Origin: Streptomyces sp. NBC_00237 | GTDB lineage: Bacteria > Actinomycetota > Actinomycetes > Streptomycetales > Streptomycetaceae | Assembly (NCBI RefSeq): GCF_026342435.1 | Contig: NZ_JAPEMT010000001.1 | Location: 1,296,501-1,360,500 of the forward strand | Length of the DNA: 64,000 nucleotides | Reading direction: 5' to 3' | In this document: positions 1-64,000 of the stretch, piece by piece | Position numbering within the stretch: the stretch's first letter is position 1 | Layout: each line of letters begins with the position of its first letter | Position numbers and translations under genes: made by a program | The notes under the pieces: generated by a model | Seen by the model: only the letters and a program-made list of their open reading frames with translations | The model's database searches: none | Told to the model about the DNA's origin: nothing

Positions 1-1
1 C

Positions 2-322
<321 letters not shown>

Positions 323-340
323 GCAGCAAAGAAGCAGAAA

Positions 341-376
341 GAAGGGGGGCCCGGGCGTGCGCCTGGGCCCCCCTTC
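341..376. terminator. Bidirectional hairpin terminator between cysM and the glycosyltransferase
   Basis: GAAGGGGGGCCC at 341-352 is exactly complementary to GGGCCCCCCTTC at 365-376, with a further GGC/GCC pairing inside. It sits 19 bp after the cysM stop and 15 bp from the stop of the convergent glycosyltransferase, so it probably ends both transcripts. Confidence 0.75.
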
Positions 377-390
377 TCCTCTCGTGCGGT

Positions 391-1644
391 CTACCGCTCC
401 AGGAAGGCGAAGAGGTCCTCCCAGCGGGCGGTGATCCTCTCCGTCGAGAAGCGCTGGATGCTCTCCCGGCCCGCCGTGCCCATCCGGTCCCGCAGGTCCC
501 TGTCGGACATCAGGCTGTCCAGGCGGGCGGCGAATTCGGCGGTGTTGCCCGGCCGGACGACGTAGCCGTCCTCCCCGTCCGTGATGATCTCCCGGATGCC
601 GGGGGCCATGTCGAAGGCCACACACGGCACCGCACTGGCCATCGCCTCCATGGGGGCCAGCGGGAATCCCTCGTCCCGCGACGTCAGCGTGAAGACCGAA
701 CTCTCGCGCAGTGCCTGCGGAACGTCGTCCGTGCGGCCCATCCAGTCCACCGACCCGGTGATGCCCAGGTCCGCCGCCAACTGCTGGAGCTTGGCCTCGT
801 CCTCACCCGTACCGAAGATCTTCAGCCGCCAGTCCGGGTGACCGGGGGCCACCTGCGCCCACGTGTCGAGGAGCATGTCGACGCCCTTCTCGTGCGACAG
901 GCGGCCGATGCTGACGACCGTCTTGGCCTCGCGCCGCGAGGGCTCGTCGGGGAAGAAGGGCAGCGGGTTGGGCATGAAGCCCACGTTGTTCATCTGCTGG
1001 CAGATCCACAGGTCCGCGTCCTCCCGGGTGAGGACGAGCAGCCGGTCCACCTCCGGGTACCAGCGCTTGATCCGCTGGAAGCGGGAGGTCTTGCGGGACG
1101 CCTTGAAGGACTCGTGGCTCATGCCGATCACGGTGAGCCCCTTGGTGTCCGCGAGGGCCACCCACTCCATCGCCCACACCTGGGTCACGATCACCACGGC
1201 ACCGGGCCTCGCCGCCCGGAACATCCGCGTCAGCTTCGCGGCCTGCTCCTCCATGCCCGCCCGCCGCGCCGCCTGCCTGCGACGCTCGGCGACATTGAGG
1301 CGGCCCGAGACGCCCTTGAGGCTCTGGCCCTTCGGCGGATGGGCCTCGTACAGCGACGTCGTGCCGTACGGAAGACCGTCGCCCAGGGCGGCCTGCCTGC
1401 CCTCGGGGGCCGGGGTGATGCCGATGACCTGCACGGTGTGGCCCAGGTCGCTGAACAGCCGGGCCATCTGGTGCGACCAGCTGGTGACGCCGCCGAGCTC
1501 GTCCACGCTGTTGGACACGAAGAATATGTCCCGGAGCGGGTGCTCCACCGGGGACGCCGTGGATATTCGGGCGTCCACCTCGGTGGTCGTTTCGGTCGCG
1601 TCAGTCGAGGAGGGCTGCTGCGTGGTGCGGGGCAGGTGAGACAT
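391..1644 (-). CDS. GT4-family glycosyltransferase
   Basis: Predicted protein of 417 aa. The start is MSHLPR at 1644; the frame stays open far upstream, but that extension is out-of-frame shadow of the neighbouring acyltransferase gene. After a ~35-residue disordered N-terminus comes a GT-B fold: an N-terminal Rossmann part (DIFFVSNSVDELGGVTSW) and a C-terminal GT4 donor domain with SIGRLSHEKGVDML and the E-x7-E type motif DEGFPLAPMEAMA. These are features of retaining transferases that use nucleotide sugars. The acceptor is unknown. The adjacent acyltransferase gene, 77 bp upstream on the same strand, suggests a joint role in decorating a surface glycan or glycolipid. Confidence 0.8.
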   Translation of the reverse strand: MSHLPRTTQQPSSTDATETTTEVDARISTASPVEHPLRDIFFVSNSVDELGGVTSWSHQMARLFSDLGHTVQVIGITPAPEGRQAALGDGLPYGTTSLYEAHPPKGQSLKGVSGRLNVAERRRQAARRAGMEEQAAKLTRMFRAARPGAVVIVTQVWAMEWVALADTKGLTVIGMSHESFKASRKTSRFQRIKRWYPEVDRLLVLTREDADLWICQQMNNVGFMPNPLPFFPDEPSRREAKTVVSIGRLSHEKGVDMLLDTWAQVAPGHPDWRLKIFGTGEDEAKLQQLAADLGITGSVDWMGRTDDVPQALRESSVFTLTSRDEGFPLAPMEAMASAVPCVAFDMAPGIREIITDGEDGYVVRPGNTAEFAARLDSLMSDRDLRDRMGTAGRESIQRFSTERITARWEDLFAFLER

Positions 1645-1721
1645 GAGATCCACGATAGGCGACCCGGGGGACGCCCTCCATCGGTGGACCGGGCGCCCAC
1701 CAGCCGCGCACCAGGCGTGCA

Positions 1722-2909
1722 CTAGACCTTCGCTTTCCTCCACCGCTGCGGCATCCGCCGGTTCAGCCAACGGGCCGCCGGATCCTCCACGTAACGGAAG
1801 ACGGCCCACGACAGGGCCAAAGAGAGGACGGCGACCCCCAGCAGGTCGATGATCACCCCGTTGTGGTCCCCGGCGCGGCCCCACCGCTCGATGCACAGCC
1901 TGAAGACGGCGTGATGCACGAGATAGAAGGAGTACGACCACATCCCGAGCTTCACCATCACCGGCGACTGGAGCACCCCCGCGTGCCCGGCGGCCTCCCG
2001 CTGCGCGAACGCCACCACGATCAGCACGGCCAGGACCGCCAGCACCGGCCGGATCCCGGCGTCGAGGTACGCCCCCGCCTGGGGCGCGCACGCCGCCTTC
2101 GCCTGGTAGTAGCCGTACGTCACTAGGGCGAGCAGCGCCAGCGGAACGACCGGCCGCACCGGTACCCGCCACCCGCGCCGCAGCGCCAGCGCCATCGTCA
2201 GCCCCAGCACGAACTGCGGGAAGAAGAACACCGGATGGCGCTGCACCCAGCTCGACGTCGGCCCGTCGAGGAGGGTGTTCGCGCAGACGCTCGTCGCGAA
2301 CATCGCCACCAGCCCGAGCCCGCACACCACCAGCAGCACGCCCGTCCTGGTGCGCCGCGCCCACCGGATCACCAGCGGGAACAGCGCGTAGAAGAACAGC
2401 TCCGCGCCGAGCGTCCAGGTGGGCCCGTTGCCCGGCAGGTTCGGCGTCACGCCCGGGAACCACGACTGCACCAGGAACAGCGAGGCGAGCAGGCTGGGCC
2501 CGTCGATGTCCTTGTGCGGAACGACGTGGAACGCGTACACCGCCAGCGGTGCCGCGGCGAGCGTCGCGGGCCAGATCCGGGTGACCCGCCGCCAGTAGAA
2601 CGCCCCGGTGTGCTGCCCGGGGCGGTGACCCCACGCCAGCAGGAACCCGGACAGTACGAAGAAGAAGGTCACGCCGTGCCCGCCGATCAGCGAGTACGGG
2701 AAGAGGAGGGGCGCCGTGCCGTAGCCGGAGTGGTTGCCGATCCCCGTGAAGTGGTGCGTGAACACCGCGAACGCGGCGAAGAACCGGAGGCTGGTGAGGC
2801 AGTCCAGCCGGTCGGGGAGGTCGCGGTGGGACGAGGGGCGCGGGATGAGGCGGGCGGGACCCGTGCGGACGGAGGGCGGAGGACGGAGCGAGGTCGCAGA
2901 CACAGACAA
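1722..2909 (-). CDS. Acyltransferase 3 (OafA/YrhL-like) membrane protein
   Basis: 395-aa integral membrane protein of the acyltransferase-3 family, which O-acetylates or O-acylates sugars of surface polysaccharides, lipids or antibiotics. It starts after a basic N-terminus with LDCLTSLRFFAAFAVFTHH, containing the family's conserved R-x10-H arrangement. About ten hydrophobic segments follow, including GHGVTFFFVLSGFLLAW and a C-terminal SYSFYLVHHAVF. It lies just upstream of a GT4 glycosyltransferase on the same strand, so the two may modify the same glycan. No SGNH domain is attached. The substrate cannot be told from sequence. Confidence 0.85.
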   Translation of the reverse strand: MSVSATSLRPPPSVRTGPARLIPRPSSHRDLPDRLDCLTSLRFFAAFAVFTHHFTGIGNHSGYGTAPLLFPYSLIGGHGVTFFFVLSGFLLAWGHRPGQHTGAFYWRRVTRIWPATLAAAPLAVYAFHVVPHKDIDGPSLLASLFLVQSWFPGVTPNLPGNGPTWTLGAELFFYALFPLVIRWARRTRTGVLLVVCGLGLVAMFATSVCANTLLDGPTSSWVQRHPVFFFPQFVLGLTMALALRRGWRVPVRPVVPLALLALVTYGYYQAKAACAPQAGAYLDAGIRPVLAVLAVLIVVAFAQREAAGHAGVLQSPVMVKLGMWSYSFYLVHHAVFRLCIERWGRAGDHNGVIIDLLGVAVLSLALSWAVFRYVEDPAARWLNRRMPQRWRKAKV

Positions 2910-2981
2910 CTCTTCGGCTTCTCGGAGAGGGGACGGGGTGTTAACCCCCCGCGCCCGCCGCGAGACACGGCCCTTCCGGTC

Positions 2982-3464
2982 CTAGGTCGCCAGGTGCCGG
3001 ACCTGGTCCCACACCGTGGGGTCCGCGACGCCGACGCGGCGGCGGAAGTCCCACAGCTCCACGTCGCGCAGCTCGTCCGTCTCCAGGAAGCTGGGCCGCC
3101 CCTGGGCGTCGCCCACCGAGCCCGGCGGCAGGGCGATCACGCCCGAGCGGTCGTGGTGCCACTTACTGGTGATCTTCGCGACGAGGGCCTGTTCGCCTCG
3201 GACGTTCAGGACCAGGCACGGGCGGTCCTTCGACCCCGGGCCGTCCTCGTACGGAACCTCGGCCCACCAGATCTCGCCGGGCCGGGGGAGCCGCTTGGGC
3301 AGCTTGCCCGGCCGGGGCCGGGGGCCGGTCGGCCGTCCCGGGGGCCTGGTCCGGCCGCCGGGCCGCCTCCTGGCCCGCTGCCCGCGTCCCCACCCGTCGG
3401 TGAGCGCAGCGATGAGTGCCAGCACCACCACGCCGAGCAGCGCCAGCCACCACGAGGTATCCAT
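2982..3464 (-). CDS. Membrane-anchored PemK/MazF-like protein
   Basis: 160-aa protein starting at MDTSWWLALLG. Residues ~5-22 form a single transmembrane segment, followed by a long Arg/Pro/Gly-rich linker (residues ~25-58). A C-terminal PemK/MazF-type domain follows (PGEIWWAEVPYEDGPGSKDRPCLVLN ... KITSKWHHD ... SFLETDELRDV). In MazF toxins this SH3-like fold cleaves RNA. No antitoxin-like small ORF was seen on either side. Many actinobacterial homologues carry the same membrane anchor and are not proven toxins, so toxin activity is uncertain. An ORF track extension upstream (to 3524) has no better start signal. Confidence 0.75.
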   Translation of the reverse strand: MDTSWWLALLGVVVLALIAALTDGWGRGQRARRRPGGRTRPPGRPTGPRPRPGKLPKRLPRPGEIWWAEVPYEDGPGSKDRPCLVLNVRGEQALVAKITSKWHHDRSGVIALPPGSVGDAQGRPSFLETDELRDVELWDFRRRVGVADPTVWDQVRHLAT

Positions 3465-3834
3465 GCGCCCGACGGTACCGCCCACCCCGCACGACGGCAC
3501 GGCGGGCCCGACAGTACCCGACACCCCCTCCCATCAACCCCGCGGGCCCCGGGGCCCCGGGCTCCGCTCCTTGCGGACGCGTCGTGGCCGGCCGCCCAGT
3601 TCCCCGCGCCCCTGAAGGCGGAGCCGCGCCCCGCGCGGAGAGGGAGCCCCAACACCGCGCCCCACACCCCCAGTTCGCGCCCCCACGCGCTCCCCCCGAA
3701 CCGGTGACACCCCAGGTGAGTTGCCCCACAACGGCCCCCGGCCAAGGAGCGAGCCCCCTCCCCGCGCCGTACGCTCGAACCCTTCCCGCACCCCCCTGTC
3801 CACCCCCCACCCGCACCCACGGAGGCCCAGCTCA
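3465..3834. other. Intergenic region with an interspersed GC-rich repeat
   Basis: No gene is supported in this 370-bp divergent region. It holds the promoters of the PemK-like gene (leftward) and the MBL hydrolase (rightward), and a repeat copy at 3579-3620 (see separate entry). A GGAGG at 3821-3825 is the ribosome-binding site of the hydrolase. Confidence 0.6.
3579..3620. repeat. Interspersed GC-rich repeat, copy 1
   Basis: The stretch GCGTCGTGGC(C/T)GG... CAGTTCCCCGCGCCCCTGAAGG occurs here and again at 20466-20505 with few differences. The core CAGTTCCCCGCGCCCCTGAA is identical in both. From memory this element is common in Streptomyces intergenic DNA. It lies between genes in both places. 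Confidence 0.6.
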
Positions 3835-4587
3835 ATGAAGCTCACCGTCGTCGGCTGCTCGGGGTCGTTCCCCTCCACGGAATCGGCCTGTTCGAGCTAC
3901 CTCGTCGAGGCCGACGGCTTCCGGCTGCTGCTCGACATGGGCAACGGTGCCCTCGGCGAGCTCCAGCGCCACATCGGTCTGTACGACCTGGACGCGATTT
4001 TCCTCAGCCACCTCCACGCCGACCACTGCATCGACATGACGGCGTACTTCGTCACCCGCTACTACCGCCACGACGGCGGCATGGCCCCCGCCATCCCCGT
4101 CTACGCCCCCGAGGGCGCCGACGAGCGCCTCACCACGGCCCACGGCGCTACCCCCACCCCGGACTCCATGAGCAGGGTCTTCGACTTCCACACCCTCAAG
4201 CCGGGCAGCTTCGACATCGGCCCGTTCGCCGTCCGCACGGAGAAGGTCCGCCACCCCGTCGAGACGTACGGCATCCGGCTGGAGCACGGCGGCCGGACCC
4301 TCACGTACTCCGGGGACACCGGCCCCTGCGAGGCCCTGCACGAACTGGCCGAGGGCGCCGATCTCTTCCTCTGCGAAGCATCGTTCCTCCACGGCAAGGA
4401 GGACATCCCGGACCTGCACCTCAACGGCCGCGAGGCCGGTGAGCACGCGGCCCGCGCGGACGTCGGCCGCCTCGTCCTCACCCACATCCCGCCGTGGACC
4501 GACGCCGACCGCAACCTCGCCGACGCCCGCGCCGCGTACCGGGGCCCGGCGGACGTGGCCCGCCGAGGCGCGGTCTACGAGGTCTAG
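3835..4587 (+). CDS. Metallo-beta-lactamase-fold hydrolase (Rv1339-like)
   Basis: 250-aa cytosolic MBL-fold protein. It begins MKLTVVGCSGSFPS, which is typical of the RNase Z/phosphodiesterase branch, and carries the metal-binding motif FLSHLHADHCID (HxHxDH), a later H in VRHPVETYG, D in TYSGDTGP, and H in LVLTHIPPW. It lacks the extra arm of true RNase Z. The position between cysM and rph matches M. tuberculosis Rv1339, reported as an atypical class II cAMP phosphodiesterase, so cyclic-nucleotide hydrolysis is a reasonable guess. The start has GGAGG ten bases upstream. Function is inferred from family and synteny only. Confidence 0.8.
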   Translation: MKLTVVGCSGSFPSTESACSSYLVEADGFRLLLDMGNGALGELQRHIGLYDLDAIFLSHLHADHCIDMTAYFVTRYYRHDGGMAPAIPVYAPEGADERLTTAHGATPTPDSMSRVFDFHTLKPGSFDIGPFAVRTEKVRHPVETYGIRLEHGGRTLTYSGDTGPCEALHELAEGADLFLCEASFLHGKEDIPDLHLNGREAGEHAARADVGRLVLTHIPPWTDADRNLADARAAYRGPADVARRGAVYEV

Positions 4588-4626
4588 CAGGGCTACGCAA
4601 GACGCAAGACACAGGCCGAGGAACGC

Positions 4627-4666
4627 GGAAGGGCCCCCGGAACCGATCGGTTCCGGGGGCCCTTCC
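4627..4666. terminator. 40-bp perfect palindrome terminator
   Basis: GGAAGGGCCCCCGGAACCGA at 4627-4646 is followed directly by its exact reverse complement at 4647-4666. It lies between the convergent MBL hydrolase and nagE2 genes and probably ends transcription from both sides. Confidence 0.8.
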
Positions 4667-4689
4667 ATCATGCGTGCCGCAGGCCGGGC

Positions 4690-5958
<1,269 letters not shown>

Positions 5959-6054
5959 CTCATCCTCCATCGGGGCAAGGCGCCGCCAGGGGACAGGGAG
6001 AAGTTGGGGACGGCGGCGTCTCCGGGGGTACGCGGCCCGACGAACTCGGGATCG

Positions 6055-6087
6055 CGTGGTCTAAACCACTCAGTGGTGTAGACCAGT
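6055..6087. promoter_or_regulatory. Two adjacent DasR-responsive elements (dre) upstream of nagE2
   Basis: CGTGGTCTAAACCACT (6055-6070) and AGTGGTGTAGACCAGT (6072-6087) both match the 16-bp dre consensus A(G/C)TGGTCTAGACCA(G/C)T recognised by the GntR/HutC repressor DasR. They start about 97 bp upstream of the nagE2 start codon. The one-base gap gives two sites one and a half helical turns apart centre to centre. Confidence 0.85.
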
Positions 6088-6159
6088 TGTAACACGATGA
6101 GGGCGAGATAAGGAACCTCTGATTCCGCCCCCTGGTGCATAGCGTGGGAAAACAGACAA

Positions 6160-6190
6160 AGGCCCCCGGACCGTGAAGGTCCGAGGGCCT
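6160..6190 (-). terminator. Terminator of nagE1
   Basis: AGGCCCCCGGACC (6160-6172) pairs with GGTCCGAGGGCCT (6178-6190) apart from one mismatch around a GTGAA loop. It lies 44 bp beyond the nagE1 stop and before the nagE2 operators, so nagE1 and nagE2 are probably separate transcripts. Confidence 0.65.
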
Positions 6191-6233
6191 GCGGGGGAGG
6201 GCCGTAAGCCCCTTAACCCGTTGCCGTATGCAG

Positions 6234-7529
6234 CTACTTGACGTTCTCCCTCTCCAGCTCCTCTTCCAGTTCCTCGGGCTCGCGGCCCGGGGTCGGAAGG
6301 TTGAACTTGGTGATCGCGAAGCGGAACAGCGCGTAGTACACGACCGCGAAGCACAGCCCGATCGGGATGATCATCCAGGGGTTCGTCGCCAGCTTCCAGT
6401 TGAGGAGGTAGTCGATCAGCCCCGCCGAGAAGGTGAACCCGTCCTTCACGCCGAGCGCCCACGAAACTGCCATCGACACACCCGTCAGCACGGCGTGGAT
6501 TGCGTACAGCATCGGCGCGATGAAGAGGAAGGAGTACTCCAGTGGCTCCGTGATGCCGGTGACGAACGACGTCAGACCCACCGACAGCATCAGGCCGCCG
6601 ACGGCCTTGCGCCGGTGCGGCTTGGCGCAGTGCGTGATGGCCAGCGCCGCCGCCGGGAGGGCGAACATCATGATCGGGAAGAAGCCGGTGGTGAACTGAC
6701 CGGCCGTCGGGTCGCCCGCCAGGAAGCGGTTGATGTCGCCGTGCACCACCGAGCCGTCCGGCTTGGTGTAGCTGCCGAACTGGAACCAGATAGGCACGTT
6801 CAGGAACTGGTGCAGACCGATCACCAGCAGCCCGCGGTTGGCGACGCCGAAGACGCCCGCACCGAGTGCGCCGAGCCCGATCATCCAGTCGCTGAAGCTC
6901 TCCAGTGCGTTGCCCACCGGCGGCCACACCCACAGGCACAGGGCGGCGAAAGCGACCCCCACGAAGGCCATGATGATCGGCACCAGGCGTCGCCCGTTGA
7001 AGAAGCCGAGCCAGTCGACCAGCTTGGTGCGGTGGTACTTCTGCCAGAAGTACGCCGCCAGCAGGCCCATGACGATGCCGCCGAACACACCTGGATTCTG
7101 GTAGGTGAAGGCCGCCACGGTGTTGTCCGCCGCCTGGCATCCGGTCGCGACCGCCTTCGCGCCCACCGCGCAGTCCTTGGGGAACTGGCGCAGCACGTTG
7201 TAGTACACGAGGAAGCCCGCCACCGCGGCGAGCGCGGTCGAACCGTCCGCCTTCTTGGCCATGCCGATCGCGACACCGATGCAGAACAGCAGCGGCAGGC
7301 CGAGGTTCGCGTCGAGCAGCCCGCCGCCCGCGCCCACCATGACCTTGGCGACCTTGGTCCAGCCCAGCCCCTTGTCGCCGAACACGTCGTCCTGCCCCAG
7401 TCGGAGCAGAATTCCCGCCGCCGGAAGGACCGCGATCGGCAGCTGAAGGCTGCGGCCCATCTTCTGGAGCCCCTGGAAGAGGCCGTTCCACCACTTCGGC
7501 GACGATGCCGTCGTGCTCTGCACACTCAT
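6234..7529 (-). CDS. nagE1: PTS N-acetylglucosamine permease EIIC (NagE1-like)
   Basis: 431-aa paralogue of the preceding EIIC, with the same motifs (QLPIAVLPAAGILLRLGQDD, GLHQFLNVPIWF, TEPLEYSFLF) and no fused EIIB or EIIA. The start is MSVQSTTASS at 7529, with GGAGGACGCCC just upstream; a longer frame to 7625 would overlap the dre operator. In S. coelicolor NagE2 is the main GlcNAc transporter and NagE1 is secondary, and I transfer the names by position next to nagF. A dre site at 7572-7587 lies in the divergent promoter region shared with nagF. Confidence 0.88.
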   Translation of the reverse strand: MSVQSTTASSPKWWNGLFQGLQKMGRSLQLPIAVLPAAGILLRLGQDDVFGDKGLGWTKVAKVMVGAGGGLLDANLGLPLLFCIGVAIGMAKKADGSTALAAVAGFLVYYNVLRQFPKDCAVGAKAVATGCQAADNTVAAFTYQNPGVFGGIVMGLLAAYFWQKYHRTKLVDWLGFFNGRRLVPIIMAFVGVAFAALCLWVWPPVGNALESFSDWMIGLGALGAGVFGVANRGLLVIGLHQFLNVPIWFQFGSYTKPDGSVVHGDINRFLAGDPTAGQFTTGFFPIMMFALPAAALAITHCAKPHRRKAVGGLMLSVGLTSFVTGITEPLEYSFLFIAPMLYAIHAVLTGVSMAVSWALGVKDGFTFSAGLIDYLLNWKLATNPWMIIPIGLCFAVVYYALFRFAITKFNLPTPGREPEELEEELERENVK

Positions 7530-7571
7530 GGGCGTCCTCCCGGAACAAGCCATCCCGCGCGGGTGTTGCAC

Positions 7572-7587
7572 ACTGGTGTAGACCAGT
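7572..7587. promoter_or_regulatory. DasR-responsive element between nagE1 and nagF
   Basis: ACTGGTGTAGACCAGT matches the dre consensus with one difference in the centre. It is 43 bp upstream of nagE1 and 177 bp upstream of the divergent nagF, so it may control one or both. Confidence 0.85.
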
Positions 7588-7763
7588 TGCGATACGGTCC
7601 CGGGGTACGACCGACCACGCACCACCGGTGATCGTCATCTTTCGCCACGACCCCCACCCGCGCCCGAGAAGATGGGCCAACCGTGGGTTAACGTGACAAA
7701 GCGGCCAACGCTGGGCCGACGCAGCGTGACGCAGCGACCTTTGACCACTCAAGGAGAAACACC

Positions 7764-7997
7764 ATGGCCACCAAGGCTGAGAAGATCGTCGCCGGGCTCG
7801 GCGGGCTCGACAACATCGAAGAGGTCGAAGGCTGCATCACGCGCCTGCGCACCGAGGTCATCAACGCCGACCTCGTCGACGAGGCCGCCCTCAAGGCCGC
7901 CGGCGCCCACGGCGTCGTCAAGATGGGCACCGCCATCCAGGTCGTCATCGGCACCGACGCCGACCCGATCGCCGGTGAGATCGAAGACATGATGTGA
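7764..7997 (+). CDS. nagF: PTS EIIB for N-acetylglucosamine (NagF-like)
   Basis: 77-aa soluble EIIB domain. The phosphorylated residue is Cys24 in the motif EGCITRLR, which is diagnostic for glucose/GlcNAc-family EIIB. Its phosphate goes to the sugar entering through NagE1/NagE2, and it is recharged by an EIIA encoded elsewhere. The start ATGGCCACC has AAGGAG six bases upstream. One EIIB gene for two EIIC genes is the same arrangement as in S. coelicolor. A hairpin terminator follows at 8059-8090. Confidence 0.92.
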   Translation: MATKAEKIVAGLGGLDNIEEVEGCITRLRTEVINADLVDEAALKAAGAHGVVKMGTAIQVVIGTDADPIAGEIEDMM

Positions 7998-8058
7998 GCG
8001 TGAGCCACCCGGCTCACTGAGCCACTGAGCTCACCCGGCCCGCGAGGGTCACCCCGCG

Positions 8059-8090
8059 AGGGCCCGTTTCCAGCCACGGAAACGGGCCCT
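8059..8090 (+). terminator. Terminator after nagF
   Basis: AGGGCCCGTTTCC (8059-8071) and GGAAACGGGCCCT (8078-8090) form a perfect 13-bp stem with a 6-nt loop, about 60 bp after the nagF stop. Confidence 0.8.
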
Positions 8091-8151
8091 CCGGCATTCC
8101 CCGCACCCTTGCGGAACGGCCCCCTCACCCACACCGACTAGGCTCGACCCC

Positions 8152-8904
<753 letters not shown>

Positions 8905-8978
8905 CGGATACGGGCGTACGGCTTCAACCCCGTACGCCCGTCCACCCGTTGCCGTCCCTCCGGGGGAGGACCCGCTCC

Positions 8979-9365
8979 ATGCAGTCCTACGTACGCCGCA
9001 CCGCCCTGGCCCTCGCCGCCACCGCACTCGCCGCGGGCTCCCTCGTCGGCTGCGGAGCCATCGACAAGGCCCTCGACTGCGCGAACACGGCCACCACCAT
9101 CGCCGCGAGCGTCGATCGCCTCGGGACGGCGATCTCCAACGCCGCGAACGATCCCCTCGCCTCCCAGCAGGCCCTGAACGACATCGACCGCGAGCTGAAG
9201 ACCCTCGGCGACAAGACCGACAACGCCGACCTCTCCAAGGCGGTCAAGGACCTCGGCACCGGCGTCGACAACGTCCGCAAGTCCATCGACGGCGGCGACG
9301 CGACTCCCGACCTCACCCCCGTCACCTCCGCCGCCTCCGAGATCGGCAAGGTCTGCACCCCGTAA
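8979..9365 (+). CDS. Small lipoprotein of unknown function
   Basis: 128-aa exported lipoprotein. A Lys/Arg-poor start with RR (MQSYVRRTALALAATALAAG) leads to the lipobox SLVGC, with the lipid-modified Cys near residue 24. The mature part is predicted helical and soluble, with regularly spaced Leu and Asp and a final Cys near the C-terminus, which could pair with Cys34. Start ATG at 8979 follows GGGGGAGGA. It sits between rph and rdgB and is probably co-transcribed with them. I do not recognise a characterised family. Confidence 0.8.
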   Translation: MQSYVRRTALALAATALAAGSLVGCGAIDKALDCANTATTIAASVDRLGTAISNAANDPLASQQALNDIDRELKTLGDKTDNADLSKAVKDLGTGVDNVRKSIDGGDATPDLTPVTSAASEIGKVCTP

Positions 9366-9387
9366 CCAGGTCGGTAACTTGGGACCC

Positions 9388-9993
9388 ATGACGACCCGCC
9401 TCATCCTCGCCACCCGCAACGCGGGCAAGATCACCGAACTCCGCACGATCCTGGCCTCCGCCGACCTGGGCTACGACCTGGTCGGCACCGACGCCTACCC
9501 CCACATCCCCGACGTCAAGGAAACCGGCGTCACCTTCGCCGAGAATGCCCTCCTGAAGGCCCACGCGATGGCGAAGGCCACCGGCCTCCCCGCCATCGCC
9601 GACGACTCCGGCCTCGCGGTCGACGTCCTTAACGGCGCCCCGGGCATCTTCTCCGCCCGCTGGTCCGGCACCCACGGCGACGACCACGCCAACCTGGACC
9701 TGCTCCTCGCCCAGCTCGCCGACATCGGCCCCGAACACCGCGCGGCCCACTTCGCCTGCGCCGCGGCCCTCGCCCTCCCCGACGGCACGGAACGCGTCGT
9801 CTTCGGCACGATGCCGGGCACCCTGCGCTACGCCCCCGTCGGCACGAACGGCTTCGGCTACGACCCGATCCTCCAGCCGGAGGGGTACGAGGTGACGTGT
9901 GCGGAGCTGACCCCGGCCGAGAAGAACGCGATCTCCCACCGGGGCAAGGCGTTCCGGGGGCTGGTACCGGTGCTGCGGGAGCTGTTGGGCTGA
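9388..9993 (+). CDS. rdgB: dITP/XTP pyrophosphatase (RdgB/HAM1)
   Basis: 201-aa nucleotide-pool sanitising enzyme that hydrolyses dITP, ITP and XTP to the monophosphates. The N-terminus (RLILATRNAGKITELRTIL) holds the substrate-binding T/S-x-N-x-x-K motif. ADDSGLAVDVLNGAPGIFSARW, GFGYDPIL and the C-terminal SHRGKAF are all family blocks. The ATG at 9388 is preferred over a TTG nine bases earlier. It lies downstream of rph and a lipoprotein gene. Confidence 0.95.
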   Translation: MTTRLILATRNAGKITELRTILASADLGYDLVGTDAYPHIPDVKETGVTFAENALLKAHAMAKATGLPAIADDSGLAVDVLNGAPGIFSARWSGTHGDDHANLDLLLAQLADIGPEHRAAHFACAAALALPDGTERVVFGTMPGTLRYAPVGTNGFGYDPILQPEGYEVTCAELTPAEKNAISHRGKAFRGLVPVLRELLG

Positions 9994-10012
9994 GCCCGGC
10001 ATCGTACGTACG

Positions 10013-10049
10013 ACGAAGGGCCGCCCGTACGAAACGGGCGGCCCTTCGT
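10013..10049. terminator. Bidirectional terminator between rdgB and tRNA-Leu
   Basis: ACGAAGGGCCGCCCGT (10013-10028) and ACGGGCGGCCCTTCGT (10034-10049) form a perfect 16-bp stem with a 5-nt loop. It serves the convergent rdgB and tRNA-Leu genes. Confidence 0.8.
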
Positions 10050-10055
10050 GCTGCG

Positions 10056-10139
10056 TGCGGCCGGGGGGACTCGAACCCCCACGGGTTTTACCCCACTGGG
10101 ACCTAAACCCAGCGTGACTGCCAATTCCACCACGGCCGC
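10056..10139 (-). tRNA. tRNA-Leu (anticodon UAG)
   Basis: The minus strand folds as a class II tRNA: acceptor GCGGCCG/CGGCCGC, D-arm with GTGG..GGCAG, an anticodon stem CTGGG/CCCAG around the loop TTTAGGT, a long variable arm, and the T-loop GGTTCGAGTCC. The anticodon TAG and the long variable arm identify leucine (CUA codons, rare in high-GC Streptomyces). CCA is not encoded. Confidence 0.95.
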
Positions 10140-10188
10140 CTGCGCGCCCCCATCGTAAGGTGCGCGCACCGCCGGGCAGAGCGGACCG

Positions 10189-11685
10189 TCAGAACTTCGG
10201 CTCGCGGGCCTGGGCCTCGACCAGTTCGGCGGCCTCTTCCTTGGTCTCGACCGAGGGAGGGGAGCCTGCCAGCGGCTGCTGGGCGGTCTCCTTCATGCAG
10301 GCCACCGCGATGATGCCGACCAGGGCCGCGGCCATCGAGTAGTAGGCGGGCATCAGGTTGTTGCCGGTCCAGGCGATCAGGCCCGTGACCACCAGCGGCG
10401 TCGTGCCGCCGAAGATCGAGGCGGAGAGGTTGTAGCCCACGGAGAGGGAGCCGTAGCGGACCGAGGTCGGGAAGAGGGCCGGGAGGGCGGCGGACATCGT
10501 GCCCAGGAGGCAGACCAGGGAGAGGCCCAGCATCAGCAGGCCCGCGACGATCGCCGGGATGCTGCCCTGGCCGAGGAGGAGGAAGGCGGGGAGGGAGAGG
10601 ACGAAGAAGCCCACCATGCCGGTCATCAGGAGGGGCTTGCGGCCGAAGCGGTCGCTCAGCTTGCCGACCTGACTGATGATCACCATCAGGAAGGCCATCA
10701 CCGCCAAGAGGATCAGGAGGCCGTGGGTCTCCGAGTAGCCCAGCTCCTTGGAGAGGTAGGTGGGCATGTAGGACAGGAGCATGTAGTCGGTGACGTTGTA
10801 GGCGCCGACCAGGCAGATGCAGAGGATCAGGGTCGGCCAGTAGTCGCGGAAGATTCGGCCGAGGTCGCCCTTGGTGGACTTCTCGACGGCGTCGGCGGCC
10901 TCGGAGGCGCGGGCGGTCTCGGACTCCAGCTTCTGGAAGGCCGGGGTCTCGTCGAGCTTCAGGCGGAGGTAGAGGCCGATGAGGCCCATGGGGGCGGCGA
11001 CGAGGAAGGGCACGCGCCAGCCCCATTCGCGCATGGCGTCGTTGCCGAGGAGGGCCGTGAGGGCGGTGACCAGGCCCGCCGCGCCCACGTAACCGGCCAG
11101 CGTGCCGAATTCCAGGAAGCTGCCGAAGAAGCCGCGGCGCTTGTCGGGGGCGTACTCCGCGATGAAGGTGGACGCGCCGCCGTACTCGCCGCCCGTGGAG
11201 AAGCCCTGGAGCATCCGGAAGAAGATCAGCAGGATCGGGGCCCAGACGCCGATGGAGTCCCAGGACGGGATGAGGCCGATGGAGAGGGTGCCGACCGACA
11301 TCAGGATCATCGTCAGGGCGAGGACCTTCTTGCGGCCGATCTTGTCGCCCATCGGGCCGAAGAACATGCCGCCGAGCGGGCGCACCAGGAAGGCCACCGC
11401 GAAGGTCGCGAAGGAGGAGAGGAGCTGGGCCGTGTCGTTCCCGGAAGGGAAGAAGACATGGCCGAGGGTGACGGCGAGGTAGCTGTAGATGCCGAAGTCG
11501 AACCACTCCATGGCGTTGCCGAGGGAGGCGGCTTTGACGGCTCTCTTGACGGCTGCCTCGTCGGTGACGGTGATGTCGGACCGTCGCAGCGGCGGGTTCT
11601 TGCGGCGTTGCAGGGCGCGGAAGAGGGTGCGGTGACGCTTGACCGCCTCGGGATCCTCGGGCTTCTCGGGGGCGGTGGGCGTCAT
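10189..11685 (-). CDS. MFS metabolite:H+ symporter (ProP-like, MHS family)
   Basis: 498-aa major facilitator with 12 predicted membrane segments. MHS-family marks are GNAMEWFDFGIYSYLA in TM1, the loop 2-3 motif GPMGDKIGRKKVLALTM, and QGFSTGGEYGGASTFIAEYAP. It resembles ProP, the proton symporter for proline/betaine, but related transporters carry other carboxylates, so the substrate is open. The central loop and the C-terminus are charged. The start at 11685 (MTPTAPEK) follows GGAGAGAGGA; an extension to 11787 would run through the upstream terminator hairpin. Regulation is not visible. Confidence 0.85.
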   Translation of the reverse strand: MTPTAPEKPEDPEAVKRHRTLFRALQRRKNPPLRRSDITVTDEAAVKRAVKAASLGNAMEWFDFGIYSYLAVTLGHVFFPSGNDTAQLLSSFATFAVAFLVRPLGGMFFGPMGDKIGRKKVLALTMILMSVGTLSIGLIPSWDSIGVWAPILLIFFRMLQGFSTGGEYGGASTFIAEYAPDKRRGFFGSFLEFGTLAGYVGAAGLVTALTALLGNDAMREWGWRVPFLVAAPMGLIGLYLRLKLDETPAFQKLESETARASEAADAVEKSTKGDLGRIFRDYWPTLILCICLVGAYNVTDYMLLSYMPTYLSKELGYSETHGLLILLAVMAFLMVIISQVGKLSDRFGRKPLLMTGMVGFFVLSLPAFLLLGQGSIPAIVAGLLMLGLSLVCLLGTMSAALPALFPTSVRYGSLSVGYNLSASIFGGTTPLVVTGLIAWTGNNLMPAYYSMAAALVGIIAVACMKETAQQPLAGSPPSVETKEEAAELVEAQAREPKF

Positions 11686-11746
11686 GGGCGGTCCTCTCTC
11701 CGGGCAGGTGTTCCAGGAGGTACGTCTGCGCGATTGCGACCGGTGC

Positions 11747-11778
11747 AAACAAAAATCCCACCCGGATGGGGGTGGGAT
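11747..11778 (-). terminator. Rho-independent terminator between bcp and the MHS transporter
   Basis: On the minus strand a 9-bp stem (ATCCCACCC/GGGTGGGAT on the plus strand, 11755-11763 and 11770-11778) is followed by TTTTGTTT. It is positioned to end the bcp transcript 62 bp before the MHS transporter start; an attenuator role for the transporter cannot be excluded. Confidence 0.7.
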
Positions 11779-11797
11779 CTCTGTCACGCAGGTCAGG

Positions 11798-11845
11798 TGA
11801 GGCCCCTGCTGAGGCCCCTGCTGAGGCCCCCGCTGAGGCCCCTGC
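11798..11845. repeat. Four tandem copies of a 12-bp repeat after bcp
   Basis: TGAGGCCCCTGC is repeated four times end to end (third copy has one substitution), starting three bases from the bcp stop codon. Such an array can vary in copy number between strains. Confidence 0.9.
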
Positions 11846-11848
11846 GGG

Positions 11849-12316
11849 TCAGATCTTCAGGTCCTTGATGATCTTCGCGACGTGCCCGGTGGCCTTGACG
11901 TTGTAGAAGGCGTGCTCGACCTTGCCGTCCTCGTCCACGACGATCGTGGAGCGGATGACGCCCGTCACCGTCTTGCCGTACAGCTTCTTCTCGCCGTACG
12001 CGCCGTACGCCTCCAGGACGGTCTTCTCCGGGTCGCCGACCAGGGTGACCTTCAGGGACTCCTTCTCGCGGAACTTCGCGAGCTTCTCCGGCTTGTCGGG
12101 GGAGACGCCGATGACGTCGTACCCGGCGGCCGCGAGGACGTCGAGGTTGTCGGTGAAGTCGCACGCCTGCTTGGTGCAGCCGGGGGTCAGGGCGGCCGGG
12201 TAGAAGTACACGATGACCTTGCGGCCCTGGTGGGAGGCGAGGGAGACGTCGTTGCCGTCGGCGTCGGGCAGGGTGAAGGCGGGGGCGGTGTCGCCGGGGA
12301 CGAGGCGCTCGCTCAT
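11849..12316 (-). CDS. bcp: Thioredoxin-dependent peroxiredoxin (Bcp/PrxQ)
   Basis: 155-aa atypical 2-Cys peroxiredoxin that reduces peroxides with electrons from thioredoxin. It has the PrxQ block YFYPAALTPGCTKQACDF with peroxidatic Cys47 and resolving Cys52 five residues apart. ALTPGC replaces the common KDNTPGC. The fold continues through VIGVSPDKPEKLAKF and RSTIVVDEDG. Start ATG at 12316 has GGAGTCCCC just upstream; the long open frame beyond it is antisense shadow. It is transcribed away from the DUF3618 gene. Confidence 0.93.
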   Translation of the reverse strand: MSERLVPGDTAPAFTLPDADGNDVSLASHQGRKVIVYFYPAALTPGCTKQACDFTDNLDVLAAAGYDVIGVSPDKPEKLAKFREKESLKVTLVGDPEKTVLEAYGAYGEKKLYGKTVTGVIRSTIVVDEDGKVEHAFYNVKATGHVAKIIKDLKI

Positions 12317-12446
12317 GGGGACTCCGGAGTACGGGTAGGGGTGGGTTACGGCTTGAGCGTAATGGGGGTGCCGATGGGTGCGAGCGGGCAGGAGCTGACA
12401 GACTGCTCGTTGACGGAATACCGGACCGGACCACGGAGGCGGCGCA

Positions 12447-12767
12447 GTGTCGGAAGCCAGGACCCCTGCGCAGATCGAGGCGGACATCGTCCGCAGGCGC
12501 GACCAGCTCGCTGTGACGCTCGACGAGATCGGTGTACGGCTGCACCCGAAGACGATCGTGGGTGACGTCAAGGCGAAGGCGAAGTCGGCGGTCGACGAGA
12601 CCGCCGGGCGTGCGTTCGTGGCCGTGAACCGCAAGGTGACGGACGTCCGGGCGCAGTTCGTGGACGCCGACGGGGCTCCCCGCATCGACCGGCTGGTGCC
12701 GGTGGCCGTGGTCGCGGTGGCGGTCGTGGGGCTGCTGGTCGTGTCCACGCGTCGGCGCAAGGGCTGA
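12447..12767 (+). CDS. DUF3618 small membrane protein
   Basis: 106-aa protein starting with GTG (MSEARTPAQIEADIVRRRDQL). The N-terminal half is the DUF3618 signature: a helix with IEADIVRRRDQLAVTLDEI, then a basic amphipathic stretch. One transmembrane helix (PVAVVAVAVVGLLVV) and a tail RRRKG end the protein, so the N-terminus is probably cytosolic. Actinobacterial DUF3618 proteins often neighbour peroxiredoxin or stress genes, as here with divergent bcp, but their role is unknown. Confidence 0.85.
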   Translation: MSEARTPAQIEADIVRRRDQLAVTLDEIGVRLHPKTIVGDVKAKAKSAVDETAGRAFVAVNRKVTDVRAQFVDADGAPRIDRLVPVAVVAVAVVGLLVVSTRRRKG

Positions 12768-12811
12768 CCCTCTCTCGGCCGGTACGGGCGCGGACAGGTA
12801 GGTTGCGTGGC

Positions 12812-13159
12812 GTGAGCGAGAAGAACCACCACCACGACACAGAAGACAAGCTGCCCATCCGGATGCTGCACGACCGCGTGCTGGTCAAGTCGGACTCTCC
12901 GGAGGGCGAGCGCCGTTCGGGCGGCGGCATCCTGATTCCGGCCACGGCGGCCGTCGGCAAGCGTCTGGCGTGGGCCGAGGTGGTCGCCGTCGGGCAGAAC
13001 GTGCGGGCCGTGGTGCCCGGTGACCGGGTGCTGTACGACCCGGAGGACCGTGCCGAGGTCGAGGTGCGGGGCACGGCGTACGTACTGATGCGGGAGCGGG
13101 ATCTGCACGCGGTCGCGTCGGAGCGAGTGTCCGAGGACTCGACCGGTCTGTACCTGTAG
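12812..13159 (+). CDS. GroES/Cpn10-fold protein
   Basis: 115-aa protein with a His-rich start (EKNHHHD) followed by a Cpn10 fold: LPIRMLHDRVLVKSD, GGILIPATAAVG, WAEVVAVGQNVRAVVPGDRVLYDP and the C-terminal strand AYVLMRERDLHAV. It is not next to a groEL gene and diverges from the standard GroES sequence, so a chaperonin role is unproven. The GTG start at 12812 has AGGTAGG nine bases upstream. The stop codon lies inside the first unit of a 16-bp tandem repeat, so the last residues are repeat-encoded. Confidence 0.82.
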   Translation: MSEKNHHHDTEDKLPIRMLHDRVLVKSDSPEGERRSGGGILIPATAAVGKRLAWAEVVAVGQNVRAVVPGDRVLYDPEDRAEVEVRGTAYVLMRERDLHAVASERVSEDSTGLYL

Positions 13160-13193
13160 AAGTCTGTACCTGTAGAAGTCGGTACCCGTAGAA
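13146..13193. repeat. Three 16-bp tandem repeats spanning the GroES-like stop codon
   Basis: GTCTGTACCTGTAGAA occurs twice, then a third copy with two changes. The TAG of the GroES-like gene (13157-13159) is in the first copy, so the array has extended into the 3' untranslated region. Confidence 0.88.
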
Positions 13194-13201
13194 CCACGTG
13201 C

Positions 13202-13235
13202 GAAGGGCCTGGTGACCACCGTCACCAGGCCCTTC
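13202..13235 (+). terminator. Terminator after the GroES-like gene
   Basis: GAAGGGCCTGGTGA (13202-13215) and TCACCAGGCCCTTC (13222-13235) form a perfect 14-bp stem around a 6-nt loop, 42 bp after the stop. Confidence 0.8.
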
Positions 13236-13262
13236 TGCGCGGGCTTTGCTACGTTGGGGGGA

Positions 13263-13332
13263 CCCCGACGAGACGCGCCGTACCGGGCTGAACCGCATGC
13301 GTGCACCGCATGGTTCATCGCAAAGACGACGC
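13263..13332 (+). ncRNA. Probable guanidine-III (ykkC-III) riboswitch
   Basis: The leader of the SMR exporter contains CCCG-ACGAG-x2-CGCGCCGTAC-CGGG followed, after a variable hairpin (GAACC/GGTTC), by CAAAGACGACGC. This matches the known ykkC-III architecture. CCCG (13264-13267) pairs with CGGG (13284-13287), and GCGCCGT in the enclosed loop (13275-13281) can form a pseudoknot with ACGACGC (13326-13332) with one C-A mismatch. The ACGAG, GCGCCGTAC and CAAAGACG blocks are the conserved parts as I remember them. The downstream gene is a guanidinium-exporter-type SMR, the expected target. Confidence 0.75.
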
Positions 13333-13372
13333 ACCCGTGAGTTGTTCGCGTTCTCGTTGTGGAGGTGCCGTC

Positions 13373-13693
13373 ATGGCATGGGTTCTTCTGATCGTCGCCG
13401 GTCTGCTCGAAGTCGGCTGGTCGATCGGCATGAAGTTCACCGAGGGGTTCACCCGGCTGTGGCCGAGCGTGTTCACCGGTGCGGGCATCGTGGTCAGCAT
13501 GGTGCTGCTGTCGCAGGCGGCGAAGACGCTGCCGATCGGTACGGCGTACGGCGTGTGGGTCGGTATCGGTGCGGCCGGTGCGGCGGTGGTCGGGATGCTC
13601 GTCCTGAACGAGCCCGTCACCGCCGCCCGGATCTTCTTCGTCTGCCTGCTACTGGTCGCCGTGGTCGGCCTGAAGGCGACCTCGGGACACTAG
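13373..13693 (+). CDS. SMR exporter, Gdx/SugE-like guanidinium exporter
   Basis: 106-aa small multidrug resistance protein with four transmembrane helices. The family Glu is in TM1 (AWVLLIVAGLLEVGWSIGMKF), and the short loops and GTAYGVWVGIGAAG in TM3 follow SugE/Gdx rather than EmrE. Gdx-type members exchange guanidinium for protons. Start ATG at 13373 has GGAGG at 13361. A probable guanidine-III riboswitch sits 40 bp upstream, which independently supports guanidinium export. The stop codon is the first part of the inverted repeat of a MITE-like element. Confidence 0.88.
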   Translation: MAWVLLIVAGLLEVGWSIGMKFTEGFTRLWPSVFTGAGIVVSMVLLSQAAKTLPIGTAYGVWVGIGAAGAAVVGMLVLNEPVTAARIFFVCLLLVAVVGLKATSGH

Positions 13694-13918
13694 GGCCTGT
13701 CCGGCGGATCTTGTCGCGGTCGCGTGCCCTGGCACGCACACCTGCTGCGTTGTCGTCACTCTTCCCCAAGCTCTCAACTTCGTTCGAGCAGGGGAGACCC
13801 CATCTGGCTCCGCCATGTCTCCCTCCTCCGCCTTGCAGCTGCACGCACCATGCCCCGCTCGGCCGCACCGAGCAGTCGCAGGTCACTCCTTGCGACCTGA
13901 TCCGCCGGACAGGCCCTA
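13691..13918. mobile_element. MITE-like element with 20-bp terminal inverted repeats
   Basis: TAGGGCCTGTCCGGCGGATC (13691-13710) and its exact complement (13899-13918) flank 188 bp without a plausible gene. Each end supplies the stop codon of one convergent gene (SMR exporter and PBP). No target-site duplication was obvious. An internal 41-bp repeat (13762-13802) recurs at 44810-44850. It could be a non-autonomous transposon relic or a very long terminator-like structure. Confidence 0.6.
13762..13802. repeat. 41-bp interspersed repeat, copy 1
   Basis: The sequence from TTCCCCAAGCTCTCAACTTC through GCAGGGGAGACCCCA matches 44810-44850 at 40 of 41 positions. It can fold as TCCCC..GCTC/GAGC..GGGGA. 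Here it is intergenic, inside the MITE-like element. Confidence 0.9.
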
Positions 13919-16393
13919 ACGCGCGTTGGGCGGGGCGTTTCCGCTGCCTGCCGGGCGGCGGGTGTCTCCGGCGCCGTCGTCGCCCCCGTTGTCGCTGCCT
14001 CCGATGAGGCCGCCGACGGGGTTGGTGGTGCCTCCGTCGTCACCGCCGCCCTGGTCGCCGCCTCCGGTGGCGTCCCCGCCTGCGGTGGTGTCGCCGCCGA
14101 TCAGGCCGCCGCTGTTGGTGCCCCCGGTGTCGTTGCCGCCGGTGTTCGTGGCGGTGTTGCCGCCTCCGGTGGCCGCGGTGCCGCCGGTCTGGCCGCCCTG
14201 CTGGCCGCCGTCGGCCGCCGCGCCGCCGTTGTCGGCTCCGGGGTCCTGCTGGCCGCCGGTGTTCTGGCCCGGCGGGGGAGCGACGGGCGGAGCGACCGGC
14301 GGGGGATTGACCGGGGCTTCGGCGCCCGCCTCCAGTTCCAGCTCGAAGTCCTGGGCCTCCTTGCCCTGGAGGGCCGCGGCCGTGTACTGCGCCCAGGTCT
14401 CGGCGGGGGCGCCGCCGCCGTTGATGCGCCGCTGGCCCAGAGCCCCGTACAGCGGCTTCTGGACGGCGGTGTCGGGGTCGGCGCCCATGACGGCGACGAC
14501 GGTCGCCAGGTCCGGGGTGTAGCCCGCGAACCAGGCCGCCTTGTCCTCCTCGGCGGTGCCGGTCTTGCCGGCGGCCGGGCGCCCCGCGGCCTTGGCCGCC
14601 GCGCCGGTGCCGCCCTCGACGACGCTCTGGAGGATCGAGGTGGTGGTGTCGGCGGCGGCGCGTGAGACGACCTGCTTGATCTCCTGCTTGGGGAGGGGGA
14701 GGTCGGTGCCGTTCTTGGAGATCTTTTCGACGAGTGAGTACGTGCCGTGCTTGCCGTGGTTCGCGAGGGTGGCGTACGCCTCGGTCATGTCCAGGACGCT
14801 CGCGGTGGCGACGCCCAGCGCGATGGAGGGCGAGGGGTAGAGCTCGGGGGTCTCCTCGGGGAGACCGAGGGCGACCGCCGTCTCCTTGACCTTCTTGGGG
14901 CCGACGTCGACGGCCATCTGCGCGTAGACGGCGTTGACGGACTTGTCGGTGGCGGTGCGCACGGAGACGTTGCCGTAGGAGACGTCGTCCTCGTTCTCCG
15001 GGGCGAAGTAGATGGAACTGCCCACGACGGGGCGCTTGTTGGTGCCGTCGTACATGGTGTTGGGGGTGATCGGCGTTCCGGCCTGGGTCGTCGAGCCGTT
15101 CTCGACGGCCGCCGTGAAGACGAACGGCTTGAAGGTGGAGCCGACCTGGAAGTCGCGACGGGTGGCGTTGGAGACGTACTGCTTGGTGTAGTCGATGCCG
15201 CCGTACATCGCGACGACCTTGCCCGTCGCCGGGTCGATGGACGCGCCGCCGACGCGCACGTTGCGGTCGGCCTTGCGCTCCTTGGCGTCGAGCTTCTTCA
15301 TGACGTTGTCCTCGACGGACTTCACGAAGGCGTCCTGGCGGGGCTTCTCCAGGGTGGTGGTGATGCGGTAACCGCCGGTGTTGAGGGTCTCGTCGTCGAT
15401 GACCTTGTTGCTGGTCAGGTAGTCCTCGACGGCCTGCACGATGTAGCCGCGCTGCCCGGACAGGCCGGAGGCGGGCTTGGCCTGCTGGGGCTGCGGGAAG
15501 GTGGTCCTCTTCCGTTCGGCCTGCCCCAGCCAGCCCTCCTTGACCATGCCGTCCAGGACGTAGTTCCAGCGGGCGAGCGCCTTGCCCCGGTTCTCGGGGT
15601 GAGTGGCGACGTCGTACGCGTTGGGCGCGTTGAGGAGGGAGGCGAGGTACGCGCCCTCGGGGGCGCCGAGTTGGTCGATGTCCTTGCCGTAGTACGCCTG
15701 GGCGGCGGCCTGGATGCCGTACGCGTTGCGGCCGAAGTAGCTGGTGTTGAGGTAGCCCTCCAGGATGGAGTCCTTGGACTCCTCCCGGTTGAGCTTGATC
15801 GCGATGAAGAACTCCTTCACCTTGCGGGTGACGGTCTGTTCCTGTGCGAGGTAGTAGTTCTTGACGTACTGCTGGGTGATGGTCGAGCCGGACTGCTTGC
15901 CCTTGCCGGTGAGGGTGTTCCAGGCGGCGCGGACCATGGCCTGCGGATCGACGGCGGGTTCGCTGTAGAAGCCCCGGTCCTCGGCGGCGAGGACCGCGTG
16001 CTGGATCTCCATGGGGATCTGGGAGAGCTTCACGTTCTCGCGGTTGACCTCGCCGTCGCGGGCGAGGGGGGTGCCGTCGGCGTAGAGGTAGACGTTGGAC
16101 TGGGCGGTCGCGGTGTCGTTCGCGGCGGGGATCTTGACCATCGTGTACCCGGCGACGAAGGCGCCGCAGAGCAGCGCCGCGAGCAGCAGGAACGTACCGA
16201 GGAGCATCCGCCAGGTCGGGATCAGCCGCCGCCAGCCGGTGCGCTTGGGGCGCTTCTTCTTGCCCTTCTTGCCCGTGGTGGCCTCTTCTCCGGCCTGGTG
16301 GTTGTCCGGGTTCGAGGCGGAGTCCGGGCCCGGGGCCGGGATGGAGGGGTCCCGGGGGGCCCAGCCCGGCTGCTGCTGTGGCTCGTCGCTCAT
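13916..16393 (-). CDS. Class A penicillin-binding protein (bifunctional PBP)
   Basis: 825-aa cell-wall synthase. A disordered, Lys-rich cytosolic N-terminus (to ~residue 62) precedes one membrane helix (~63-85). A GT51 glycosyltransferase domain follows, with catalytic Glu138 in AAEDRGFY and later EGYLNTSYFGRNAYGI. The transpeptidase domain has Ser419 in STFK, SVN at 485-487 and KTGT at 610-613. A Pro- then Gly/Asn/Thr-rich low-complexity tail of ~130 residues ends the protein, probably extending through the wall. It is transcribed towards the SMR exporter, and its stop lies in the inverted repeat of a MITE-like element. Confidence 0.95.
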   Translation of the reverse strand: MSDEPQQQPGWAPRDPSIPAPGPDSASNPDNHQAGEEATTGKKGKKKRPKRTGWRRLIPTWRMLLGTFLLLAALLCGAFVAGYTMVKIPAANDTATAQSNVYLYADGTPLARDGEVNRENVKLSQIPMEIQHAVLAAEDRGFYSEPAVDPQAMVRAAWNTLTGKGKQSGSTITQQYVKNYYLAQEQTVTRKVKEFFIAIKLNREESKDSILEGYLNTSYFGRNAYGIQAAAQAYYGKDIDQLGAPEGAYLASLLNAPNAYDVATHPENRGKALARWNYVLDGMVKEGWLGQAERKRTTFPQPQQAKPASGLSGQRGYIVQAVEDYLTSNKVIDDETLNTGGYRITTTLEKPRQDAFVKSVEDNVMKKLDAKERKADRNVRVGGASIDPATGKVVAMYGGIDYTKQYVSNATRRDFQVGSTFKPFVFTAAVENGSTTQAGTPITPNTMYDGTNKRPVVGSSIYFAPENEDDVSYGNVSVRTATDKSVNAVYAQMAVDVGPKKVKETAVALGLPEETPELYPSPSIALGVATASVLDMTEAYATLANHGKHGTYSLVEKISKNGTDLPLPKQEIKQVVSRAAADTTTSILQSVVEGGTGAAAKAAGRPAAGKTGTAEEDKAAWFAGYTPDLATVVAVMGADPDTAVQKPLYGALGQRRINGGGAPAETWAQYTAAALQGKEAQDFELELEAGAEAPVNPPPVAPPVAPPPGQNTGGQQDPGADNGGAAADGGQQGGQTGGTAATGGGNTATNTGGNDTGGTNSGGLIGGDTTAGGDATGGGDQGGGDDGGTTNPVGGLIGGSDNGGDDGAGDTRRPAGSGNAPPNAR

Positions 16394-16634
16394 GCCTGTG
16401 GAGACTCCTCGGACGCGGCCAGAGGTTCACACTCCGGCATAACGGTGTCGTATCGGGCGATTCGCTTGTGCCTCCATAAAACACCGTGCTTCACCGCGAA
16501 CCCCACTCGTCCTCACACAGGGCGAGTAATTGCTCGCGGGCGGTGACCCCGTTGGGCTAGGGTCGTGCGCTTCGGTGTTGGCGGCATGCGGTGAGCCAAG
16601 TGGCACAACGAGCGAGGGGGTGGGGGAGGTGCGG

Positions 16635-17471
16635 GTGCGGCGACTACCCGTGGAAGGGGATCGGGTGCGCTGGCGGTTGTACGGGCTCGTCGCGGTCGGG
16701 GGCTTCCGCCGGTACGCCACGTACCGGGCGGCGACCCTGGCGGGCGTCTTCACCAACACCGTCTTCGGCTTCATCCTCGCGTACGCGTACACGGCCCTGT
16801 GGGACCAGCGCCCGCGCCTCGGCGGCTACGAGCTCCCCGAGGCCATCGCGTACGTCTGGATCGGCCAAGCCCTGCTGGCCGCCGCCTCGTTGATCGGCGG
16901 CGGCTTCGAGAACGACTTCATGGAGCGCATTCGTACGGGTGCCGTCGTGACCGACCTCTACCGACCCGCCGATCTCCAACTCTGGTGGCTCTGCGCCGAC
17001 TTGGGCCGCAGTGCCTTCCAGCTGCTCGGGCGGGGAGTGGTGCCGATGGCGGTCGGCGGGCTCGCCTTCGAGGTGGCGATGCCGACGCCGTGGTGGCGGT
17101 GGGGCGCTTTCGTCCTGGCGGTGGGGCTGGGGGTGGTGGTGAGCTTCGCGCTGCGCTACCTGGTGGCGCTGAGCGCGTTCTGGCTGCTGGACGGGGCGGG
17201 GGCGGTCCAGATCTCGTGGTTGGCGGGGATGTTCTTCTCCGGGATGCTGCTGCCGCTCAACCTCTTCCCGGGGGCGCTGGGAGAGGTGGCACGGGCGCTG
17301 CCGTGGTCCTCGTTGCTCCAGGTTCCGGCGGACGTGTACCTGGGCAGGCGTACGGGCTGGGACCTGCTGGGGGCGTACGCCTTCCAGGCGGGGTGGGCGT
17401 GCGCGCTGCTGCTGGTGGGGCGGCTGGTGCAGGCGGCGGCGACGCGGCGGGTGGTGGTGCAGGGTGGGTGA
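16635..17471 (+). CDS. ABC-2 type permease subunit (DUF990-like), first of pair
   Basis: ~278-aa integral membrane protein with about six hydrophobic segments (for example AATLAGVFTNTVFGFILAY and LLPLNLFPGALGEVARALPW). The last motif is characteristic of ABC-2 family exporter permeases of the DUF990 type. GTG at 16635 is preferred, with GGGGAGG a few bases upstream; the frame stays open to 16530. It overlaps the next permease by eight bases, and an ATPase follows, making a three-gene export system. The substrate is unknown. Confidence 0.82.
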   Translation: MRRLPVEGDRVRWRLYGLVAVGGFRRYATYRAATLAGVFTNTVFGFILAYAYTALWDQRPRLGGYELPEAIAYVWIGQALLAAASLIGGGFENDFMERIRTGAVVTDLYRPADLQLWWLCADLGRSAFQLLGRGVVPMAVGGLAFEVAMPTPWWRWGAFVLAVGLGVVVSFALRYLVALSAFWLLDGAGAVQISWLAGMFFSGMLLPLNLFPGALGEVARALPWSSLLQVPADVYLGRRTGWDLLGAYAFQAGWACALLLVGRLVQAAATRRVVVQGG

Positions 17472-18342
17472 GCGGCCGGTGAGCGAGAGGTCCGCGGCGG
17501 AGCAACTCGTGCCCGTGCGCGGCCGGTTGGCGCTCGCGCGGGACGGGTTCCGGGCGTACGGGCTGATCGCGATGATGTGGGTGCGCTCCACGATGGCGTA
17601 CCGGACGTCCTTCGCGCTGACGACCCTCGGCAGCTTCCTGGCGACCGGCCTCGACTTCGTCGCCGTACTCCTGATGTTCCGGCACGTGGACCGCCTCGGC
17701 GGCTTCTCGCTCGGTGAGGTGGCGTTCCTGTACGGGGTGGCGGGCGCGGCCCTCGGGATCGGCGACCTGGCGATGGGCACCATGGGGAAGGTCGGGCAGC
17801 GGGTCCGCGACGGGACGCTCGACACGCTGCTGGTGCGGCCCGCGCCCGTACTGGCGCAGTTGGCGGCCGACCACTTCGCGCTGCGGCGCCTCGGCAGGGC
17901 CGGGCAGGGGCTGGGAGTGCTCGCGTACGCCGTCGTGCAGGTGGACGGCGTGGAGTGGACGGCGCTGAAGGTGGCGATGGTGCCGATGATGCTGGTGAGC
18001 GGGGCGGCGATCTTCGCGGCGCTGTTCACGATGGGCGGCGCCTTCCAGTTCCTGGCACAGGACGCGGCGGAGGTGCAGTCGGCGTTCACCTTCGGGGGCA
18101 ACGCGCTGCTCTCGTACCCGCCGACGGTGTTCGCGAAGGACCTCGTACGCGGGGTGACCTTCGTGCTGCCGCTGGCCTTCGTGAACTGGATTCCGGTGAT
18201 GTACGTGCTGGGGCGGCCGTATCCGCTGGACGTGCCCGAGTGGTTCGCGTTCCTGCCGCCGGTGGTGGCGGTGGGGTTCTGGGTGGTGGCGGGGCTGCTG
18301 TGGCGGGCGGGGGTGCGGACGTACCGGAGCACGGGGAGCTGA
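17464..18342 (+). CDS. ABC-2 type permease subunit, second of pair
   Basis: 292-aa membrane protein with six predicted helices, for example FALTTLGSFLATGLDFVAVLLMF and VTFVLPLAFVNWIPVMYVLG. The sequence VRDGTLDTLLVRPAPVL matches the conserved cytosolic loop of these permeases (GTLD-LLVRP). GTG at 17464 overlaps the previous gene; GTG at 17479 is an alternative. It presumably forms a heterodimer with the preceding permease, driven by the ATPase at 18378. Confidence 0.84.
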   Translation: MGERPVSERSAAEQLVPVRGRLALARDGFRAYGLIAMMWVRSTMAYRTSFALTTLGSFLATGLDFVAVLLMFRHVDRLGGFSLGEVAFLYGVAGAALGIGDLAMGTMGKVGQRVRDGTLDTLLVRPAPVLAQLAADHFALRRLGRAGQGLGVLAYAVVQVDGVEWTALKVAMVPMMLVSGAAIFAALFTMGGAFQFLAQDAAEVQSAFTFGGNALLSYPPTVFAKDLVRGVTFVLPLAFVNWIPVMYVLGRPYPLDVPEWFAFLPPVVAVGFWVVAGLLWRAGVRTYRSTGS

Positions 18343-18377
18343 GGGAGTGCGTTCTACGGGAGCGGAGTGGACGGGCG

Positions 18378-19358
18378 ATGGATCTGATCGTGGTGGAGGA
18401 CGTCGAGAAGGTCTTCGGCGTACGGCGTAAGACAGGCTTCCTACGGAGGGAGAAACGGCAGGTCAGAGCAGTCGACGGGATCAGCTTCACGATTCCGCGC
18501 GGCGAGATGGTCGGGTACATCGGCCCCAACGGGGCGGGCAAGTCCACCACCATCAAGATGCTGACCGGCATCCTCACGCCGAGCGGCGGGCGGTTGCGCG
18601 TCGCGGGCATCGACCCTTCGAGGGAGCGGACGAGGCTCGCCCAGCGCATCGGCGTCGTCTTCGGGCAGCGCACGACGCTGTGGTGGGACCTGCCGCTGAA
18701 GGACTCGTACCGGCTGATGCACCGCATGTACCGCATCCCGGACGCGCGCTTCGCCGTGAACATGGCGCGTTGCGTCGAACTCCTCGACCTGGCCGAGCTG
18801 TTGGACGTGCCCGTACGGCAGTTGTCGCTCGGGCAGCGCATGCGGGGCGACATCGCGGCGGCACTCCTCCACGACCCGGAGGTGCTGTACCTGGACGAGC
18901 CGACGATCGGCCTGGACGTCGTGTCGAAGTCCAAAGTGCGCCAGTTCCTGCGGGACTTGAACGCCGAACTCGGCACCACCGTCCTGCTCACCACCCACGA
19001 CCTCACCGACATCGAGCAGCTCTGCAAGCGTGTGATGGTCATCGACCACGGACGTCTGATGTACGACGGGGCGCTCGCGGGACTGCACGAGGTGGGGGAG
19101 AGCGAGCGGACGCTCGTGGTCGACCTGGAGCACGAAATGCCGCCCGTACGCACCGAGTTGGCGAGGGTGGTGAAGGTGGAGGGGCCGAGGCAGTGGCTGG
19201 CCTTCCCCGCTTCGGTCTCGGCCGCTCCGCTGGTCGCTCAAATCGCGGCCGCGTACCCGTTGTTGGATCTGTCCATCCGGGAGCCGGACATCGAGGCGGT
19301 GATCGCGAAGATGTACGCGGGCGGGACGGACGGGGCGCGGGGCGCGCGGTTAATCTGA
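18378..19358 (+). CDS. ABC transporter ATP-binding protein for the ABC-2 exporter
   Basis: 326-aa cytosolic ATPase of the daunorubicin-resistance/ABC-2 type. Walker A is GPNGAGKST, the signature is LSLGQRMRGD, Walker B is VLYLDEPTIGLD, and the switch His is in LTTHDL. The insertion GVRRKTGFLRREKRQVRAVDG near the N-terminus is typical of the DUF990-associated ATPases. Together with the two permeases upstream it forms an export operon. The start codon is 35 bp after the second permease. Confidence 0.92.
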   Translation: MDLIVVEDVEKVFGVRRKTGFLRREKRQVRAVDGISFTIPRGEMVGYIGPNGAGKSTTIKMLTGILTPSGGRLRVAGIDPSRERTRLAQRIGVVFGQRTTLWWDLPLKDSYRLMHRMYRIPDARFAVNMARCVELLDLAELLDVPVRQLSLGQRMRGDIAAALLHDPEVLYLDEPTIGLDVVSKSKVRQFLRDLNAELGTTVLLTTHDLTDIEQLCKRVMVIDHGRLMYDGALAGLHEVGESERTLVVDLEHEMPPVRTELARVVKVEGPRQWLAFPASVSAAPLVAQIAAAYPLLDLSIREPDIEAVIAKMYAGGTDGARGARLI

Positions 19359-19363
19359 CTCGT

Positions 19364-20029
19364 ATGACCAGTTCCAGTGCGAGTGACCTTCCCGAACTGC
19401 GGGCGTCCGACGCCGATCGAGAGCGTGTGGCCGAAGTGCTGCGCGAGGCCGTCGCCGAGGGGCGGCTCGACATGGAGGAGTTCGACGAGCGGCTCGGTGC
19501 CGTGTTCAGGTCCCGTACGCACGGGGAGTTGCAGGTCCTCGTCCGGGACCTGCCGGTGTCCGCGGAGACGGCCCCCATGGTCCTCCCGGAACTGCGGGGC
19601 GGCGGCGCGACGGAGAGCTGGGCGAGCCGGATCGGCGTTCCGGCGACGTCGAAGGGGGCGTTCGCCTTCTGGGGCGGCTTCAAGAGGTGGGGCACGTGGA
19701 GCGTGCCGAGGACCTTCACCGCGTTCGCGATGTGGGGCGGCGGCGAGATCGACCTGCGCGAGGCCCGCTTCGAGGAGCGTGAGGTGACGATCCGCTGCTT
19801 CACGATCATGGGGGGCATCGTGGTGAAGGTGCCTCAGAACCTCCACGTGCAGGTCAATGGCATCGGCATCATGGGCGACTTCGACGACAAGGCGACGGGG
19901 GAGGGCACTCCGGGCTCGCCCAGGGTGCGGGTCACGGGCTTCGCGCTGATGGGTGGGGTGGGGGTCGAACGCAAGCTCCGCAAGGCGGAGAAGGCGCGTC
20001 TGCGCGAAGAACGCCGCAAGGAACTCTGA
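19364..20029 (+). CDS. DUF1707 protein with LiaF-like C-terminal domain
   Basis: 221-aa protein. The N-terminal DUF1707 domain (LRASDADRERVAEVLREAVAEGRLDMEEFDERL...YAART-like) is a short helical module common in actinobacteria, proposed to act in signalling or dimerisation. The C-terminal part (FTAFAMWGGGEIDLREARFEEREVTIRCFTIMGGIVVKVP) resembles the beta-rich cell-wall-stress domain of LiaF/YvqF. No membrane helix is seen. The basic tail is RLREERRKEL. It starts six bases after the ATPase stop and is probably co-transcribed. Confidence 0.85.
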   Translation: MTSSSASDLPELRASDADRERVAEVLREAVAEGRLDMEEFDERLGAVFRSRTHGELQVLVRDLPVSAETAPMVLPELRGGGATESWASRIGVPATSKGAFAFWGGFKRWGTWSVPRTFTAFAMWGGGEIDLREARFEEREVTIRCFTIMGGIVVKVPQNLHVQVNGIGIMGDFDDKATGEGTPGSPRVRVTGFALMGGVGVERKLRKAEKARLREERRKEL

Positions 20030-20158
20030 CCCCGTCCCGCCCGTCCCCTTGGCCGCCAGGCCCTCCGCCCAGCCCCCTTGAGCGGCGGGGCCTCCGCCTC
20101 GCCTCCTCGGGCTCCGCTTCCGCCTCGCCCCCTCGGGCTCCGCTTCCGCCCAGCCCCC

Positions 20159-20226
20159 TTGGGCGGCGGGGCTCGCCTCGTCCCCTTGGGCGGCGGGGCT
20201 CGCCTCGTCCCCTTGGGCGGCGGGGC
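20159..20226. repeat. 27-bp tandem repeat, two full copies and a partial third
   Basis: TTGGGCGGCGGGGCTCGCCT plus CGTCCCC is repeated exactly at 20159-20185 and 20186-20212, and the first 14 bases recur from 20213. Shorter degenerate copies lie upstream from about 20080. The units contain complementary runs that could fold as hairpins. Confidence 0.85.
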
Positions 20227-20465
20227 CGCCCCCCGGGGGCGGAACGGGCGGGCAAGGGGGCGGCACCCCTCGCTCCCGGCCCACCCCGGAGCGGCCCCGC
20301 CCCACCCCGGTACCGCCTCGCCCCTCGCAAGAGCCGGACCGGTGCCGCCCGCCGTTACCTCCACCTATGGGCGCGCCGCGCCCCGGGGCGCCTTCGGCGG
20401 GCCGCCCCAGTCCCGCCCCTTCACCTAAAGCGCTCGCCGCGCGGCAGTCCCGCACACGTGCGGGT

Positions 20466-20505
20466 GCGTCGTGGCTGGTCGCGCAGTTCCCCGCGCCCCT
20501 GAAGG
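20466..20505. repeat. Interspersed GC-rich repeat, copy 2
   Basis: GCGTCGTGGCTGGTCGCGCAGTTCCCC...CCCCTGAAGG matches the copy at 3579-3620, including an identical 20-base core CAGTTCCCCGCGCCCCTGAA. Confidence 0.65.
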
Positions 20506-20561
20506 GGCACGTTCTCGCAAGCCCCAGCGCGCAACCGAGCCGCACCTCGGTGCGGTCCCGG

Positions 20562-21902
20562 TCAGGACCGTACGGTCGAAGCGCCCGCCCCTCCCCGCAC
20601 CAACATCTCCCACTCCACCCACATCCCCATCCGCCGATACCCCTCATCGCTCGGATGCAGATGGTCCCCCGAGTCGTACCGAGCCAGCATCCGCACCGGC
20701 GCGTACCCGTCCCGCACCGCCCGGTCGAAGTCCACCACCCCGTCGAACACCTTCCCCGCCCGGATGGCGTCGTTCACCGCCCCCCGCACCCGCTCCCGGT
20801 CCGCCGTCCACGACGGGTGCCCGCCGAACGGCAGCAGCGTCCCGCCGATCACCCGCTGCCCCCGCGCGTGCCCCTGCCGCACGAGTTCCCGCAGGCCCTC
20901 GACGATCCGGCCCGGGTCCCGCTCGTGCGGCGGCGCGATGATGTCGTTGATCCCCAGCAGCACCACGACCGCCTTGACGCCGGGCCGCATCGCCGCGTCC
21001 GCCGCGAACCGCGACAGCCCGCTCGGTCCCCGCCCGTCGCTGAGCAGCCGGTTCCCGCTGATGCCCTGATTCAGCACCCCGTAGCGCGGTGCCCCCGGCT
21101 CGTCCCGCAGCCGGTCCGCGAAGACGTCTGGCCACCGCCGGTTCGCGTTCAGGGTCGAGGAGATCCCGTCCGTGATCGAGTCGCCGAACATCACCACGGC
21201 TCCGTCGGCCCGCGCGTTCAGCACGTCCACACCGGTCAGGTACCGCCAGTTGTTGGTCCGCTTGAGGTACCCGCGGCCCGACACGTCCTCGGTGTGGTCC
21301 CCGACGGCGCTGAAGCCGGTCTGCCGCGAGTGCGGGTGATACGTGACGTACCCGCTCGCCCTCGGCGAGTACGTCGTCACGAGCAGGTCCCCGTCGTACG
21401 GCACCTCGATCACGGTCCGGTCCCCGACGACGCTCCCCCCGGCGGGCACGATCACGTACGGCTTACCCCCGAACGTGACCCCCCGCATGGTCCCGGGCGC
21501 GGCTGCCGGAGTCCCGCTCCCGGCCGCGACCGCTACCGACGCGTGCGAGATGAGCAGCGGTTTGTCCCCGAACCGATTCGACAGCGTGATCCGCGCGCTG
21601 TTCCCCCCGATGCTGGTGTGCACCACGTTCCGCACCGTATGCCCGGCCAGCCCCCGTGCCGTACGCGGCTCCGGCCCGACCGGCGAGGCCGCCCACGTCC
21701 CGATCCACCGGTTGTTCGCGGCGGGCCGCAGCCCGTCCCCACCGTGCCGCGCGCTCTCTCCACGCCCCCGGTCCCCCTGCTGCCCGGCACGCGCGGCGCC
21801 GTCGCCGCCGATGAGGCGGGTGGCGGCGAAGATGCCGCAGGAGATGAGTACGACCATGGTGGCCAGAGCGGCCAGCAGGGCGTATCCGTGGCGCCGGGTC
21901 AT
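20562..21902 (-). CDS. Exported SGNH/GDSL hydrolase
   Basis: 446-aa secreted or membrane-tethered esterase-type enzyme. The N-terminal hydrophobic segment (ALLAALATMVVLISCGIFAA) is a signal/anchor, and Cys22 gives an imperfect lipobox. A beta-rich N-terminal domain (to ~residue 230) precedes the SGNH domain. This has block I VVMFGDSITDG with the catalytic Ser, block II NQGISGNRLL, block III LLGINDI and block V SGDHLHPSDEGY with Asp and His. The substrate is unknown; related Streptomyces enzymes are carbohydrate or lipid esterases. Confidence 0.9.
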   Translation of the reverse strand: MTRRHGYALLAALATMVVLISCGIFAATRLIGGDGAARAGQQGDRGRGESARHGGDGLRPAANNRWIGTWAASPVGPEPRTARGLAGHTVRNVVHTSIGGNSARITLSNRFGDKPLLISHASVAVAAGSGTPAAAPGTMRGVTFGGKPYVIVPAGGSVVGDRTVIEVPYDGDLLVTTYSPRASGYVTYHPHSRQTGFSAVGDHTEDVSGRGYLKRTNNWRYLTGVDVLNARADGAVVMFGDSITDGISSTLNANRRWPDVFADRLRDEPGAPRYGVLNQGISGNRLLSDGRGPSGLSRFAADAAMRPGVKAVVVLLGINDIIAPPHERDPGRIVEGLRELVRQGHARGQRVIGGTLLPFGGHPSWTADRERVRGAVNDAIRAGKVFDGVVDFDRAVRDGYAPVRMLARYDSGDHLHPSDEGYRRMGMWVEWEMLVRGGAGASTVRS

Positions 21903-22197
21903 GCGGGGGTACTCCTCGTTGATCCTCGAAGTCCGATCCTCGAAGCGCGATGCTCGAACTGATCACCGCTCCTGTCTGATGATCACAATGATGCGGTACG
22001 GCCTTGAGGAGTGAGACGTCGGGAACTCAAGGTGCGTTCCGGGAGTAAGACAGGTAGGGACTGTGCTGAGGGGTCCTAGGAGTACGGAGCTCCTGTACGA
22101 CCGGACCAGATCGGACCGGACCGGACCGGGCAGCAGGACGGACGGCACGAGGCCGGACCGGCGAAGGGCGACGGGCGAAGGGCAATGGGCGGAACGC

Positions 22198-23658
22198 ATG
22201 GAACGCATGGAACGTATGGAACGTAAAGACAACGGAACGCTTGCCTCCGAACGGGGACCCGAGCAGAACCCGGGCCCCGGCCCGGCGGCGAAGCCCGATC
22301 GCGGACCGGGCCCGGGGCACACTTCCGGCGGCACCCCGGACGAGAAGCCTGCCCACTCCGCCCCCCGCCCCACCCCTCCTGCCTCCCCCCGCCAGCCCTT
22401 CGCCTTCAGCGAGGCCGACGAGGAGAAGCAGCGGGGCGTACGCCGCATGAAGGCGACGGCCACCGGCCTGCTCCTCTTCGTCGCGCTCGTGTACGTCCTG
22501 GCCAAATGGGCGCAGCACAGCGGGCTCGGCGGCTGGGCGGGCTATGTCGCGGCGGCGGCGGAGGCCGGAATGGTGGGTGCGATGGCGGACTGGTTCGCCG
22601 TCACGGCCCTCTTCAAGCACCCCCTGGGCATCCCCATCCCGCACACCGCCATCATCCCCACCAAGAAGGATCAACTAGGCGTTTCCCTGGCCGAGTTCGT
22701 CGGCGAGAACTTCCTCTCCGAGGAGGTCATCCGCGCCCGCCTGGCCCCCCTCGACATGGGCGGCCGCCTGGGCGCCTGGCTCGCCGACCCGGCCCACGCC
22801 GACCGCGTCACCGAGGAGCTCGCCACGGCCCTGCGCGGTGCGCTCACGATCCTCCGCGACTCCGACGTGCAAGCGGTGGTCGGCGAGGCCATCACCCGCC
22901 GCGCCGAATCCGCCGAGATCGCCCCCGGCCTGGGCAAGGCCCTCGACAAGGTGGTCGCCGACGGCGCCCACCACCGTGCGGTGGACCTGATCTGCACCCG
23001 CGCCCACGACTGGCTCGTCGAACACGGCGACTCCGTCATGGACGCGGTCCAGGGCGGTGCCCCCGGCTGGACCCCCCGCTTCGTGGACCGCAAGATCGGC
23101 GACCGCGTCTACCGCGAGCTGCTCCGCTTCGTCACGGAGATACGGGACATGCCGACCCACCCCGCCCGAGGAGCCATCGACCGCTTCCTCGCCGACTTCG
23201 CCACCGACCTCCAGTCGGACACCGAGACCCGCGCCCGCACCGAGCGCCTCAAGGCCGAGATCCTCAACCGCCCCGAGGTCCAGGACGTCATCGCCTCCGC
23301 GTGGTCGGCGGTCCGCGCCATGATCCTCGCCGCCGCCGACGACGACCGTTCCGAACTCCGCCTCCGCGTCCGCGCCTCCCTGATCTCCCTGGGCACCCGC
23401 CTGGCCACGGACGGCCGCCTCCAGCGCAAGCTCGAAGGCTGGGTCGAGGGGGCGGCGGTGTACGTCATCACCACCTACCGCTCCGAGATCACGTCCCTGA
23501 TCACGGACACGGTCGCGGGCTGGGACGCCACCCACACCTCCCGCAAGATCGAGGCCCACATCGGCCGCGACCTCCAGTTCATCCGCATCAACGGAACGGT
23601 GGTCGGCGCCCTGGTCGGCCTCCTCATCTACACGGCGTCAAAGGCTTTCGGCGCCTGA
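22198..23658 (+). CDS. DUF445 family membrane protein
   Basis: ~486-aa protein. A Pro/Gly/Glu-rich disordered N-terminus of ~80 residues is followed by a membrane segment (TGLLLFVALVYVLAKW) and the DUF445 hallmark GYVAAAAEAGMVGAMADWFAVTALFKHPLGIPIPHTAIIP. A long helical region and a C-terminal membrane helix (GTVVGALVGLLIYTAS) come next. Three in-frame ATGs at 22198, 22207 and 22216 come from a 9-bp repeat (ATGGAACGY), so the start is ambiguous. DUF445 function is unknown; the architecture suggests an envelope-associated scaffold. Confidence 0.85.
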   Translation: MERMERMERKDNGTLASERGPEQNPGPGPAAKPDRGPGPGHTSGGTPDEKPAHSAPRPTPPASPRQPFAFSEADEEKQRGVRRMKATATGLLLFVALVYVLAKWAQHSGLGGWAGYVAAAAEAGMVGAMADWFAVTALFKHPLGIPIPHTAIIPTKKDQLGVSLAEFVGENFLSEEVIRARLAPLDMGGRLGAWLADPAHADRVTEELATALRGALTILRDSDVQAVVGEAITRRAESAEIAPGLGKALDKVVADGAHHRAVDLICTRAHDWLVEHGDSVMDAVQGGAPGWTPRFVDRKIGDRVYRELLRFVTEIRDMPTHPARGAIDRFLADFATDLQSDTETRARTERLKAEILNRPEVQDVIASAWSAVRAMILAAADDDRSELRLRVRASLISLGTRLATDGRLQRKLEGWVEGAAVYVITTYRSEITSLITDTVAGWDATHTSRKIEAHIGRDLQFIRINGTVVGALVGLLIYTASKAFGA

Positions 23659-23740
23659 CACCACGCCGCACGACCGCTACGACGCCGGGGCGGTACGGCC
23701 TCACCCGCCCCGCCTGGCCCACCGCGCCTACCGGCCCGTA

Positions 23741-24280
23741 CTAGCCCTTCTTGGCCTTGGCAGCGCCGGGGGCGGCGGTGTTCATGGTGATCCGTACGAC
23801 GGCGGTTCCCTTCACGGGCTTGGCGCCCACCGACTTCCCCTTCATCCCCTTCATCTTCACCTCGTACATGAAGTCGTCCTCGCCGATGTAGGAGGGGGAC
23901 GGCGTGTAGGTGACGCGGTTGCCCTTGAGGGAGGCTTTCCCGTGCCGGGGTTTGGTGTGGAGGGTGAGCTCGTAGTCGGACGTCTCCGCGGCCCCGAGGA
24001 AGGGGGCGGCGGGCATACCGGCCGGGGCGAGGGTGTCGTTCTTCAGGACCTCGACCACGACCTTCTCGCCCCCTTCCGTGTCGTCCGCGTCGTCGACGAG
24101 CTGCATCCACGGCGGCCCGGCCTTCGCCGCCTGCGCGACGACTCCGTCACTCGCTCCCGCGGCCCCGGGCTTCGAGTCGGCCGCGTTCGCCTCGCACCCG
24201 ACCAGCGCCACGGCCACGGTCATGGCGGCCCCACTGACGATCACGGCCTGCCGACGAGCGGCACCTCTCACCCACTGCAT
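23741..24280 (-). CDS. Lipoprotein with an Ig-like beta domain
   Basis: 179-aa exported lipoprotein starting MQWVRGAARRQ, with lipobox VALVGC. The mature part has a VVEVLKNDTLAP segment and a beta-sandwich ending in SYIGEDDFMYEVKMKG...GTAVVRITM. This resembles the Ig/cadherin-like repeat (Big-9, VxDVLANDT...GxDSFTYTV) in adhesins. It is a paralogue of the protein at 24619-25470, and the two share upstream sequence. The GGGGGG before the ATG acts as ribosome-binding site. Confidence 0.75.
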   Translation of the reverse strand: MQWVRGAARRQAVIVSGAAMTVAVALVGCEANAADSKPGAAGASDGVVAQAAKAGPPWMQLVDDADDTEGGEKVVVEVLKNDTLAPAGMPAAPFLGAAETSDYELTLHTKPRHGKASLKGNRVTYTPSPSYIGEDDFMYEVKMKGMKGKSVGAKPVKGTAVVRITMNTAAPGAAKAKKG

Positions 24281-24618
24281 GTGCCCCCCAGAGGCATTCG
24301 ACCCGAAATCCATCATTCGTCCGGGCATTCGAAAGCTAGCTAAGAGGCTGATGATGACAGTGCGGCAGGGGAGGGGCACGGGAGGGGTCGCTCAATGACC
24401 AAAAGTCGCCGCCCAAACCGGCCGAAACCCACCTTCGCTCCAGCCTGCCGCCCGGCCTCCCGCCCACTCCGGTCCGCCCCCGCACGCCTCGTGCCGATGA
24501 AGGTACGCATTCCCGCCAGGCGCGCGATCGACCACCCCTGCGCCGGGGGCTGCCCCGCCCCGAGGGGCAACCCGTCCGACGTGCCTCGACCCTCAAAGCG
24601 GAGCCTGCCTACCTCCGC
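24281..24618. other. Intergenic region between paralogous lipoprotein genes
   Basis: 338 bp with no gene supported. On the minus strand it contains CACTGTCATCATCAGCC (plus-strand 24348-24364), which recurs upstream of the second lipoprotein near 25522-25538. It is probably a conserved promoter block. Confidence 0.55.
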
Positions 24619-25470
24619 CTACTCACACCCGACCCCGTCACCATCCCGGTCGAGGTGGCGCCCGTACCCGGGGTCGCCCCGCCGGATGGGCGCGGCACCG
24701 GCGGCGCGCACGGCGGAGCAGTTCTTGTAGGAGGCGTTGCCGCCCCCACTCCCCCCGGAGGTGCTACTCCCACCGGACCCCGAGCCCCCGCCGGTCCCAC
24801 CGGTTCCACCTTCGTACGGCTCACAGCCCACCCCGTCCCCGTCCCGGTCGAGGTGCCGCGCGTAGCCGGGGTCCCCCTCGTTGATCGGCGCGGCACCGGC
24901 GGCACGTACCGCGGCACAGTTCTTGTAGCGGACCGGCGGCGCGGGCTTCTTCGTCTTCACGGGCGGGGGCTTGGGCGCGGATACCGTCAGCCGCACGACG
25001 GCCGTACCGCTGACGCCCTCGACGGTCACCTTGTACGTGAACTCGTCCGCACCTCCGTACCCCACCTGCGGCGTGTACGTGAAGCTGCTCCCACCCGCAC
25101 TGACGACGGCCGTCCCCGCAGTCGGCTGAGCCTCCAGCGCCAAGGTGAACTCCCCCTTCTGCACCGCCTTCTTGAAGGCTTCGGCGTCGCCGCCACCCGG
25201 AGCTTTGAAGGTGTCGTTCGCCAGCACGTCCACGACCACCGCTTTGACGCTCTTCACCCTCGCGGTGTCATCGATGAGCCCGAGCACACCCCCTGCGGGC
25301 GTCGGCGTCGGCGCCGCCTCCGTGGCCGACGGCTCCGCCGCCGTCGGCGTGGACGCACCCCCCACCGGCTTGGCGTCCACCGGGGTGCCACCCCCACACC
25401 CGGCCAACGTCACCGCCGCCACCACGACCACCCCACCCGCCGTCACCGCACGCTGCCGCGCACCACCCAT
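24619..25470 (-). CDS. Lipoprotein with Ig-like domain and two Excalibur calcium-binding domains
   Basis: 283-aa exported lipoprotein with lipobox VTLAGC. A Thr/Pro/Ala-rich linker leads to an Ig-like domain (VVVDVLANDTFKAP ... GGADEFTYKVTVEG). Two Excalibur domains follow, each with YKNC(A/S)AVRAAGAAPI, then GDPGY.RHLDRDGDGVGCE, joined by a Gly/Ser linker. The DxDxDG loop binds calcium. ATG at 25470 is listed. A TTG at 25482 or 25485, preceded by GGGGG and aligning with the start of the paralogous lipoprotein, is a plausible alternative. The role is probably surface or extracellular binding. Confidence 0.82.
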   Translation of the reverse strand: MGGARQRAVTAGGVVVVAAVTLAGCGGGTPVDAKPVGGASTPTAAEPSATEAAPTPTPAGGVLGLIDDTARVKSVKAVVVDVLANDTFKAPGGGDAEAFKKAVQKGEFTLALEAQPTAGTAVVSAGGSSFTYTPQVGYGGADEFTYKVTVEGVSGTAVVRLTVSAPKPPPVKTKKPAPPVRYKNCAAVRAAGAAPINEGDPGYARHLDRDGDGVGCEPYEGGTGGTGGGSGSGGSSTSGGSGGGNASYKNCSAVRAAGAAPIRRGDPGYGRHLDRDGDGVGCE

Positions 25471-25744
25471 ACGTATCCCCAACAACGTGAGCCCCCAAGG
25501 CATCAGAAGTGAACCGAGGGGCCGATGATGACAGTGATGTGGAGATCAAGTGCCCAAACAGTGAATAGTTGGCCAGAAGAGGTTGTTTAGCCCTTCCTAC
25601 TCCCGTTCATCTCCTGTCCCACACCGGCCACTCCCAGCTCAGGCCGAGCGTCTACAACTCGAAGCGGTGCTCGGGGACTTGCGTTGATGGCTCAAATTGA
25701 TGGCTCGCTCATCGAAACTCAGGCTTCGGGGGCTTCTTGCGGGG

Positions 25745-25936
25745 CTACAGCCTGTTGCTTCGGAGGGCGTCGACGAACTGGACCCAAGAGTCATCGTTGA
25801 ACGCGAGCCTTGGGCCTCCCCTGGCCTTGCTGTCTCGTATGGCAGTCCCAGCTTGTGTGCCCGCGACCTCTACGCACTCGGTGTTCGCACCCCCGCTGTA
25901 CGAGGACTTGAACCAGTCAAGGGCATCGTTCGTCAT
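25745..25936 (-). CDS. DUF397 protein
   Basis: 63-aa protein with the DUF397 signature W-x-KSSYSGG-x-N-x-ECVEVA at its N-terminus and AIRDSKARGGPRLAF...WVQFVDALR at its C-terminus. It overlaps the XRE-DUF5753 regulator gene upstream by four bases (ATGA), so the two are translationally coupled. In Streptomyces such small proteins accompany WhiJ-like regulators and are proposed to modulate them, possibly as partner or antitoxin-like proteins. Confidence 0.88.
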   Translation of the reverse strand: MTNDALDWFKSSYSGGANTECVEVAGTQAGTAIRDSKARGGPRLAFNDDSWVQFVDALRSNRL

Positions 25937-26781
25937 GACATCTCCTTGTGGGCTCTCTTGATCAGCGCCGCCGAGGCGGTGATGTCGAGTGCCTGTGCGC
26001 GCAGGTAATCGAATGCCTGGCGGTAGCGGTCCAACTCTTCCTCCTTCTCAAGGAAGAGCGCCCCCGTGAGAATGTCCAGGTACACGACGTCCAGGGAGGG
26101 TTGTTGGCCGCCCAGGATAACGAAGCTGCCCATGGCGGAAGCGTGGGCGCCGGAGGCGAACGGCAGGATTTGTAGGGTCACATGAGGGGCATCCGCGCAG
26201 GCCAAGAGGTAGTCCAGTTGACTCCGCATGGTGCTGGTGCTGCCAACGCAGCGCCGGATCACGGACTCGTCCAGGACGGCCCAGATGTGCGGAGGCGTGG
26301 AACGCTTGAGGATCTCTTGGCGCTTCAGGCGGATGCTGACCTGACGTTCCACTTCCTTGGCGGGCTGACGCATGTCGGAGGCCCTGACGATTGCCTCTGC
26401 GTATCCGCGGGTCTGGAGGAGGCCGGGAACGTAGGCGCAGGCGAAGTGGTTCTCCTGGAGGGCCTCGTCTTCGAGCGTCAGAAGGAAGTTCATTGACTCG
26501 GGGATCTTGCTGCCCAGCGAGGTCCACCAACCTTGGACCCGGGCTTCCTTCGCAAGGGCGATGATCGCTTCGCGTTCAACGTCGCTGGCGCCGTAGGACC
26601 TGCAAAGGGCATCGGCGATCGGCCACTTGATGGGCCCCTCTTTCGTCTCGTAACGGCTGATGGTGGCCTTGGAGACGCCGATCAGTTTTCCGGCTTCCTC
26701 CAATGTCATGTCTCTTCGTTCGCGCAACTTGCGGAGTGTTGCGCCGAGTTGGCGTCTGCGTGTGGTGGGTCCGGTGGGCAC
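25933..26781 (-). CDS. XRE-family regulator with DUF5753 domain (WhiJ-like)
   Basis: 282-aa DNA-binding protein. An XRE helix-turn-helix is seen at residues ~10-60 (LRKLRERRDMTLEEAGKLIGVSKATISRYET), and the rest (QENHFACAYVPGLLQTRGYAEAIVRA ... LDESVIRRCVG ... LPFASGAHASAMGSFVIL) is the DUF5753 domain. Paralogues number in the tens in Streptomyces, and WhiJ represses development genes. It forms an operon with the DUF397 gene and is divergent from an RsbW-like ATPase gene. An inverted repeat between them (26883-26913) is a likely operator. Confidence 0.9.
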   Translation of the reverse strand: MPTGPTTRRRQLGATLRKLRERRDMTLEEAGKLIGVSKATISRYETKEGPIKWPIADALCRSYGASDVEREAIIALAKEARVQGWWTSLGSKIPESMNFLLTLEDEALQENHFACAYVPGLLQTRGYAEAIVRASDMRQPAKEVERQVSIRLKRQEILKRSTPPHIWAVLDESVIRRCVGSTSTMRSQLDYLLACADAPHVTLQILPFASGAHASAMGSFVILGGQQPSLDVVYLDILTGALFLEKEEELDRYRQAFDYLRAQALDITASAALIKRAHKEMS

Positions 26782-26882
26782 GGGGTCTCCGATCTCTGCT
26801 CGCTGGGCGACCCAGCGGTCTCCTCAACTATGGATATTTCACTCGAAGTTGCCTTCCCCGCGAGCCTTTCGAGGGAAGTTTT

Positions 26883-26913
26883 CGTGAGAAGTTGCACGAG
26901 GTGACTTCTCACG
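26883..26913. promoter_or_regulatory. Inverted repeat in divergent regulator/ATPase promoter
   Basis: CGTGAGAAGT (26883-26892) and ACTTCTCACG (26904-26913) are perfect 10-bp arms separated by 11 bp. They lie between the XRE gene and the RsbW-like gene. GAAGTT motifs recur nearby at about 26847 and 26874. This is a candidate operator for the XRE protein. Confidence 0.6.
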
Positions 26914-27002
26914 GGCCATACTCGCAGACGTATCGCTACGCAGCGCAGTCGTATGGATACGGCATGTGCATTGCTGTCGTGGCTACGAGAGGGAGTGCGG
27001 CC

Positions 27003-27641
27003 ATGCGCGACAACGCAGTCACCATCACCCGATCCCCGGCCCGCTGTGTGCTGGCCTTCGAAGCGAAACCGGCAGAGATGCGAGTGCTCCGCAGGTCGGT
27101 GCGCGAACACCTCCGGCAGTGGAGCGCGTTCGACCTCGCTGATGAGGTGGAGTTGGCGGTCACCGAGCTTGCGACGAACGTCATCAAGCACGTGGGTGAA
27201 CGTTCCGCGGCGACCCTGGTCATGGAAGCGAGTGCTGCGACGCTGCGAGTCGAGGTGCACGACACGAGCCACCAGCCTCCGATCTTCGGTGAGCCTGAGT
27301 GTGGTGCGGAGTGCGGGCGTGGTCTTCACCTGCTGGTCGGCATGGCGCTGGACTGGGGAACGGTGCAGACGGCAACAGGTAAGGCGGTGTGGTGTGAATT
27401 TTCGATGGCTGCGTGCGGGCAACGCTGGAAGGTGGAACGGGCGCTGGCGGCTCTGGTGGCCTACCGAGGGGATGAGGGGGTGGTGGACCTCAGCCTGACG
27501 AGAGTTCCCGTGCTGGAAGACTCGGCGACTTCACTCATCGCAGACCTGCTGTACTGCTTGATGGTCCAGGGGAGTGACCCAGTGGCGGTATTGGAGCACG
27601 CGCAAGATCACTACGTCGCCGAGTGCAGGCGGGCCGGATGA
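27003..27641 (+). CDS. RsbW-like ATP-binding protein (GHKL fold)
   Basis: 212-aa protein. Residues ~10-130 form an anti-sigma-type HATPase domain: LRRSVREHLRQW at the start, the N-box AVTELATNVIKHVGE, and the GRGLHLLVGMALDWG G2-box region with GKAVWCEF. A C-terminal ~70-residue extension is unassigned. Starts at ATG 27003 after GGGAG. In Streptomyces these ATPases accompany XRE-DUF5753/DUF397 gene pairs (for example the abaA and whiJ clusters), as here on the divergent strand. Its target is unknown. Confidence 0.85.
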   Translation: MRDNAVTITRSPARCVLAFEAKPAEMRVLRRSVREHLRQWSAFDLADEVELAVTELATNVIKHVGERSAATLVMEASAATLRVEVHDTSHQPPIFGEPECGAECGRGLHLLVGMALDWGTVQTATGKAVWCEFSMAACGQRWKVERALAALVAYRGDEGVVDLSLTRVPVLEDSATSLIADLLYCLMVQGSDPVAVLEHAQDHYVAECRRAG

Positions 27642-28006
27642 TGGCGTACGCGCCCATTCGCATCGCCGAGTTCTTGGCGGAACTCGGCGATGCTTCGTAT
27701 CAACTCCACGACACCAGCAGCCTCTGGTTCCTTATCAAGTCCGTCCAGAGTGTAGGGGATTTGTGGGAAGTGACGGTGTATCCGCTGGTCTCCACCGGGA
27801 GTCGGGATGACGCCTTCCTCGTGGGAGTAGAAGTTGCCGCCAACGTGGTCGCTACTTCCGCACCGGTGCAGTGGAGCGAGGTGGCGCCACCGTTGGGTGC
27901 ATACGGGGAAGAGGCGGTCATGTACGTACTCTCACGGATTGAAGAGATCGTAGAGGTGCTCAAGATGGACTATTGCAAGGCGGTCAACGCGGAGAAGTTC
28001 CGTTGA
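27638..28006 (+). CDS. Hypothetical protein coupled to the RsbW-like gene
   Basis: 122-aa soluble protein beginning MMAYAPIRIAEFLAELGDA. Its ATG overlaps the stop of the upstream ATPase (ATGATG arrangement), so translation is coupled. The sequence SLWFLIKSVQSVGDLWEVTVYPLV and a C-terminal helix rich in Val and Glu give no recognisable domain. Base composition is clearly lower in GC than most of the window, as for its neighbours. It may be a partner of the ATPase or an accessory gene of the island. Confidence 0.65.
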   Translation: MMAYAPIRIAEFLAELGDASYQLHDTSSLWFLIKSVQSVGDLWEVTVYPLVSTGSRDDAFLVGVEVAANVVATSAPVQWSEVAPPLGAYGEEAVMYVLSRIEEIVEVLKMDYCKAVNAEKFR

Positions 28007-28020
28007 AGGTAAAGAGGCCG

Positions 28021-28920
28021 CTACAGAGTGCGGCTGCTTTCAAATTTCTCTCCTTTGGGCCATATGGCGAACGCGGCAACTTCGTCGGAGTGACAGAGCT
28101 GTATGAGGTCGGCTCGTGGGCGCGACGGGAGGAGGAGCGCTATGTCCGGACGCGGGTCTATGTACCGCCGGTAGTCGAAGAGTTGACCTATGGCCATGCG
28201 GACTGCCTCACGTGTGACGGTTCCCTTCGCCTCGATCAAGAGGTTCTGAGTACTGTCGAAGAGATCGGTGTAGAGGGGCTTGATCTCTCCGGACGGGAGA
28301 ATCCTCTTACGGCCTACGGAATGGCCTTGCGAGCGTAGGTAGCGACGGTACGCCCGGACCAGCTTGGCCTCGTTCCGATCTGCTAGCCGTGGAACGCTGC
28401 TGGGGTTGACGGCCATGGACTCGACATGGAGTTGTTCTACTTCAACGTCTTCTACAAGGGTCTGCTGCGGCGGAGTGAAGGGGATCTCCGCTGTGGATGG
28501 TGACACGTCTATGGGACGCAGCCGAAACATGATGACGCTGCGGATATCGCCATCCCTGTCGGGGGCATCGGTTGTGTACCAAGGGCGTTGCGAGTCCAGC
28601 GTGAATTCTCCGACGAGGGCCACTACTCCGCTGGAGATGGATCGGTAGAGGTGGATCGTGCGGTTCTGATCCGTATGAGTCAGCACCGCGAGGTTCCCTT
28701 GGATCATGCGCTGGTCCCCGTACCGTCCCTCACCGGTGTAGTGGAAGCACCCGTCGTCGCCCCACCCGTCGAAGTAGCCGTTGGGGTGGCCACGAGAAGG
28801 GTCGGTGAAGAGCATGACTCGGGGGCTCTGCCGTGAAGGACTAATTCCCCCCTGCTGGCGTCCTCCGTAGCGGGTATGGAGTTCTCGTCTGCGTACGGGT
28901 GCTCCGGTGACTTCTTGCAA
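28021..28920 (-). CDS. Candidate modification-dependent endonuclease: ScoMcrA-like SRA domain plus PD-(D/E)XK nuclease
   Basis: 299-aa protein with a TTG start at 28920 (GGGGG a few bases upstream; no ATG fits). Residues ~3-135 match the SRA-like domain of ScoMcrA-type HNH endonucleases: RRRELHTRYGGRQQGGISPSR, MLFTD, GYFDGWGDDGCFHYTGEG, YGDQ..IQGN. Instead of HNH, the C-terminal half has a PD-(D/E)XK-like core: EAKLVRAYRRYLRSQGH, Asp219 in YTDLFD, Glu230/Lys232 in IEAKG, and a Gln246-containing helix. I infer cleavage of DNA carrying modified cytosine. It starts 41 bp after the helicase gene on the same strand. Confidence 0.75.
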   Translation of the reverse strand: MQEVTGAPVRRRELHTRYGGRQQGGISPSRQSPRVMLFTDPSRGHPNGYFDGWGDDGCFHYTGEGRYGDQRMIQGNLAVLTHTDQNRTIHLYRSISSGVVALVGEFTLDSQRPWYTTDAPDRDGDIRSVIMFRLRPIDVSPSTAEIPFTPPQQTLVEDVEVEQLHVESMAVNPSSVPRLADRNEAKLVRAYRRYLRSQGHSVGRKRILPSGEIKPLYTDLFDSTQNLLIEAKGTVTREAVRMAIGQLFDYRRYIDPRPDIALLLPSRPRADLIQLCHSDEVAAFAIWPKGEKFESSRTL

Positions 28921-28961
28921 CGTAGGCCCCCTGTGTATGGCTGGTCGTCTTCGTATGTTTC

Positions 28962-31900
28962 CTATGCAGCAATCGCCGAATAGGTCAACACCTCGGGGGG
29001 AAGCGGATGTTCCAGATCCCAGGTGATGGCCATCGGCTTGCTTCCTTCGTGGCGTACGTACTCGGCAGGGCCCAGCAGCATCCAAGGCTGAGAGCTGCCG
29101 ATGTCCGTGGTCTTGTAGCGGCGGGCGAAGAGAAGGACGTGGCTGCCCTCGGAGGCATGCTGCTGGTAGCGCTGGCCTGTTGGTGACGTCTCTGACGTCT
29201 GGTTCTGGGACTCCCAGTGGAACCTTGTCTCGCTCATCGCGTAGTCGCGGTAGCGGGTTTCCGGCGAGAAGTCCTTCTCGTCTTTTTCGAGGGTGATGAG
29301 AAGAGCGTCCGTCTTGAAGCTCTCGCACCATTTGACGCCTTCCCGGAAATGCCCGGGGAGGAACTTGTTGTAGGTGGACTGGCCGAGGGCAGGGAGGATC
29401 TCCTCGCGCGAGTACGACCCGTGCACGGTGAGAGGGAGACCGGCGAGCTCGCCCTCCAGCGGGCGGGGAACGTGCTCGGTGTGGGCCAGGTTGTAGGCCA
29501 AGACCTGGAGGAGTTCGTCGCGTACCGCAGGCTGGAGGTGCAGCGATGCGAAGCCCGCTTCGTAACTGTCGAAGCCGCTAAGGGGCCACAGGGAGAAGAA
29601 CAACATACGTGCGTATGCCTGCTCTTGCTCGGGTAGGTCGGCGTACGACGGAGCTTCGTCGCGCAGCAGCTTCGAGTAGACGGCTACTCGCACCGGATCG
29701 TCTACGTGCAGGAATGACGGCATGCGCTTGAGGAGAGCCGCCTCTCCTTCGGGCTCCGGTCCATCGAGGAGTCCAGCGCGTCGGAGGAGTCTCGTCCAGG
29801 AGTTGCCGTTTCCACGGTAGAGCTCCTTCAGTTCACGGCCGCTCTCATCGAGATACGTGGCCAAGCGCACTTCGCCGTAGGACGCGACCTCGCGCGCGAG
29901 GGCGGTGACGTTCACGCCGAGCTGGTTCTTGATGTTCTCCACGATCAACTTCTTGGCCTTGGGCTCCAGGATGATCTGGCAACCCGAAGGGAGCTGAGGG
30001 AAGTCGTCCTCGATGCTCTGCTGAAGGCGCTTGCGGGTCAGGTTGGTGAGCGCCCGGAACTGGTTCTCGAAGCGGAATTCCTTGCGGTGCTGGCCAATGA
30101 AGTCGAGGACGGTCAGGACCGCCTTGTCCTCGCTACGACGGAGGCCGCGCCCCAATTGCTGGAGGAAGACCGTAGCGCTGGAGGTGGGACGCAGCAGGAG
30201 CAGAGTGTCGACGTCGGGGACGTCCAATCCCTCGTTGAACAGGTCGACCGAGAAGATGACGTGGAGCTTGCCGTTGCGGAGATCGGCGAGGGCCTGCTGC
30301 CGTTCGGTGCGGGTGTTCTCACCTGACAGGGCCGCTGCACCGAGGCCCGCCCGGCGGAAGGCGTCCGCCATGAAGTGTGCATGGGCGACGGACACACAGA
30401 AGCCCAGGGCTCGCATCGAGCCGGGGTCCAACACCTTGTCCTGTACGGCCTTGATGACGAGGCGAGCCCGAGCGTCGTTGCCCGTGAAGACGTTGCTGAG
30501 TGAGCTGGCGACGTAACCGCCGCCCTTCCACTCCACCGCCCGCATGTCGGTGTTGTCGGTGATACCGAAGTAGTGGAAGGGGCTGAGGAGTTCATTTTCC
30601 AGGGCCTCCCAGAGACGCATCTCCGCCGCGATCCGGCCGTCGAAGAACTCGTCCTGGATGTTCTTCCCGTCCATGCGCTCGGGAGTTGCTGTCAGGCCGA
30701 GGAGCTCTTCGGGGAGGAAGTGGTCGATGATGCGTCGGTACGTGGGGGCTGTGCCGTGGTGGAATTCGTCGATCACGATCACGTCGAAGTGATCGGCCGA
30801 GAGCTGCTCCAGCGTGCGCGGGTGAAGCGACTGGACGCTCGCGAAGACATGCGTCCACCGTTCGGGGTTGTCGTTCCCGGTGAGAAGCTCCCCGAACTCG
30901 GCATCGTTGAGGACGTCTTGATACGTACGAAGGGACTGCTGCAAGATCTCCTGGCGGTGCGCGACGAAGAGGAGCCGTAGGTCGCGTCCCAGCTTCTGCC
31001 GCAGGTGCTTGTAGTCGAGTGCGGCCATGACGGTCTTGCCCGTGCCGGTGGCAGCGACGAGCAGGTTGCGGTGCCGGTCGTGGACCGTGCGTTCCACTTC
31101 CAGTCGCTCCAGCATGTCCCGCTGATGCGGGTAGGGCCGAACGTCGAGGCCGGAGAGCTGGATGCGGCGCTCGCCAGGCTGCCCCATCTTGCCGGAGGCC
31201 GCGCGTAGTGCCTCGGTCAGCCGGTCCCCGTCGCGTTCAGGGTCGTATGACTCGAAGGCGGCCTCGCTCCAGTACGAGTCGAAGGTCGCCTCGAACTTCC
31301 GTAGGACGGCCGGGGTGGCGACGGAGGAGAGCCTCACGTTCCATTCGAGACCTTCGAGCAGTGCCGCCTTGGACAGGTTGGAGCTGCCGACGTACGCGGT
31401 GTCGTACCCGCTGTTGCGCCGGAAGAGCCATGCCTTGGCGTGCAAACGGGTCGACCGAAGTTCGTAGTTGATCTTCACCTCGGCGCCGAATTCCTGGACG
31501 AGACGGTCGAGGGCGCGTCGCTCGGTGGCGCCGATGTAGGTCGTCGTGATGACCCTGATCGGGATGCCCCGTTCGCGAGCAGACTTCAGGGATTGCTCCA
31601 GGACCCGCAAGCCGTGCCACTTCACGAAGGCGCAGAGCAGGTCGACCCGGTCGGCCGTCGCTAGTTCGGCGCGCAACTCGAAGCCGAGGTTGGGGTCTTC
31701 GGGGGAGTTGGTGATCAGTGCGGTCTCGGAGAGAGGAGTGGCGGGCCGGATCGCGTAGACCCCGGGTGCCTCTTCCTCGGCGATGGAGAGGAGTTGGCGC
31801 GGGCCGTCCGCGATCAAGTCGACCCATTCGCGAGCTCCTTCGAGCGTGCCGATGGACTCAAGGATGTGGTTGGCCGCGTGGACGCGGTCGGCAGCAGGCA

Positions 31901-32096
31901 GGTTGTGCAGCAGCTGGCGCACGGTTTCCGCTACATGTCGGGCCAGTACATGGGGTGTTGACTCGGCACCGACGTCGCCGTCGATCGCCCGCCAGCCGCC
32001 GACCTCAAGGTCCTTCAGCTGTTGGGTGAGCCGGAGAGTGATCAACTGCTCGTAGATTCCGGGCGCGGGTTGGGATGCGCTGATCGCTGCGGTCAC
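28962..32096 (-). CDS. PLD-helicase-DUF3427 protein (probable defence ATPase)
   Basis: 1044-aa protein starting with GTG after CAGGAGG. Residues ~130-280 form a phospholipase-D-like domain with one HKD-type motif (LHAKAW, then GSSNLSKA, residues ~219-242). A superfamily 2 helicase follows: Walker A ATGTGKT (349-355), DEFH (443-446), TATP (469-472) and motif VI QQLGRGLRR (646-654). From ~700 to the end is the DUF3427 region, ending FHWESQNQTSETSPTG and PWMLLGPAEYVRHEG. Such proteins recur in restriction and defence islands. With the downstream SRA-nuclease it probably forms a DNA-targeting system. Confidence 0.85.
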   Translation of the reverse strand: MTAAISASQPAPGIYEQLITLRLTQQLKDLEVGGWRAIDGDVGAESTPHVLARHVAETVRQLLHNLPAADRVHAANHILESIGTLEGAREWVDLIADGPRQLLSIAEEEAPGVYAIRPATPLSETALITNSPEDPNLGFELRAELATADRVDLLCAFVKWHGLRVLEQSLKSARERGIPIRVITTTYIGATERRALDRLVQEFGAEVKINYELRSTRLHAKAWLFRRNSGYDTAYVGSSNLSKAALLEGLEWNVRLSSVATPAVLRKFEATFDSYWSEAAFESYDPERDGDRLTEALRAASGKMGQPGERRIQLSGLDVRPYPHQRDMLERLEVERTVHDRHRNLLVAATGTGKTVMAALDYKHLRQKLGRDLRLLFVAHRQEILQQSLRTYQDVLNDAEFGELLTGNDNPERWTHVFASVQSLHPRTLEQLSADHFDVIVIDEFHHGTAPTYRRIIDHFLPEELLGLTATPERMDGKNIQDEFFDGRIAAEMRLWEALENELLSPFHYFGITDNTDMRAVEWKGGGYVASSLSNVFTGNDARARLVIKAVQDKVLDPGSMRALGFCVSVAHAHFMADAFRRAGLGAAALSGENTRTERQQALADLRNGKLHVIFSVDLFNEGLDVPDVDTLLLLRPTSSATVFLQQLGRGLRRSEDKAVLTVLDFIGQHRKEFRFENQFRALTNLTRKRLQQSIEDDFPQLPSGCQIILEPKAKKLIVENIKNQLGVNVTALAREVASYGEVRLATYLDESGRELKELYRGNGNSWTRLLRRAGLLDGPEPEGEAALLKRMPSFLHVDDPVRVAVYSKLLRDEAPSYADLPEQEQAYARMLFFSLWPLSGFDSYEAGFASLHLQPAVRDELLQVLAYNLAHTEHVPRPLEGELAGLPLTVHGSYSREEILPALGQSTYNKFLPGHFREGVKWCESFKTDALLITLEKDEKDFSPETRYRDYAMSETRFHWESQNQTSETSPTGQRYQQHASEGSHVLLFARRYKTTDIGSSQPWMLLGPAEYVRHEGSKPMAITWDLEHPLPPEVLTYSAIAA

Positions 32097-32262
32097 GCTG
32101 TGGCCTCCTGTGAGTCGACACCTTGATTAATAACAGGTGCCACCGACAAGAGATTCAGTCATCGATGCTCAGGGTGAGTCCTTGGCTGGTGTGACCTTGT
32201 GCCGGTGTGCGGCCCCTGGAGGACGAGGTTTTCGTCGGGTGGGGCCGCAGTGGTGGGTCGGC

Positions 32263-33282
32263 TCAGGCCGGGTTCGGTACTCCGTGGCAGTCCCGGTACG
32301 GGGTGTTCGAGCCGCACCAGCAGGAGGCTGAAGCGGTGGGGGGCCAGGGGACGGCGCGGCCCCTCGCGGCCAGGGTGGTGGCGTATTCGGCGAGGAGGGA
32401 GGGGGAGTCGGGGGAGGTGCGTTCGGAGGCGGCGAAGGCTTCGTAGGAGGGGATGGAGCCCGTGACGACGCCGAGGTTGGGGGTGCCTGCCGAGGACAGT
32501 TCGCGCAGGGAGGACTCCAGGGTGGCCAGGTGCTCGGCGTGGGTGGGCGGGTATTCGGCGGCCAGGGTGGGGTGGGTGGAGAGGAGTTCGGCGTACTCGG
32601 TGGCCGGCCAGTGGAGGAGGGCCACCGGGAAGGGGCGGGAGAGTGCGGCGCGGTAGCTGCCGAGTTCTGCCTGGAGGCGGGTGATCTCGGCGCGGAGTTC
32701 GGCGGGGTCGGAGGAGCCGAGGGCCCAGAGGCGCTTCGGGTCGTGGAGTTCGTCGAGGGGGACGGAGGCCGGGTTGACCGTGTCCGCCAGGGCGTCCCAG
32801 CTGTCGTGGGCCTTGCCCAGCATGCGGCGGACGCGGTGGCGGCCGGTGAGGAGGGGGCGGGTCGCGTACGGGACTTCCTCGGAGGGGTTCACGAGGAGGG
32901 TGAGGGCGGTGGTGTAGGCGTCGTGGGCCTGCGGAAGCTCGTCGTGGTTTTCGAGGGCTTCGGCGAGGACCACCCAGGGCTCGGGGGCGCGGGGGGCCGA
33001 CGTGCGGATGCCGTCGATGATCGCGCGGGCCTCGGCCTCGTGACCGTACTCCCAGAGGTTGGCCGCTTTGAGGGCCTTGATGAGGGGGGTGCTCTCGGCG
33101 GTGGGGGCCGTGAGGAGCTGGTCGTAGAGGGTGGCGGCGCGGGCCCGGTCTCCGGCGAGTTCGAGGTGGGCCGCCGCCTGGAGGAGAAGGGGCTCCTGGT
33201 CCTCCGGGTACTGCGCCGCGGTGCGCAGCAGACGCTCGGCTTCGGTCGTGTGGTCGGCGGGCGAAGGCGTGTCGGGGCGCAT
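32263..33282 (-). CDS. SEC-C motif protein with TPR-like repeats
   Basis: 339-aa soluble protein. The N-terminal ~150 residues are helical TPR-like (EAERLLRTAAQYPEDQEPLLLQAAAHLELAGDRARAATLYDQLL). The C-terminus carries a zinc-binding SEC-C motif, CWCGSNTPYRDCHG. SEC-C motifs occur in SecA and in many small accessory proteins, where they bind zinc and proteins or nucleic acids. MRPDTPSP at 33282 is taken as the start; the longer frame runs through low-complexity shadow. It is next to the candidate defence island but has the high GC of the core genome. Confidence 0.8.
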   Translation of the reverse strand: MRPDTPSPADHTTEAERLLRTAAQYPEDQEPLLLQAAAHLELAGDRARAATLYDQLLTAPTAESTPLIKALKAANLWEYGHEAEARAIIDGIRTSAPRAPEPWVVLAEALENHDELPQAHDAYTTALTLLVNPSEEVPYATRPLLTGRHRVRRMLGKAHDSWDALADTVNPASVPLDELHDPKRLWALGSSDPAELRAEITRLQAELGSYRAALSRPFPVALLHWPATEYAELLSTHPTLAAEYPPTHAEHLATLESSLRELSSAGTPNLGVVTGSIPSYEAFAASERTSPDSPSLLAEYATTLAARGRAVPWPPTASASCWCGSNTPYRDCHGVPNPA

Positions 33283-33602
33283 GGGGGACACCGTACTGCG
33301 GTAAGGGGCGCGGGTGAGAGGGAGCTGCGGGGGCGGGTTCGGGGAGGAGGCGGGGGAGGGTGCCGGGGAGGGGGTGGGGGTGTGCATGGGGGGAGCGTTC
33401 CCCGGTGGGGGGACGGGGGAACGTCGCCTTGGGGGGTGGTGAGTTGAGAGGGCGGGGGCTATCTTGCGGGCCCGGTTTTCTTTGCGGGCCCGGTTTTCTT
33501 TGCTGGCCTGGTCTTCTTTGGGGCTTGTCCTTGTCGTACGGGGTGGGGTGGGCCGAGTGGGGAGGTGGCGGGGTGCGGAGGTGGGGGCGGCCGGAGTCGG
33601 GG
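33283..33602. other. Intergenic region with 18-bp tandem repeats
   Basis: 320 bp between the SEC-C gene (leftward) and sortase (rightward) without a clear gene. It has 18-bp repeats at 33464-33517 (TTGCGGGCCCGGTTTTCT twice, then a third copy with four or five changes). The exact sortase start is uncertain, so its right edge may shift. Confidence 0.55.
33464..33517. repeat. Three 18-bp tandem repeats
   Basis: TTGCGGGCCCGGTTTTCT occurs at 33464-33481 and 33482-33499, with a degenerate third unit at 33500-33517. They lie upstream of the class E sortase. Confidence 0.85.
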
Positions 33603-34613
33603 GTGCGGGTGCGGGGCGGGGCCGCGCGCCCGGGCGGGGGCCGCCCTGTGCCCACCTGTGTCGCCCTGCTGCCCACCGGGCTGAGGCGGGCCGTGTCGCG
33701 TACGGGGCTGGGGTGGCGGGGCCGGAGGCCCGTGGGGCGGCGGGTGGGGGATGCGCGGGGGCGGGTCCGGGCGGTGGGGGCGGCCCGGTGGTTGTGGGTG
33801 GGCGGGGAGGTGGTGGTGACGTGCGGGGTGGTGCTGATGCTGTTGGTGGTGCATCAGGTGTGGTGGACGAACCGGGAGGCGCGGAGCGGCGCCGAGGAGA
33901 CCGTGCGGGTGCTGGTCGAGGAGTGGGCCGACTCCGGGGAGGCCGGGGCGGGGGAGGACGTGCCCGTGGGCGGGCCGGAGGACGGTCAGGCTTCGGCGGG
34001 TGCGGGTGCGGGTGCGGGTGCGGGTGCGAGTGCGAGTGCGAGTGTGGGTGCGGGGGGCGGGGAGGGTTCGCGCCCGGGTGTCGAAGTGCCGACGCGGGGC
34101 GGACGGCCGGTCGGGAAGGTTCCCCGGCCGTCCACGTCGCCTCGGTGGGATCAGGCGTACGCGGTGATACGGATCCCCCGGGCGGGGGTCGTGGCACCGG
34201 TGGCCGAGGGGGTCGGGAAGCGGGGGGTGCTGGACAAGGGGTATGTCGGGCACTACCCGGGGACCGCGCAGCCGGGCGAGGCGGGGAACTTCGCCCTGGC
34301 AGGGCACCGGAACACGCACGGGGAGCCGTTCCGGTACGTCAACCGGCTGGAGGTGGGGGACGAGGTGGTCGTGGAGACGCGAGGGGCTGTTTATACGTAT
34401 GTGGTGAGTGGGGGTGTGGCGCAGACGTCGGCCCGGGACGTCGGGGTCGTCGCGGCCGTTCCGCGCAGTGCGGTGAAGCCGGGGCGGGGGTTCAGCGAGC
34501 CGGGGTACTACCTCACGCTCACCACCTGCACGCCGGAGTTCACGTCCCGGTACCGGCTCGTGGTGTGGGCGAAGCTGGCGCGGATGGCGCCCCGGCAGGG
34601 GCCGGGGGGCTAG
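33603..34613 (+). CDS. Class E sortase
   Basis: About 336-aa membrane transpeptidase that joins surface proteins with LAXTG-type signals to the cell wall. An Arg-rich cytosolic N-terminus leads to one membrane helix (GGEVVVTCGVVLMLLVVHQVWW). A low-complexity linker encoded by GCGGGT-type hexamers (AGAGAGASASAS, near 34000-34050) and the sortase domain follow. Catalytic residues are His in LAGHRNTHGEPF, Cys in LTTCTPEF and Arg in SRYRLVVW. GTG at 33603 is a guess at the start; GTG 33609 is also possible. Confidence 0.88.
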   Translation: MRVRGGAARPGGGRPVPTCVALLPTGLRRAVSRTGLGWRGRRPVGRRVGDARGRVRAVGAARWLWVGGEVVVTCGVVLMLLVVHQVWWTNREARSGAEETVRVLVEEWADSGEAGAGEDVPVGGPEDGQASAGAGAGAGAGASASASVGAGGGEGSRPGVEVPTRGGRPVGKVPRPSTSPRWDQAYAVIRIPRAGVVAPVAEGVGKRGVLDKGYVGHYPGTAQPGEAGNFALAGHRNTHGEPFRYVNRLEVGDEVVVETRGAVYTYVVSGGVAQTSARDVGVVAAVPRSAVKPGRGFSEPGYYLTLTTCTPEFTSRYRLVVWAKLARMAPRQGPGG

Positions 34614-34622
34614 GGTCTCGGC

Positions 34623-34907
34623 GTGGTTAGTGATGATCATCGTGAAGACGGGGCGCCGGTGACAGTGCCGGAGCCGGAGCCGGAGCCGGAGCCGGACGGG
34701 GGCCCTCGGGCACATGTGCTGCGGCGGCGGCCGCACTTGCTGTGGCTGGGTGTGCCCTATGTCCTGTACCTGGGTGCGCTGCCGCTCGTGAACCGGGTGG
34801 AACCGGTCGTTCTCGGGCTGCCGTTCCTGTTCGTGTGGCTGCTGGGGGCGACGCTCCTGACGCCCCTCGCCGTGTGGTTGACCTGGCGGGGGGACCACAG
34901 GCGATGA
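34623..34907 (+). CDS. DUF3311 small membrane protein (partner of symporter)
   Basis: 94-aa protein with a GTG start. The N-terminus includes a PEPEPEPEP repeat from a 6-bp tandem repeat. Two hydrophobic helices follow: LLWLGVPYVLYLGALPLVNRVEP and VLGLPFLFVWLLGATLLTPLAVWLTW, the DUF3311 pattern. Its stop overlaps the start of the sodium:solute symporter gene (ATGA), the usual arrangement for this pair. It probably is a small subunit or stabiliser of that transporter. Confidence 0.87.
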   Translation: MVSDDHREDGAPVTVPEPEPEPEPDGGPRAHVLRRRPHLLWLGVPYVLYLGALPLVNRVEPVVLGLPFLFVWLLGATLLTPLAVWLTWRGDHRR

Positions 34908-36373
34908 GTTCTGCTGTGGTGGCCACGTCCATCTTTGGCGCCTTCATGGTGGGGACGGTGGGGCTCGGGCTGCTCGCCATGCGCGGTCGCGGGGGCGGCG
35001 GGGGCGGGCTCGCCGAGTGGTCCGTGGGCGGGCGGAGCCTGGGCGCCGTCTTCATCTGGGTGCTCATGGCCGGTGAGGGATACACGAGTTTCAGTTATCT
35101 CGGGGCCGCGGGATGGGGGTACAACTACGGGGCTCCGGTGCTGTACGTCGTCGCGTACATGTCGTGCGGTTACGCGGTGGGGTACGTGGTCGGGCCGATG
35201 CTGTGGGCGTATGCGCGCAAGCACGAACTGGTCGGTATCACCGACATGGTGGCCCACCGGTACGGGAGGAAGTGGGTCGGGGCGCTTGTCGCCGTGCTGG
35301 CTTCGGTGTTCCTGCTGCCGTACATCCAATTGCAGATCACCGGGATGGGAGTGGTCGTATCGACCATTTCCTATGGCGCCATCAGTCTCAACTGGGCCTA
35401 TTTCATCGGATTCGCGGTGACTGTTGGATTCGTGGTCGTGAGCGGGCTCAGGGGGAGCGCCTGGGTCTCGGTGCTGAAGGACGCGCTGGTGATTCTGACG
35501 CTCGCGTTCCTGGCCGTTTACGTACCGCTGCATTATTTCGGGGGATACGAGCCGTTCCTTGAGCGGGTCGTGGCGGAGAAGGCGGAGTGGCTGACGTTTC
35601 CCGGGCACGGGGAGAGCGGGTTCGGGCAGTGGTGGTTCATCACGACGTCCTTCCTGAATTCGCTGACCGTCGTCATCTTCCCGACGACCGTGGCGGGGTA
35701 TCTCGGGGCGCGGTCCGCGGACGGGCTGCGGCGGAACGCCATGTGGCTGCCCGCGTACAACGTGCTGCTGTTCGTGCCGATGCTGCTCGGCATCGCGGCG
35801 CTCTTCGTGGTGCCGGGGCTGACCGGCGCGGACTCCAACCTCGCGCTGTTCAAGCTGGTCGTCGACTCGCTGCCCGCGTGGCTGGTGGGGGTGGTGGGGG
35901 TTGCCGCCGCGCTGTCCTCGATCGTGCCGATGGCCGTGTTCATGCTGGTCATCGGGACCATGTGGGGGCGGAGCGTGCTGGGGCTCGTACCCCGGTGGCA
36001 GGGCCGGGAGAAGGCCGCGTCACAGGTGGTCGTGGTCGTCGCGGGGGCCCTCGCGCTCGTCCTCACGTACACCGCGCCGAACACGCTGGTGCGGCTGTCG
36101 CTCATCTCGTACGAGGGCATGGCCCAGCTCCTTCCGATGCTGCTGCTGGGGCTGCTGTGGCGGAAGCTCACGCTGGCCGGGGCGCTCAGCGGGCTCGTGG
36201 TGGGGGTGGGGGTGGTGTGCGCGCTGGTGTTCACCGGCAACGACCCGGTCTGGGGGACGAACGCGGGAATCGTGGCGCTCGCACTCAACCTCCTGGTCGC
36301 GCTCGGCGTCTCCTACGGTGGGCCGCGTGAACGCGACGAGCGGCCCGACAGCGAGGTGCTCGCCCGCGGGTGA
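34904..36373 (+). CDS. Sodium:solute symporter family transporter
   Basis: 489-aa SSS-family membrane protein with about 13 helices. Conserved segments are SLGAVFIWVLMAGEGYTSFSYLG (Na+/substrate region), YARKHELVGITDMVAHRYGRKW, and LISYEGMAQLLPMLLLGLLWRKL. Carboxylates such as pyruvate, acetate or small organic acids are common substrates for relatives with a DUF3311 partner, but none can be assigned. Translation is coupled to DUF3311 by a four-base overlap. Confidence 0.88.
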   Translation: MSSAVVATSIFGAFMVGTVGLGLLAMRGRGGGGGGLAEWSVGGRSLGAVFIWVLMAGEGYTSFSYLGAAGWGYNYGAPVLYVVAYMSCGYAVGYVVGPMLWAYARKHELVGITDMVAHRYGRKWVGALVAVLASVFLLPYIQLQITGMGVVVSTISYGAISLNWAYFIGFAVTVGFVVVSGLRGSAWVSVLKDALVILTLAFLAVYVPLHYFGGYEPFLERVVAEKAEWLTFPGHGESGFGQWWFITTSFLNSLTVVIFPTTVAGYLGARSADGLRRNAMWLPAYNVLLFVPMLLGIAALFVVPGLTGADSNLALFKLVVDSLPAWLVGVVGVAAALSSIVPMAVFMLVIGTMWGRSVLGLVPRWQGREKAASQVVVVVAGALALVLTYTAPNTLVRLSLISYEGMAQLLPMLLLGLLWRKLTLAGALSGLVVGVGVVCALVFTGNDPVWGTNAGIVALALNLLVALGVSYGGPRERDERPDSEVLARG

Positions 36374-36443
36374 CCCCCTGGCCAAGGACGCCACAACCGT
36401 GGCACGCTGAGTGGTACGGAGCGAAGAGAGAGGAGGGGTGGGT

Positions 36444-36755
36444 GTGATCGGGAACGTGGCACGTGCGCGTTACGCGCTGCTGATGTTCTTCCTGCTCGCC
36501 CAGGTCCTCTTCGACCTCGGCGGCTTCGGCTTCGCGGGCGCCGTCGCGCTCGCCGCCACGGCCACCGCCGGGGCCGCGCTCATCGCCTGCGCGCTGCTCG
36601 CCGGGCGCACGGCTCCGTCCGTACCGCGTACGAAGGTGCGGACCGCCCTGCGCGACCGGGAGCGGCGCACCGCCTTCCTCGCCCAACGGGACCCCGACGC
36701 GGCGGGCAGGCCCCGTCCGAGGGCACCCGGGCGGCTGTCTCCGACGGCCGCGTAG
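36444..36755 (+). CDS. DUF6412 small membrane protein
   Basis: 103-aa protein. The GTG at 36444 follows AGGAGG by seven bases. Two hydrophobic helices (YALLMFFLLAQVLFDLGGFGF and AGAVALAATATAGAALIACALLAG) precede a basic tail rich in Arg and Pro. The family regularly precedes a YidC-type gene in Streptomyces, as here (36893). Its function is unknown; a link to membrane-protein insertion is only positional. Confidence 0.72.
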   Translation: MIGNVARARYALLMFFLLAQVLFDLGGFGFAGAVALAATATAGAALIACALLAGRTAPSVPRTKVRTALRDRERRTAFLAQRDPDAAGRPRPRAPGRLSPTAA

Positions 36756-36892
36756 GGGACCTCGTACTCGCACACGTACACGAAGCGCCGATGTGCTGGC
36801 GCTGAGAGTTCCGCCGAGAGCCCCTCGTGGGTCGTCATGCCGATGTTTCTCCTTCATCTTCGGTACGACGAGACCCTCGGAGGGCTCTTTCC

Positions 36893-37669
36893 GTGTATTC
36901 CCTTTTCGCTTCTCTGGTCGAGCTGCTCGCCCGTGTTCTGGAGCCGGTTTTCGCCCTTTCGGCGACCGCTGCCGCCATTGTCGTCTTCACGATGCTGGTG
37001 CGTATCGCCTTTCATCCGCTGGCCCGTGCTGCCGTACGGGGGGAGAAGGCGCGGGCGGCGCTGGCTCCGCAATTGGCCGTGCTGAGGAAGAAGTACGCGA
37101 AGCAGCCCGAGCGGATGCAGAAGGAAATCCTGGCACTGCATGCGGAGGCGAAGGTTTCGCCGTTTTCGGGGATGCTGCCGATGCTGGTCCAGCTGCCCGT
37201 GTTCTTCGTGATGTACCACGTCTTCTCGTCGGCGAAGGTCGGCGGAGAAGTGAACGAGCTGCTCGGACACCGGCTGTTCGCGGCGCCGCTCGGGTCGCGG
37301 TGGAGTGACGCGCTGGGTGACGGGGGTGTGTTCGGGGCGCAGGGGGTCGTCTATCTCGGGGTGTTCGCGTTGATCGCGTGCGTGGCGACGTGGTCGTTCC
37401 GGCGGGCGCGGCGCAACGCGGCCTCTTCGGAGTTCGCGCAGCTGGCGAGTGGGGCCGGGACGTCCGGGACCGCTGTCGGGGCGGGGCTGTTCAAGTGGCT
37501 GCCGCTGTTGTCGTTCGGGACGATCGTCACGGCGGCGGTGGTGCCGCTGGCGGCCGGGCTGTACCTGGTGACGACCACGGCGTGGACCGTCGCGGAGCGG
37601 GCCTGGTTGCAGCGGGAGCGGCCCGCGAAGGCGGAGAAGGCCGCGCTGGCGGGGCAGGGCGCGGGATGA
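36893..37669 (+). CDS. YidC/Oxa1 family membrane protein insertase (second copy type)
   Basis: 258-aa membrane insertase. After a short N-terminus and TM1 comes the family core: VVFTMLVRIAFHPLARAAVRGEKAR with the membrane-facing Arg. Next are a coiled-coil hairpin (RKKYAKQPERMQKEILAL), GMLPMLVQLPVFFVMYHVFS, and LPLLSFGTIVTAAVVPLAAGLYLVTTTAW. It is shorter than the oriC-linked YidC and lacks a long basic tail, so it is likely the auxiliary paralogue. GTG at 36893 follows CGGAGGG. Confidence 0.86.
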   Translation: MYSLFASLVELLARVLEPVFALSATAAAIVVFTMLVRIAFHPLARAAVRGEKARAALAPQLAVLRKKYAKQPERMQKEILALHAEAKVSPFSGMLPMLVQLPVFFVMYHVFSSAKVGGEVNELLGHRLFAAPLGSRWSDALGDGGVFGAQGVVYLGVFALIACVATWSFRRARRNAASSEFAQLASGAGTSGTAVGAGLFKWLPLLSFGTIVTAAVVPLAAGLYLVTTTAWTVAERAWLQRERPAKAEKAALAGQGAG

Positions 37670-37819
37670 GGGCGGGTGGGGGGCATCGGTCCAGTCCGTG
37701 AACGCGGCCTTGCGGAGTGGGCGTCGACCTTGGAGGATCGGACAATTCTCCGGTGGCCGGGCCGCGGTGTGTGAGCGGTCGGGTTGGGCGCGACCTTCGA
37801 CCACAAGGAGATCGTCAGT

Positions 37820-38680
37820 ATGAAGCTGCTGCGTGTGGGGCCCGTCGGTGCGGAACGTCCGGCGTTGCTCGACGAGGACGGCGTGACCGTACGTGACCTG
37901 TCCGGGGTCGTGGAGGAGATCGACGGAGCCCTGCTCGCCGACTCCGCCGCGCTGGAGCGGGTGCGCGAGGCCGCGCGGGCGGGGACGCTGCCCGCGCTGG
38001 ATGCGACGGGCCTGCGGATCGGGGCGCCGTTGGCGCGGATCGGCAAGGTCGTGTGTGTCGGGCTGAACTACTTCGACCACGCGAAGGAGATCGGGGCGGC
38101 GGCTCCGGAGGAGCCGATCCTGTTCCTGAAGGCGCCGGACACGGTCGTCGGGCCGTACGACACCGTGCTCGTGCCCCGGGGCAGCGTGAAGACCGACTGG
38201 GAGGTCGAGCTGGCCGTCGTCGTCGGCCGGACCGCCCGGTACGTGGAGAGCGCGGAGGCGGCCCTCTCGTACGTGGCCGGGTACGCCACCTCGCACGACG
38301 TGTCCGAGCGGGAGTGGCAGATCGAGCGGGGCGGGACGTGGGACAAGGGGAAGAACTGCGAGACGTTCAACCCGCTCGGGCCGTGGCTGGTGACGGCGGA
38401 CGAGGTGCCGGACCCGCAGGCGCTGCCGGTGAAGCTCTGGGTCAACGGGGAGCTGAAGCAGGACGGGACGACGGCGGAGCAGATCTTCGGAGTGGGACAG
38501 ATCGTGCGGTATGTGTCCCAGTTCATGACGCTCTACCCGGGCGACGTCATCAACACCGGGACGCCGGCGGGCGTGGCGATGGGGCAGCCGGAGCCGAAGC
38601 CGTACCTGCGGGCCGGGGATGTGGTGGAGCTTGAGGTGGCGGGGCTGGGGAGGCAGCGGCAGGAGCTGAAGGGGGCGTAG
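37820..38680 (+). CDS. Fumarylacetoacetate hydrolase family protein
   Basis: 286-aa cytosolic enzyme of the FAH family, which cleaves C-C bonds in diketo-acids or decarboxylates oxaloacetate-like substrates. Core motifs are KVVCVGLNYFDHAKEIG, PILFLKAPDTVVGP, the metal ligands E, E and D in TDWEVELAVVVG...GYATSHDVSEREWQ, and GDVINTGTPAGVAMG. The start has AAGGAG ten bases upstream. It stands alone and converges on an oxidoreductase gene over a strong hairpin. The substrate is not predictable. Confidence 0.9.
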   Translation: MKLLRVGPVGAERPALLDEDGVTVRDLSGVVEEIDGALLADSAALERVREAARAGTLPALDATGLRIGAPLARIGKVVCVGLNYFDHAKEIGAAAPEEPILFLKAPDTVVGPYDTVLVPRGSVKTDWEVELAVVVGRTARYVESAEAALSYVAGYATSHDVSEREWQIERGGTWDKGKNCETFNPLGPWLVTADEVPDPQALPVKLWVNGELKQDGTTAEQIFGVGQIVRYVSQFMTLYPGDVINTGTPAGVAMGQPEPKPYLRAGDVVELEVAGLGRQRQELKGA

Positions 38681-38684
38681 GGGA

Positions 38685-38716
38685 ACGGGGGTGCGGCGCA
38701 GTGCCCGCACCCCCGT
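38685..38716. terminator. Bidirectional terminator
   Basis: ACGGGGGTGCGG (38685-38696) and CCGCACCCCCGT (38705-38716) form a perfect 12-bp stem with an 8-nt loop between the convergent FAH and Gfo/Idh genes. Confidence 0.8.
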
Positions 38717-38721
38717 GCAGG

Positions 38722-39831
38722 TCAGAGCTGGACCGTGATGCCCTCGGCGGCGGACTTCTTGGCGGCTTCCAGGACGGTCATCGTTGCGGCGGCCTCCAGG
38801 GCCGTGACCGGGGGAGCCGTACGGGTGCGGAGGGCGTGGGCGACGGCCGCGTAGTAGGCGCGGTAGTCGCCGGGCAGGGTGGGGACCGGAACGCCGCCGC
38901 CCGTCAGGGGGGATTCGCCCGAGCCGAGGTGGCCCCACATCTCCTTGAGCTCCTCGCCCCAGGCTGCCGAAGTCCCCGGGCGCTTGCCGTCGCGGAGGGC
39001 GGCCTCCTGCGGGTCCAGGCCGTACTTCACGTAGCCCGCCCGCGAGCCCAGGACCCGGAAGCGCGGGCCCAGCTGGGCCGTCGTCGCGCTCACGTACAGG
39101 TGGGAGCGGACGCCGTTCGCATGGGTGAGGGCGAGGAACGTGTCGTCGTCGGCCGCCGCGCCGGGGCGGCGGACGTCCGACTCCGCGTACACCTGGGTGA
39201 CGGGGCCGAAGAGCGCGAGGGCCTGGTCGACGACGTGGCTGCCCAGGTCGTAGAGGAGGCCGCCGATCTCCGTCGGGTCGCCCGACTCGCGCCAGCCGCC
39301 CTTGAGCTGCGGACGCCACCGCTCGAACCGGGACTCGAAGCGCTGTACGTCGCCCAGTTCGCCCTCGGCGATGAGCGCGCGCAGGGTGAGGAAGTCGTTG
39401 TCCCAGCGGCGGTTCTGGAAGACGGACAGGAGCAGACCGCGCTCGTCGGCGAGGGCGGCCAGCTCGCGGGCCTCGGCCGCCGTGGCGGAGAGGGGCTTGT
39501 CGACGACCACCGGCAGGCCCGCCGCGAGGGCCGCCTTCGCCAGGGAGACGTGGGTCTTGTTCGGGGTGGCGACGACCACCAGGTCCAGTTCGGCGGCCCG
39601 CGCCCACACCTCGTCGGGCGAGTCCGCGAACCGTACCTCCGGGAACTCGGCCAGGGCCTGCGCCCTGCGTTCCTCGTTCGACGTGACGACCGTGTCCAGG
39701 ACCAGTCCTTCGGTCGCGGCGATCATCGGCGCGTGGAATACGGAACCGGCCAGCCCGTACCCGAGCAGTGCCACCCGCAGCGGGGTGTCGGCGGAGGGAT
39801 CGGGCGAGGTGGGAGCAGCTGTGGACGTCAT
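38722..39831 (-). CDS. Gfo/Idh/MocA family oxidoreductase
   Basis: 369-aa NAD(P)-dependent sugar or cyclitol dehydrogenase family protein. The Rossmann motif is VALLGYGLAGSVFHAPMI. VVVATPNKTH, then VVVDKPLSATAAEARELAALA contains the conserved E/DKP motif, and the catalytic-type region is GGLLYDLGSHVVDQAL. ATG at 39831 is chosen; a GTG nine bases upstream is possible. Substrate unknown. Nearest relatives by pattern are YdgJ-like or YvaA-like (scyllo-inositol or xylose dehydrogenases), which is only suggestive. Confidence 0.87.
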   Translation of the reverse strand: MTSTAAPTSPDPSADTPLRVALLGYGLAGSVFHAPMIAATEGLVLDTVVTSNEERRAQALAEFPEVRFADSPDEVWARAAELDLVVVATPNKTHVSLAKAALAAGLPVVVDKPLSATAAEARELAALADERGLLLSVFQNRRWDNDFLTLRALIAEGELGDVQRFESRFERWRPQLKGGWRESGDPTEIGGLLYDLGSHVVDQALALFGPVTQVYAESDVRRPGAAADDDTFLALTHANGVRSHLYVSATTAQLGPRFRVLGSRAGYVKYGLDPQEAALRDGKRPGTSAAWGEELKEMWGHLGSGESPLTGGGVPVPTLPGDYRAYYAAVAHALRTRTAPPVTALEAAATMTVLEAAKKSAAEGITVQL

Positions 39832-40034
39832 GGTTTCCACTTAAACAACGCAGGTGGGGAAGTGCAAAAAGGGCCGCGCGGTGGGGGAGGAGCGCACATG
39901 GGCTGATGGAGGGGTCTTTGAGCGCTGTTCGGCCGTACGGGGCCGTGGCGCGCTCTTCGCGGGTCGTCGGCGTGACAGGGTCACCGATCATGTTCCGCCC
40001 CCTGTCCGCACTCGTGAACCGAAGGGGCCACCCC

Positions 40035-40907
40035 ATGCGTCTGCGCAGCGCACTGGTGCTGGGAGTCATGGTCGCCGCCCTCGTGCCCGCGCCGGGTGCG
40101 GTCGCTTCCGCCGCCGACCAAGCCGCACCGTCCCGGCTCCTCCCCCGGGAACGGGAAGCCGGGGAGACCAGGGAAGCCGGGGAGACCAGGGAAGCCGGGG
40201 AGACCAGGGGAGCCAGGGAGACCAGGGGGGCCAGGGAGACCGGGGACACCCGCGAAGCCCTCACCCCCACCTGCGGTGATCCGGACAGTGTCGACTTCCC
40301 CCTCACCACCCGCATCCACAGCGCCCCCGCCACCTACCGCCCCGGCGGCGACCGCACCGAGTGGGCCCTCGACCTCGCCAACACCACCGACACCGCCTGC
40401 CGGGGCGTCCACCCCGTGCTCGTCCTCGCCGACCAGAGGCGCACCCTCCGGCCCGGTCACGTCGTCGCGGAGTTCTCCTCGGACGGCCGCTGGCACACCG
40501 TGCCCTTCGTCCGCACGGACCGGGACGAGCTGATCGGCGTCTTCGGCGAGGACCTCGAAGGGTTCGGCGTCGGTGCCGGAGAGACCCGGACGGTACGGGT
40601 ACGGCTCGGCTTCACCGAGGAGGCGGGGGCCGACGACGTCGTCGCCAACGCGGCGATCGTGCAGCGCCTGGGCGACGACGGCGAGTGGGTCGGGCAGTCC
40701 GACGACTACCGGTTCCGCATCGGCGCCAGCTCCGGCACCCCCGACGACGAGGACGGTTACGCGGTGGGCGCCGGAAGCCCGCACCAGCTCGCACAGTCGG
40801 GTCCGAGCCCCTTGCTCGGACTGGGGGGCACCGCCGCCGCCCTCCTCCTCGGCGGCGGAGCCCTGGTGGTGGGTTCCCGGCGGATGCGGACGCCGCCGAA
40901 GCGCTGA
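40035..40907 (+). CDS. Secreted repeat protein with a C-terminal wall-sorting-like signal
   Basis: 290-aa exported protein. A signal peptide (MRLRSALVLGVMVAALVPAPGAVASA) is followed by an 18-bp-repeat-encoded stretch (GETREA repeats, ~40158-40255). A ~150-residue soluble domain with few known features comes next. The C-terminus is LAQSG, then a hydrophobic helix (LLGLGGTAAALLLGGGALVV) and basic GSRRMRTPPKR. This resembles a sorting signal; LAXTG is the usual class E sortase motif, and Ser instead of Thr makes this case uncertain. A class E sortase is encoded 5.4 kb away. Confidence 0.7.
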   Translation: MRLRSALVLGVMVAALVPAPGAVASAADQAAPSRLLPREREAGETREAGETREAGETRGARETRGARETGDTREALTPTCGDPDSVDFPLTTRIHSAPATYRPGGDRTEWALDLANTTDTACRGVHPVLVLADQRRTLRPGHVVAEFSSDGRWHTVPFVRTDRDELIGVFGEDLEGFGVGAGETRTVRVRLGFTEEAGADDVVANAAIVQRLGDDGEWVGQSDDYRFRIGASSGTPDDEDGYAVGAGSPHQLAQSGPSPLLGLGGTAAALLLGGGALVVGSRRMRTPPKR

Positions 40908-40942
40908 GGCGACGCGCTCCGTCATCTGCGACGATCCCTGAC

Positions 40943-41707
40943 GTGGACTACCCGAACACGCACCACCAGGACCCCGGCGCGCCCGTCCGGTCCGGCATCC
41001 CGGAGCACGGACGCATCCCCAAGTACTACGCCGTCAAGGCCCATCTCGCCGAGCTGATCGCCGAGTTGGCGGAGGGCCAGCTGCTGCCCACCGAACGCGA
41101 CCTCGCACTGCGGTACGAAGTCGCCCGCGACACCGTCCGCCAGGCCCTGCGCGAACTGTTGCTGGAGGGGCGGGTGCGACGACAGGGGCGGGGGACCGTC
41201 GCCGCCGGGCCGAAGCTGGAGCAGCCCCTGGCGTTGGCCAGTTATACAGAAGGAGTACGCCGTCAGGGCCGCCGCCCCGGCCGCAATCTGATCGGCCTGG
41301 AGAGCTTCCCCTGCCCCCGGAGCCTCGCTCCTGACGTCGGTGTCGAGCCCGGTGCACCGGTCTGGCACCTGGAGCGGGTGCTGCTCGCCGACGACGAGCG
41401 GATAGGTCTGGAGAGTTGCTACGTCGCCGTGGAGCGCGTGCCGCGCCTCGACGTCGACTTCGAACCCGACTCCTCCTTCTACGCCTACCTCAGTGAAGAG
41501 GTCGGCATCGGCCTGGGGCGGGCGGGGGAGCGCATCGAGACCGTCCTGGCCACTCCGCGCGAGGCGCTGCTCATCGGTACGCCGCCCGCACTGCCGATGC
41601 TGCTGATGCACCGGTGGTCCCGTGATGTGACGGGGAAGCCGCTGGAGCGGGTGCGGATGCTGTTCCGGGGCGACCGGTTCAGCTTCTCCACGCAGCTCAA
41701 CAGCTAG
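40943..41707 (+). CDS. GntR/UTRA transcriptional regulator of the phosphonate locus
   Basis: 254-aa HutC-subfamily regulator. A winged helix GntR domain (YYAVKAHLAELIAELAEGQLLPTERDLALRYEVARDTVRQALRELLLEGRVRRQGRGTVAA) is followed by a UTRA effector-binding domain (LASYTEGVRRQGRRPG ... TQLNS). GTG at 40943 starts 35 bp after the previous gene. It lies upstream of the phosphonate-type operon, like PhnF regulators. Operator-like repeats upstream of 41862 and 47920 are likely targets. The effector could be an aminophosphonate or its breakdown product. Confidence 0.85.
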   Translation: MDYPNTHHQDPGAPVRSGIPEHGRIPKYYAVKAHLAELIAELAEGQLLPTERDLALRYEVARDTVRQALRELLLEGRVRRQGRGTVAAGPKLEQPLALASYTEGVRRQGRRPGRNLIGLESFPCPRSLAPDVGVEPGAPVWHLERVLLADDERIGLESCYVAVERVPRLDVDFEPDSSFYAYLSEEVGIGLGRAGERIETVLATPREALLIGTPPALPMLLMHRWSRDVTGKPLERVRMLFRGDRFSFSTQLNS

Positions 41708-41739
41708 CCGGAGGGCGAGGGCGGGGCGGGGCGGGAGCA

Positions 41740-41786
41740 GTCGGTCCGACGCGTGAAGGTAACGGAGGGATAACGGGTCTGAGCCA
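41740..41786. promoter_or_regulatory. Candidate GntR operators upstream of the phosphonate operon
   Basis: TAACGGGTCTGAGCCAG at 41771-41787 (one base beyond the range end) matches TAACGGGTCTGGTCCAG at 47797-47813 apart from two central bases. A perfect dyad GTCGGTCCGAC lies just upstream at 41740-41750. Both lie between the regulator gene and the start of the FAD oxidase gene. Confidence 0.6.
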
Positions 41787-41861
41787 GCCTTGGGGGGCTG
41801 TTCACCGTGCCGTTGCCGGGCGGCTCCGGGGCGGACATCCGTCCCGAGGAGCGTAGCCGCC

Positions 41862-42983
41862 GTGAGAGTCATAGTCGTAGGAGCCGGCGTGGTGGGAACC
41901 ATGCACGCCTGGCACGCAGTGGAACGCGGCCACGAGGTCGTACAGATCGAGCGAGAGAGCGAGGCGCGCGGCGCGAGCCTGCGCAACTTCGGCCAGATTT
42001 GGGTCAGCGGGCGTGCGGGCGGCGAGGAACTCGACACCGCGCTGCGGGCCCGCGAACTGTGGGAGGGCATCGGCGCCCGCGTCCCCGAGCTCGGCTTCAG
42101 GGCCATCGGGTCCCTCACCCCGGTCCGTACGGAACTCGAACTCGCCGTCGCCGAAGCGGCGTTGACCCGCGACGACGCGGCGGAACGCGGCTACAAGCTG
42201 CTCACCGCCGACGAGGCGCGCGGCATCAACCCCGCCCTGCGCGGCGACTTCCTCGCCGCGCTGTGGTGCGAGCGGGACGCCGCCGTGGAGCCCCGCACCG
42301 CGCAACTCGCCCTGAAAGAAGCGTTGTTGGCCTCGGGTCGGTACACCTTCCTCGGCGGGCGTGAGGTCCGGGACGTCGTCGGCGAAGGGGCTGTGCGCGA
42401 CGATCACGGCGACGTGCACCGGGGAGACGTCGTCGTGTTCTGTACGGGTGCCTGGCTCGGCGGACTCGTCCGCGAGCTCGCCCCCGACCTGCCCGTGCGG
42501 CGGGTCCGCCTCCAGATGATGCAGACCGAGCCCCTCGGCGAGACCCTCACCACCTCGGTCGCCGACGCCGACAGCTTCCGCTACTACCCGGCGTACGCGG
42601 GCGGAGCGCTCGACGCCCTGAACGGCGGGCAGGACCAGACGCCCACCGCCGCCGCCCACAAGATGCAGCTGCTCATGGTGCAACGGCGCGACGGCGGGCT
42701 GACCATCGGCGACACCCACGAGTACGAACACCCCTTCCGCTTCGACGTGGAGGAGGAGCCGTACGAGCACGTCGCAGCCGTGGCCGAGAGCTTCCTGGGG
42801 CGTCCGCTTCCGAAGATCCGGCGGCGCTGGGCCGGGGTCTACGCCCAGTGCGTCGACAAGAGCCGTGTGGTGCACCGGGAGCAGGTGCAGGCCGGCGTAT
42901 GGCTGGTGACCGGGCCGGGCGGACGCGGGATGACCTGCTCGCCCGCCATCGCCGAGAAGACCGCGAACGAATTGGGCTGGTGA
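41862..42983 (+). CDS. FAD-dependent oxidase of the phosphonate-linked TIGR03364 type
   Basis: 373-aa amino-oxidase of the DAO family. The GxGxxG nucleotide motif (VRVIVVGAGVVGTMHAWHAV), NFGQIWVSGRAGGEELD, and C-terminal GPGGRGMTCSPAIAEKTA (FAD) are present. GTG start at 41862. It matches the family that I recall as TIGR03364, which neighbours phosphonatase-like hydrolases and is proposed to oxidatively deaminate an aminophosphonate. Here the phosphonatase-like gene follows after nine bases and a phosphonate-type ABC transporter after that. The most economical role is conversion of an imported aminophosphonate to an aldehyde-type intermediate. Confidence 0.82.
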   Translation: MRVIVVGAGVVGTMHAWHAVERGHEVVQIERESEARGASLRNFGQIWVSGRAGGEELDTALRARELWEGIGARVPELGFRAIGSLTPVRTELELAVAEAALTRDDAAERGYKLLTADEARGINPALRGDFLAALWCERDAAVEPRTAQLALKEALLASGRYTFLGGREVRDVVGEGAVRDDHGDVHRGDVVVFCTGAWLGGLVRELAPDLPVRRVRLQMMQTEPLGETLTTSVADADSFRYYPAYAGGALDALNGGQDQTPTAAAHKMQLLMVQRRDGGLTIGDTHEYEHPFRFDVEEEPYEHVAAVAESFLGRPLPKIRRRWAGVYAQCVDKSRVVHREQVQAGVWLVTGPGGRGMTCSPAIAEKTANELGW

Positions 42984-42992
42984 ACGTCAGAC

Positions 42993-43688
42993 ATGAGCAG
43001 CAACCGCATTGACCTCGTCGTACTCGACATGGCCGGTACGACCGTCGCCGACGGCGGCCTCGTCGAGCAGGCATTCGCCGCAGCGGCCCAGCAGTTGGGC
43101 GTGGAGGCCGGGACCCCCGACTTCGACAGCAAGCTGGACTACGTCCGCGCCACCATGGGCGAGTCCAAGATCTCCGTCTTCCGGCACCTCTTCGGCGACG
43201 AAGCGAAAGCCCAGCAGGCCAACACCGCCTTCGAGCAGGCGTACGGGGAGCTGGTCGACGGGGGCAGGATCGCCGAGATCCCCGGTGCGCGGGAGGCCGT
43301 CGAGAAGCTGACCGCCGACGGTCGCACGGTGGTGCTGACCACCGGTTTCGCCCGGGTCACCCAGGACGCGATCCTCGCGGCCCTGGGCTGGCAGGACCTG
43401 GTCGGGCTGACCCTGTGCCCCGCCGACGCCGGGGGCCGGGGCCGCCCGTACCCGGACATGGTGCTCACCGCCTTCCTCCGTACGGGGGCCGTGGCGGGAG
43501 TCGCCGACGTGGTGGTCGTGGGCGACACCTCGTACGACATGCTCAGCGGCGTGAGGGCCGGGGCGGGCGTCGTCGCCGGTGTCCTGACCGGTGCGCACGG
43601 GCGTACGCAGCTGGAGGCGCACGGGGCCACGTACGTGCTCGGTTCCATCGCCGAACTGCCCGCGCTGCTGGCGGAGTTGGGCCGATGA
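42993..43688 (+). CDS. Phosphonatase-like HAD hydrolase (TIGR03351 type)
   Basis: 231-aa HAD enzyme. The nucleophile motif LVVLDMAGTT has Asp12 and the next turn AGTT seen in phosphonoacetaldehyde hydrolase (DWAGTT). The cap region (residues ~20-90) contains GESKISVFRHLF instead of the lysine-containing motif of true PhnX. Motifs TGF, RGRPYPDMV and VVGDTSYDML complete the HAD core. It likely splits the C-P bond of a phosphonate aldehyde or acts as a phosphatase in the same pathway. Its stop overlaps the ATPase start. Confidence 0.82.
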   Translation: MSSNRIDLVVLDMAGTTVADGGLVEQAFAAAAQQLGVEAGTPDFDSKLDYVRATMGESKISVFRHLFGDEAKAQQANTAFEQAYGELVDGGRIAEIPGAREAVEKLTADGRTVVLTTGFARVTQDAILAALGWQDLVGLTLCPADAGGRGRPYPDMVLTAFLRTGAVAGVADVVVVGDTSYDMLSGVRAGAGVVAGVLTGAHGRTQLEAHGATYVLGSIAELPALLAELGR

Positions 43689-44743
43689 GCAGCGGCATAC
43701 GCTTCGAGTCCGTGTCGGTGGCGTACGGGAAGAACGTCGTCCTGGACTCGCTGGACCTGACCGTCGAACCCGGTGAGGTGATGGCGCTCCTCGGGCCCTC
43801 CGGGTCCGGGAAGACGACGGCGCTGCGGGCGGTCGCGGGCTTCGTGAAGCCCGCTTCGGGGCGGGTGTTCATCGGGGACCGCGACGTCACCGCGCTGCCG
43901 CCGTACCGGCGGGGCATCGGGATGGTCGTGCAGCAGTACGCGCTCTTCCCGCACCTGCGGGTGGAGGACAACGTGGCCTTCGGGCTGAAGGCGCAGAAGG
44001 TCGACAAGGGAGAGATCCCGGGGCGGGTCGCCGAGGCGCTGGAGATGACCGGGATGGCTTCGTACGCGAAGCGCTACCCGAGGGAGTTGTCGGGCGGGCA
44101 GCAGCAACGGGTGGCGATCGCGCGGGCGTTGGCGATCCGGCCGGGCGTGCTGTTGCTCGACGAGCCGTTGTCGGCGCTGGACGCGCAGCTCAGGTCGGGG
44201 ATGCTGGCAGAACTGGCGCGACTGCACCGGGAGTTGCCCGATGTGTCGATCCTCTATGTGACGCACGATCAGGTCGAGGCGCTGACCCTGGCCGATCGGA
44301 TCGCGGTCATGGACAAGGCGCGGCTTCAGGACTGCGGGACGCCGCAGGAGCTGTACCGCAGGCCCCGGACGGAGTTCACGGCCTCGTTCGTCGGCAACGC
44401 GAATCTGCTGCCGGTGGAGGTGGGTTCGGGGGGAGTCCGTTTCGACGGGGTCGAGCTCCGGGTGGACACGGGGGGCGCGGCTGTCGGGGCCACGGCCACG
44501 CTGTGCGTCAGGCCGCACCTGGTCGGGCTCGGGGAGGGGCCCAACGCGCTGCGCGGGAAGATCAGCGAGGTGCAGTGGAGGGGGTCCACGCACCGGCTGT
44601 ACGTGGAGGTCGGCGGTGGGCGGTACCGGGTGAAGGCGGACGTGCGGGAGCTGCGGGAGACGCCGGTGCTCGGGGAGCCGGTCACGCTCCACTTCGCGGC
44701 GGAGGACGCGGTGCTCCTGGGAGCGGGGGTGTCCGGTGGCTGA
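43685..44743 (+). CDS. ABC transporter ATPase, probable aminophosphonate importer
   Basis: 352-aa ATPase: Walker A GPSGSGKTT, signature LSGGQQQRVA, Walker B VLLLDEPLSALD, plus a TOBE-type C-terminal domain (TLCVRPHLVGL ... RYRVKADVREL). This is the spermidine/iron/2-aminoethylphosphonate importer type. Coupled to the upstream HAD gene (ATGA) and overlapping the downstream permease. Context with phosphonate enzymes and the binding protein favours a PhnT-like role; an iron or polyamine importer would look alike. Confidence 0.85.
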   Translation: MSSGIRFESVSVAYGKNVVLDSLDLTVEPGEVMALLGPSGSGKTTALRAVAGFVKPASGRVFIGDRDVTALPPYRRGIGMVVQQYALFPHLRVEDNVAFGLKAQKVDKGEIPGRVAEALEMTGMASYAKRYPRELSGGQQQRVAIARALAIRPGVLLLDEPLSALDAQLRSGMLAELARLHRELPDVSILYVTHDQVEALTLADRIAVMDKARLQDCGTPQELYRRPRTEFTASFVGNANLLPVEVGSGGVRFDGVELRVDTGGAAVGATATLCVRPHLVGLGEGPNALRGKISEVQWRGSTHRLYVEVGGGRYRVKADVRELRETPVLGEPVTLHFAAEDAVLLGAGVSGG

Positions 44744-45728
44744 GGTCCGTGAAGGTGGGCGGGGGGCGGTGCACGGTGCGGCTCCGCCGGGGCCGCCCCT
44801 TGCCCACCCTTCCCCAAGCTCTCAACTTCGTTCGAGCAGGGGATACCCCACTCGCCCTCTGGGCGGCCCAGCTGCCCAAGGGGCGAGCGGTGGCGGCAAG
44901 TCCGCGCGGGGGGTGCCTCGTTGGGTGTGGGCGGTGCCGCCCGTGGCGGTGTTGGCGCTGGTGTTTCTGTATCCGTTGGCGCTGGTCGTGCAGCAGTCGT
45001 TCACGGCCGACACGGGAGAGGTCTCCTTCGCGCCCTACGGCGACGTGTTCGCCTCCGAGGCGTTCCGGGAAGCGCTGACCACGACCGTATGGCTCGCCCT
45101 CGGGGCGACCGTCGGATGCCTCGTCCTCGGATTCGTGCTCGCGCTCGTCATCGCCTTCGTCCCCTTCCCCGGCGGAAAGGCCGTCGCGAAATTCATCGAC
45201 GTGTTCCTCTCCTTCCCGTCCTTTCTCATCACGCTCGCGCTGCTCTTCATCTACGGCACCGTGGGAATGGCGAACGGGGTGTGGACCGGAGTCACCGGAG
45301 CCGCCGAAGGGCCCTTCCACTTCCTCACCACGCCGTGGGGCGTGCTGCTCGCGGAGATCACGTACTTCACGCCCTTCGTGATGCGCCCCCTCCTCGCCGC
45401 CTTCTCGCAGATCGACACCTCGCAGCTCGAAGTGGCCTCGTCGCTCGGGGCGCGGACCTGGCGGATCGTGCGGCAGGTGATCCTCCCCGAGGCGCTGCCC
45501 GCGCTCGCGGCGGGCGGGGCGCTCGTCCTGGTGATGTGCCTGAACGAATTCGGAATCGTGCTCTTCACGGGAGCGAAAGGCGTCACGACGCTGCCCATGC
45601 TCGTCTACAGCAAGGCGATCCTGGAGTCGGACTATCCGGCCGCCTGTGTCGTCGCCGTCGTCAACATCGCGATATCCGTGGGGCTTTACGGAATGTACCG
45701 GGTGGTGAGCCGTCGTGTTGGTGCATAG
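44736..45728 (+). CDS. ABC transporter permease, probable aminophosphonate importer, with repeat-derived N-terminus
   Basis: 330-aa inner-membrane permease with six helices (WAVPPVAVLALVFLYPLALVVQQSF onward) and the EAA-loop-like ASSLGARTWRIVRQVILPEALPALAAGGALVL. The first ~55 residues are unusual: Gly/Pro/Ser-rich, and residues ~26-39 (PSSQLRSSRGYPT) are encoded by an inserted copy of a 41-bp repeat (44810-44850). GTG at 44736 overlaps the ATPase gene. If the true start is after the repeat (for example near VPRWVWAVPP), the N-terminus would be normal, so the repeat may be in an untranslated link. Confidence 0.8.
   Translation: MAEVREGGRGAVHGAAPPGPPLAHPSPSSQLRSSRGYPTRPLGGPAAQGASGGGKSARGVPRWVWAVPPVAVLALVFLYPLALVVQQSFTADTGEVSFAPYGDVFASEAFREALTTTVWLALGATVGCLVLGFVLALVIAFVPFPGGKAVAKFIDVFLSFPSFLITLALLFIYGTVGMANGVWTGVTGAAEGPFHFLTTPWGVLLAEITYFTPFVMRPLLAAFSQIDTSQLEVASSLGARTWRIVRQVILPEALPALAAGGALVLVMCLNEFGIVLFTGAKGVTTLPMLVYSKAILESDYPAACVVAVVNIAISVGLYGMYRVVSRRVGA
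44810..44850. repeat. 41-bp interspersed repeat, copy 2, inside a permease gene
   Basis: Identical to 13762-13802 except one base (G to T). It keeps the permease frame open and encodes the segment PSSQLRSSRGYPT. It is unlike the surrounding codon use. Confidence 0.9.
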
Positions 45729-46512
45729 CCGCACCGGGAAGTGGGCGACCTGGGTCGTCTTCTTCCTCCTCTTCCTTCCGCTCTTCGCGCTTCCCCTGCT
45801 GGTGATCGTCGCGGCGTCCTTCTCGACGCACTGGTCGGGGGCGTTCCCCTCCCGGCCGACCGTCGAGAACTACGGGGCCGCCGTACGCGGTGAATCGCTC
45901 CAGGCGCTGACCACCAGCCTCGTCACCGCCCTCGCCGCCAGCGTCCTCGCGCTGACCTTCGGGAGCTGGGCCGCGCTCGCCGCGGCTGCCCTCAAGAAGG
46001 GCGGGAAGCGGGTGCTGGACGCCCTGTTCATGCTGCCGGTCGCCGTGCCGTCGGTGGTCGTCGGGCTCGCGGTGCTGGTCGCGTTCAGCCAGCCGCCGTT
46101 CCTGCTCAACGGCACGCGCTGGATCGTCATCCTCGCGCACACCATTCTTGTCACGGCGTTCGCCTACCAGTCGGTTTCGGCCGCGATCGTACGACTCGAT
46201 CCGATGTACGAGCAGGCCGCCGCCTCTCTCGGGGCCCGTCCCTCGTACGTCCTGTGGCGGGTGAAGCTGCCGCTCCTGCTGCCGTCCCTGAACGCGGCCG
46301 CCGGACTCTGCTTCGCCCTGTCCATGGGCGAGTTGAGCGCCACGATGATGCTCTACCCGCCGGACTGGATGCCGTTGCCGGTGCAGATCTTCACCGCCAC
46401 CGACCGGGGCTCCCTCTTCGCGGGATCGGCCGTCGCGGTCGTCCTCATGGGGACCACGCTGCTCGTCCTGCTCGCGGTCTCCCGCATCCGTACCAAAGCC
46501 TCCTTCCGCTGA
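45715..46512 (+). CDS. ABC transporter permease, probable aminophosphonate importer
   Basis: 265-aa permease with six helices (WVVFFLLFLPLFALPLLVIVAA and later). The EAA loop is EQAAASLGARPSYVLWRVKLPLLLPSLNAAAG. GTG at 45715 overlaps the previous permease by 14 bases. It resembles PhnV/FbpB-type partners. A short repeat array and the binding-protein gene follow. Confidence 0.85.
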   Translation: MLVHSRTGKWATWVVFFLLFLPLFALPLLVIVAASFSTHWSGAFPSRPTVENYGAAVRGESLQALTTSLVTALAASVLALTFGSWAALAAAALKKGGKRVLDALFMLPVAVPSVVVGLAVLVAFSQPPFLLNGTRWIVILAHTILVTAFAYQSVSAAIVRLDPMYEQAAASLGARPSYVLWRVKLPLLLPSLNAAAGLCFALSMGELSATMMLYPPDWMPLPVQIFTATDRGSLFAGSAVAVVLMGTTLLVLLAVSRIRTKASFR

Positions 46513-46543
46513 TCACGCTGATCACGCTGATCAAGCTGATCAC
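46508..46543. repeat. Four 9-bp repeats containing TGATCA
   Basis: GCTGATCAC, GCTGATCAC, GCTGATCAA, GCTGATCAC occur head to tail, starting in the last codons of the permease and running into the short gap before the binding protein gene. TGATCA is also a palindrome. Confidence 0.88.
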
Positions 46544-46581
46544 GTAGATATCCGTAGACGTCCAAGGGGATACGAATCGCC

Positions 46582-47652
46582 ATGCAGCGCACCCTCAAGC
46601 CGCTCGCCGCCGTCGTCGGCAGCCTCGCCCTCGCCGCTTCCCTCTCCGCCTGCGGAGGTTCCTCCGCAGCCTCGTCCTCCGACGAGAAGATCGTCACCGT
46701 CTACAGCGCCGACGGCCTCAAGGGCGAGAAGGGCGACGGCTGGTACGACAAGGTCTTCAAGGACTTCGAGAAGAAGACCGGCATCAAGGTCAAGTACGTG
46801 GAGGGCGGCTCGGGCGAGATGGTGCAGCGCGCCCTGCGCGAGAAGTCCAACACCCAGGCCGACGTCATCGTCACCCTGCCGCCGTTCATCCAGCAGGCCG
46901 ACTCCAAGGGCCTCCTCCAGACGTACAGGCCCGCCAACTCCGACATGGTCGCCCCCAGCAACAGGGCGTCCGACGGCAAGTGGACCTCGGTCGTCAACAA
47001 CTACTTCGGGTTCATCAAGAACAAGAAGGAGCTGCCCGGCGACAGCCCCAAGACCTGGGAGGACCTGCTCGACCCCAAGTTCAAGGGCAAGCTCCAGTAC
47101 TCCACGCCGGGCGTCGCGGGTGACGGCACCGCCGTCGTCATCAAGGCCATGTACGACTTCAACGGCAAGGACGCCGCCATGGCGTACCTGAAGAAGCTCC
47201 AGGCCAACAACGTCGGCCCGTCCTCCTCGACCTCCAAGCTCGCACCGAAGGTCGACAAGGGCGAGATCCTGGTGGCCAACGGCGACGTGCAGATGAACTT
47301 CGCGCAGTCCAAGTCCGCCCCGAACCTGGGCATCTGGTTCCCGGCGAAGGCGGGCGGCGCCAAGCCCTCCACCTTCGCGCTGCCGTACGCCGCCGGGCTG
47401 GTCGACAAGGCCCCGCACACCGAGAACGGCAAGAAGCTCCTCGACTTCATGCTCTCCGACGAGGCGCAGAAGGACGTCAGCGCCATCGGCGGCGGCTTCC
47501 CGGCCCGCACGAACATCCAGCCCAAGGACGCGAACGCCGTCGCGCTCGACAAGGTCCTCACCGGCGTCGAGGTGTTCACCCCGGACTGGGCCGACATCGA
47601 CAAGAACCTCAAGGAGTACGTCGACGCCTGGAAGACCGCGACGGGCAGCTGA
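46582..47652 (+). CDS. ABC transporter substrate-binding lipoprotein, probable aminophosphonate
   Basis: 356-aa extracellular binding protein. Lipobox ASLSAC near residue 24, then a type II periplasmic-binding fold: VTVYSADGL, DVIVTLPPFIQQAD, GYFGF-type region NNYFGFIKNKKELPGDSPKTWEDLLDPKFKGKL, and FALPYAAGLV. This is the 2-aminoethylphosphonate/iron cluster of binding proteins (PhnS-like). Position after the ATPase and permeases makes it the receptor of that importer. Its own RBS is AAGGGG; a 69-bp gap with repeats precedes it. Confidence 0.87.
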   Translation: MQRTLKPLAAVVGSLALAASLSACGGSSAASSSDEKIVTVYSADGLKGEKGDGWYDKVFKDFEKKTGIKVKYVEGGSGEMVQRALREKSNTQADVIVTLPPFIQQADSKGLLQTYRPANSDMVAPSNRASDGKWTSVVNNYFGFIKNKKELPGDSPKTWEDLLDPKFKGKLQYSTPGVAGDGTAVVIKAMYDFNGKDAAMAYLKKLQANNVGPSSSTSKLAPKVDKGEILVANGDVQMNFAQSKSAPNLGIWFPAKAGGAKPSTFALPYAAGLVDKAPHTENGKKLLDFMLSDEAQKDVSAIGGGFPARTNIQPKDANAVALDKVLTGVEVFTPDWADIDKNLKEYVDAWKTATGS

Positions 47653-47763
47653 TCCCCGTGGCCCGGCCCCGCAGCCGGGTCTCGTAGCCCAGCCCCGTAG
47701 CCCAGCTTCGTAACCCCGCGCCGCCCGGCCGTCGGTAACCATTCGGCCAAGCTTCACCACCAG

Positions 47764-47815
47764 GGTCTGGACCAGCCACCCACTATCACGCAAAGGTAAC
47801 GGGTCTGGTCCAGAC
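47764..47815. promoter_or_regulatory. Candidate GntR operators upstream of the phosphodiesterase genes
   Basis: GTCTGGTCCAGAC at 47803-47815 is a perfect dyad, and it lies within TAACGGGTCTGGTCCAG (47797-47813), shared with 41771. A second half-matching site GGTCTGGACCAG lies at 47764-47775. Together they suggest that the regulator at 40943 also controls the phosphodiesterase genes. Confidence 0.6.
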
Positions 47816-47919
47816 TCTCGCGTTCCGGACCTTCGCACGGCCAGGCCCAGGCCACGTACGTCACGCACGTCCCGCTCTGCCTCGATCTCAACAGCACCGG
47901 CCCCGTTGGAGGATCAGCA

Positions 47920-49494
47920 ATGCCCCGAGGTATGTCCCGCCGCACCGTGCTCGCCGGAACAGCCACCGCGGCGGCGGCGGCCGTGGTGTCGGGAGGCGCC
48001 CTGAGCGGCGCCGCCCAGGCCGCGCCCGCCGCAGCCCCCGCCGACGTCCCGAAACTTCCCAACGGCACCAGCAGGAACAAGGTCCTCGTCGTCGGCATGG
48101 ACGGCCTGCGGCACGACCGCATCGCCGCCGCCAAGGCTCCGACCTTCAAGTCCCTGATCGCCAGGGGCACCTTCGCCACCAGCCTGCTCTACTCCCCGCC
48201 GACCGCGCAGACGTCGTCGGGACCCGGCTGGTCGACGGTCTCCACCGGGGTGTGGCCCGACAAGCACGGCGTCGTCGACAACAGCTTCCAGGGAAAGAAC
48301 TACGCCCAGTACCCGGGCTTCCTGGCCCGCCTGCGCGAAGTGAAGCCCGAACTGTCCACGTTCGCCGCCATCGACTGGAAGCCCCTGGACGCCGAGGGGA
48401 CCGTCACCGCCGGAGCCAGCGCCAAGCTGGTGCTGGACGGGGACGCGGACGGCTACGTGGGGCACGACGCGACCATCGCCCGGGCCGCCGAGTCGATCCT
48501 GCGCGACCAGAACCCCGACGTCTGCTTCGTCTACTTCGGCCAGAGCGACATCGTCGGCCACAACTCCGGTGCCATGAGCCCGAAGTACCTGGAGCAGATC
48601 GACCTGATGGACGGCTACGTCGGCCGCATGCTCGCCGCGATCACGTCCCGCAAGACGTACGGCCGCGAGCGCTGGACGATTCTCCTCACCACCGACCACG
48701 GCCACGCCGACGCGGGCGGTCACGGCGGGCCCTCCATCGAGGAGCGCCGGGTCTTCACGATCGCCCAGGGTCCCGGCATCCCCGCCGGAGCCAAGCCGGT
48801 CAACGGCCGCCACGTCGACACCGTCGCCACCGTCTTCCACGCGCTGGGCATCACGCCGAAGCCCGAGTGGGGCCTCGACGGACACCCGCTCCAGCGGCCC
48901 TTCGCGGACGGCTTCGACGCCTCGTACCCGCTCCTGAAGCCCGCCGTCGACGAGACCGGAACGCCCCAGGAGGTGCTGGGCTTCACGCACACCCCGGCGG
49001 GTGGCTGGACCATCGACAACTCCCGGATGCCGAAGACCGGCGGCGTCGAGGAGTGGCGCGGCTGGACGCTGACCACCGACGAGTTCTGGACCCGCGCCGA
49101 CAGGGCGCAGGGACGCGAGGCGTTCACCCGGGGGCGCGGCGTGATCGCGGTCGCCGACCCCGACGAGTGGGACGACAAGGGCAACCCGTCCAAGGGCATC
49201 GAGTTCGACTCGACGCTCGTCTCGCCCGCGTACCGCGTCGCCCGCAAGACGTCGGTGACGCTGACGTACGCCAGCCACTACGTGCAGGACGGCACCCAGC
49301 GCGGAGATGTCCTGGTCTCCTTCGACGGAGCCGCCGACCACCTGGTCAAGCACTACGCCGCCGACGCGAAGAACACCGTCGAGAAGCTGACGGTGCCCGT
49401 GCCCAAGGGGGCCCGCACGGTCCGGGTCAAGTTCCGGATGCGGGACGCCCGCAACAGCTGGTACTGGGCCGTGGACAACGTACAAGTCGGCTGA
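47920..49494 (+). CDS. Tat-exported alkaline-phosphatase-superfamily phosphodiesterase 1
   Basis: 524-aa secreted enzyme. Twin-arginine signal MSRRTVLAGTA with Ala-rich h-region. The nucleotide-pyrophosphatase-like core has Asp61 (GMDGLRHD), the probable nucleophile Thr98/Ser99 in QTSSGPGWSTV, Asp210/His214 in FGQSDIVGH, and Asp259-His260 in TTDHGHADAGGHGG. The C-terminal ~150 residues are a beta-sandwich-like domain (VTLTYASHYVQDG ... NSWYWAVDNVQVG). It hydrolyses phospho- or phosphonate diesters outside the cell. SD is GGAGG nine bases upstream; putative GntR operators lie before it. Confidence 0.85.
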   Translation: MPRGMSRRTVLAGTATAAAAAVVSGGALSGAAQAAPAAAPADVPKLPNGTSRNKVLVVGMDGLRHDRIAAAKAPTFKSLIARGTFATSLLYSPPTAQTSSGPGWSTVSTGVWPDKHGVVDNSFQGKNYAQYPGFLARLREVKPELSTFAAIDWKPLDAEGTVTAGASAKLVLDGDADGYVGHDATIARAAESILRDQNPDVCFVYFGQSDIVGHNSGAMSPKYLEQIDLMDGYVGRMLAAITSRKTYGRERWTILLTTDHGHADAGGHGGPSIEERRVFTIAQGPGIPAGAKPVNGRHVDTVATVFHALGITPKPEWGLDGHPLQRPFADGFDASYPLLKPAVDETGTPQEVLGFTHTPAGGWTIDNSRMPKTGGVEEWRGWTLTTDEFWTRADRAQGREAFTRGRGVIAVADPDEWDDKGNPSKGIEFDSTLVSPAYRVARKTSVTLTYASHYVQDGTQRGDVLVSFDGAADHLVKHYAADAKNTVEKLTVPVPKGARTVRVKFRMRDARNSWYWAVDNVQVG

Positions 49495-49550
49495 TTCCAC
49501 CCGTAGTTCGGTCCCCCTTCCGCGCGCCACCCGTTTCCCTGGAGAAAGAC

Positions 49551-51062
49551 ATGTCCCAAGGCATCTCGCGCCGCGCCGTCCTCCTCGGTGCCGCCGCCGT
49601 CGCCGCCACGGCGGGCCCGCTCGCCTCCGCCACGTCGGCCGCCGCCGCAGAGCGCGCGGGCCGGGCGGCCAAGACCCCGAAGGTCCTGGTCATCGGCCTG
49701 GACGGGGCGATGGTCCGCCGGATCAAGGACGCCGACGCGCCGAACCTGGACGCGCTGATGGCCTCCGGCGTCACCGCACCCTCCAGCATCTACACCAACC
49801 CGATGGCGCCCACCTCCTCCGGGCCCGGCTGGAGCACCCTCATCACGGGCGTGTGGCCGGACAAGCACAAGGTGGTCAACAACGACTTCACCGGCCACAA
49901 CCTGGCCCAGTACCCGGACTTCATGACCCGTGCCGAGGCCGCCAGACCCGCCCTGAAGACGTACGCGGTCGCGTCCTGGAACCCCGTCACCGACGTCATC
50001 TTCTCCGCCAAGGTCGACGAGCGGGTCTCCACCCCGTCCGCCGAGTACGACACCGGCACGACCAAGCGCGCCGTCGCCCGGGTCGCGACGGACGTCGACG
50101 CGGTCTTCGTCCACCTCGACAACGTCGACCACGCGGGCCACGCCAGCGGCAACGCCAGCCAGGCGTACCTGGACGCGCTGCACGGCGTCGACACCCAGGT
50201 CGGCGAGATCGTCGCCGCCGTGAAGTCCCGTGCCACGTACGGCGACGAGGACTGGCTCATCATGATCACCGCCGACCACGGGCACACCGCGACCGGCGGC
50301 CACGGCGGCGACAGCTGGGACGAGCGCCAGACCTTCCTGATCGCCAGCGGCGGCGGGCTGCCCGCCGGGGTCACCCGCCACGACGTGAAGATGCCCGACG
50401 TCGCCGTCTCCGCCCTCCACCACCTGGGCGTCGCGGTCGACCCGGCGTGGGGCCTGGACGGCCGGGCCGTCCAGCAGGCCGTGCCGGACGCCTTCGACTC
50501 CCTGCGCGGTTCGCTCCAGAAGCGCGTCGACGAGACCGGCGTCGGCGCGGACGTCCTCGGCTTCACGCACGTCGCGCCCAGCGGCTGGTCGGTCGACAAC
50601 TCCGCGATGGGCACGGGCGGCGTCACCGAGTGGCGCGGCTGGTCCTTCACCACCGACGAGTTCTGGACCCAGGCCGAGAAGAGCCAGCAGCGCGAGCTGA
50701 ACGTCCGGGCCCGTAACGTCTTCGCGGTCGCCGACGGCGACGAGTGGACCGACAGGACCTTCACCGGGACCTTCGACTCGACGCTGATCAGCCCGAAGTT
50801 CACGGTGGCCCCGGGGACGGCCGCCACGCTCACCTACACGACGTACTACCGCCAGGAGTCCCCGCAGAAGGGCGAGGTCCTGGTGTCGTACGGGAGCGCC
50901 GCCCCGGTCGTCGTGAAGACGTACACCGCGAACACCTCCTCGCGCGTCGAGAGGATCACGCTCCAGGTCCCGGCGGGCGCGACCACCGCCCAGGTCCGCT
51001 TCCGCTACACGGGCGGCAACAACTGGTACTGGACGATCGACGGCGTCAGCATCACCGCCTGA
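49551..51062 (+). CDS. Tat-exported alkaline-phosphatase-superfamily phosphodiesterase 2
   Basis: 503-aa paralogue of the preceding protein with the same layout: Tat signal ISRRAVLLGAAA, Asp51 (GLDGAMVRR), Thr88/Ser89 in PTSSGPGWST, NVDHAGH, and TADHGHTATGGHGG, then the C-terminal domain ending NNWYWTIDGVSI. The two genes are 56 bp apart and probably arose by tandem duplication. They likely have overlapping but not identical substrates. GGAGAAAG precedes the ATG. Confidence 0.85.
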   Translation: MSQGISRRAVLLGAAAVAATAGPLASATSAAAAERAGRAAKTPKVLVIGLDGAMVRRIKDADAPNLDALMASGVTAPSSIYTNPMAPTSSGPGWSTLITGVWPDKHKVVNNDFTGHNLAQYPDFMTRAEAARPALKTYAVASWNPVTDVIFSAKVDERVSTPSAEYDTGTTKRAVARVATDVDAVFVHLDNVDHAGHASGNASQAYLDALHGVDTQVGEIVAAVKSRATYGDEDWLIMITADHGHTATGGHGGDSWDERQTFLIASGGGLPAGVTRHDVKMPDVAVSALHHLGVAVDPAWGLDGRAVQQAVPDAFDSLRGSLQKRVDETGVGADVLGFTHVAPSGWSVDNSAMGTGGVTEWRGWSFTTDEFWTQAEKSQQRELNVRARNVFAVADGDEWTDRTFTGTFDSTLISPKFTVAPGTAATLTYTTYYRQESPQKGEVLVSYGSAAPVVVKTYTANTSSRVERITLQVPAGATTAQVRFRYTGGNNWYWTIDGVSITA

Positions 51063-51166
51063 GACGGCTGAGTCCCCGCGGCCTGCGGAGACTAGGCTGG
51101 GGGCGTGCACAGGGTTGTGCGCGCCCCCTTCTCTCATGTGTGTACGTACGGCGGGAGTCCCACCAG

Positions 51167-51946
51167 ATGGCAGAGCGCAAGCCGATCGAATCCTGGCTCA
51201 CCGACATGGACGGAGTCCTCATCCACGAGGGCGTCCCGATCCCCGGCGCCGACGCCTTCATCCGGAAGCTCCGCGACACGGAGAAGCCCTTCCTGGTGCT
51301 GACGAACAACTCCATCTACACCGCCCGTGACCTGCACGCCCGCCTCGCCCGGATGGGCCTGGACGTGCCGGTGGAGAACATCTGGACCTCCGCGCTCGCC
51401 ACCGCCCGGTTCCTGGACGACCAGCGCCCCGGCGGCACCGCGTACGTCATCGGCGAGGCGGGCCTGACCACCGCGCTGCACGACATCGGGTACGTCCTCA
51501 CCGACCACGAGCCCGACTACGTCGTCCTCGGCGAGACCCGTACGTACTCCTTCGAGGCCCTCACCAAGGCGATCCGCCTGATCAACGGCGGGGCCCGGTT
51601 CATCTGCACCAACCCCGACGAGACCGGCCCCTCCGCCGAGGGCCCGCTGCCCGCCACCGGCGCGGTCGCCGCCCTGATCACCAAGGCGACGGGCAAGAAG
51701 CCGTACTTCGCGGGCAAGCCCAACCCGCTGATGATGCGCACCGGGCTCAACGCCATCGGCGCGCACTCCGAGACCAGCGCCATGATCGGCGACCGCATGG
51801 ACACCGACGTGCTGGCTGGTCTGGAGGCGGGCATGAAGACCTACCTGGTCCTCACCGGGCTCACCGGCAAGGACGACATCGACCGGTACCCGTTCCGGCC
51901 GTCCTCCGTCGTCGACTCGATCGCGGACCTCGTCGAGCGGATCTGA
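51167..51946 (+). CDS. HAD-IIA sugar/nucleotide phosphatase (NagD-like)
   Basis: 259-aa cytosolic HAD phosphatase. Nucleophile motif TDMDGVLIHEG, motif II LTNNS, the C2 cap (SALATARFLDD...TNPDETGPSAEGPLPATGAVAALI), motif III GKPNPLMM and motif IV MIGDRMDTDVLAGLEAGM. NagD-like enzymes dephosphorylate UMP or other small phosphates. It begins 105 bp after the phosphodiesterases; it could act on their products or be unrelated. SD is GGGAG. Confidence 0.87.
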   Translation: MAERKPIESWLTDMDGVLIHEGVPIPGADAFIRKLRDTEKPFLVLTNNSIYTARDLHARLARMGLDVPVENIWTSALATARFLDDQRPGGTAYVIGEAGLTTALHDIGYVLTDHEPDYVVLGETRTYSFEALTKAIRLINGGARFICTNPDETGPSAEGPLPATGAVAALITKATGKKPYFAGKPNPLMMRTGLNAIGAHSETSAMIGDRMDTDVLAGLEAGMKTYLVLTGLTGKDDIDRYPFRPSSVVDSIADLVERI

Positions 51947-52059
51947 GGCGCGCGGCGGGTCGCATATCACCCGCAGGGGCCCGTACGGCGCAGTGACAGG
52001 CCCCTGCGGATGCGGAATCGTTCGCGCACGTGAATCTTCGGATTACCAGGAGGTTCACA

Positions 52060-52575
52060 ATGCGTAAAGAACTGCATGCTCTGTGTGTCGCAACAGCAGC
52101 GACACTCATGCTGGCCGGTCCGGCATACGCCCACGATTCGGTGACCGCGACGCTGACCCCGTCCACAAACGCCCCGGGCGGGGAGGTGTCGGTCAAGGCC
52201 AGTGACTGCGAGGGCACCACCGGTGCCGCCAAGTCCGAGGTCTTCGTCGCCGACGCCGAGCTGGGCGGCGGAGGCGGCAAGGCCGTCCCGCTGTTCGGGG
52301 AGACCCAGATCAGGTCCACGGCCACGGCCGGGACGTACGACGTCACCATCACGTGCGACGGCCACGACCACCCCAGGGCCGGGACGATCACCATCGTGCA
52401 CCGGAACGTCCATCCGACCGCCCCGGTCCGCGCGGGCGGCGGCGGCACGGCACTGGCCGCCGAGTCGGACGGTCCCGGCACCCCGCACACCCTGATCGGC
52501 CTCGGCCTCGCGGGTGCGGCGGCGATCGCCATCGCGGGCCGTTCCGTCCGCAAGCGCCGCAACGGCTCGCACTAG
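52060..52575 (+). CDS. Surface protein with signal peptide and C-terminal membrane anchor
   Basis: 171-aa exported protein. Signal MRKELHALCVATAATLMLAGPAYA, then a beta-rich domain (HDSVTATLTPSTNAPGGEVSVKASDCEG..) and a hydrophobic C-terminal helix (TLIGLGLAGAAAIAIAG) with basic tail SVRKRRNGSH. The gene is followed, 58 bp later, by a class F sortase gene, suggesting substrate-enzyme pairing, but no LPXTG-like motif precedes the helix. CCAGGAGG lies six bases before the ATG. Confidence 0.8.
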   Translation: MRKELHALCVATAATLMLAGPAYAHDSVTATLTPSTNAPGGEVSVKASDCEGTTGAAKSEVFVADAELGGGGGKAVPLFGETQIRSTATAGTYDVTITCDGHDHPRAGTITIVHRNVHPTAPVRAGGGGTALAAESDGPGTPHTLIGLGLAGAAAIAIAGRSVRKRRNGSH

Positions 52576-52633
52576 TAATCGCCATCCCGCCCGCACCGGG
52601 TGCACCACGTCGACGCGCTGACAGGGGAGTGAC

Positions 52634-53317
52634 ATGACCACCGACCAGAGCTCCTCCGGCAAGGGCCGGATGCTCACGGGCGTCGCCTGGGCGGTGCTGC
52701 TCCTCGGGCTGTGGCTGTGGGGCCGCGACCTCACCGACGGGCCGGGCGGCAGCGCCGCACCGACCACCGGTGACGTGGCCGCGGTGGGACGCCCACTGCT
52801 TCAGGTCGAACTCCCCGACGCGCACGACCCCGTCGCGGGCGTACGCCCCGGCCGTGTCGACATTCCCTCGCTCGGCATCACCGCCCCCGTCAGCGCCCGA
52901 GGGCTCGATGGCACGGGGGCGGTCGATCCGCCGCCGTACGAGAAGCCCCGGGAGGTCGGCTGGTTCGGCGACGGCACCCGCCCCGGCGCGAGCGGGGTCG
53001 CGCTGATGGTCGGGCACGTCGACACCCAGAGCAAACCGGCGGTCTTCTACGGCCTCAGCTCCGCCCGCCCCGGCGAGCAGGTCAAGGTCACCGGGGCGGA
53101 CGGCTCCGTCACCGAGTTCACGATCGACGACGTCCAGGTCTTCAGCCGGGAGAAGTTCGACGCGAAGAAGGCGTACGGCCCCCGCGAGGAGGGCCGCGCG
53201 GAACTGCGGCTGATCACCTGCGGCGGCACGTACGACCACGCGGCCAAGCACTACACGGCCAACGTGGTCGTCTCGGCCTACCTGACGGGCGCGGCGGAGG
53301 CTCCTGCCACGTCCTGA
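52634..53317 (+). CDS. Class F sortase
   Basis: 227-aa membrane transpeptidase. One N-terminal helix (GVAWAVLLLGLWLWG), then the sortase barrel starting VDIPSLGITAPVSARGLD. Catalytic His in LMVGHVDTQ and Cys in LITCGGTYDHAAKHYTANVVV. The usual Arg after the Cys is not in the standard position, but this is typical for class F. Its 3' end overlaps the convergent cbtA gene by 40 bp. Confidence 0.88.
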   Translation: MTTDQSSSGKGRMLTGVAWAVLLLGLWLWGRDLTDGPGGSAAPTTGDVAAVGRPLLQVELPDAHDPVAGVRPGRVDIPSLGITAPVSARGLDGTGAVDPPPYEKPREVGWFGDGTRPGASGVALMVGHVDTQSKPAVFYGLSSARPGEQVKVTGADGSVTEFTIDDVQVFSREKFDAKKAYGPREEGRAELRLITCGGTYDHAAKHYTANVVVSAYLTGAAEAPATS

Positions 53318-54084
53318 GCAGCGGCAGGGGAGTTGACCCCCGCCTTCGCCGCCGCTCGCAGCCCCAGCCCGCCGAAGACCGCCGCGAACACGGCCCACAG
53401 CAGCAGCTGCGACCCCAGCGACAGCACCCGGAAGTCCCACAACAGCGTTGCCGGTACGGGGACTTCGTCCGGGTTGCCGGGCAGCAGGAACAGCACGGCG
53501 AGCGTGGCGGCCCCGGTCAGGAACACCGCCCCCTGCCGCAGCGGCTCCGGCTTCTGGGCCAGCCGGACGTACAACTGCCACGCGAGCAGCATGCCGAGGA
53601 TCCCGATCACGACGGCGGCCAGCCACAACTGCTGCCGCTCGCCGACCGTGTTGGCGTCACCGACGCCCGGCGGGGCCGCCGGGTAGCGCAGCCCCGGCAG
53701 CAGGGCCACGGCGACGAAGGCCGCCGCGCAGAACGCGAGGGCGCGCGGCCAGGCCCGTACGAGATATCCCGTACGACGGTGCACGAGCGCGTACGCGACG
53801 GCGAACAGCGCGCCCAGTGCCAGGCCCGCGACGATCGCCGTGATAACGAGGCCGAAGTGCTGCTGGCCGCGCGTGAAGAGCTCCTCGTGGTGGTCGGCGA
53901 CCGCACCGGCCGCCGCGTGGGCGTGCTCGGCGGCCTCCTCCTTGGCCGAGCGCGCCTCTTCGAGGACGATCGCCCGGTCCATCACCGGTTCCGCGAGCAG
54001 CAGGGAGAACAGGCCCGTGACCAGACCGGCGGCCCCGCCCGCCGCGACGCCTCGGCCGAGCAGGGTGAGAGTGGGGTTGCTCAT
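53278..54084 (-). CDS. cbtA: CbtA, putative cobalt transporter subunit
   Basis: 268-aa membrane protein with about six to seven helices (GRGVAAGGAAGLVTGLFSLLLAEP, then FGLVITAIVAGLALGALFAVAYALV). The family EP-x-x-x-x-A near the N-terminus and the His-rich loop EEAAEHAHAAAGAVADHHEE could bind metal. It is downstream of cbtB under a cobalamin riboswitch. CbtAB is predicted to import cobalt for B12 synthesis. Start ATG at 54084. Confidence 0.85.
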   Translation of the reverse strand: MSNPTLTLLGRGVAAGGAAGLVTGLFSLLLAEPVMDRAIVLEEARSAKEEAAEHAHAAAGAVADHHEELFTRGQQHFGLVITAIVAGLALGALFAVAYALVHRRTGYLVRAWPRALAFCAAAFVAVALLPGLRYPAAPPGVGDANTVGERQQLWLAAVVIGILGMLLAWQLYVRLAQKPEPLRQGAVFLTGAATLAVLFLLPGNPDEVPVPATLLWDFRVLSLGSQLLLWAVFAAVFGGLGLRAAAKAGVNSPAAAQDVAGASAAPVR

Positions 54085-54101
54085 GGTGCGTGCGTCCCCG
54101 A

Positions 54102-54323
54102 TCAGTGGCAGGGGGCACCGAAGAGGTGCCGCCCGTCGTGCGAGAACTCGTGCAGATAGCTGCCGGTCGCGGAGATGATGTGGCCGTTGTCCATGAACAC
54201 GGCGTACAGCGCGATCAGGGAGACGATCACCGCGGCGGCCAGGATCAGCAGATCCCGGGTGCGGGTGGTCGCGGCCGCGAGGTCGGTGGCGGTCTGTGCG
54301 GACTGCGGGGCAGACGCGGACAT
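54102..54323 (-). CDS. cbtB: CbtB, small cobalt-transport protein
   Basis: 73-aa protein with one helix (LLILAAAVIVSLIALYAVFMDNG) and a C-terminal His-rich, potentially cobalt-binding tail (YLHEFSHDGRHLFGAPCH). The pattern of conserved His residues is the CbtB signature. Starts at 54323 with AAGGAGGG about 15 bases upstream, so the exact start is uncertain. It is the first gene of the riboswitch-controlled cbtBA operon. Confidence 0.85.
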   Translation of the reverse strand: MSASAPQSAQTATDLAAATTRTRDLLILAAAVIVSLIALYAVFMDNGHIISATGSYLHEFSHDGRHLFGAPCH

Positions 54324-54370
54324 GACGGGGTGAGCCCTCCTTCTGGGGTTTCCACGCCCCATGGCAGGAG

Positions 54371-54473
54371 AGGCGACGGTTCAGTTCCTGACTTCCGCGC
54401 TCCCAGGGGGAGTCGCGGTCACAGTGGCGGGACCGTCCCGGAGTCGCACCGGAGTTCCTGATCGCCGTCGCCT
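54371..54473 (-). ncRNA. Cobalamin (B12) riboswitch
   Basis: On the minus strand the leader of cbtB contains ACTCCGGTGCGACTCCGGGAC, CCCGCCACTGTGA and the B12-box-like GGAAGTCAGGAACT, in the right order and spacing. AGGCGACGG (54371-54379) closes the structure with CCGTCGCCT (54465-54473). A cobalt importer is an expected target, so cobalamin should turn it off. Confidence 0.85.
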
Positions 54474-54806
54474 CGACGTGTGAAGTTGTCCCCCGGAGAG
54501 TCCCAGCCTGGCCGTGCACTGTCAATGGGACCCCGGCGTGAGGGAAAGCCCAGGTGAACGCCTGGACACCGGGCGGGCGAGAGGAGTACCTGGCCCGGCC
54601 GACCGCTCGCTCCCCCCGGAGCTGTCGGCCGGGCTGGTCCTCGACCGCGCGCGCACGAACTGCGGGAGAAGCCCGGCGCCGTCGCGGGAGGTTCTGGGAA
54701 GAGCCAACTCGGTTCAACGGGCCGGGGGCTGGGGCCGCACCACCACTGTAGAGCGGTCAAGCCGCGTTCTCCAGAGGGCAATTGACGCAAAGTCACGGCA
54801 AAGTCG
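54474..54806. other. Intergenic region upstream of the B12 riboswitch
   Basis: 333 bp between the cbtB leader and the 3' end of an ANTAR gene. It must contain the cbtBA promoter. No gene or repeat was supported. Confidence 0.5.
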
Positions 54807-55562
54807 CTACGCGTGGCCCGGGTCGTCCCCTCGTACCTCGGCAGGGTCCAGCTCTCCCAGGACGACGGCCAGCGCCACGTCCGTCAGCCGCCGCTGATTC
54901 CGGCGCGCGTACCCCCGCAGCATGTCGAACGACGTGTCCACCGAGACCGCCCACCGCTCGGCGAGCATGCCCTTCGCCTGCTCCAGACGCACTCGGCTGG
55001 TCAGCGCCGTCTGGAGCTGCCCGGCGACCAGCTCGCCCTGCCGGATGGTGCGCTGCTGGAGGATGCCGATGGTGGCCGCGTCCGCCAGCGCCTGGGCGAG
55101 CTGCACGTCGCCGGGGCCCAGTTCGGGGAGCGGGGTGTCGACGAACAGGTTCAGCGCGCCGATCACCGTCTCGCGCAGCCGCAGCGGGATCGCGTACGTG
55201 GAGCGGAAGCCGTACTCCCGGGCGCGCGGGGTGAACACCGGCCAGCGGGCGACGGCGTCCGCGCTGTCCAGGGCGACCGGCAGGACCGGGGTGCGGCTGT
55301 GGTAGCAGTCCAGGCACGGGCCTTCCTGGTGCTGGATCTCCAGCAGTTCCAGCAGCCACGCGCGTTCGTCGGACGAGGCGGCGGTCTGGAGGTCGCCGTG
55401 CGGTGTGGCCAGCATCAGCCCGGCCGCGGACCCGCCCAGGAGTTCCACGCAGCGGGTGGCCAGCCGCTGGAGGAAGTCGATCACGTCGAAGTCGTCGACC
55501 AGAGTGTCGGCGAGTTCGACGAATGCCGCCGCGATCTTCTGCTCGCGCACGTTGCTGTCCAT
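54807..55562 (-). CDS. GAF-ANTAR response protein 1
   Basis: 251-aa cytosolic regulator. GAF sensory domain at residues ~10-165 (LVDDFDVIDFLQRLATRCVELLGGSAAGLML ... IPLRLRETVIGALNLF). A linker helix and ANTAR domain follow (LQTALTSRVRLEQAKGMLAERWAVSVDTSFDMLRGYARRNQRRLTDVALAV) with the AKG...D..F...R motif. ANTAR domains bind two-hairpin RNA targets and prevent termination. The second GAF-ANTAR gene is just upstream on the same strand. Confidence 0.88.
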   Translation of the reverse strand: MDSNVREQKIAAAFVELADTLVDDFDVIDFLQRLATRCVELLGGSAAGLMLATPHGDLQTAASSDERAWLLELLEIQHQEGPCLDCYHSRTPVLPVALDSADAVARWPVFTPRAREYGFRSTYAIPLRLRETVIGALNLFVDTPLPELGPGDVQLAQALADAATIGILQQRTIRQGELVAGQLQTALTSRVRLEQAKGMLAERWAVSVDTSFDMLRGYARRNQRRLTDVALAVVLGELDPAEVRGDDPGHA

Positions 55563-55621
55563 GCCACGTCACCCACATCTGTTGTACTGCCGGGTGGAGC
55601 GCCCGGAGCGCTTCCCATTCG

Positions 55622-56491
55622 TCATCGTGCTTTCCCCAGTCCGTCGCCGTCCCGCGAGGCGCCTTCGGGGGTGAATATCAGCCGCCGTGCCAACACGTCC
55701 CTGGCCGCCTCCAGGATGGGCACGTCGGAGGAGTACGCGTAGGCCCGCAGTCGTACCAGGGCGGCCGAAGGGGCCACCTTGAGCCGGGCCGCGATCATGC
55801 CGGTCGCCTGGTGCACCTCGGCGCGGTAGAGCGTGTAGTCCGTGAAGTCCTGGGCCGGCGATCTTCCGGACGGCGGGTCCGGAGGTTCCCCTCCAGTGTG
55901 AACGTCTCCGGCGTGTCCGTCCCCGGCGTTTCCGTCCCTGGTGTTTCCGTCCCCGGTGTGGCCGTCTCCCGCCAGTCCGTCTCCCGCCAGTCCGTCTCCG
56001 GCACCGAGCAGGGCCAGCGTGAGCGTGTCGCGGAAGACCAGCGCGTCCCGCAGCTCCTGCTCGCTCAGGCCGCCGGGAGCGGCCCGGTACAGGGTCAGCA
56101 CCCCCAGCCGGATCGCGCCGATCTGGAGCGGCAGCGCGAACACCGCCCGCACTCCCAGGTCCGCCGCCGCGGGGAGGAAGGCGGGCCAGCGCTCCCAGGG
56201 CACCTGATCCAGGTCACCGTCCAGCACCAGCGCGCCGGTGGCCTGGACGTCCAGGGCGGGGCCCTGGCCCACGGTGAACTGGAGGTCCTCCAGAGCGGCG
56301 CCGGTCGCCCCGGAGAACCACACGGGCTCGCCGGGCGCGCCGTCGGGAGAGGCGGGGCCCACGGAGAGGCTGACCGAGAGCCCGTCCACGCCGAGCACGT
56401 CGGCGCAGCGCCGGGCGAAGGGCTCGTCGAGTCCGGCGGTGCGGCGGACCGCCAGCTCGGCGAGCAGGGCGGTCATGCGAGTGCTGACCAC
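55622..56491 (-). CDS. GAF-ANTAR response protein 2
   Basis: 289-aa regulator starting at GTG 56491 (GGGAGG five bases upstream); ATG at 56476 is also possible. GAF-like domain to ~165, then a linker encoded by repeats (GDGLAGDG, GDGHTGDG, GDGNTRDG), then ANTAR (YTLYRAEVHQATGMIAARLKVAPSAALVRLRAYAYSS). It shares the layout of the protein at 54807-55562, 59 bp downstream, and the two may be co-transcribed. Confidence 0.85.
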   Translation of the reverse strand: MVSTRMTALLAELAVRRTAGLDEPFARRCADVLGVDGLSVSLSVGPASPDGAPGEPVWFSGATGAALEDLQFTVGQGPALDVQATGALVLDGDLDQVPWERWPAFLPAAADLGVRAVFALPLQIGAIRLGVLTLYRAAPGGLSEQELRDALVFRDTLTLALLGAGDGLAGDGLAGDGHTGDGNTRDGNAGDGHAGDVHTGGEPPDPPSGRSPAQDFTDYTLYRAEVHQATGMIAARLKVAPSAALVRLRAYAYSSDVPILEAARDVLARRLIFTPEGASRDGDGLGKAR

Positions 56492-56873
56492 AGCCTCCTC
56501 CCGAAGAGTCCAGAAGCGTCCCGAAGAGACCTGAAGTGCTCGAAGCGAGCGGTGGGGCGCGTGCGGCCCCGCGGCGCCGCGTCGTGCGTCCTCGCAGTCG
56601 CCCCAGCGTAGTGCGTCCTTGCCGAACGGGCAGGCCGAACGCGGTGTGACGGCTTCCGAGGGACCGGGAACGGGACCGGGAACGCGACGGACGGGGCGCA
56701 CGTTCCGTATGGAAGGATTGGATTCGACCGGCTGCGGCCGGGCAGGGGCGGCTGGGGGGCTGCCTCGGGAACTTCTTTCATCTTCGAGACAGTCAGTCAC
56801 TTTGAGACGTTCATTCATTTCGAGCAGTCACGTGGAGACGGTCAGTCTTCGGCAGGCGCCCAAGGGGGAGTCG
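56492..56873. other. Intergenic promoter region between the ANTAR genes and cslZ
   Basis: 382 bp between two divergent genes. It holds the promoters of both. The strings of TTCATTT / CAGTCA near 56790-56830 are AT-richer than the surroundings, as expected for a promoter. No gene was supported. Confidence 0.5.
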
Positions 56874-57887
56874 ATGTACGGCAGTTACAGCGGACGTGTG
56901 CGAGCACTGGGGGCGGTCACGGTGGGGGCCGCCCTGCTCCTGACGGGCTGCAGCTCGGACGACGGCGACAGCGCCGGGGGCACGGGCGGCAAGGCCCCGG
57001 TCACGCAGCTCCCCAAGGGCGACGACCCGTACTGGGTCAATCCGGACGCGAAGGCGGCGAAGGCGCTCGCCGGGGAGAGCGACCCGGCCAAGAAGGACCT
57101 GATCAAGAAGATCGCCCAGCAGCCGGCGGGCGAGTGGCTGATCCCGGAGAACGCCAAGGACCAGGCGAAGGGCTTCACCGAGGCCGCCGCCCAGGCCGAC
57201 CGCGAGGCGATCCTCGTCCTCTACAACATCCCGCACCGCGACTGCGGCCAGTACTCCGGCGGCGGCGCCGCCGACGGCGACGCGTACCGGAAGTTCGTCA
57301 AGGAGGTCGCCGAGGGCATCGGCGACCGCCCCGCCACCGTGATCCTGGAGCCGGACGCCGTCCTGCACATGGTCGACACCTGCACCCCGGGGAAGTTCCA
57401 CGAGGAGCGCTACGACCTCCTCAAGGGCGCCATCAAGACCCTGAAGAAGCAGCCCAAGACCAAGGTCTACCTGGACGCGGGCAACGCGGGCTGGGGCAAG
57501 CCGGACCAGATCTTCGAGCCGCTGAAGTGGTCGGGCATCGACGAGGCCGACGGCTTCTCGGTGAACGTCTCGAACTACTACTCCACCGAGGCCAGCAAGA
57601 AGTACGGCAAGGAGCTGTCCGCGAAGGTCGGCAACAAGCCCTTCGTCATCGACACCAGCCGCAACGGCAACGGCCCCTACACCAAGGGCGACCCGAAGGA
57701 ACGCTGGTGCAACCCGCCCGGCCGCGCGCTCGGCGAGTCGCCCACCACCAACACCGGCGACCCGCAGGTGCACGCCCTGCTCTGGGTGAAGCGCCCCGGC
57801 GAGTCCGACGGCACCTGCAAGGGCGGCCCGCAGGCGGGCCGCTGGTTCGCGGACTACGCGCTGGGCCTGGCGAAGAACGCCCAGTAG
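56874..57887 (+). CDS. cslZ: GH6 endoglucanase lipoprotein (CslZ-like)
   Basis: 337-aa lipoprotein. Lipobox ALLLTGC, then a GH6 cellulase-type domain: VLYNIPHRDCGQYSGGGA, VILEPDAVLHMVD (catalytic Asp region), VYLDAGNAGWG, GFSVNVSNYYST, and FVIDTSRNGNGP, with paired Cys. It probably cuts the beta-glucan made by CslA so that it can be displayed at hyphal tips. Divergent/convergent layout with glxA-cslA is the same as in S. coelicolor SCO2838-2836. SD is GGGGGAG before ATG 56874. Confidence 0.9.
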   Translation: MYGSYSGRVRALGAVTVGAALLLTGCSSDDGDSAGGTGGKAPVTQLPKGDDPYWVNPDAKAAKALAGESDPAKKDLIKKIAQQPAGEWLIPENAKDQAKGFTEAAAQADREAILVLYNIPHRDCGQYSGGGAADGDAYRKFVKEVAEGIGDRPATVILEPDAVLHMVDTCTPGKFHEERYDLLKGAIKTLKKQPKTKVYLDAGNAGWGKPDQIFEPLKWSGIDEADGFSVNVSNYYSTEASKKYGKELSAKVGNKPFVIDTSRNGNGPYTKGDPKERWCNPPGRALGESPTTNTGDPQVHALLWVKRPGESDGTCKGGPQAGRWFADYALGLAKNAQ

Positions 57888-57916
57888 ACAGGCCGGGTGC
57901 GGCAGGCCGCAGCAGG

Positions 57917-57973
57917 CCGGTACAGCACAACAAGTCCGGTACAGCGCAAAAAGTCCGGTACAGCACAAAAAGT
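57917..57973. repeat. Three 19-bp tandem repeats after cslZ
   Basis: CCGGTACAGCACAACAAGT, CCGGTACAGCGCAAAAAGT and CCGGTACAGCACAAAAAGT run head to tail between the cslZ stop and the terminator. Confidence 0.9.
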
Positions 57974-58005
57974 AAGGGGCGCCCTCCGGGAGGGCGCCCC
58001 TTACT
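57971..58005. terminator. Bidirectional terminator between cslZ and glxA
   Basis: AGTAAGGGGCGCCCT (57971-57985) and AGGGCGCCCCTTACT (57991-58005) form a perfect 15-bp stem around CCGGG, between convergent genes. Confidence 0.85.
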
Positions 58006-58022
58006 CGTACCTGCGTGGATCC

Positions 58023-59966
58023 CTACGGGACCTCGACCCAGACCGCCTCGGAAGGCGTGCCCTGGTCGTCCGTCACGAACAGCATGTAGTACCCGGAGGG
58101 CACCAGCGCCTGGTTCTTGGGGACGGTGACGGTGATGCCGTCGGCCGTCTTCTTGAACTCCAGCGCGATGCTGCGCTGGTCCATGTCGGTCATGTGCGTC
58201 ACCGCGCTCGGCCGCATCAGCTTCGCCGTCTTGATGGACGAGGCGTGCTGCGAGGTGAACGTGCCGGTGCCGCCCCGAGCGATCTTCTTCGGCCCGTCGT
58301 TCAGCTTCGGCCGCGAGTCGCGGTAGAGGTACGGCGGGGTGTAGATCTCGATCCGCTGCTCGAAGACGCCCGGCCGGGTGTTGGCCTTGTCCGAGTACAG
58401 CGAGTCGGAGCCCGCCACCATGACGCGGCCGTCGGGCAGCAGCACCGAGCTGGAGTGGTAGTTGCGCCCCACTTCGGGGTCGGCGAGCCGCTTGAGCTTG
58501 TTGGTCTTCGGGTCGAAGGAGCGCGCCTCCTTGATGTTGGAGTCGCTGCGCCCCCGGTAGTCCTCGGAGCCGCCGGTGATCAGGACGGTGTCGTCCGGCA
58601 TCAGCGAGGCGCTGGGGTAGCGGGTGCCCTTGTCGAGCGAGGGCCCGTCCTTGAAGGTCGGGTTGTCGTCGTCGGCGTCGACCAGGCGGGTCTTCTCCGT
58701 CGACTTCTCCGACTCGCCGACGCCGCCGCCGCCGATGACCATGAACCGCTGGTCCTGCGCCGGGGGCAGCATGACCGAGGCCGAGGTCTCCAGCTGGTCC
58801 GGGTCGCTCATGCCCGGGATCTTCTTGAAGCTGTTGTTCGTCAGGTCCCAGATGCCGGGCTCACGGCCGACGTCAGCCGGGCCGTAGCCCGCGTTGGAGC
58901 CCGTGTAGATGAGCTTGCCGCTGTTCAGCGTGAACAGCGACGGGTACGTCGGCAGCCGCCGCTCGAAGCCCGTGTACTTCCAGGTCTTCGTCTTCGGGTC
59001 GTAGATCTCGTCCTTGCCCGGGACGATCTGGCCGATGTCGTCGAGGCCGGAGGTCGCCAGGACCTTGCCGTCCTTGAGCGTCGTCAGCGACGGGTACCAG
59101 CGCGCCTCGTTCATCGGGTCGACGGTGATGTACTTCTCCGCCACCGGGTCGAACTCGTACGCCTCCCGGATGCCCTGGAAGTCCTTCTTGTCCAGGGCGA
59201 GCTTCTCGGCGACGCCGTAGGTGTTGCGGGCGTTGGCGCCGGTCAGCGAGGGGATGGCGTAGTTGTCCTGGGCGCCCGACTCGTACTGCTTGCCCGACTG
59301 CTTGGCCTCGACGTAGATCCGGCCGAGACCGGCCTCGGTGCGCAGGAACTTGCCCTTGTTGGGGCCGGTCGTGGCGAAGACCTTCTTGGCCTTCTCCACC
59401 AGGACCGGGTCCTTGGAGACGTACGTCTTGCCGTTCTTCTTGCCCTGGAAGACGGTCCCGGCGGGGATCGTTATCGGCTTGTCGGGGTTCTCGTTGTGCA
59501 CCACCATCAGGCCACCGGCCTTGGTGACGTCACCTTCGAGCTTCTCGTACCGCTTGGTGCCGCCCGCGACGAGGAGCTTGCCGTCGCCCAGCTGCGTGTG
59601 ACCCGAACAGAACATGTCCTTCGGGGTCTTGATCATCTTGTAGGTGTTGTTCTTCGGGTCCCACAGGACCGACTCGAACTTGCCCGCGTCGAAGTTCTTC
59701 TGGTTGTTGCCGGACCCCGCGATGAGCAGGACCTTGCCGGTGTGCAGCAGCGCCGAGTGGATCGTGTTGATCTTCTTGTCGGTCGGGACGTCGAGGAAGT
59801 CCCACTTGCCGTTCTCCGCCTTGTACTCCTGGCGGTTGATCTTGTACTCGTGGTACTGCTCCGAACCGAAGCGGTACAGCGCGGGCCCGTTGAACGCCGC
59901 CACGGCGACGACCACGGCCGCCGTGATGGAGAGGCGCTTGGCCCGGCGGCTCGGACGGAAACTCAT
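58023..59966 (-). CDS. glxA: GlxA, mononuclear copper-radical oxidase
   Basis: 647-aa galactose-oxidase-like enzyme anchored by an N-terminal helix (ITAAVVVAVAAFNGPAL). Kelch-like repeats form the propeller. The Tyr-Cys cofactor is predicted at Cys120 (DMFCSGH) and Tyr291 (EARWYPSLTTL), with Trp290 next to the radical site as in S. lividans GlxA. Axial ligands are Tyr503-His504 (RNYHSSSVLLPDG), and a third His is in AVTHMTDMDQR. The C-terminus is an Ig-like DUF1929 domain. It oxidises a glycan made by CslA and is needed for tip-glycan deposition and development. Overlaps cslA by four bases (ATGA). Confidence 0.94.
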   Translation of the reverse strand: MSFRPSRRAKRLSITAAVVVAVAAFNGPALYRFGSEQYHEYKINRQEYKAENGKWDFLDVPTDKKINTIHSALLHTGKVLLIAGSGNNQKNFDAGKFESVLWDPKNNTYKMIKTPKDMFCSGHTQLGDGKLLVAGGTKRYEKLEGDVTKAGGLMVVHNENPDKPITIPAGTVFQGKKNGKTYVSKDPVLVEKAKKVFATTGPNKGKFLRTEAGLGRIYVEAKQSGKQYESGAQDNYAIPSLTGANARNTYGVAEKLALDKKDFQGIREAYEFDPVAEKYITVDPMNEARWYPSLTTLKDGKVLATSGLDDIGQIVPGKDEIYDPKTKTWKYTGFERRLPTYPSLFTLNSGKLIYTGSNAGYGPADVGREPGIWDLTNNSFKKIPGMSDPDQLETSASVMLPPAQDQRFMVIGGGGVGESEKSTEKTRLVDADDDNPTFKDGPSLDKGTRYPSASLMPDDTVLITGGSEDYRGRSDSNIKEARSFDPKTNKLKRLADPEVGRNYHSSSVLLPDGRVMVAGSDSLYSDKANTRPGVFEQRIEIYTPPYLYRDSRPKLNDGPKKIARGGTGTFTSQHASSIKTAKLMRPSAVTHMTDMDQRSIALEFKKTADGITVTVPKNQALVPSGYYMLFVTDDQGTPSEAVWVEVP

Positions 59967-61960
59967 TTCTTACGTCCCCCAAGGGAAGAAATCTGCATGG
60001 TCTGGTCGGGCGCGGCCCAGCTCGGCTTCTGCTGCGGCGCGTGACCGCCGTCGCCGTACTGCCCCTGGTGCTGGCCGGGGAACGCCTGCTGGTCGCCGTA
60101 CTCGGGGGCGGTGCCCGCGGAGCCGGGGCCCTGCTGCGGTCCGGGCTTGCCGTTCTTCTTCTCCGCGCGCATGCCCAGGCGCCAGGCGATGATCGGCGCC
60201 GCCGTGATGAGGAGGGCGAGCGTGGCCCAGGTGACCATCGCCGGGTGCGAGTGCCCGCGCCAGTACGAGACGCCGATGGACCCGCCGAAGATCAGGATGA
60301 AGAACAGGTGGATGCGGAACGTGCCGAACAGCGTGTCCGGGCTGGACGAGTCGCCCTTGGGCGTCACGACGAAGCTGGACTTGCGGCGCAGCGCGGCGTC
60401 GAACAGCGAGCGCGCGTAGATCGGCGCCGACAGTGCGGACATCGCCATACCGGCCAGACCGCCGGAACCCTCGGGCTCGTGCGGCGAGACGTTGTGGCGG
60501 CGGTTCCAGATGTACAGGCCGATCTGGAGCGCGGAGGCGTTGCCGTACAGCATCATCCAGATGACCGGGTCGATCTGGACACCCGAGGCGCCCATGCCCA
60601 GGAACAGCGCACAGGAGAGTGCGGCCAGGATCCAGTTCATGGCGGACATCGGGTAGAAGATGATCATCATCGTGTAGTTGAAGAGCTTGCTCGGGGGCAG
60701 CGTGCCCCAGCCCTTCCAGTACTGCTTGAGGATCGTCTCGTACGTACCGCGCGACCAGCGGAGCTGCTGGGTGAAGAAGTCGGTCCAGGCGGTGGGGCCC
60801 TCGCCGACGGCCAGCACGTCCGGGGTGTAGACCGAGCGCCACTTCTTGCCCGTCGCCGGGTTCTTGGCGCGGTGGATCTCGAAGCCCGTCGCCATGTCCT
60901 CGGTGATCGAGTCGTACAGACCGCCGATCTGCTTCAGCGCCTTGATGCGCACGGCGTTGGACGTGCCCACGAACATGGGGGCGCCGTAGCGGTTGCCCGC
61001 GCGCTGGATCAGGGCGTGGAAGAGGAACTGCTGCGACTCGGCGGCCTTCGTGACGAAGGTGTCGTAGTTGCCGTACACCTGCGGGCCGATGACGAAGCCG
61101 ATGTTCGGGTCGCGGAAGTAGCCGAGCATGCGCTCCAGGTAGTTCGGGAGCGGGATGTGGTCGGTGTCGACCGAGGCGAAGTAGTCGTAGTCGTCACCGT
61201 GCGCGTCCAGCCAGGCGTTGTAGTTGCCGTGCTTGGTCTTCGCGCGGTGCGCGCCCTTCTTCTGGTTCCACTTCGCGATGCCCTTGCGGGAGAAGTGGTG
61301 CACGCCCAGGCGCTCGCAGACGGCCTTGACCTCGGGGTCGTCGCCCTCGTCGAGGAGCCAGATGTGCAGCAGGCCCCGGTGGCGGATCTTGACGGCCGCC
61401 TCCAGGGTCTTGGTGACCATCGACAGCGGTTCCTTGCCGGGCACGAAGGAGGTCATGAAGGCGACCCGGGTGCCGGTCTCGGGGACGACCGGGATCGGGT
61501 CGCGCGCGACGAGCGTGGCGTGCGCGTTGGAGATCACGTTCAGCGTGCGGAAGAGCTCGATGAGGCCGATCGACACGAGCATGACGACGTCGAGCGCGCG
61601 CAGGAGGTCGTCCTGGAGGTTCGGGTCGCGGTCGGTCCAGTGCGAGGGCTGCATCAGCCAGACGAAGAGGCCGAGCGAGAGCAGCGGTGCGGCGCACAGC
61701 AGCAGGGCCGCACGGATGCGGTGCGGCTCCTGGGAGATCAGCGAGCGGTACTGGACCCGGTACGGCTTGCTCGGGTCCGGCTGGGTCAGCGGACCGGCGA
61801 GGCGGCTGTAGTGCTCGTAGTCGTACTTGGGCAGCGCCTTCTGCTGTCGGCGACCCTGTCCGCCCGACGTGGGCTGGGGGGGAACCCGCAGCTGCGTCGT
61901 CTGGGTGGGGTCGTGGGTAGGGTCGTGGTACTGCCCGGCGCCGCTCGGCGTCGACGTCAT
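59963..61960 (-). CDS. cslA: CslA, cellulose-synthase-like GT2 glycosyltransferase
   Basis: 665-aa membrane glycosyltransferase. Disordered N-terminus, two helices (~85-135), then the GT2 catalytic domain: FMTSFVPGKEP, LDEGDDPEV, SVDTDHIPLPNYL (DxD), TEDMATGFEI (base), and QQLRW (acceptor/donor binding). At least four C-terminal helices and a Gln/Gly-rich tail follow. CslA makes a beta-glucan at growing hyphal tips together with GlxA and CslZ. The start codon is at 61960; the neighbouring genes fit the SCO2836 locus. Confidence 0.94.
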   Translation of the reverse strand: MTSTPSGAGQYHDPTHDPTQTTQLRVPPQPTSGGQGRRQQKALPKYDYEHYSRLAGPLTQPDPSKPYRVQYRSLISQEPHRIRAALLLCAAPLLSLGLFVWLMQPSHWTDRDPNLQDDLLRALDVVMLVSIGLIELFRTLNVISNAHATLVARDPIPVVPETGTRVAFMTSFVPGKEPLSMVTKTLEAAVKIRHRGLLHIWLLDEGDDPEVKAVCERLGVHHFSRKGIAKWNQKKGAHRAKTKHGNYNAWLDAHGDDYDYFASVDTDHIPLPNYLERMLGYFRDPNIGFVIGPQVYGNYDTFVTKAAESQQFLFHALIQRAGNRYGAPMFVGTSNAVRIKALKQIGGLYDSITEDMATGFEIHRAKNPATGKKWRSVYTPDVLAVGEGPTAWTDFFTQQLRWSRGTYETILKQYWKGWGTLPPSKLFNYTMMIIFYPMSAMNWILAALSCALFLGMGASGVQIDPVIWMMLYGNASALQIGLYIWNRRHNVSPHEPEGSGGLAGMAMSALSAPIYARSLFDAALRRKSSFVVTPKGDSSSPDTLFGTFRIHLFFILIFGGSIGVSYWRGHSHPAMVTWATLALLITAAPIIAWRLGMRAEKKNGKPGPQQGPGSAGTAPEYGDQQAFPGQHQGQYGDGGHAPQQKPSWAAPDQTMQISSLGGRKK

Positions 61961-62347
61961 GAGTCATCCCCCCGCACGCAAAGCTGGCTGCGTGAGTTCG
62001 TAGGTCTCTTCGCTCGCTGGCGGTCCCCCTCGACCGTCCCCGAACGCATCAATGGCGAGGCCGCCATCACCACAGACACAGGACGGCAACCTTCCGGTTG
62101 CATGATGCCCGCCCTGATGTCGATCAGTGAAAGGGGCCCCCGCCCGGTGGGGCGCTGACGCGCCCCGCATGGCCCGGCCGTCCCCTCGTCGGCCGTCCGA
62201 GCCTCAACTCGTCGAACCGTCCGCCCCATTGGAGCCACTGGCTCCAGGATAGGTTCCCCGACTCTTCATGTGATCGCAAGGGTCGCTGATCGCAGGGTCG
62301 CCGGGACCCGGGGGGAGTCCGGGGAGGGCCCGGACCCGTGGGAATGA
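61961..62347. other. Region upstream of cslA
   Basis: 387 bp holding the cslA promoter, with no supported gene. A small inverted repeat GGAGCC-ACT-GGCTCC is present near 62231-62245. The short ORFs here are antisense shadow. Confidence 0.5.
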
Positions 62348-62382
62348 CCGAGACCCTCCCACCGGTGGTGGGAGGGTCTCGG
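62348..62382 (-). terminator. Terminator of tRNA-Lys
   Basis: CCGAGACCCTCCCACC (62348-62363) pairs perfectly with GGTGGGAGGGTCTCGG (62367-62382) around a 3-nt loop. It lies seven bases beyond the 3' end of the tRNA. Confidence 0.8.
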
Positions 62383-62389
62383 TTGCGCG

Positions 62390-62463
62390 TGCGCCGCCAG
62401 GGACTCGAACCCCGGACCCGCTGATTAAGAGTCAGCTGCTCTAACCAACTGAGCTAGCGGCGC
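62390..62463 (-). tRNA. tRNA-Lys (anticodon CUU)
   Basis: The minus strand folds as GCGCCGC-TAGCTCAGTTGGTTAGAGC with anticodon stem CTGAC..., loop TCTTAA containing CTT, T-loop GGTTCGAGTCC and 3' GCGGCGC-A. The anticodon CTT specifies lysine. CCA is not encoded. Confidence 0.95.
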
Positions 62464-62591
62464 CTGCTGACTCGGAGAACTCTACCGGATGTTCGAGAGT
62501 GGTTTGAACCAGCGAGTGACCGGGATGTCCGTCTTCAAATATTTCGTACCGTCAAGATGCGGTATGTCCGGGCAGTTGGGACACTCGGCGT

Positions 62592-63752
62592 GTGATCCAG
62601 TTCGAGGAGATTCAGCCCGCCGCCGACTGTCCCTGCACCGGCTGTGCGGCCCGCCGCCGGGAGTGCCGGACGCGTTCTCTTTCCGTACGTGACGGGGGTC
62701 ACGCCGCACGCACGGCGTTGGTGCTGGTCACGGCGGCCGGAGTGGTGCTGGGCGGCGGGGGAGCGGCGGGAGCGGCCGAGACGACGCCGGACGGGGAGGG
62801 GTACCACGACCACAGTGCGCACTACGAGCTGGAGAAGAGGGCGGAGAGGAGGGGAGGGGAGGAGGGGGAGAAGGAGAAGGAGAAGGAGAAGGAGAGGGGG
62901 AAGGGAGAGGAGCTGGATGTCCCGGTGCCGCAGGGGCAGGCCGCGCCGCTGCACGGAGGATCTGATTCCGCTTCTCGTTCCCCCGGGGCCGGTGCCCCCG
63001 GCCCCTCCGGTGTCGCTGCCGCGCCGAAGCTGAAGCCCGCCACCCGCTCCGAGATCGTCAAGCGCGCCAAGACCTGGGTCGCGGCCGGGGTCCCGTACAG
63101 CATGGAGAAGTACTGGAGCGACGGGTACCGGCAGGACTGCTCGGGGTACGTCTCGATGGCCTGGGGGCTCAGCGGCAACGAGTGGACGGGCAGCCTCGCC
63201 GACTACGGGGTCAAGGTGGACCGTGACCAGCTCCAGCCCGGCGACATCCTGCTCTTCCACAACACCGACGACCCGCACGACGGCTCCCACGTCACCATCT
63301 TCGGCGGCTGGACGGACTACACCCACGGCCACTACCTCGCGTACGAACAGACCCGTCCCAGGACCCGCCACCAGTCCACCCCGCTCGGCTACTGGAACAA
63401 CGCGGACCGCTATCTGGCCTACCGCTACAAGGGCCTCGTCGGCTCCACGGCCGTGCAGGGCGCGCCCGGCGCCCCCGTGTATCCCGGGGCGAAGCACTTC
63501 CGGGCGGGGCAGTCCAACGCGTACGTGGAGCAGTTGGGGCGGCGGCTGACGGAGCGGGGCTTCGGCAAGCACTACAGGGTCGGTCCCGGCCCCCGCTGGG
63601 GCGAGGCCGACCGGCGCAACGTCGAGGCGTTCCAGCGGGCGCAGGGCTGGCGGGGCGCGGCGGCGGACGGCTACCCGGGGCCGGAGACGTGGCGGCGGCT
63701 GTTCGCCACGGGGGCTGCGGAGGGTGCGACGACGGAGGGTGTGCGGCGATGA
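62592..63752 (+). CDS. Exported peptidoglycan-binding protein with NlpC/P60-like domain
   Basis: 386-aa protein starting with GTG (MIQFEEIQPAADCPCTGC, a Cys-rich cytosolic start). A hydrophobic helix (ALVLVTAAGVVLGGGGAAG) anchors or exports it. A Glu/Lys/Gly-rich linker (encoded by GGAGAAGGAG-type repeats near 62865-62900) precedes an amidase-like domain with the probable catalytic Cys in YRQDCSGYVSMAWGL and His in GSHVTIFGGW. The C-terminus is a PG-binding fold (YVEQLGRRLTERGFGKHYRVGPGPRWGEADRRNVEAFQRAQGW). Coupled to the next gene by ATGA. Confidence 0.82.
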   Translation: MIQFEEIQPAADCPCTGCAARRRECRTRSLSVRDGGHAARTALVLVTAAGVVLGGGGAAGAAETTPDGEGYHDHSAHYELEKRAERRGGEEGEKEKEKEKERGKGEELDVPVPQGQAAPLHGGSDSASRSPGAGAPGPSGVAAAPKLKPATRSEIVKRAKTWVAAGVPYSMEKYWSDGYRQDCSGYVSMAWGLSGNEWTGSLADYGVKVDRDQLQPGDILLFHNTDDPHDGSHVTIFGGWTDYTHGHYLAYEQTRPRTRHQSTPLGYWNNADRYLAYRYKGLVGSTAVQGAPGAPVYPGAKHFRAGQSNAYVEQLGRRLTERGFGKHYRVGPGPRWGEADRRNVEAFQRAQGWRGAAADGYPGPETWRRLFATGAAEGATTEGVRR

Positions 63753-64000
63753 GCGATTCCGTGGGTACGACGGCGAGCGGGACGAGCGGGACGGGCAGGG
63801 CGAGCGGGACGGGCGGGGTGAGTGGGGCGGGCGGGGCCGTGGGGGTCACCGGCCGGAGTCCGGTGATCAGGAACGAGGCGACCACCGAGATCCCCGTGCA
63901 CCTTCTCTTCCGCGACGAGCCGGGGATCGGTGACGAGCCGGGGACCCGCGACGAGTCGAGGATCGGTGACGGGCCGAGGATCGGTGACGGGCCGAGGGAG
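63749..64000 (+). CDS. Unidentified protein, 5' part only
   Basis: The first 84 codons of a gene cut by the right edge. The start ATG overlaps the previous stop by four bases, so it is probably co-transcribed. A Gly/Ser/Thr-rich first ~35 residues lead to SPVIRNEATTEIPVHLLFRDEP, followed by 18-bp-repeat-encoded D/E-rich units (GDGPRI). No domain can be assigned from this part. Confidence 0.6.
   Translation, partial: MSDSVGTTASGTSGTGRASGTGGVSGAGGAVGVTGRSPVIRNEATTEIPVHLLFRDEPGIGDEPGTRDESRIGDGPRIGDGPRE

What the first reader, a model, noticed from the sequence alone, without database searches (positions are those of the whole stretch)
28021..32096. Compact candidate anti-phage module: SRA-PD-(D/E)XK nuclease with PLD-helicase-DUF3427
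A 299-aa protein fuses a ScoMcrA-like SRA domain to a PD-(D/E)XK-type nuclease core (Asp219, Glu230, Lys232) in place of the usual HNH. It is 41 bp from a 1044-aa protein with an HKD motif, an SF2 helicase and DUF3427, on the same strand. Both lie in DNA of lower GC than the flanks. SRA domains read modified cytosine, so the pair may be a modification-dependent restriction system with an ATP-driven motor. The domain combination is not one I can name.
Basis: partly seen in the sequence, partly recalled or inferred. Interest (0 to 1): 0.78.

Follow-up and report, generated by a model that had tools for sequence, protein, structure and literature searches.

The report
Two-gene restriction module against modified DNA
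Two neighbouring genes in a Streptomyces genome encode a relative of SauUSI, a known ATP-driven enzyme that shreds methylated DNA, and a small protein predicted to join a modified-cytosine reader to a DNA cutter; together they would likely destroy incoming modified DNA, and the pairing appears to have arisen more than once in the genus, with the small protein's cutting motif altered in two groups where it may serve only as a reader.

The parts
28962..32096 (-). SauUSI-type restriction enzyme gene: PLD nuclease, SF2 ATPase, DUF3427; 1044 aa, GTG start
   Evidence: Pfam PLDc_2/ResIII/Helicase_C/DUF3427; PADLOC mREase_IV 1507.7 bits; SauUSI 7clg_A E 8.2e-80
31269..31598 (-). PLDc_2 domain (aa 167-276) with HxK at aa 219-221, N240, E251
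31032..31052 (-). Walker A motif ATGTGKT (aa 349-355)
   Evidence: K354 in 87 of 87 aligned helicases
30138..31139 (-). SF2 ATPase: ResIII (aa 320-474) to Helicase_C (aa 562-653)
28980..29528 (-). DUF3427 domain (aa 857-1039); holds D951 and W961, aligned with SauUSI pocket residues D858 and W868
   Evidence: the alignment of this part alone is weak (14.2 bits)
28927..28932 (-). ribosome-binding-like AGGGGG, 6 nt before the TTG start of the nuclease
   Evidence: read from the sequence
28021..28920 (-). SRA-PD-(D/E)XK protein gene, 299 aa, TTG start
28489..28920 (-). ScoMcrA-type SRA domain (aa 1-144); Y49, D51, Y61
28027..28386 (-). PD-(D/E)XK nuclease domain (aa 179-298); D219, E230, K232
32263..33282 (-). 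TPR/SEC-C protein, conserved upstream neighbour of the helicase locus
   Evidence: its cluster within 3.2 kb in 59 of 89 other helicase loci; a match in 242 of 295 genus genomes
25933..26781 (-). HTH-DUF5753 regulator, conserved downstream neighbour
   Evidence: its cluster in 56 of 89 loci
26703..27641 (+). HATPase_c_2 protein, conserved neighbour of the locus (start uncertain)
   Evidence: its cluster in 45 of 89 loci
27638..28006 (+). small convergent ORF of unknown function (122 aa), no Pfam hit at E 1 or below

Best explanation
The window carries a gene with the domain order and motifs of the Type IV restriction enzyme SauUSI (PLD nuclease, SF2 ATPase, DUF3427), followed 41 bp later on the same strand by a gene for a protein predicted to fuse a ScoMcrA-type SRA reader to a PD-(D/E)XK nuclease, and the two likely act as one co-expressed barrier against DNA carrying 5-methyl- or 5-hydroxymethylcytosine. 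Proposed mechanism: the helicase would read a modified cytosine with its own C-terminal DUF3427 (SRA-fold) domain, hydrolyse ATP, translocate and cut both strands with its PLD dimer; this is taken from SauUSI and inferred here. The second protein would flip modified cytosines in other sequence contexts with its own SRA domain and, in the window, probably can also cut by itself in the manner of MspJI/AspBHI; it would widen the range of modified sites that trigger destruction and may help to place the motor (inferred). Shown here: the two architectures, intact motifs, adjacency of more than one origin, and loss of the nuclease motif with the SRA residues kept in two groups of adjacent genes. Not shown: transcription as one message, complex formation, substrate, cleavage, phage resistance.
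Against: Most genomes with either gene lack the adjacency, and stand-alone nucleases show no conserved partner (no neighbour family in more than 8 of 62 loci), so neither protein needs the other. The gene order varies (before, after, divergent), which argues against a fixed complex. Outside Streptomyces no adjacency was seen in the 325-genome class sample (only G551, G575 and G585 had both), and 6 fetched helicase loci of other genera held none of the partner families. Other reader-nucleases sit at this locus without the helicase (6 of 60), so part of the linkage may reflect a defence hotspot. Co-presence beyond the adjacent cases is not clear (Fisher p 0.051). In one adjacent locus with a degenerate nuclease (L128) the helicase itself is in two pieces.
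Confidence: 0.6

Rival explanations
1. Immigration-control hotspot: two complete, independent Type IV enzymes that happen to share a chromosomal site where modification-dependent nucleases collect; no functional interplay.
For: The site takes other Type IV-like genes: an SRA-HNH cluster in 8 of 89 helicase loci, a cluster whose scanned member has MrcB_N in 6, a ScoMcrA-like gene in 1, a GmrSD_N protein in L109 and a DUF6602 protein in L045. The SRA-HNH and MrcB_N clusters also occur near the site without the helicase in 3 + 3 of 60. The window's nuclease motif is intact. Such regions are described in E. coli and Listeria (PMC10059834, passages).
Confidence: 0.35
2. The second protein is a separable specificity subunit of the motor: it binds modified DNA and loads the SauUSI-type enzyme, its nuclease being auxiliary or vestigial.
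For: Loss of E-x-K with the SRA triad kept in all 11 adjacent degenerate loci (10, L123 read); among the listed proteins, 64 of 64 readable ones at 56% or more identity to the L100 protein are degenerate against 1 of 172 others (P0001, the window's own protein, is among the 172; the boundary was set after seeing the motif); SRA triad kept in 61 of 62 readable degenerate rows; the full-length helicases next to this family keep PLD and ATPase motifs (16 of 16); the four S/A-x-R loci share a third gene.
Against: The helicase's own DUF3427 residues D951 and W961 are kept in the paired set (16 of 16); the window copy is intact; two clades only, one origin barely rejected (AU 0.036, groups chosen after seeing the data); independent-pairs test not significant (4 supported pairs, median p 1); L128's helicase is in two pieces.
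Confidence: 0.25
3. The pair serves chromosome maintenance (repair or turnover of the cell's own modified DNA) rather than defence.
For: The locus is conserved and next to regulators (DUF5753, HATPase); the helicase shows distant similarity to RadD.
Against: Patchy presence (91 of 295 and 58 of 295), far better match to SauUSI than to RadD (E 8e-80 against 2e-17), and neighbours of Type IV kind.
Confidence: 0.05

Closest known systems
SauUSI (Staphylococcus aureus; PDB 7clg)
   Same: PLD nuclease, SF2 ATPase, C-terminal reader (DUF3427, SRA fold) in one chain; HxK/N/E and ATPase motifs; pocket residues D858 and W868 align with D951 and W961.
   Different: About 90 aa longer; only aa 144-674 align confidently, the C-terminal alignment alone is weak (14.2 bits); here a second reader-nuclease gene lies next to it.
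ScoA3I (Sco2863) of S. coelicolor
   Same: Listed as acting on m5C in vivo (table in PMC3874153, passages) and described as a putative helicase with an hsdR-like domain (PMC1934918, passages).
   Different: Its sequence was not compared here; orthology is a lead only.
MspJI / AspBHI (SRA plus PD-(D/E)XK)
   Same: N-terminal SRA, C-terminal PD-(D/E)XK; best whole-chain fold match.
   Different: The MspJI family has a QxK site (PMC12707154, passages), here ExK; no sequence match to either in the PDB searches; the SRA is of the ScoMcrA type.
ScoMcrA (PDB 5zmm)
   Different: ScoMcrA has a sulfur-binding domain in front and an HNH nuclease behind; this protein has neither.
Immigration control regions (E. 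coli, Listeria)
   Same: A fixed chromosomal site with exchangeable restriction systems (PMC10059834, passages).
   Different: Here the exchanged genes are largely modification readers next to one recurrent SauUSI-type gene.

Membership tests
SauUSI-type Type IV restriction enzymes | N-terminal PLD nuclease with HxK | tested here: met
SauUSI-type Type IV restriction enzymes | SF2 ATPase in the middle | tested here: met
SauUSI-type Type IV restriction enzymes | C-terminal DUF3427 domain | tested here: met
   DUF3427 E 1.3e-19; same register as SauUSI's reader at 14.2 bits
SauUSI-type Type IV restriction enzymes | SRA fold of that domain | tested here: inconclusive
   the helicase model was too poor to judge (pLDDT 42.8); SauUSI's own reader is an SRA fold
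SauUSI-type Type IV restriction enzymes | ATP-dependent cleavage of 5mC/5hmC DNA, homodimer | not testable with these tools
   needs purified protein
MspJI family | N-terminal SRA-like plus C-terminal PD-(D/E)XK fold | tested here: met
MspJI family | QxK catalytic site | tested here: not met
   window has E230-A-K232; no Q at that place in 127 aligned sequences
ScoMcrA (SBD-SRA-HNH) | ScoMcrA-like SRA domain | tested here: met
ScoMcrA (SBD-SRA-HNH) | HNH nuclease | tested here: not met
   C-terminal half is modelled as a PD-(D/E)XK fold and carries D..ExK
ScoMcrA (SBD-SRA-HNH) | N-terminal sulfur-binding domain | tested here: not met
   the SRA match begins at residue 1 of the 299-aa protein

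The most novel reading that the evidence does not exclude
Streptomyces has built, more than once, a two-subunit Type IV system: a SauUSI-type motor-nuclease plus an exchangeable modified-DNA reader recruited from stand-alone SRA endonucleases, whose own nuclease then decays into a structural domain; the window shows an early stage with both nucleases intact.
Probability: 0.28. Interest if true: 0.72.

Novelty: new variant of a known kind. Interest (0 to 1): 0.5.

Why it matters
Type IV enzymes are a known barrier to methylated DNA in S. coelicolor (table and passages of PMC3874153). If the pairing is functional, a SauUSI-type enzyme can gain new modified targets by taking on a separate reader, a route to new specificity that I know of for no single-chain enzyme of this kind (recalled). 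The paired, unpaired and nuclease-degenerate versions give a ready series to test it, and point to loci to delete when a strain resists transformation.

Tried and rejected
The local Pfam copy gave no SRA hit for the nuclease; profile, fold and precomputed Pfam results were used instead. PADLOC gave no family for it. AlphaFold2 of the helicase on 7 sequences was poor (pLDDT 42.8) and is not used. An obligate pair was rejected: 73 of 91 helicase genomes and 40 of 58 nuclease genomes in the genus sample lack the adjacency. One inherited linkage was rejected (AU 1.9e-9; group named after seeing the data). The link between adjacency and motif loss is strong by simple count (Fisher 2e-5 on 11 of 22 against 3 of 56; L045, intact, was added later, making 11 of 23) but not in the phylogeny-aware test (4 supported pairs, median p 1): it rests on two clades.

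Corrections and limits. Four rows (L151, L152, L158, L160) read as degenerate in the alignment and were re-scored as intact because one search shows E-V-K; without that the stand-alone count would be 7 of 56. Rows dropped: L249 (same genome as L073) from the nuclease set; L274 and L275 from the nuclease tree only; other overlaps between the unnamed and the named genomes were not checked. In the helicase tree L045 is labelled as without partner, and L125, L128 and L129, whose helicase was found only in pieces, are absent. Of 91 helicase genomes G144 (a C-terminal fragment) was not fetched; L126 and L127 match only the helicase part (from aa 324). The 60 helicase-free loci were taken mostly from the top of the list by similarity of the TPR/SEC-C gene, not at random; there up to 9 kb behind that gene were searched, against 3.2 kb on either side of the helicase, and one hit (L199) lies several genes away. 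Of the stand-alone nuclease loci, 31 were fetched. My gene caller missed the L045 nuclease and cut L123; both were read. The MrcB_N and SRA-HNH labels of two clusters rest on one scanned member each. Promoter-like and terminator-like scans were at chance level. Literature: full-text searches; lists were cut at 30 of 39, 30 of 52, 20 of 25 and 15 of 23. No listed title or abstract start, and no passage read (sections in 95, 96; abstract in 80), describes a SauUSI-type gene paired with an SRA nuclease; no whole paper was read, and most subscription journals are not held.
Full report
Observation. The window lies in a 9.2 Mb genome with one match to each protein. The genus is Streptomyces by inference: G180, of the same genus, has a contig of 10,901,646 bases, the length of the S. 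himastatinicus record, with the nuclease at the same place.

The large protein. Pfam gives PLDc_2, ResIII, Helicase_C and DUF3427. PADLOC names it mREase_IV at 1507.7 bits. The best solved relative by sequence is SauUSI, 7clg, E 8.2e-80, with HxK, GSSN and the E and N of the next PLD motif, and the ATPase motifs, aligned. From the SauUSI paper (abstract and passages of PMC7913695): PLD nuclease, SF2 ATPase, coupler and a C-terminal reader with the SRA fold; reading 5mC switches on the ATPase, the enzyme translocates and shreds DNA. Two of its pocket residues, D858 and W868, align with D951 and W961 of the window protein (this part of the alignment is weak by itself), which are kept in 86 and 87 of 87 helicases.

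Co-occurrence. In 295 genomes of the genus the nuclease is in 58 and the helicase in 91. By coordinates, counted by hand, 34 genomes have both and 18 have them within 3 kb on one contig. In named genomes 6 of 34 nuclease loci have the helicase next door: S. sabulosicollis, S. hygroscopicus, S. himastatinicus, S. sp. S465 and S. samsunensis with the nuclease first, S. xanthochromogenes with the helicase first as in the window. The last has the TPR gene, helicase, nuclease, HATPase-like gene and HTH regulator in the window's order (the small convergent ORF was not called there). In a class-wide sample of 325 genomes the nuclease is in 24 and the helicase in 48; adjacency appears only in G000 and G571, both of the genus, while 3 genomes of other genera have both genes apart. 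Six helicase loci of other genera hold none of the partner families.

The locus. I fetched 89 helicase loci (all other helicase-positive genomes but G144). The helicase's neighbours within 3.2 kb include a TPR/SEC-C gene in 59 of 89, an HTH-DUF5753 gene in 56, a HATPase gene in 45 and a short conserved protein in 23. They also include the SRA-PD-(D/E)XK gene in 17 (16 by gene calling, and L045 by reading), an SRA-HNH cluster in 8, a MrcB_N cluster in 6 (four of whose members match the nuclease half of the window's protein), and a ScoMcrA-like gene in 1 (SRA match, HNH, PADLOC model PDLC03662 at 541 bits): 32 of 89 with a second modification reader. As a control I read the region behind the TPR/SEC-C gene in 60 genomes without the helicase: 0 SRA-PD-(D/E)XK, 3 SRA-HNH, 3 MrcB_N type, 6 of 60 in all. 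Fisher p is 2e-4 for the first family and 5e-4 for all (on 16 and 31 of 89, before L045 was added); phylogeny is not corrected for.

How often did the pair arise? On the helicase tree presence of the SRA-PD-(D/E)XK partner needs 10 changes, at least 9 forced by supported branches (L045 was labelled without partner there); gains and losses cannot be told apart. On the nuclease tree adjacency needs 6 changes and a single clade of adjacent nucleases is rejected (AU 1.9e-9). The window's nuclease falls in a supported set of 10 of which 7 are adjacent to the helicase; in the other three (L242, L245, L247) no remnant of the helicase was found nearby.

Decay of the nuclease. Among 23 adjacent SRA-PD-(D/E)XK genes (window, 17 genus loci, 5 more named loci), 11 have lost E or K of the motif, in two groups: S/A-x-R in L093, L100, L111, L119, and E-P-T, E-A-M or Q-P-T in L088, L104, L106, L118, L122, L123, L128. 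All 11 keep Y-D-Y of the SRA domain (10, L123). Of 56 stand-alone genes 3 have lost the motif (after re-scoring four misaligned rows), and those 3 have changed two of the three SRA residues as well. In the protein lists, 64 of 64 readable proteins at 56% or more identity to the L100 protein are degenerate, against 1 of 172 others. They are not obvious pseudogenes: mean pairwise identity of 65 degenerate rows is 0.73 in the SRA half and 0.65 in the nuclease half, against 0.60 and 0.57 in 119 intact ones. The full-length helicases next to this family keep their PLD and ATPase motifs (16 of 16); that of L128 is in two pieces. One origin of the degenerate adjacent set is only just rejected (AU 0.036), and the independent-pairs test has too few cases.

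Reading. The helicase should by itself be a SauUSI-like Type IV enzyme. The second protein should by itself be a reader-nuclease of MspJI-like layout. Their repeated linkage, and the groups where the second keeps only its reader, suggest that the useful contribution of the second protein next to a SauUSI-type motor is reading. The window's pair, with everything intact, is best described as a joint Type IV barrier; complex formation is open. The strongest rival is a Type IV hotspot without interplay, supported by other reader-nucleases found at the same site with and without the helicase.

Novelty. Each protein is a new member or variant of a known kind. The recurrent pairing and the apparent turning of a nuclease into a reader next to a SauUSI-type gene were not seen in the listings and passages of the searches, in a library without most subscription journals. 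A loosely similar case in print is a variable region in Streptococcus beside an EVE-domain gene, in whose figure legend SauUSI homologues are named (PMC7641849, sections 11 and 20).

Noticed in passing
L093, L100 (11192-12169), L111, L119: A third gene of about 324 aa follows the degenerate SRA protein in the same direction in all four loci, which looks like a three-gene operon; the L100 copy has no Pfam or PADLOC hit.
   Followed up: partly
L041, L043, L050, L066, L077, L078: A divergent gene 150-365 bp from the SauUSI-type gene; the member scanned (L066) has MrcB_N, and four of the six match the nuclease half of the window's protein: another reader-nuclease layout at the same site.
   Followed up: partly
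L058, L063, L069, L072, L074, L084, L087, L091: SRA-HNH (TagI-like) genes next to the SauUSI-type gene, divergent in all but L063; the member scanned is L091; in L084 the gene was called in two pieces.
   Followed up: partly
L109:10808-12019, L045:5938-6801, L081:10287-11708: A GmrSD_N protein, a DUF6602 protein and a ScoMcrA-like protein near the SauUSI-type gene.
   Followed up: partly
L119 against L122: Sister helicases carry nucleases of different clades (S-x-R type and E-P-T type), which suggests exchange of the partner cassette at one site.
   Followed up: no
G057, G089, G276: Some SauUSI-type genes in relatives are in two pieces, so the gene is sometimes lost.
   Followed up: no
L147, L148, L150: A small stand-alone group in which both the nuclease motif and two SRA residues have changed; function unknown.
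   Followed up: no
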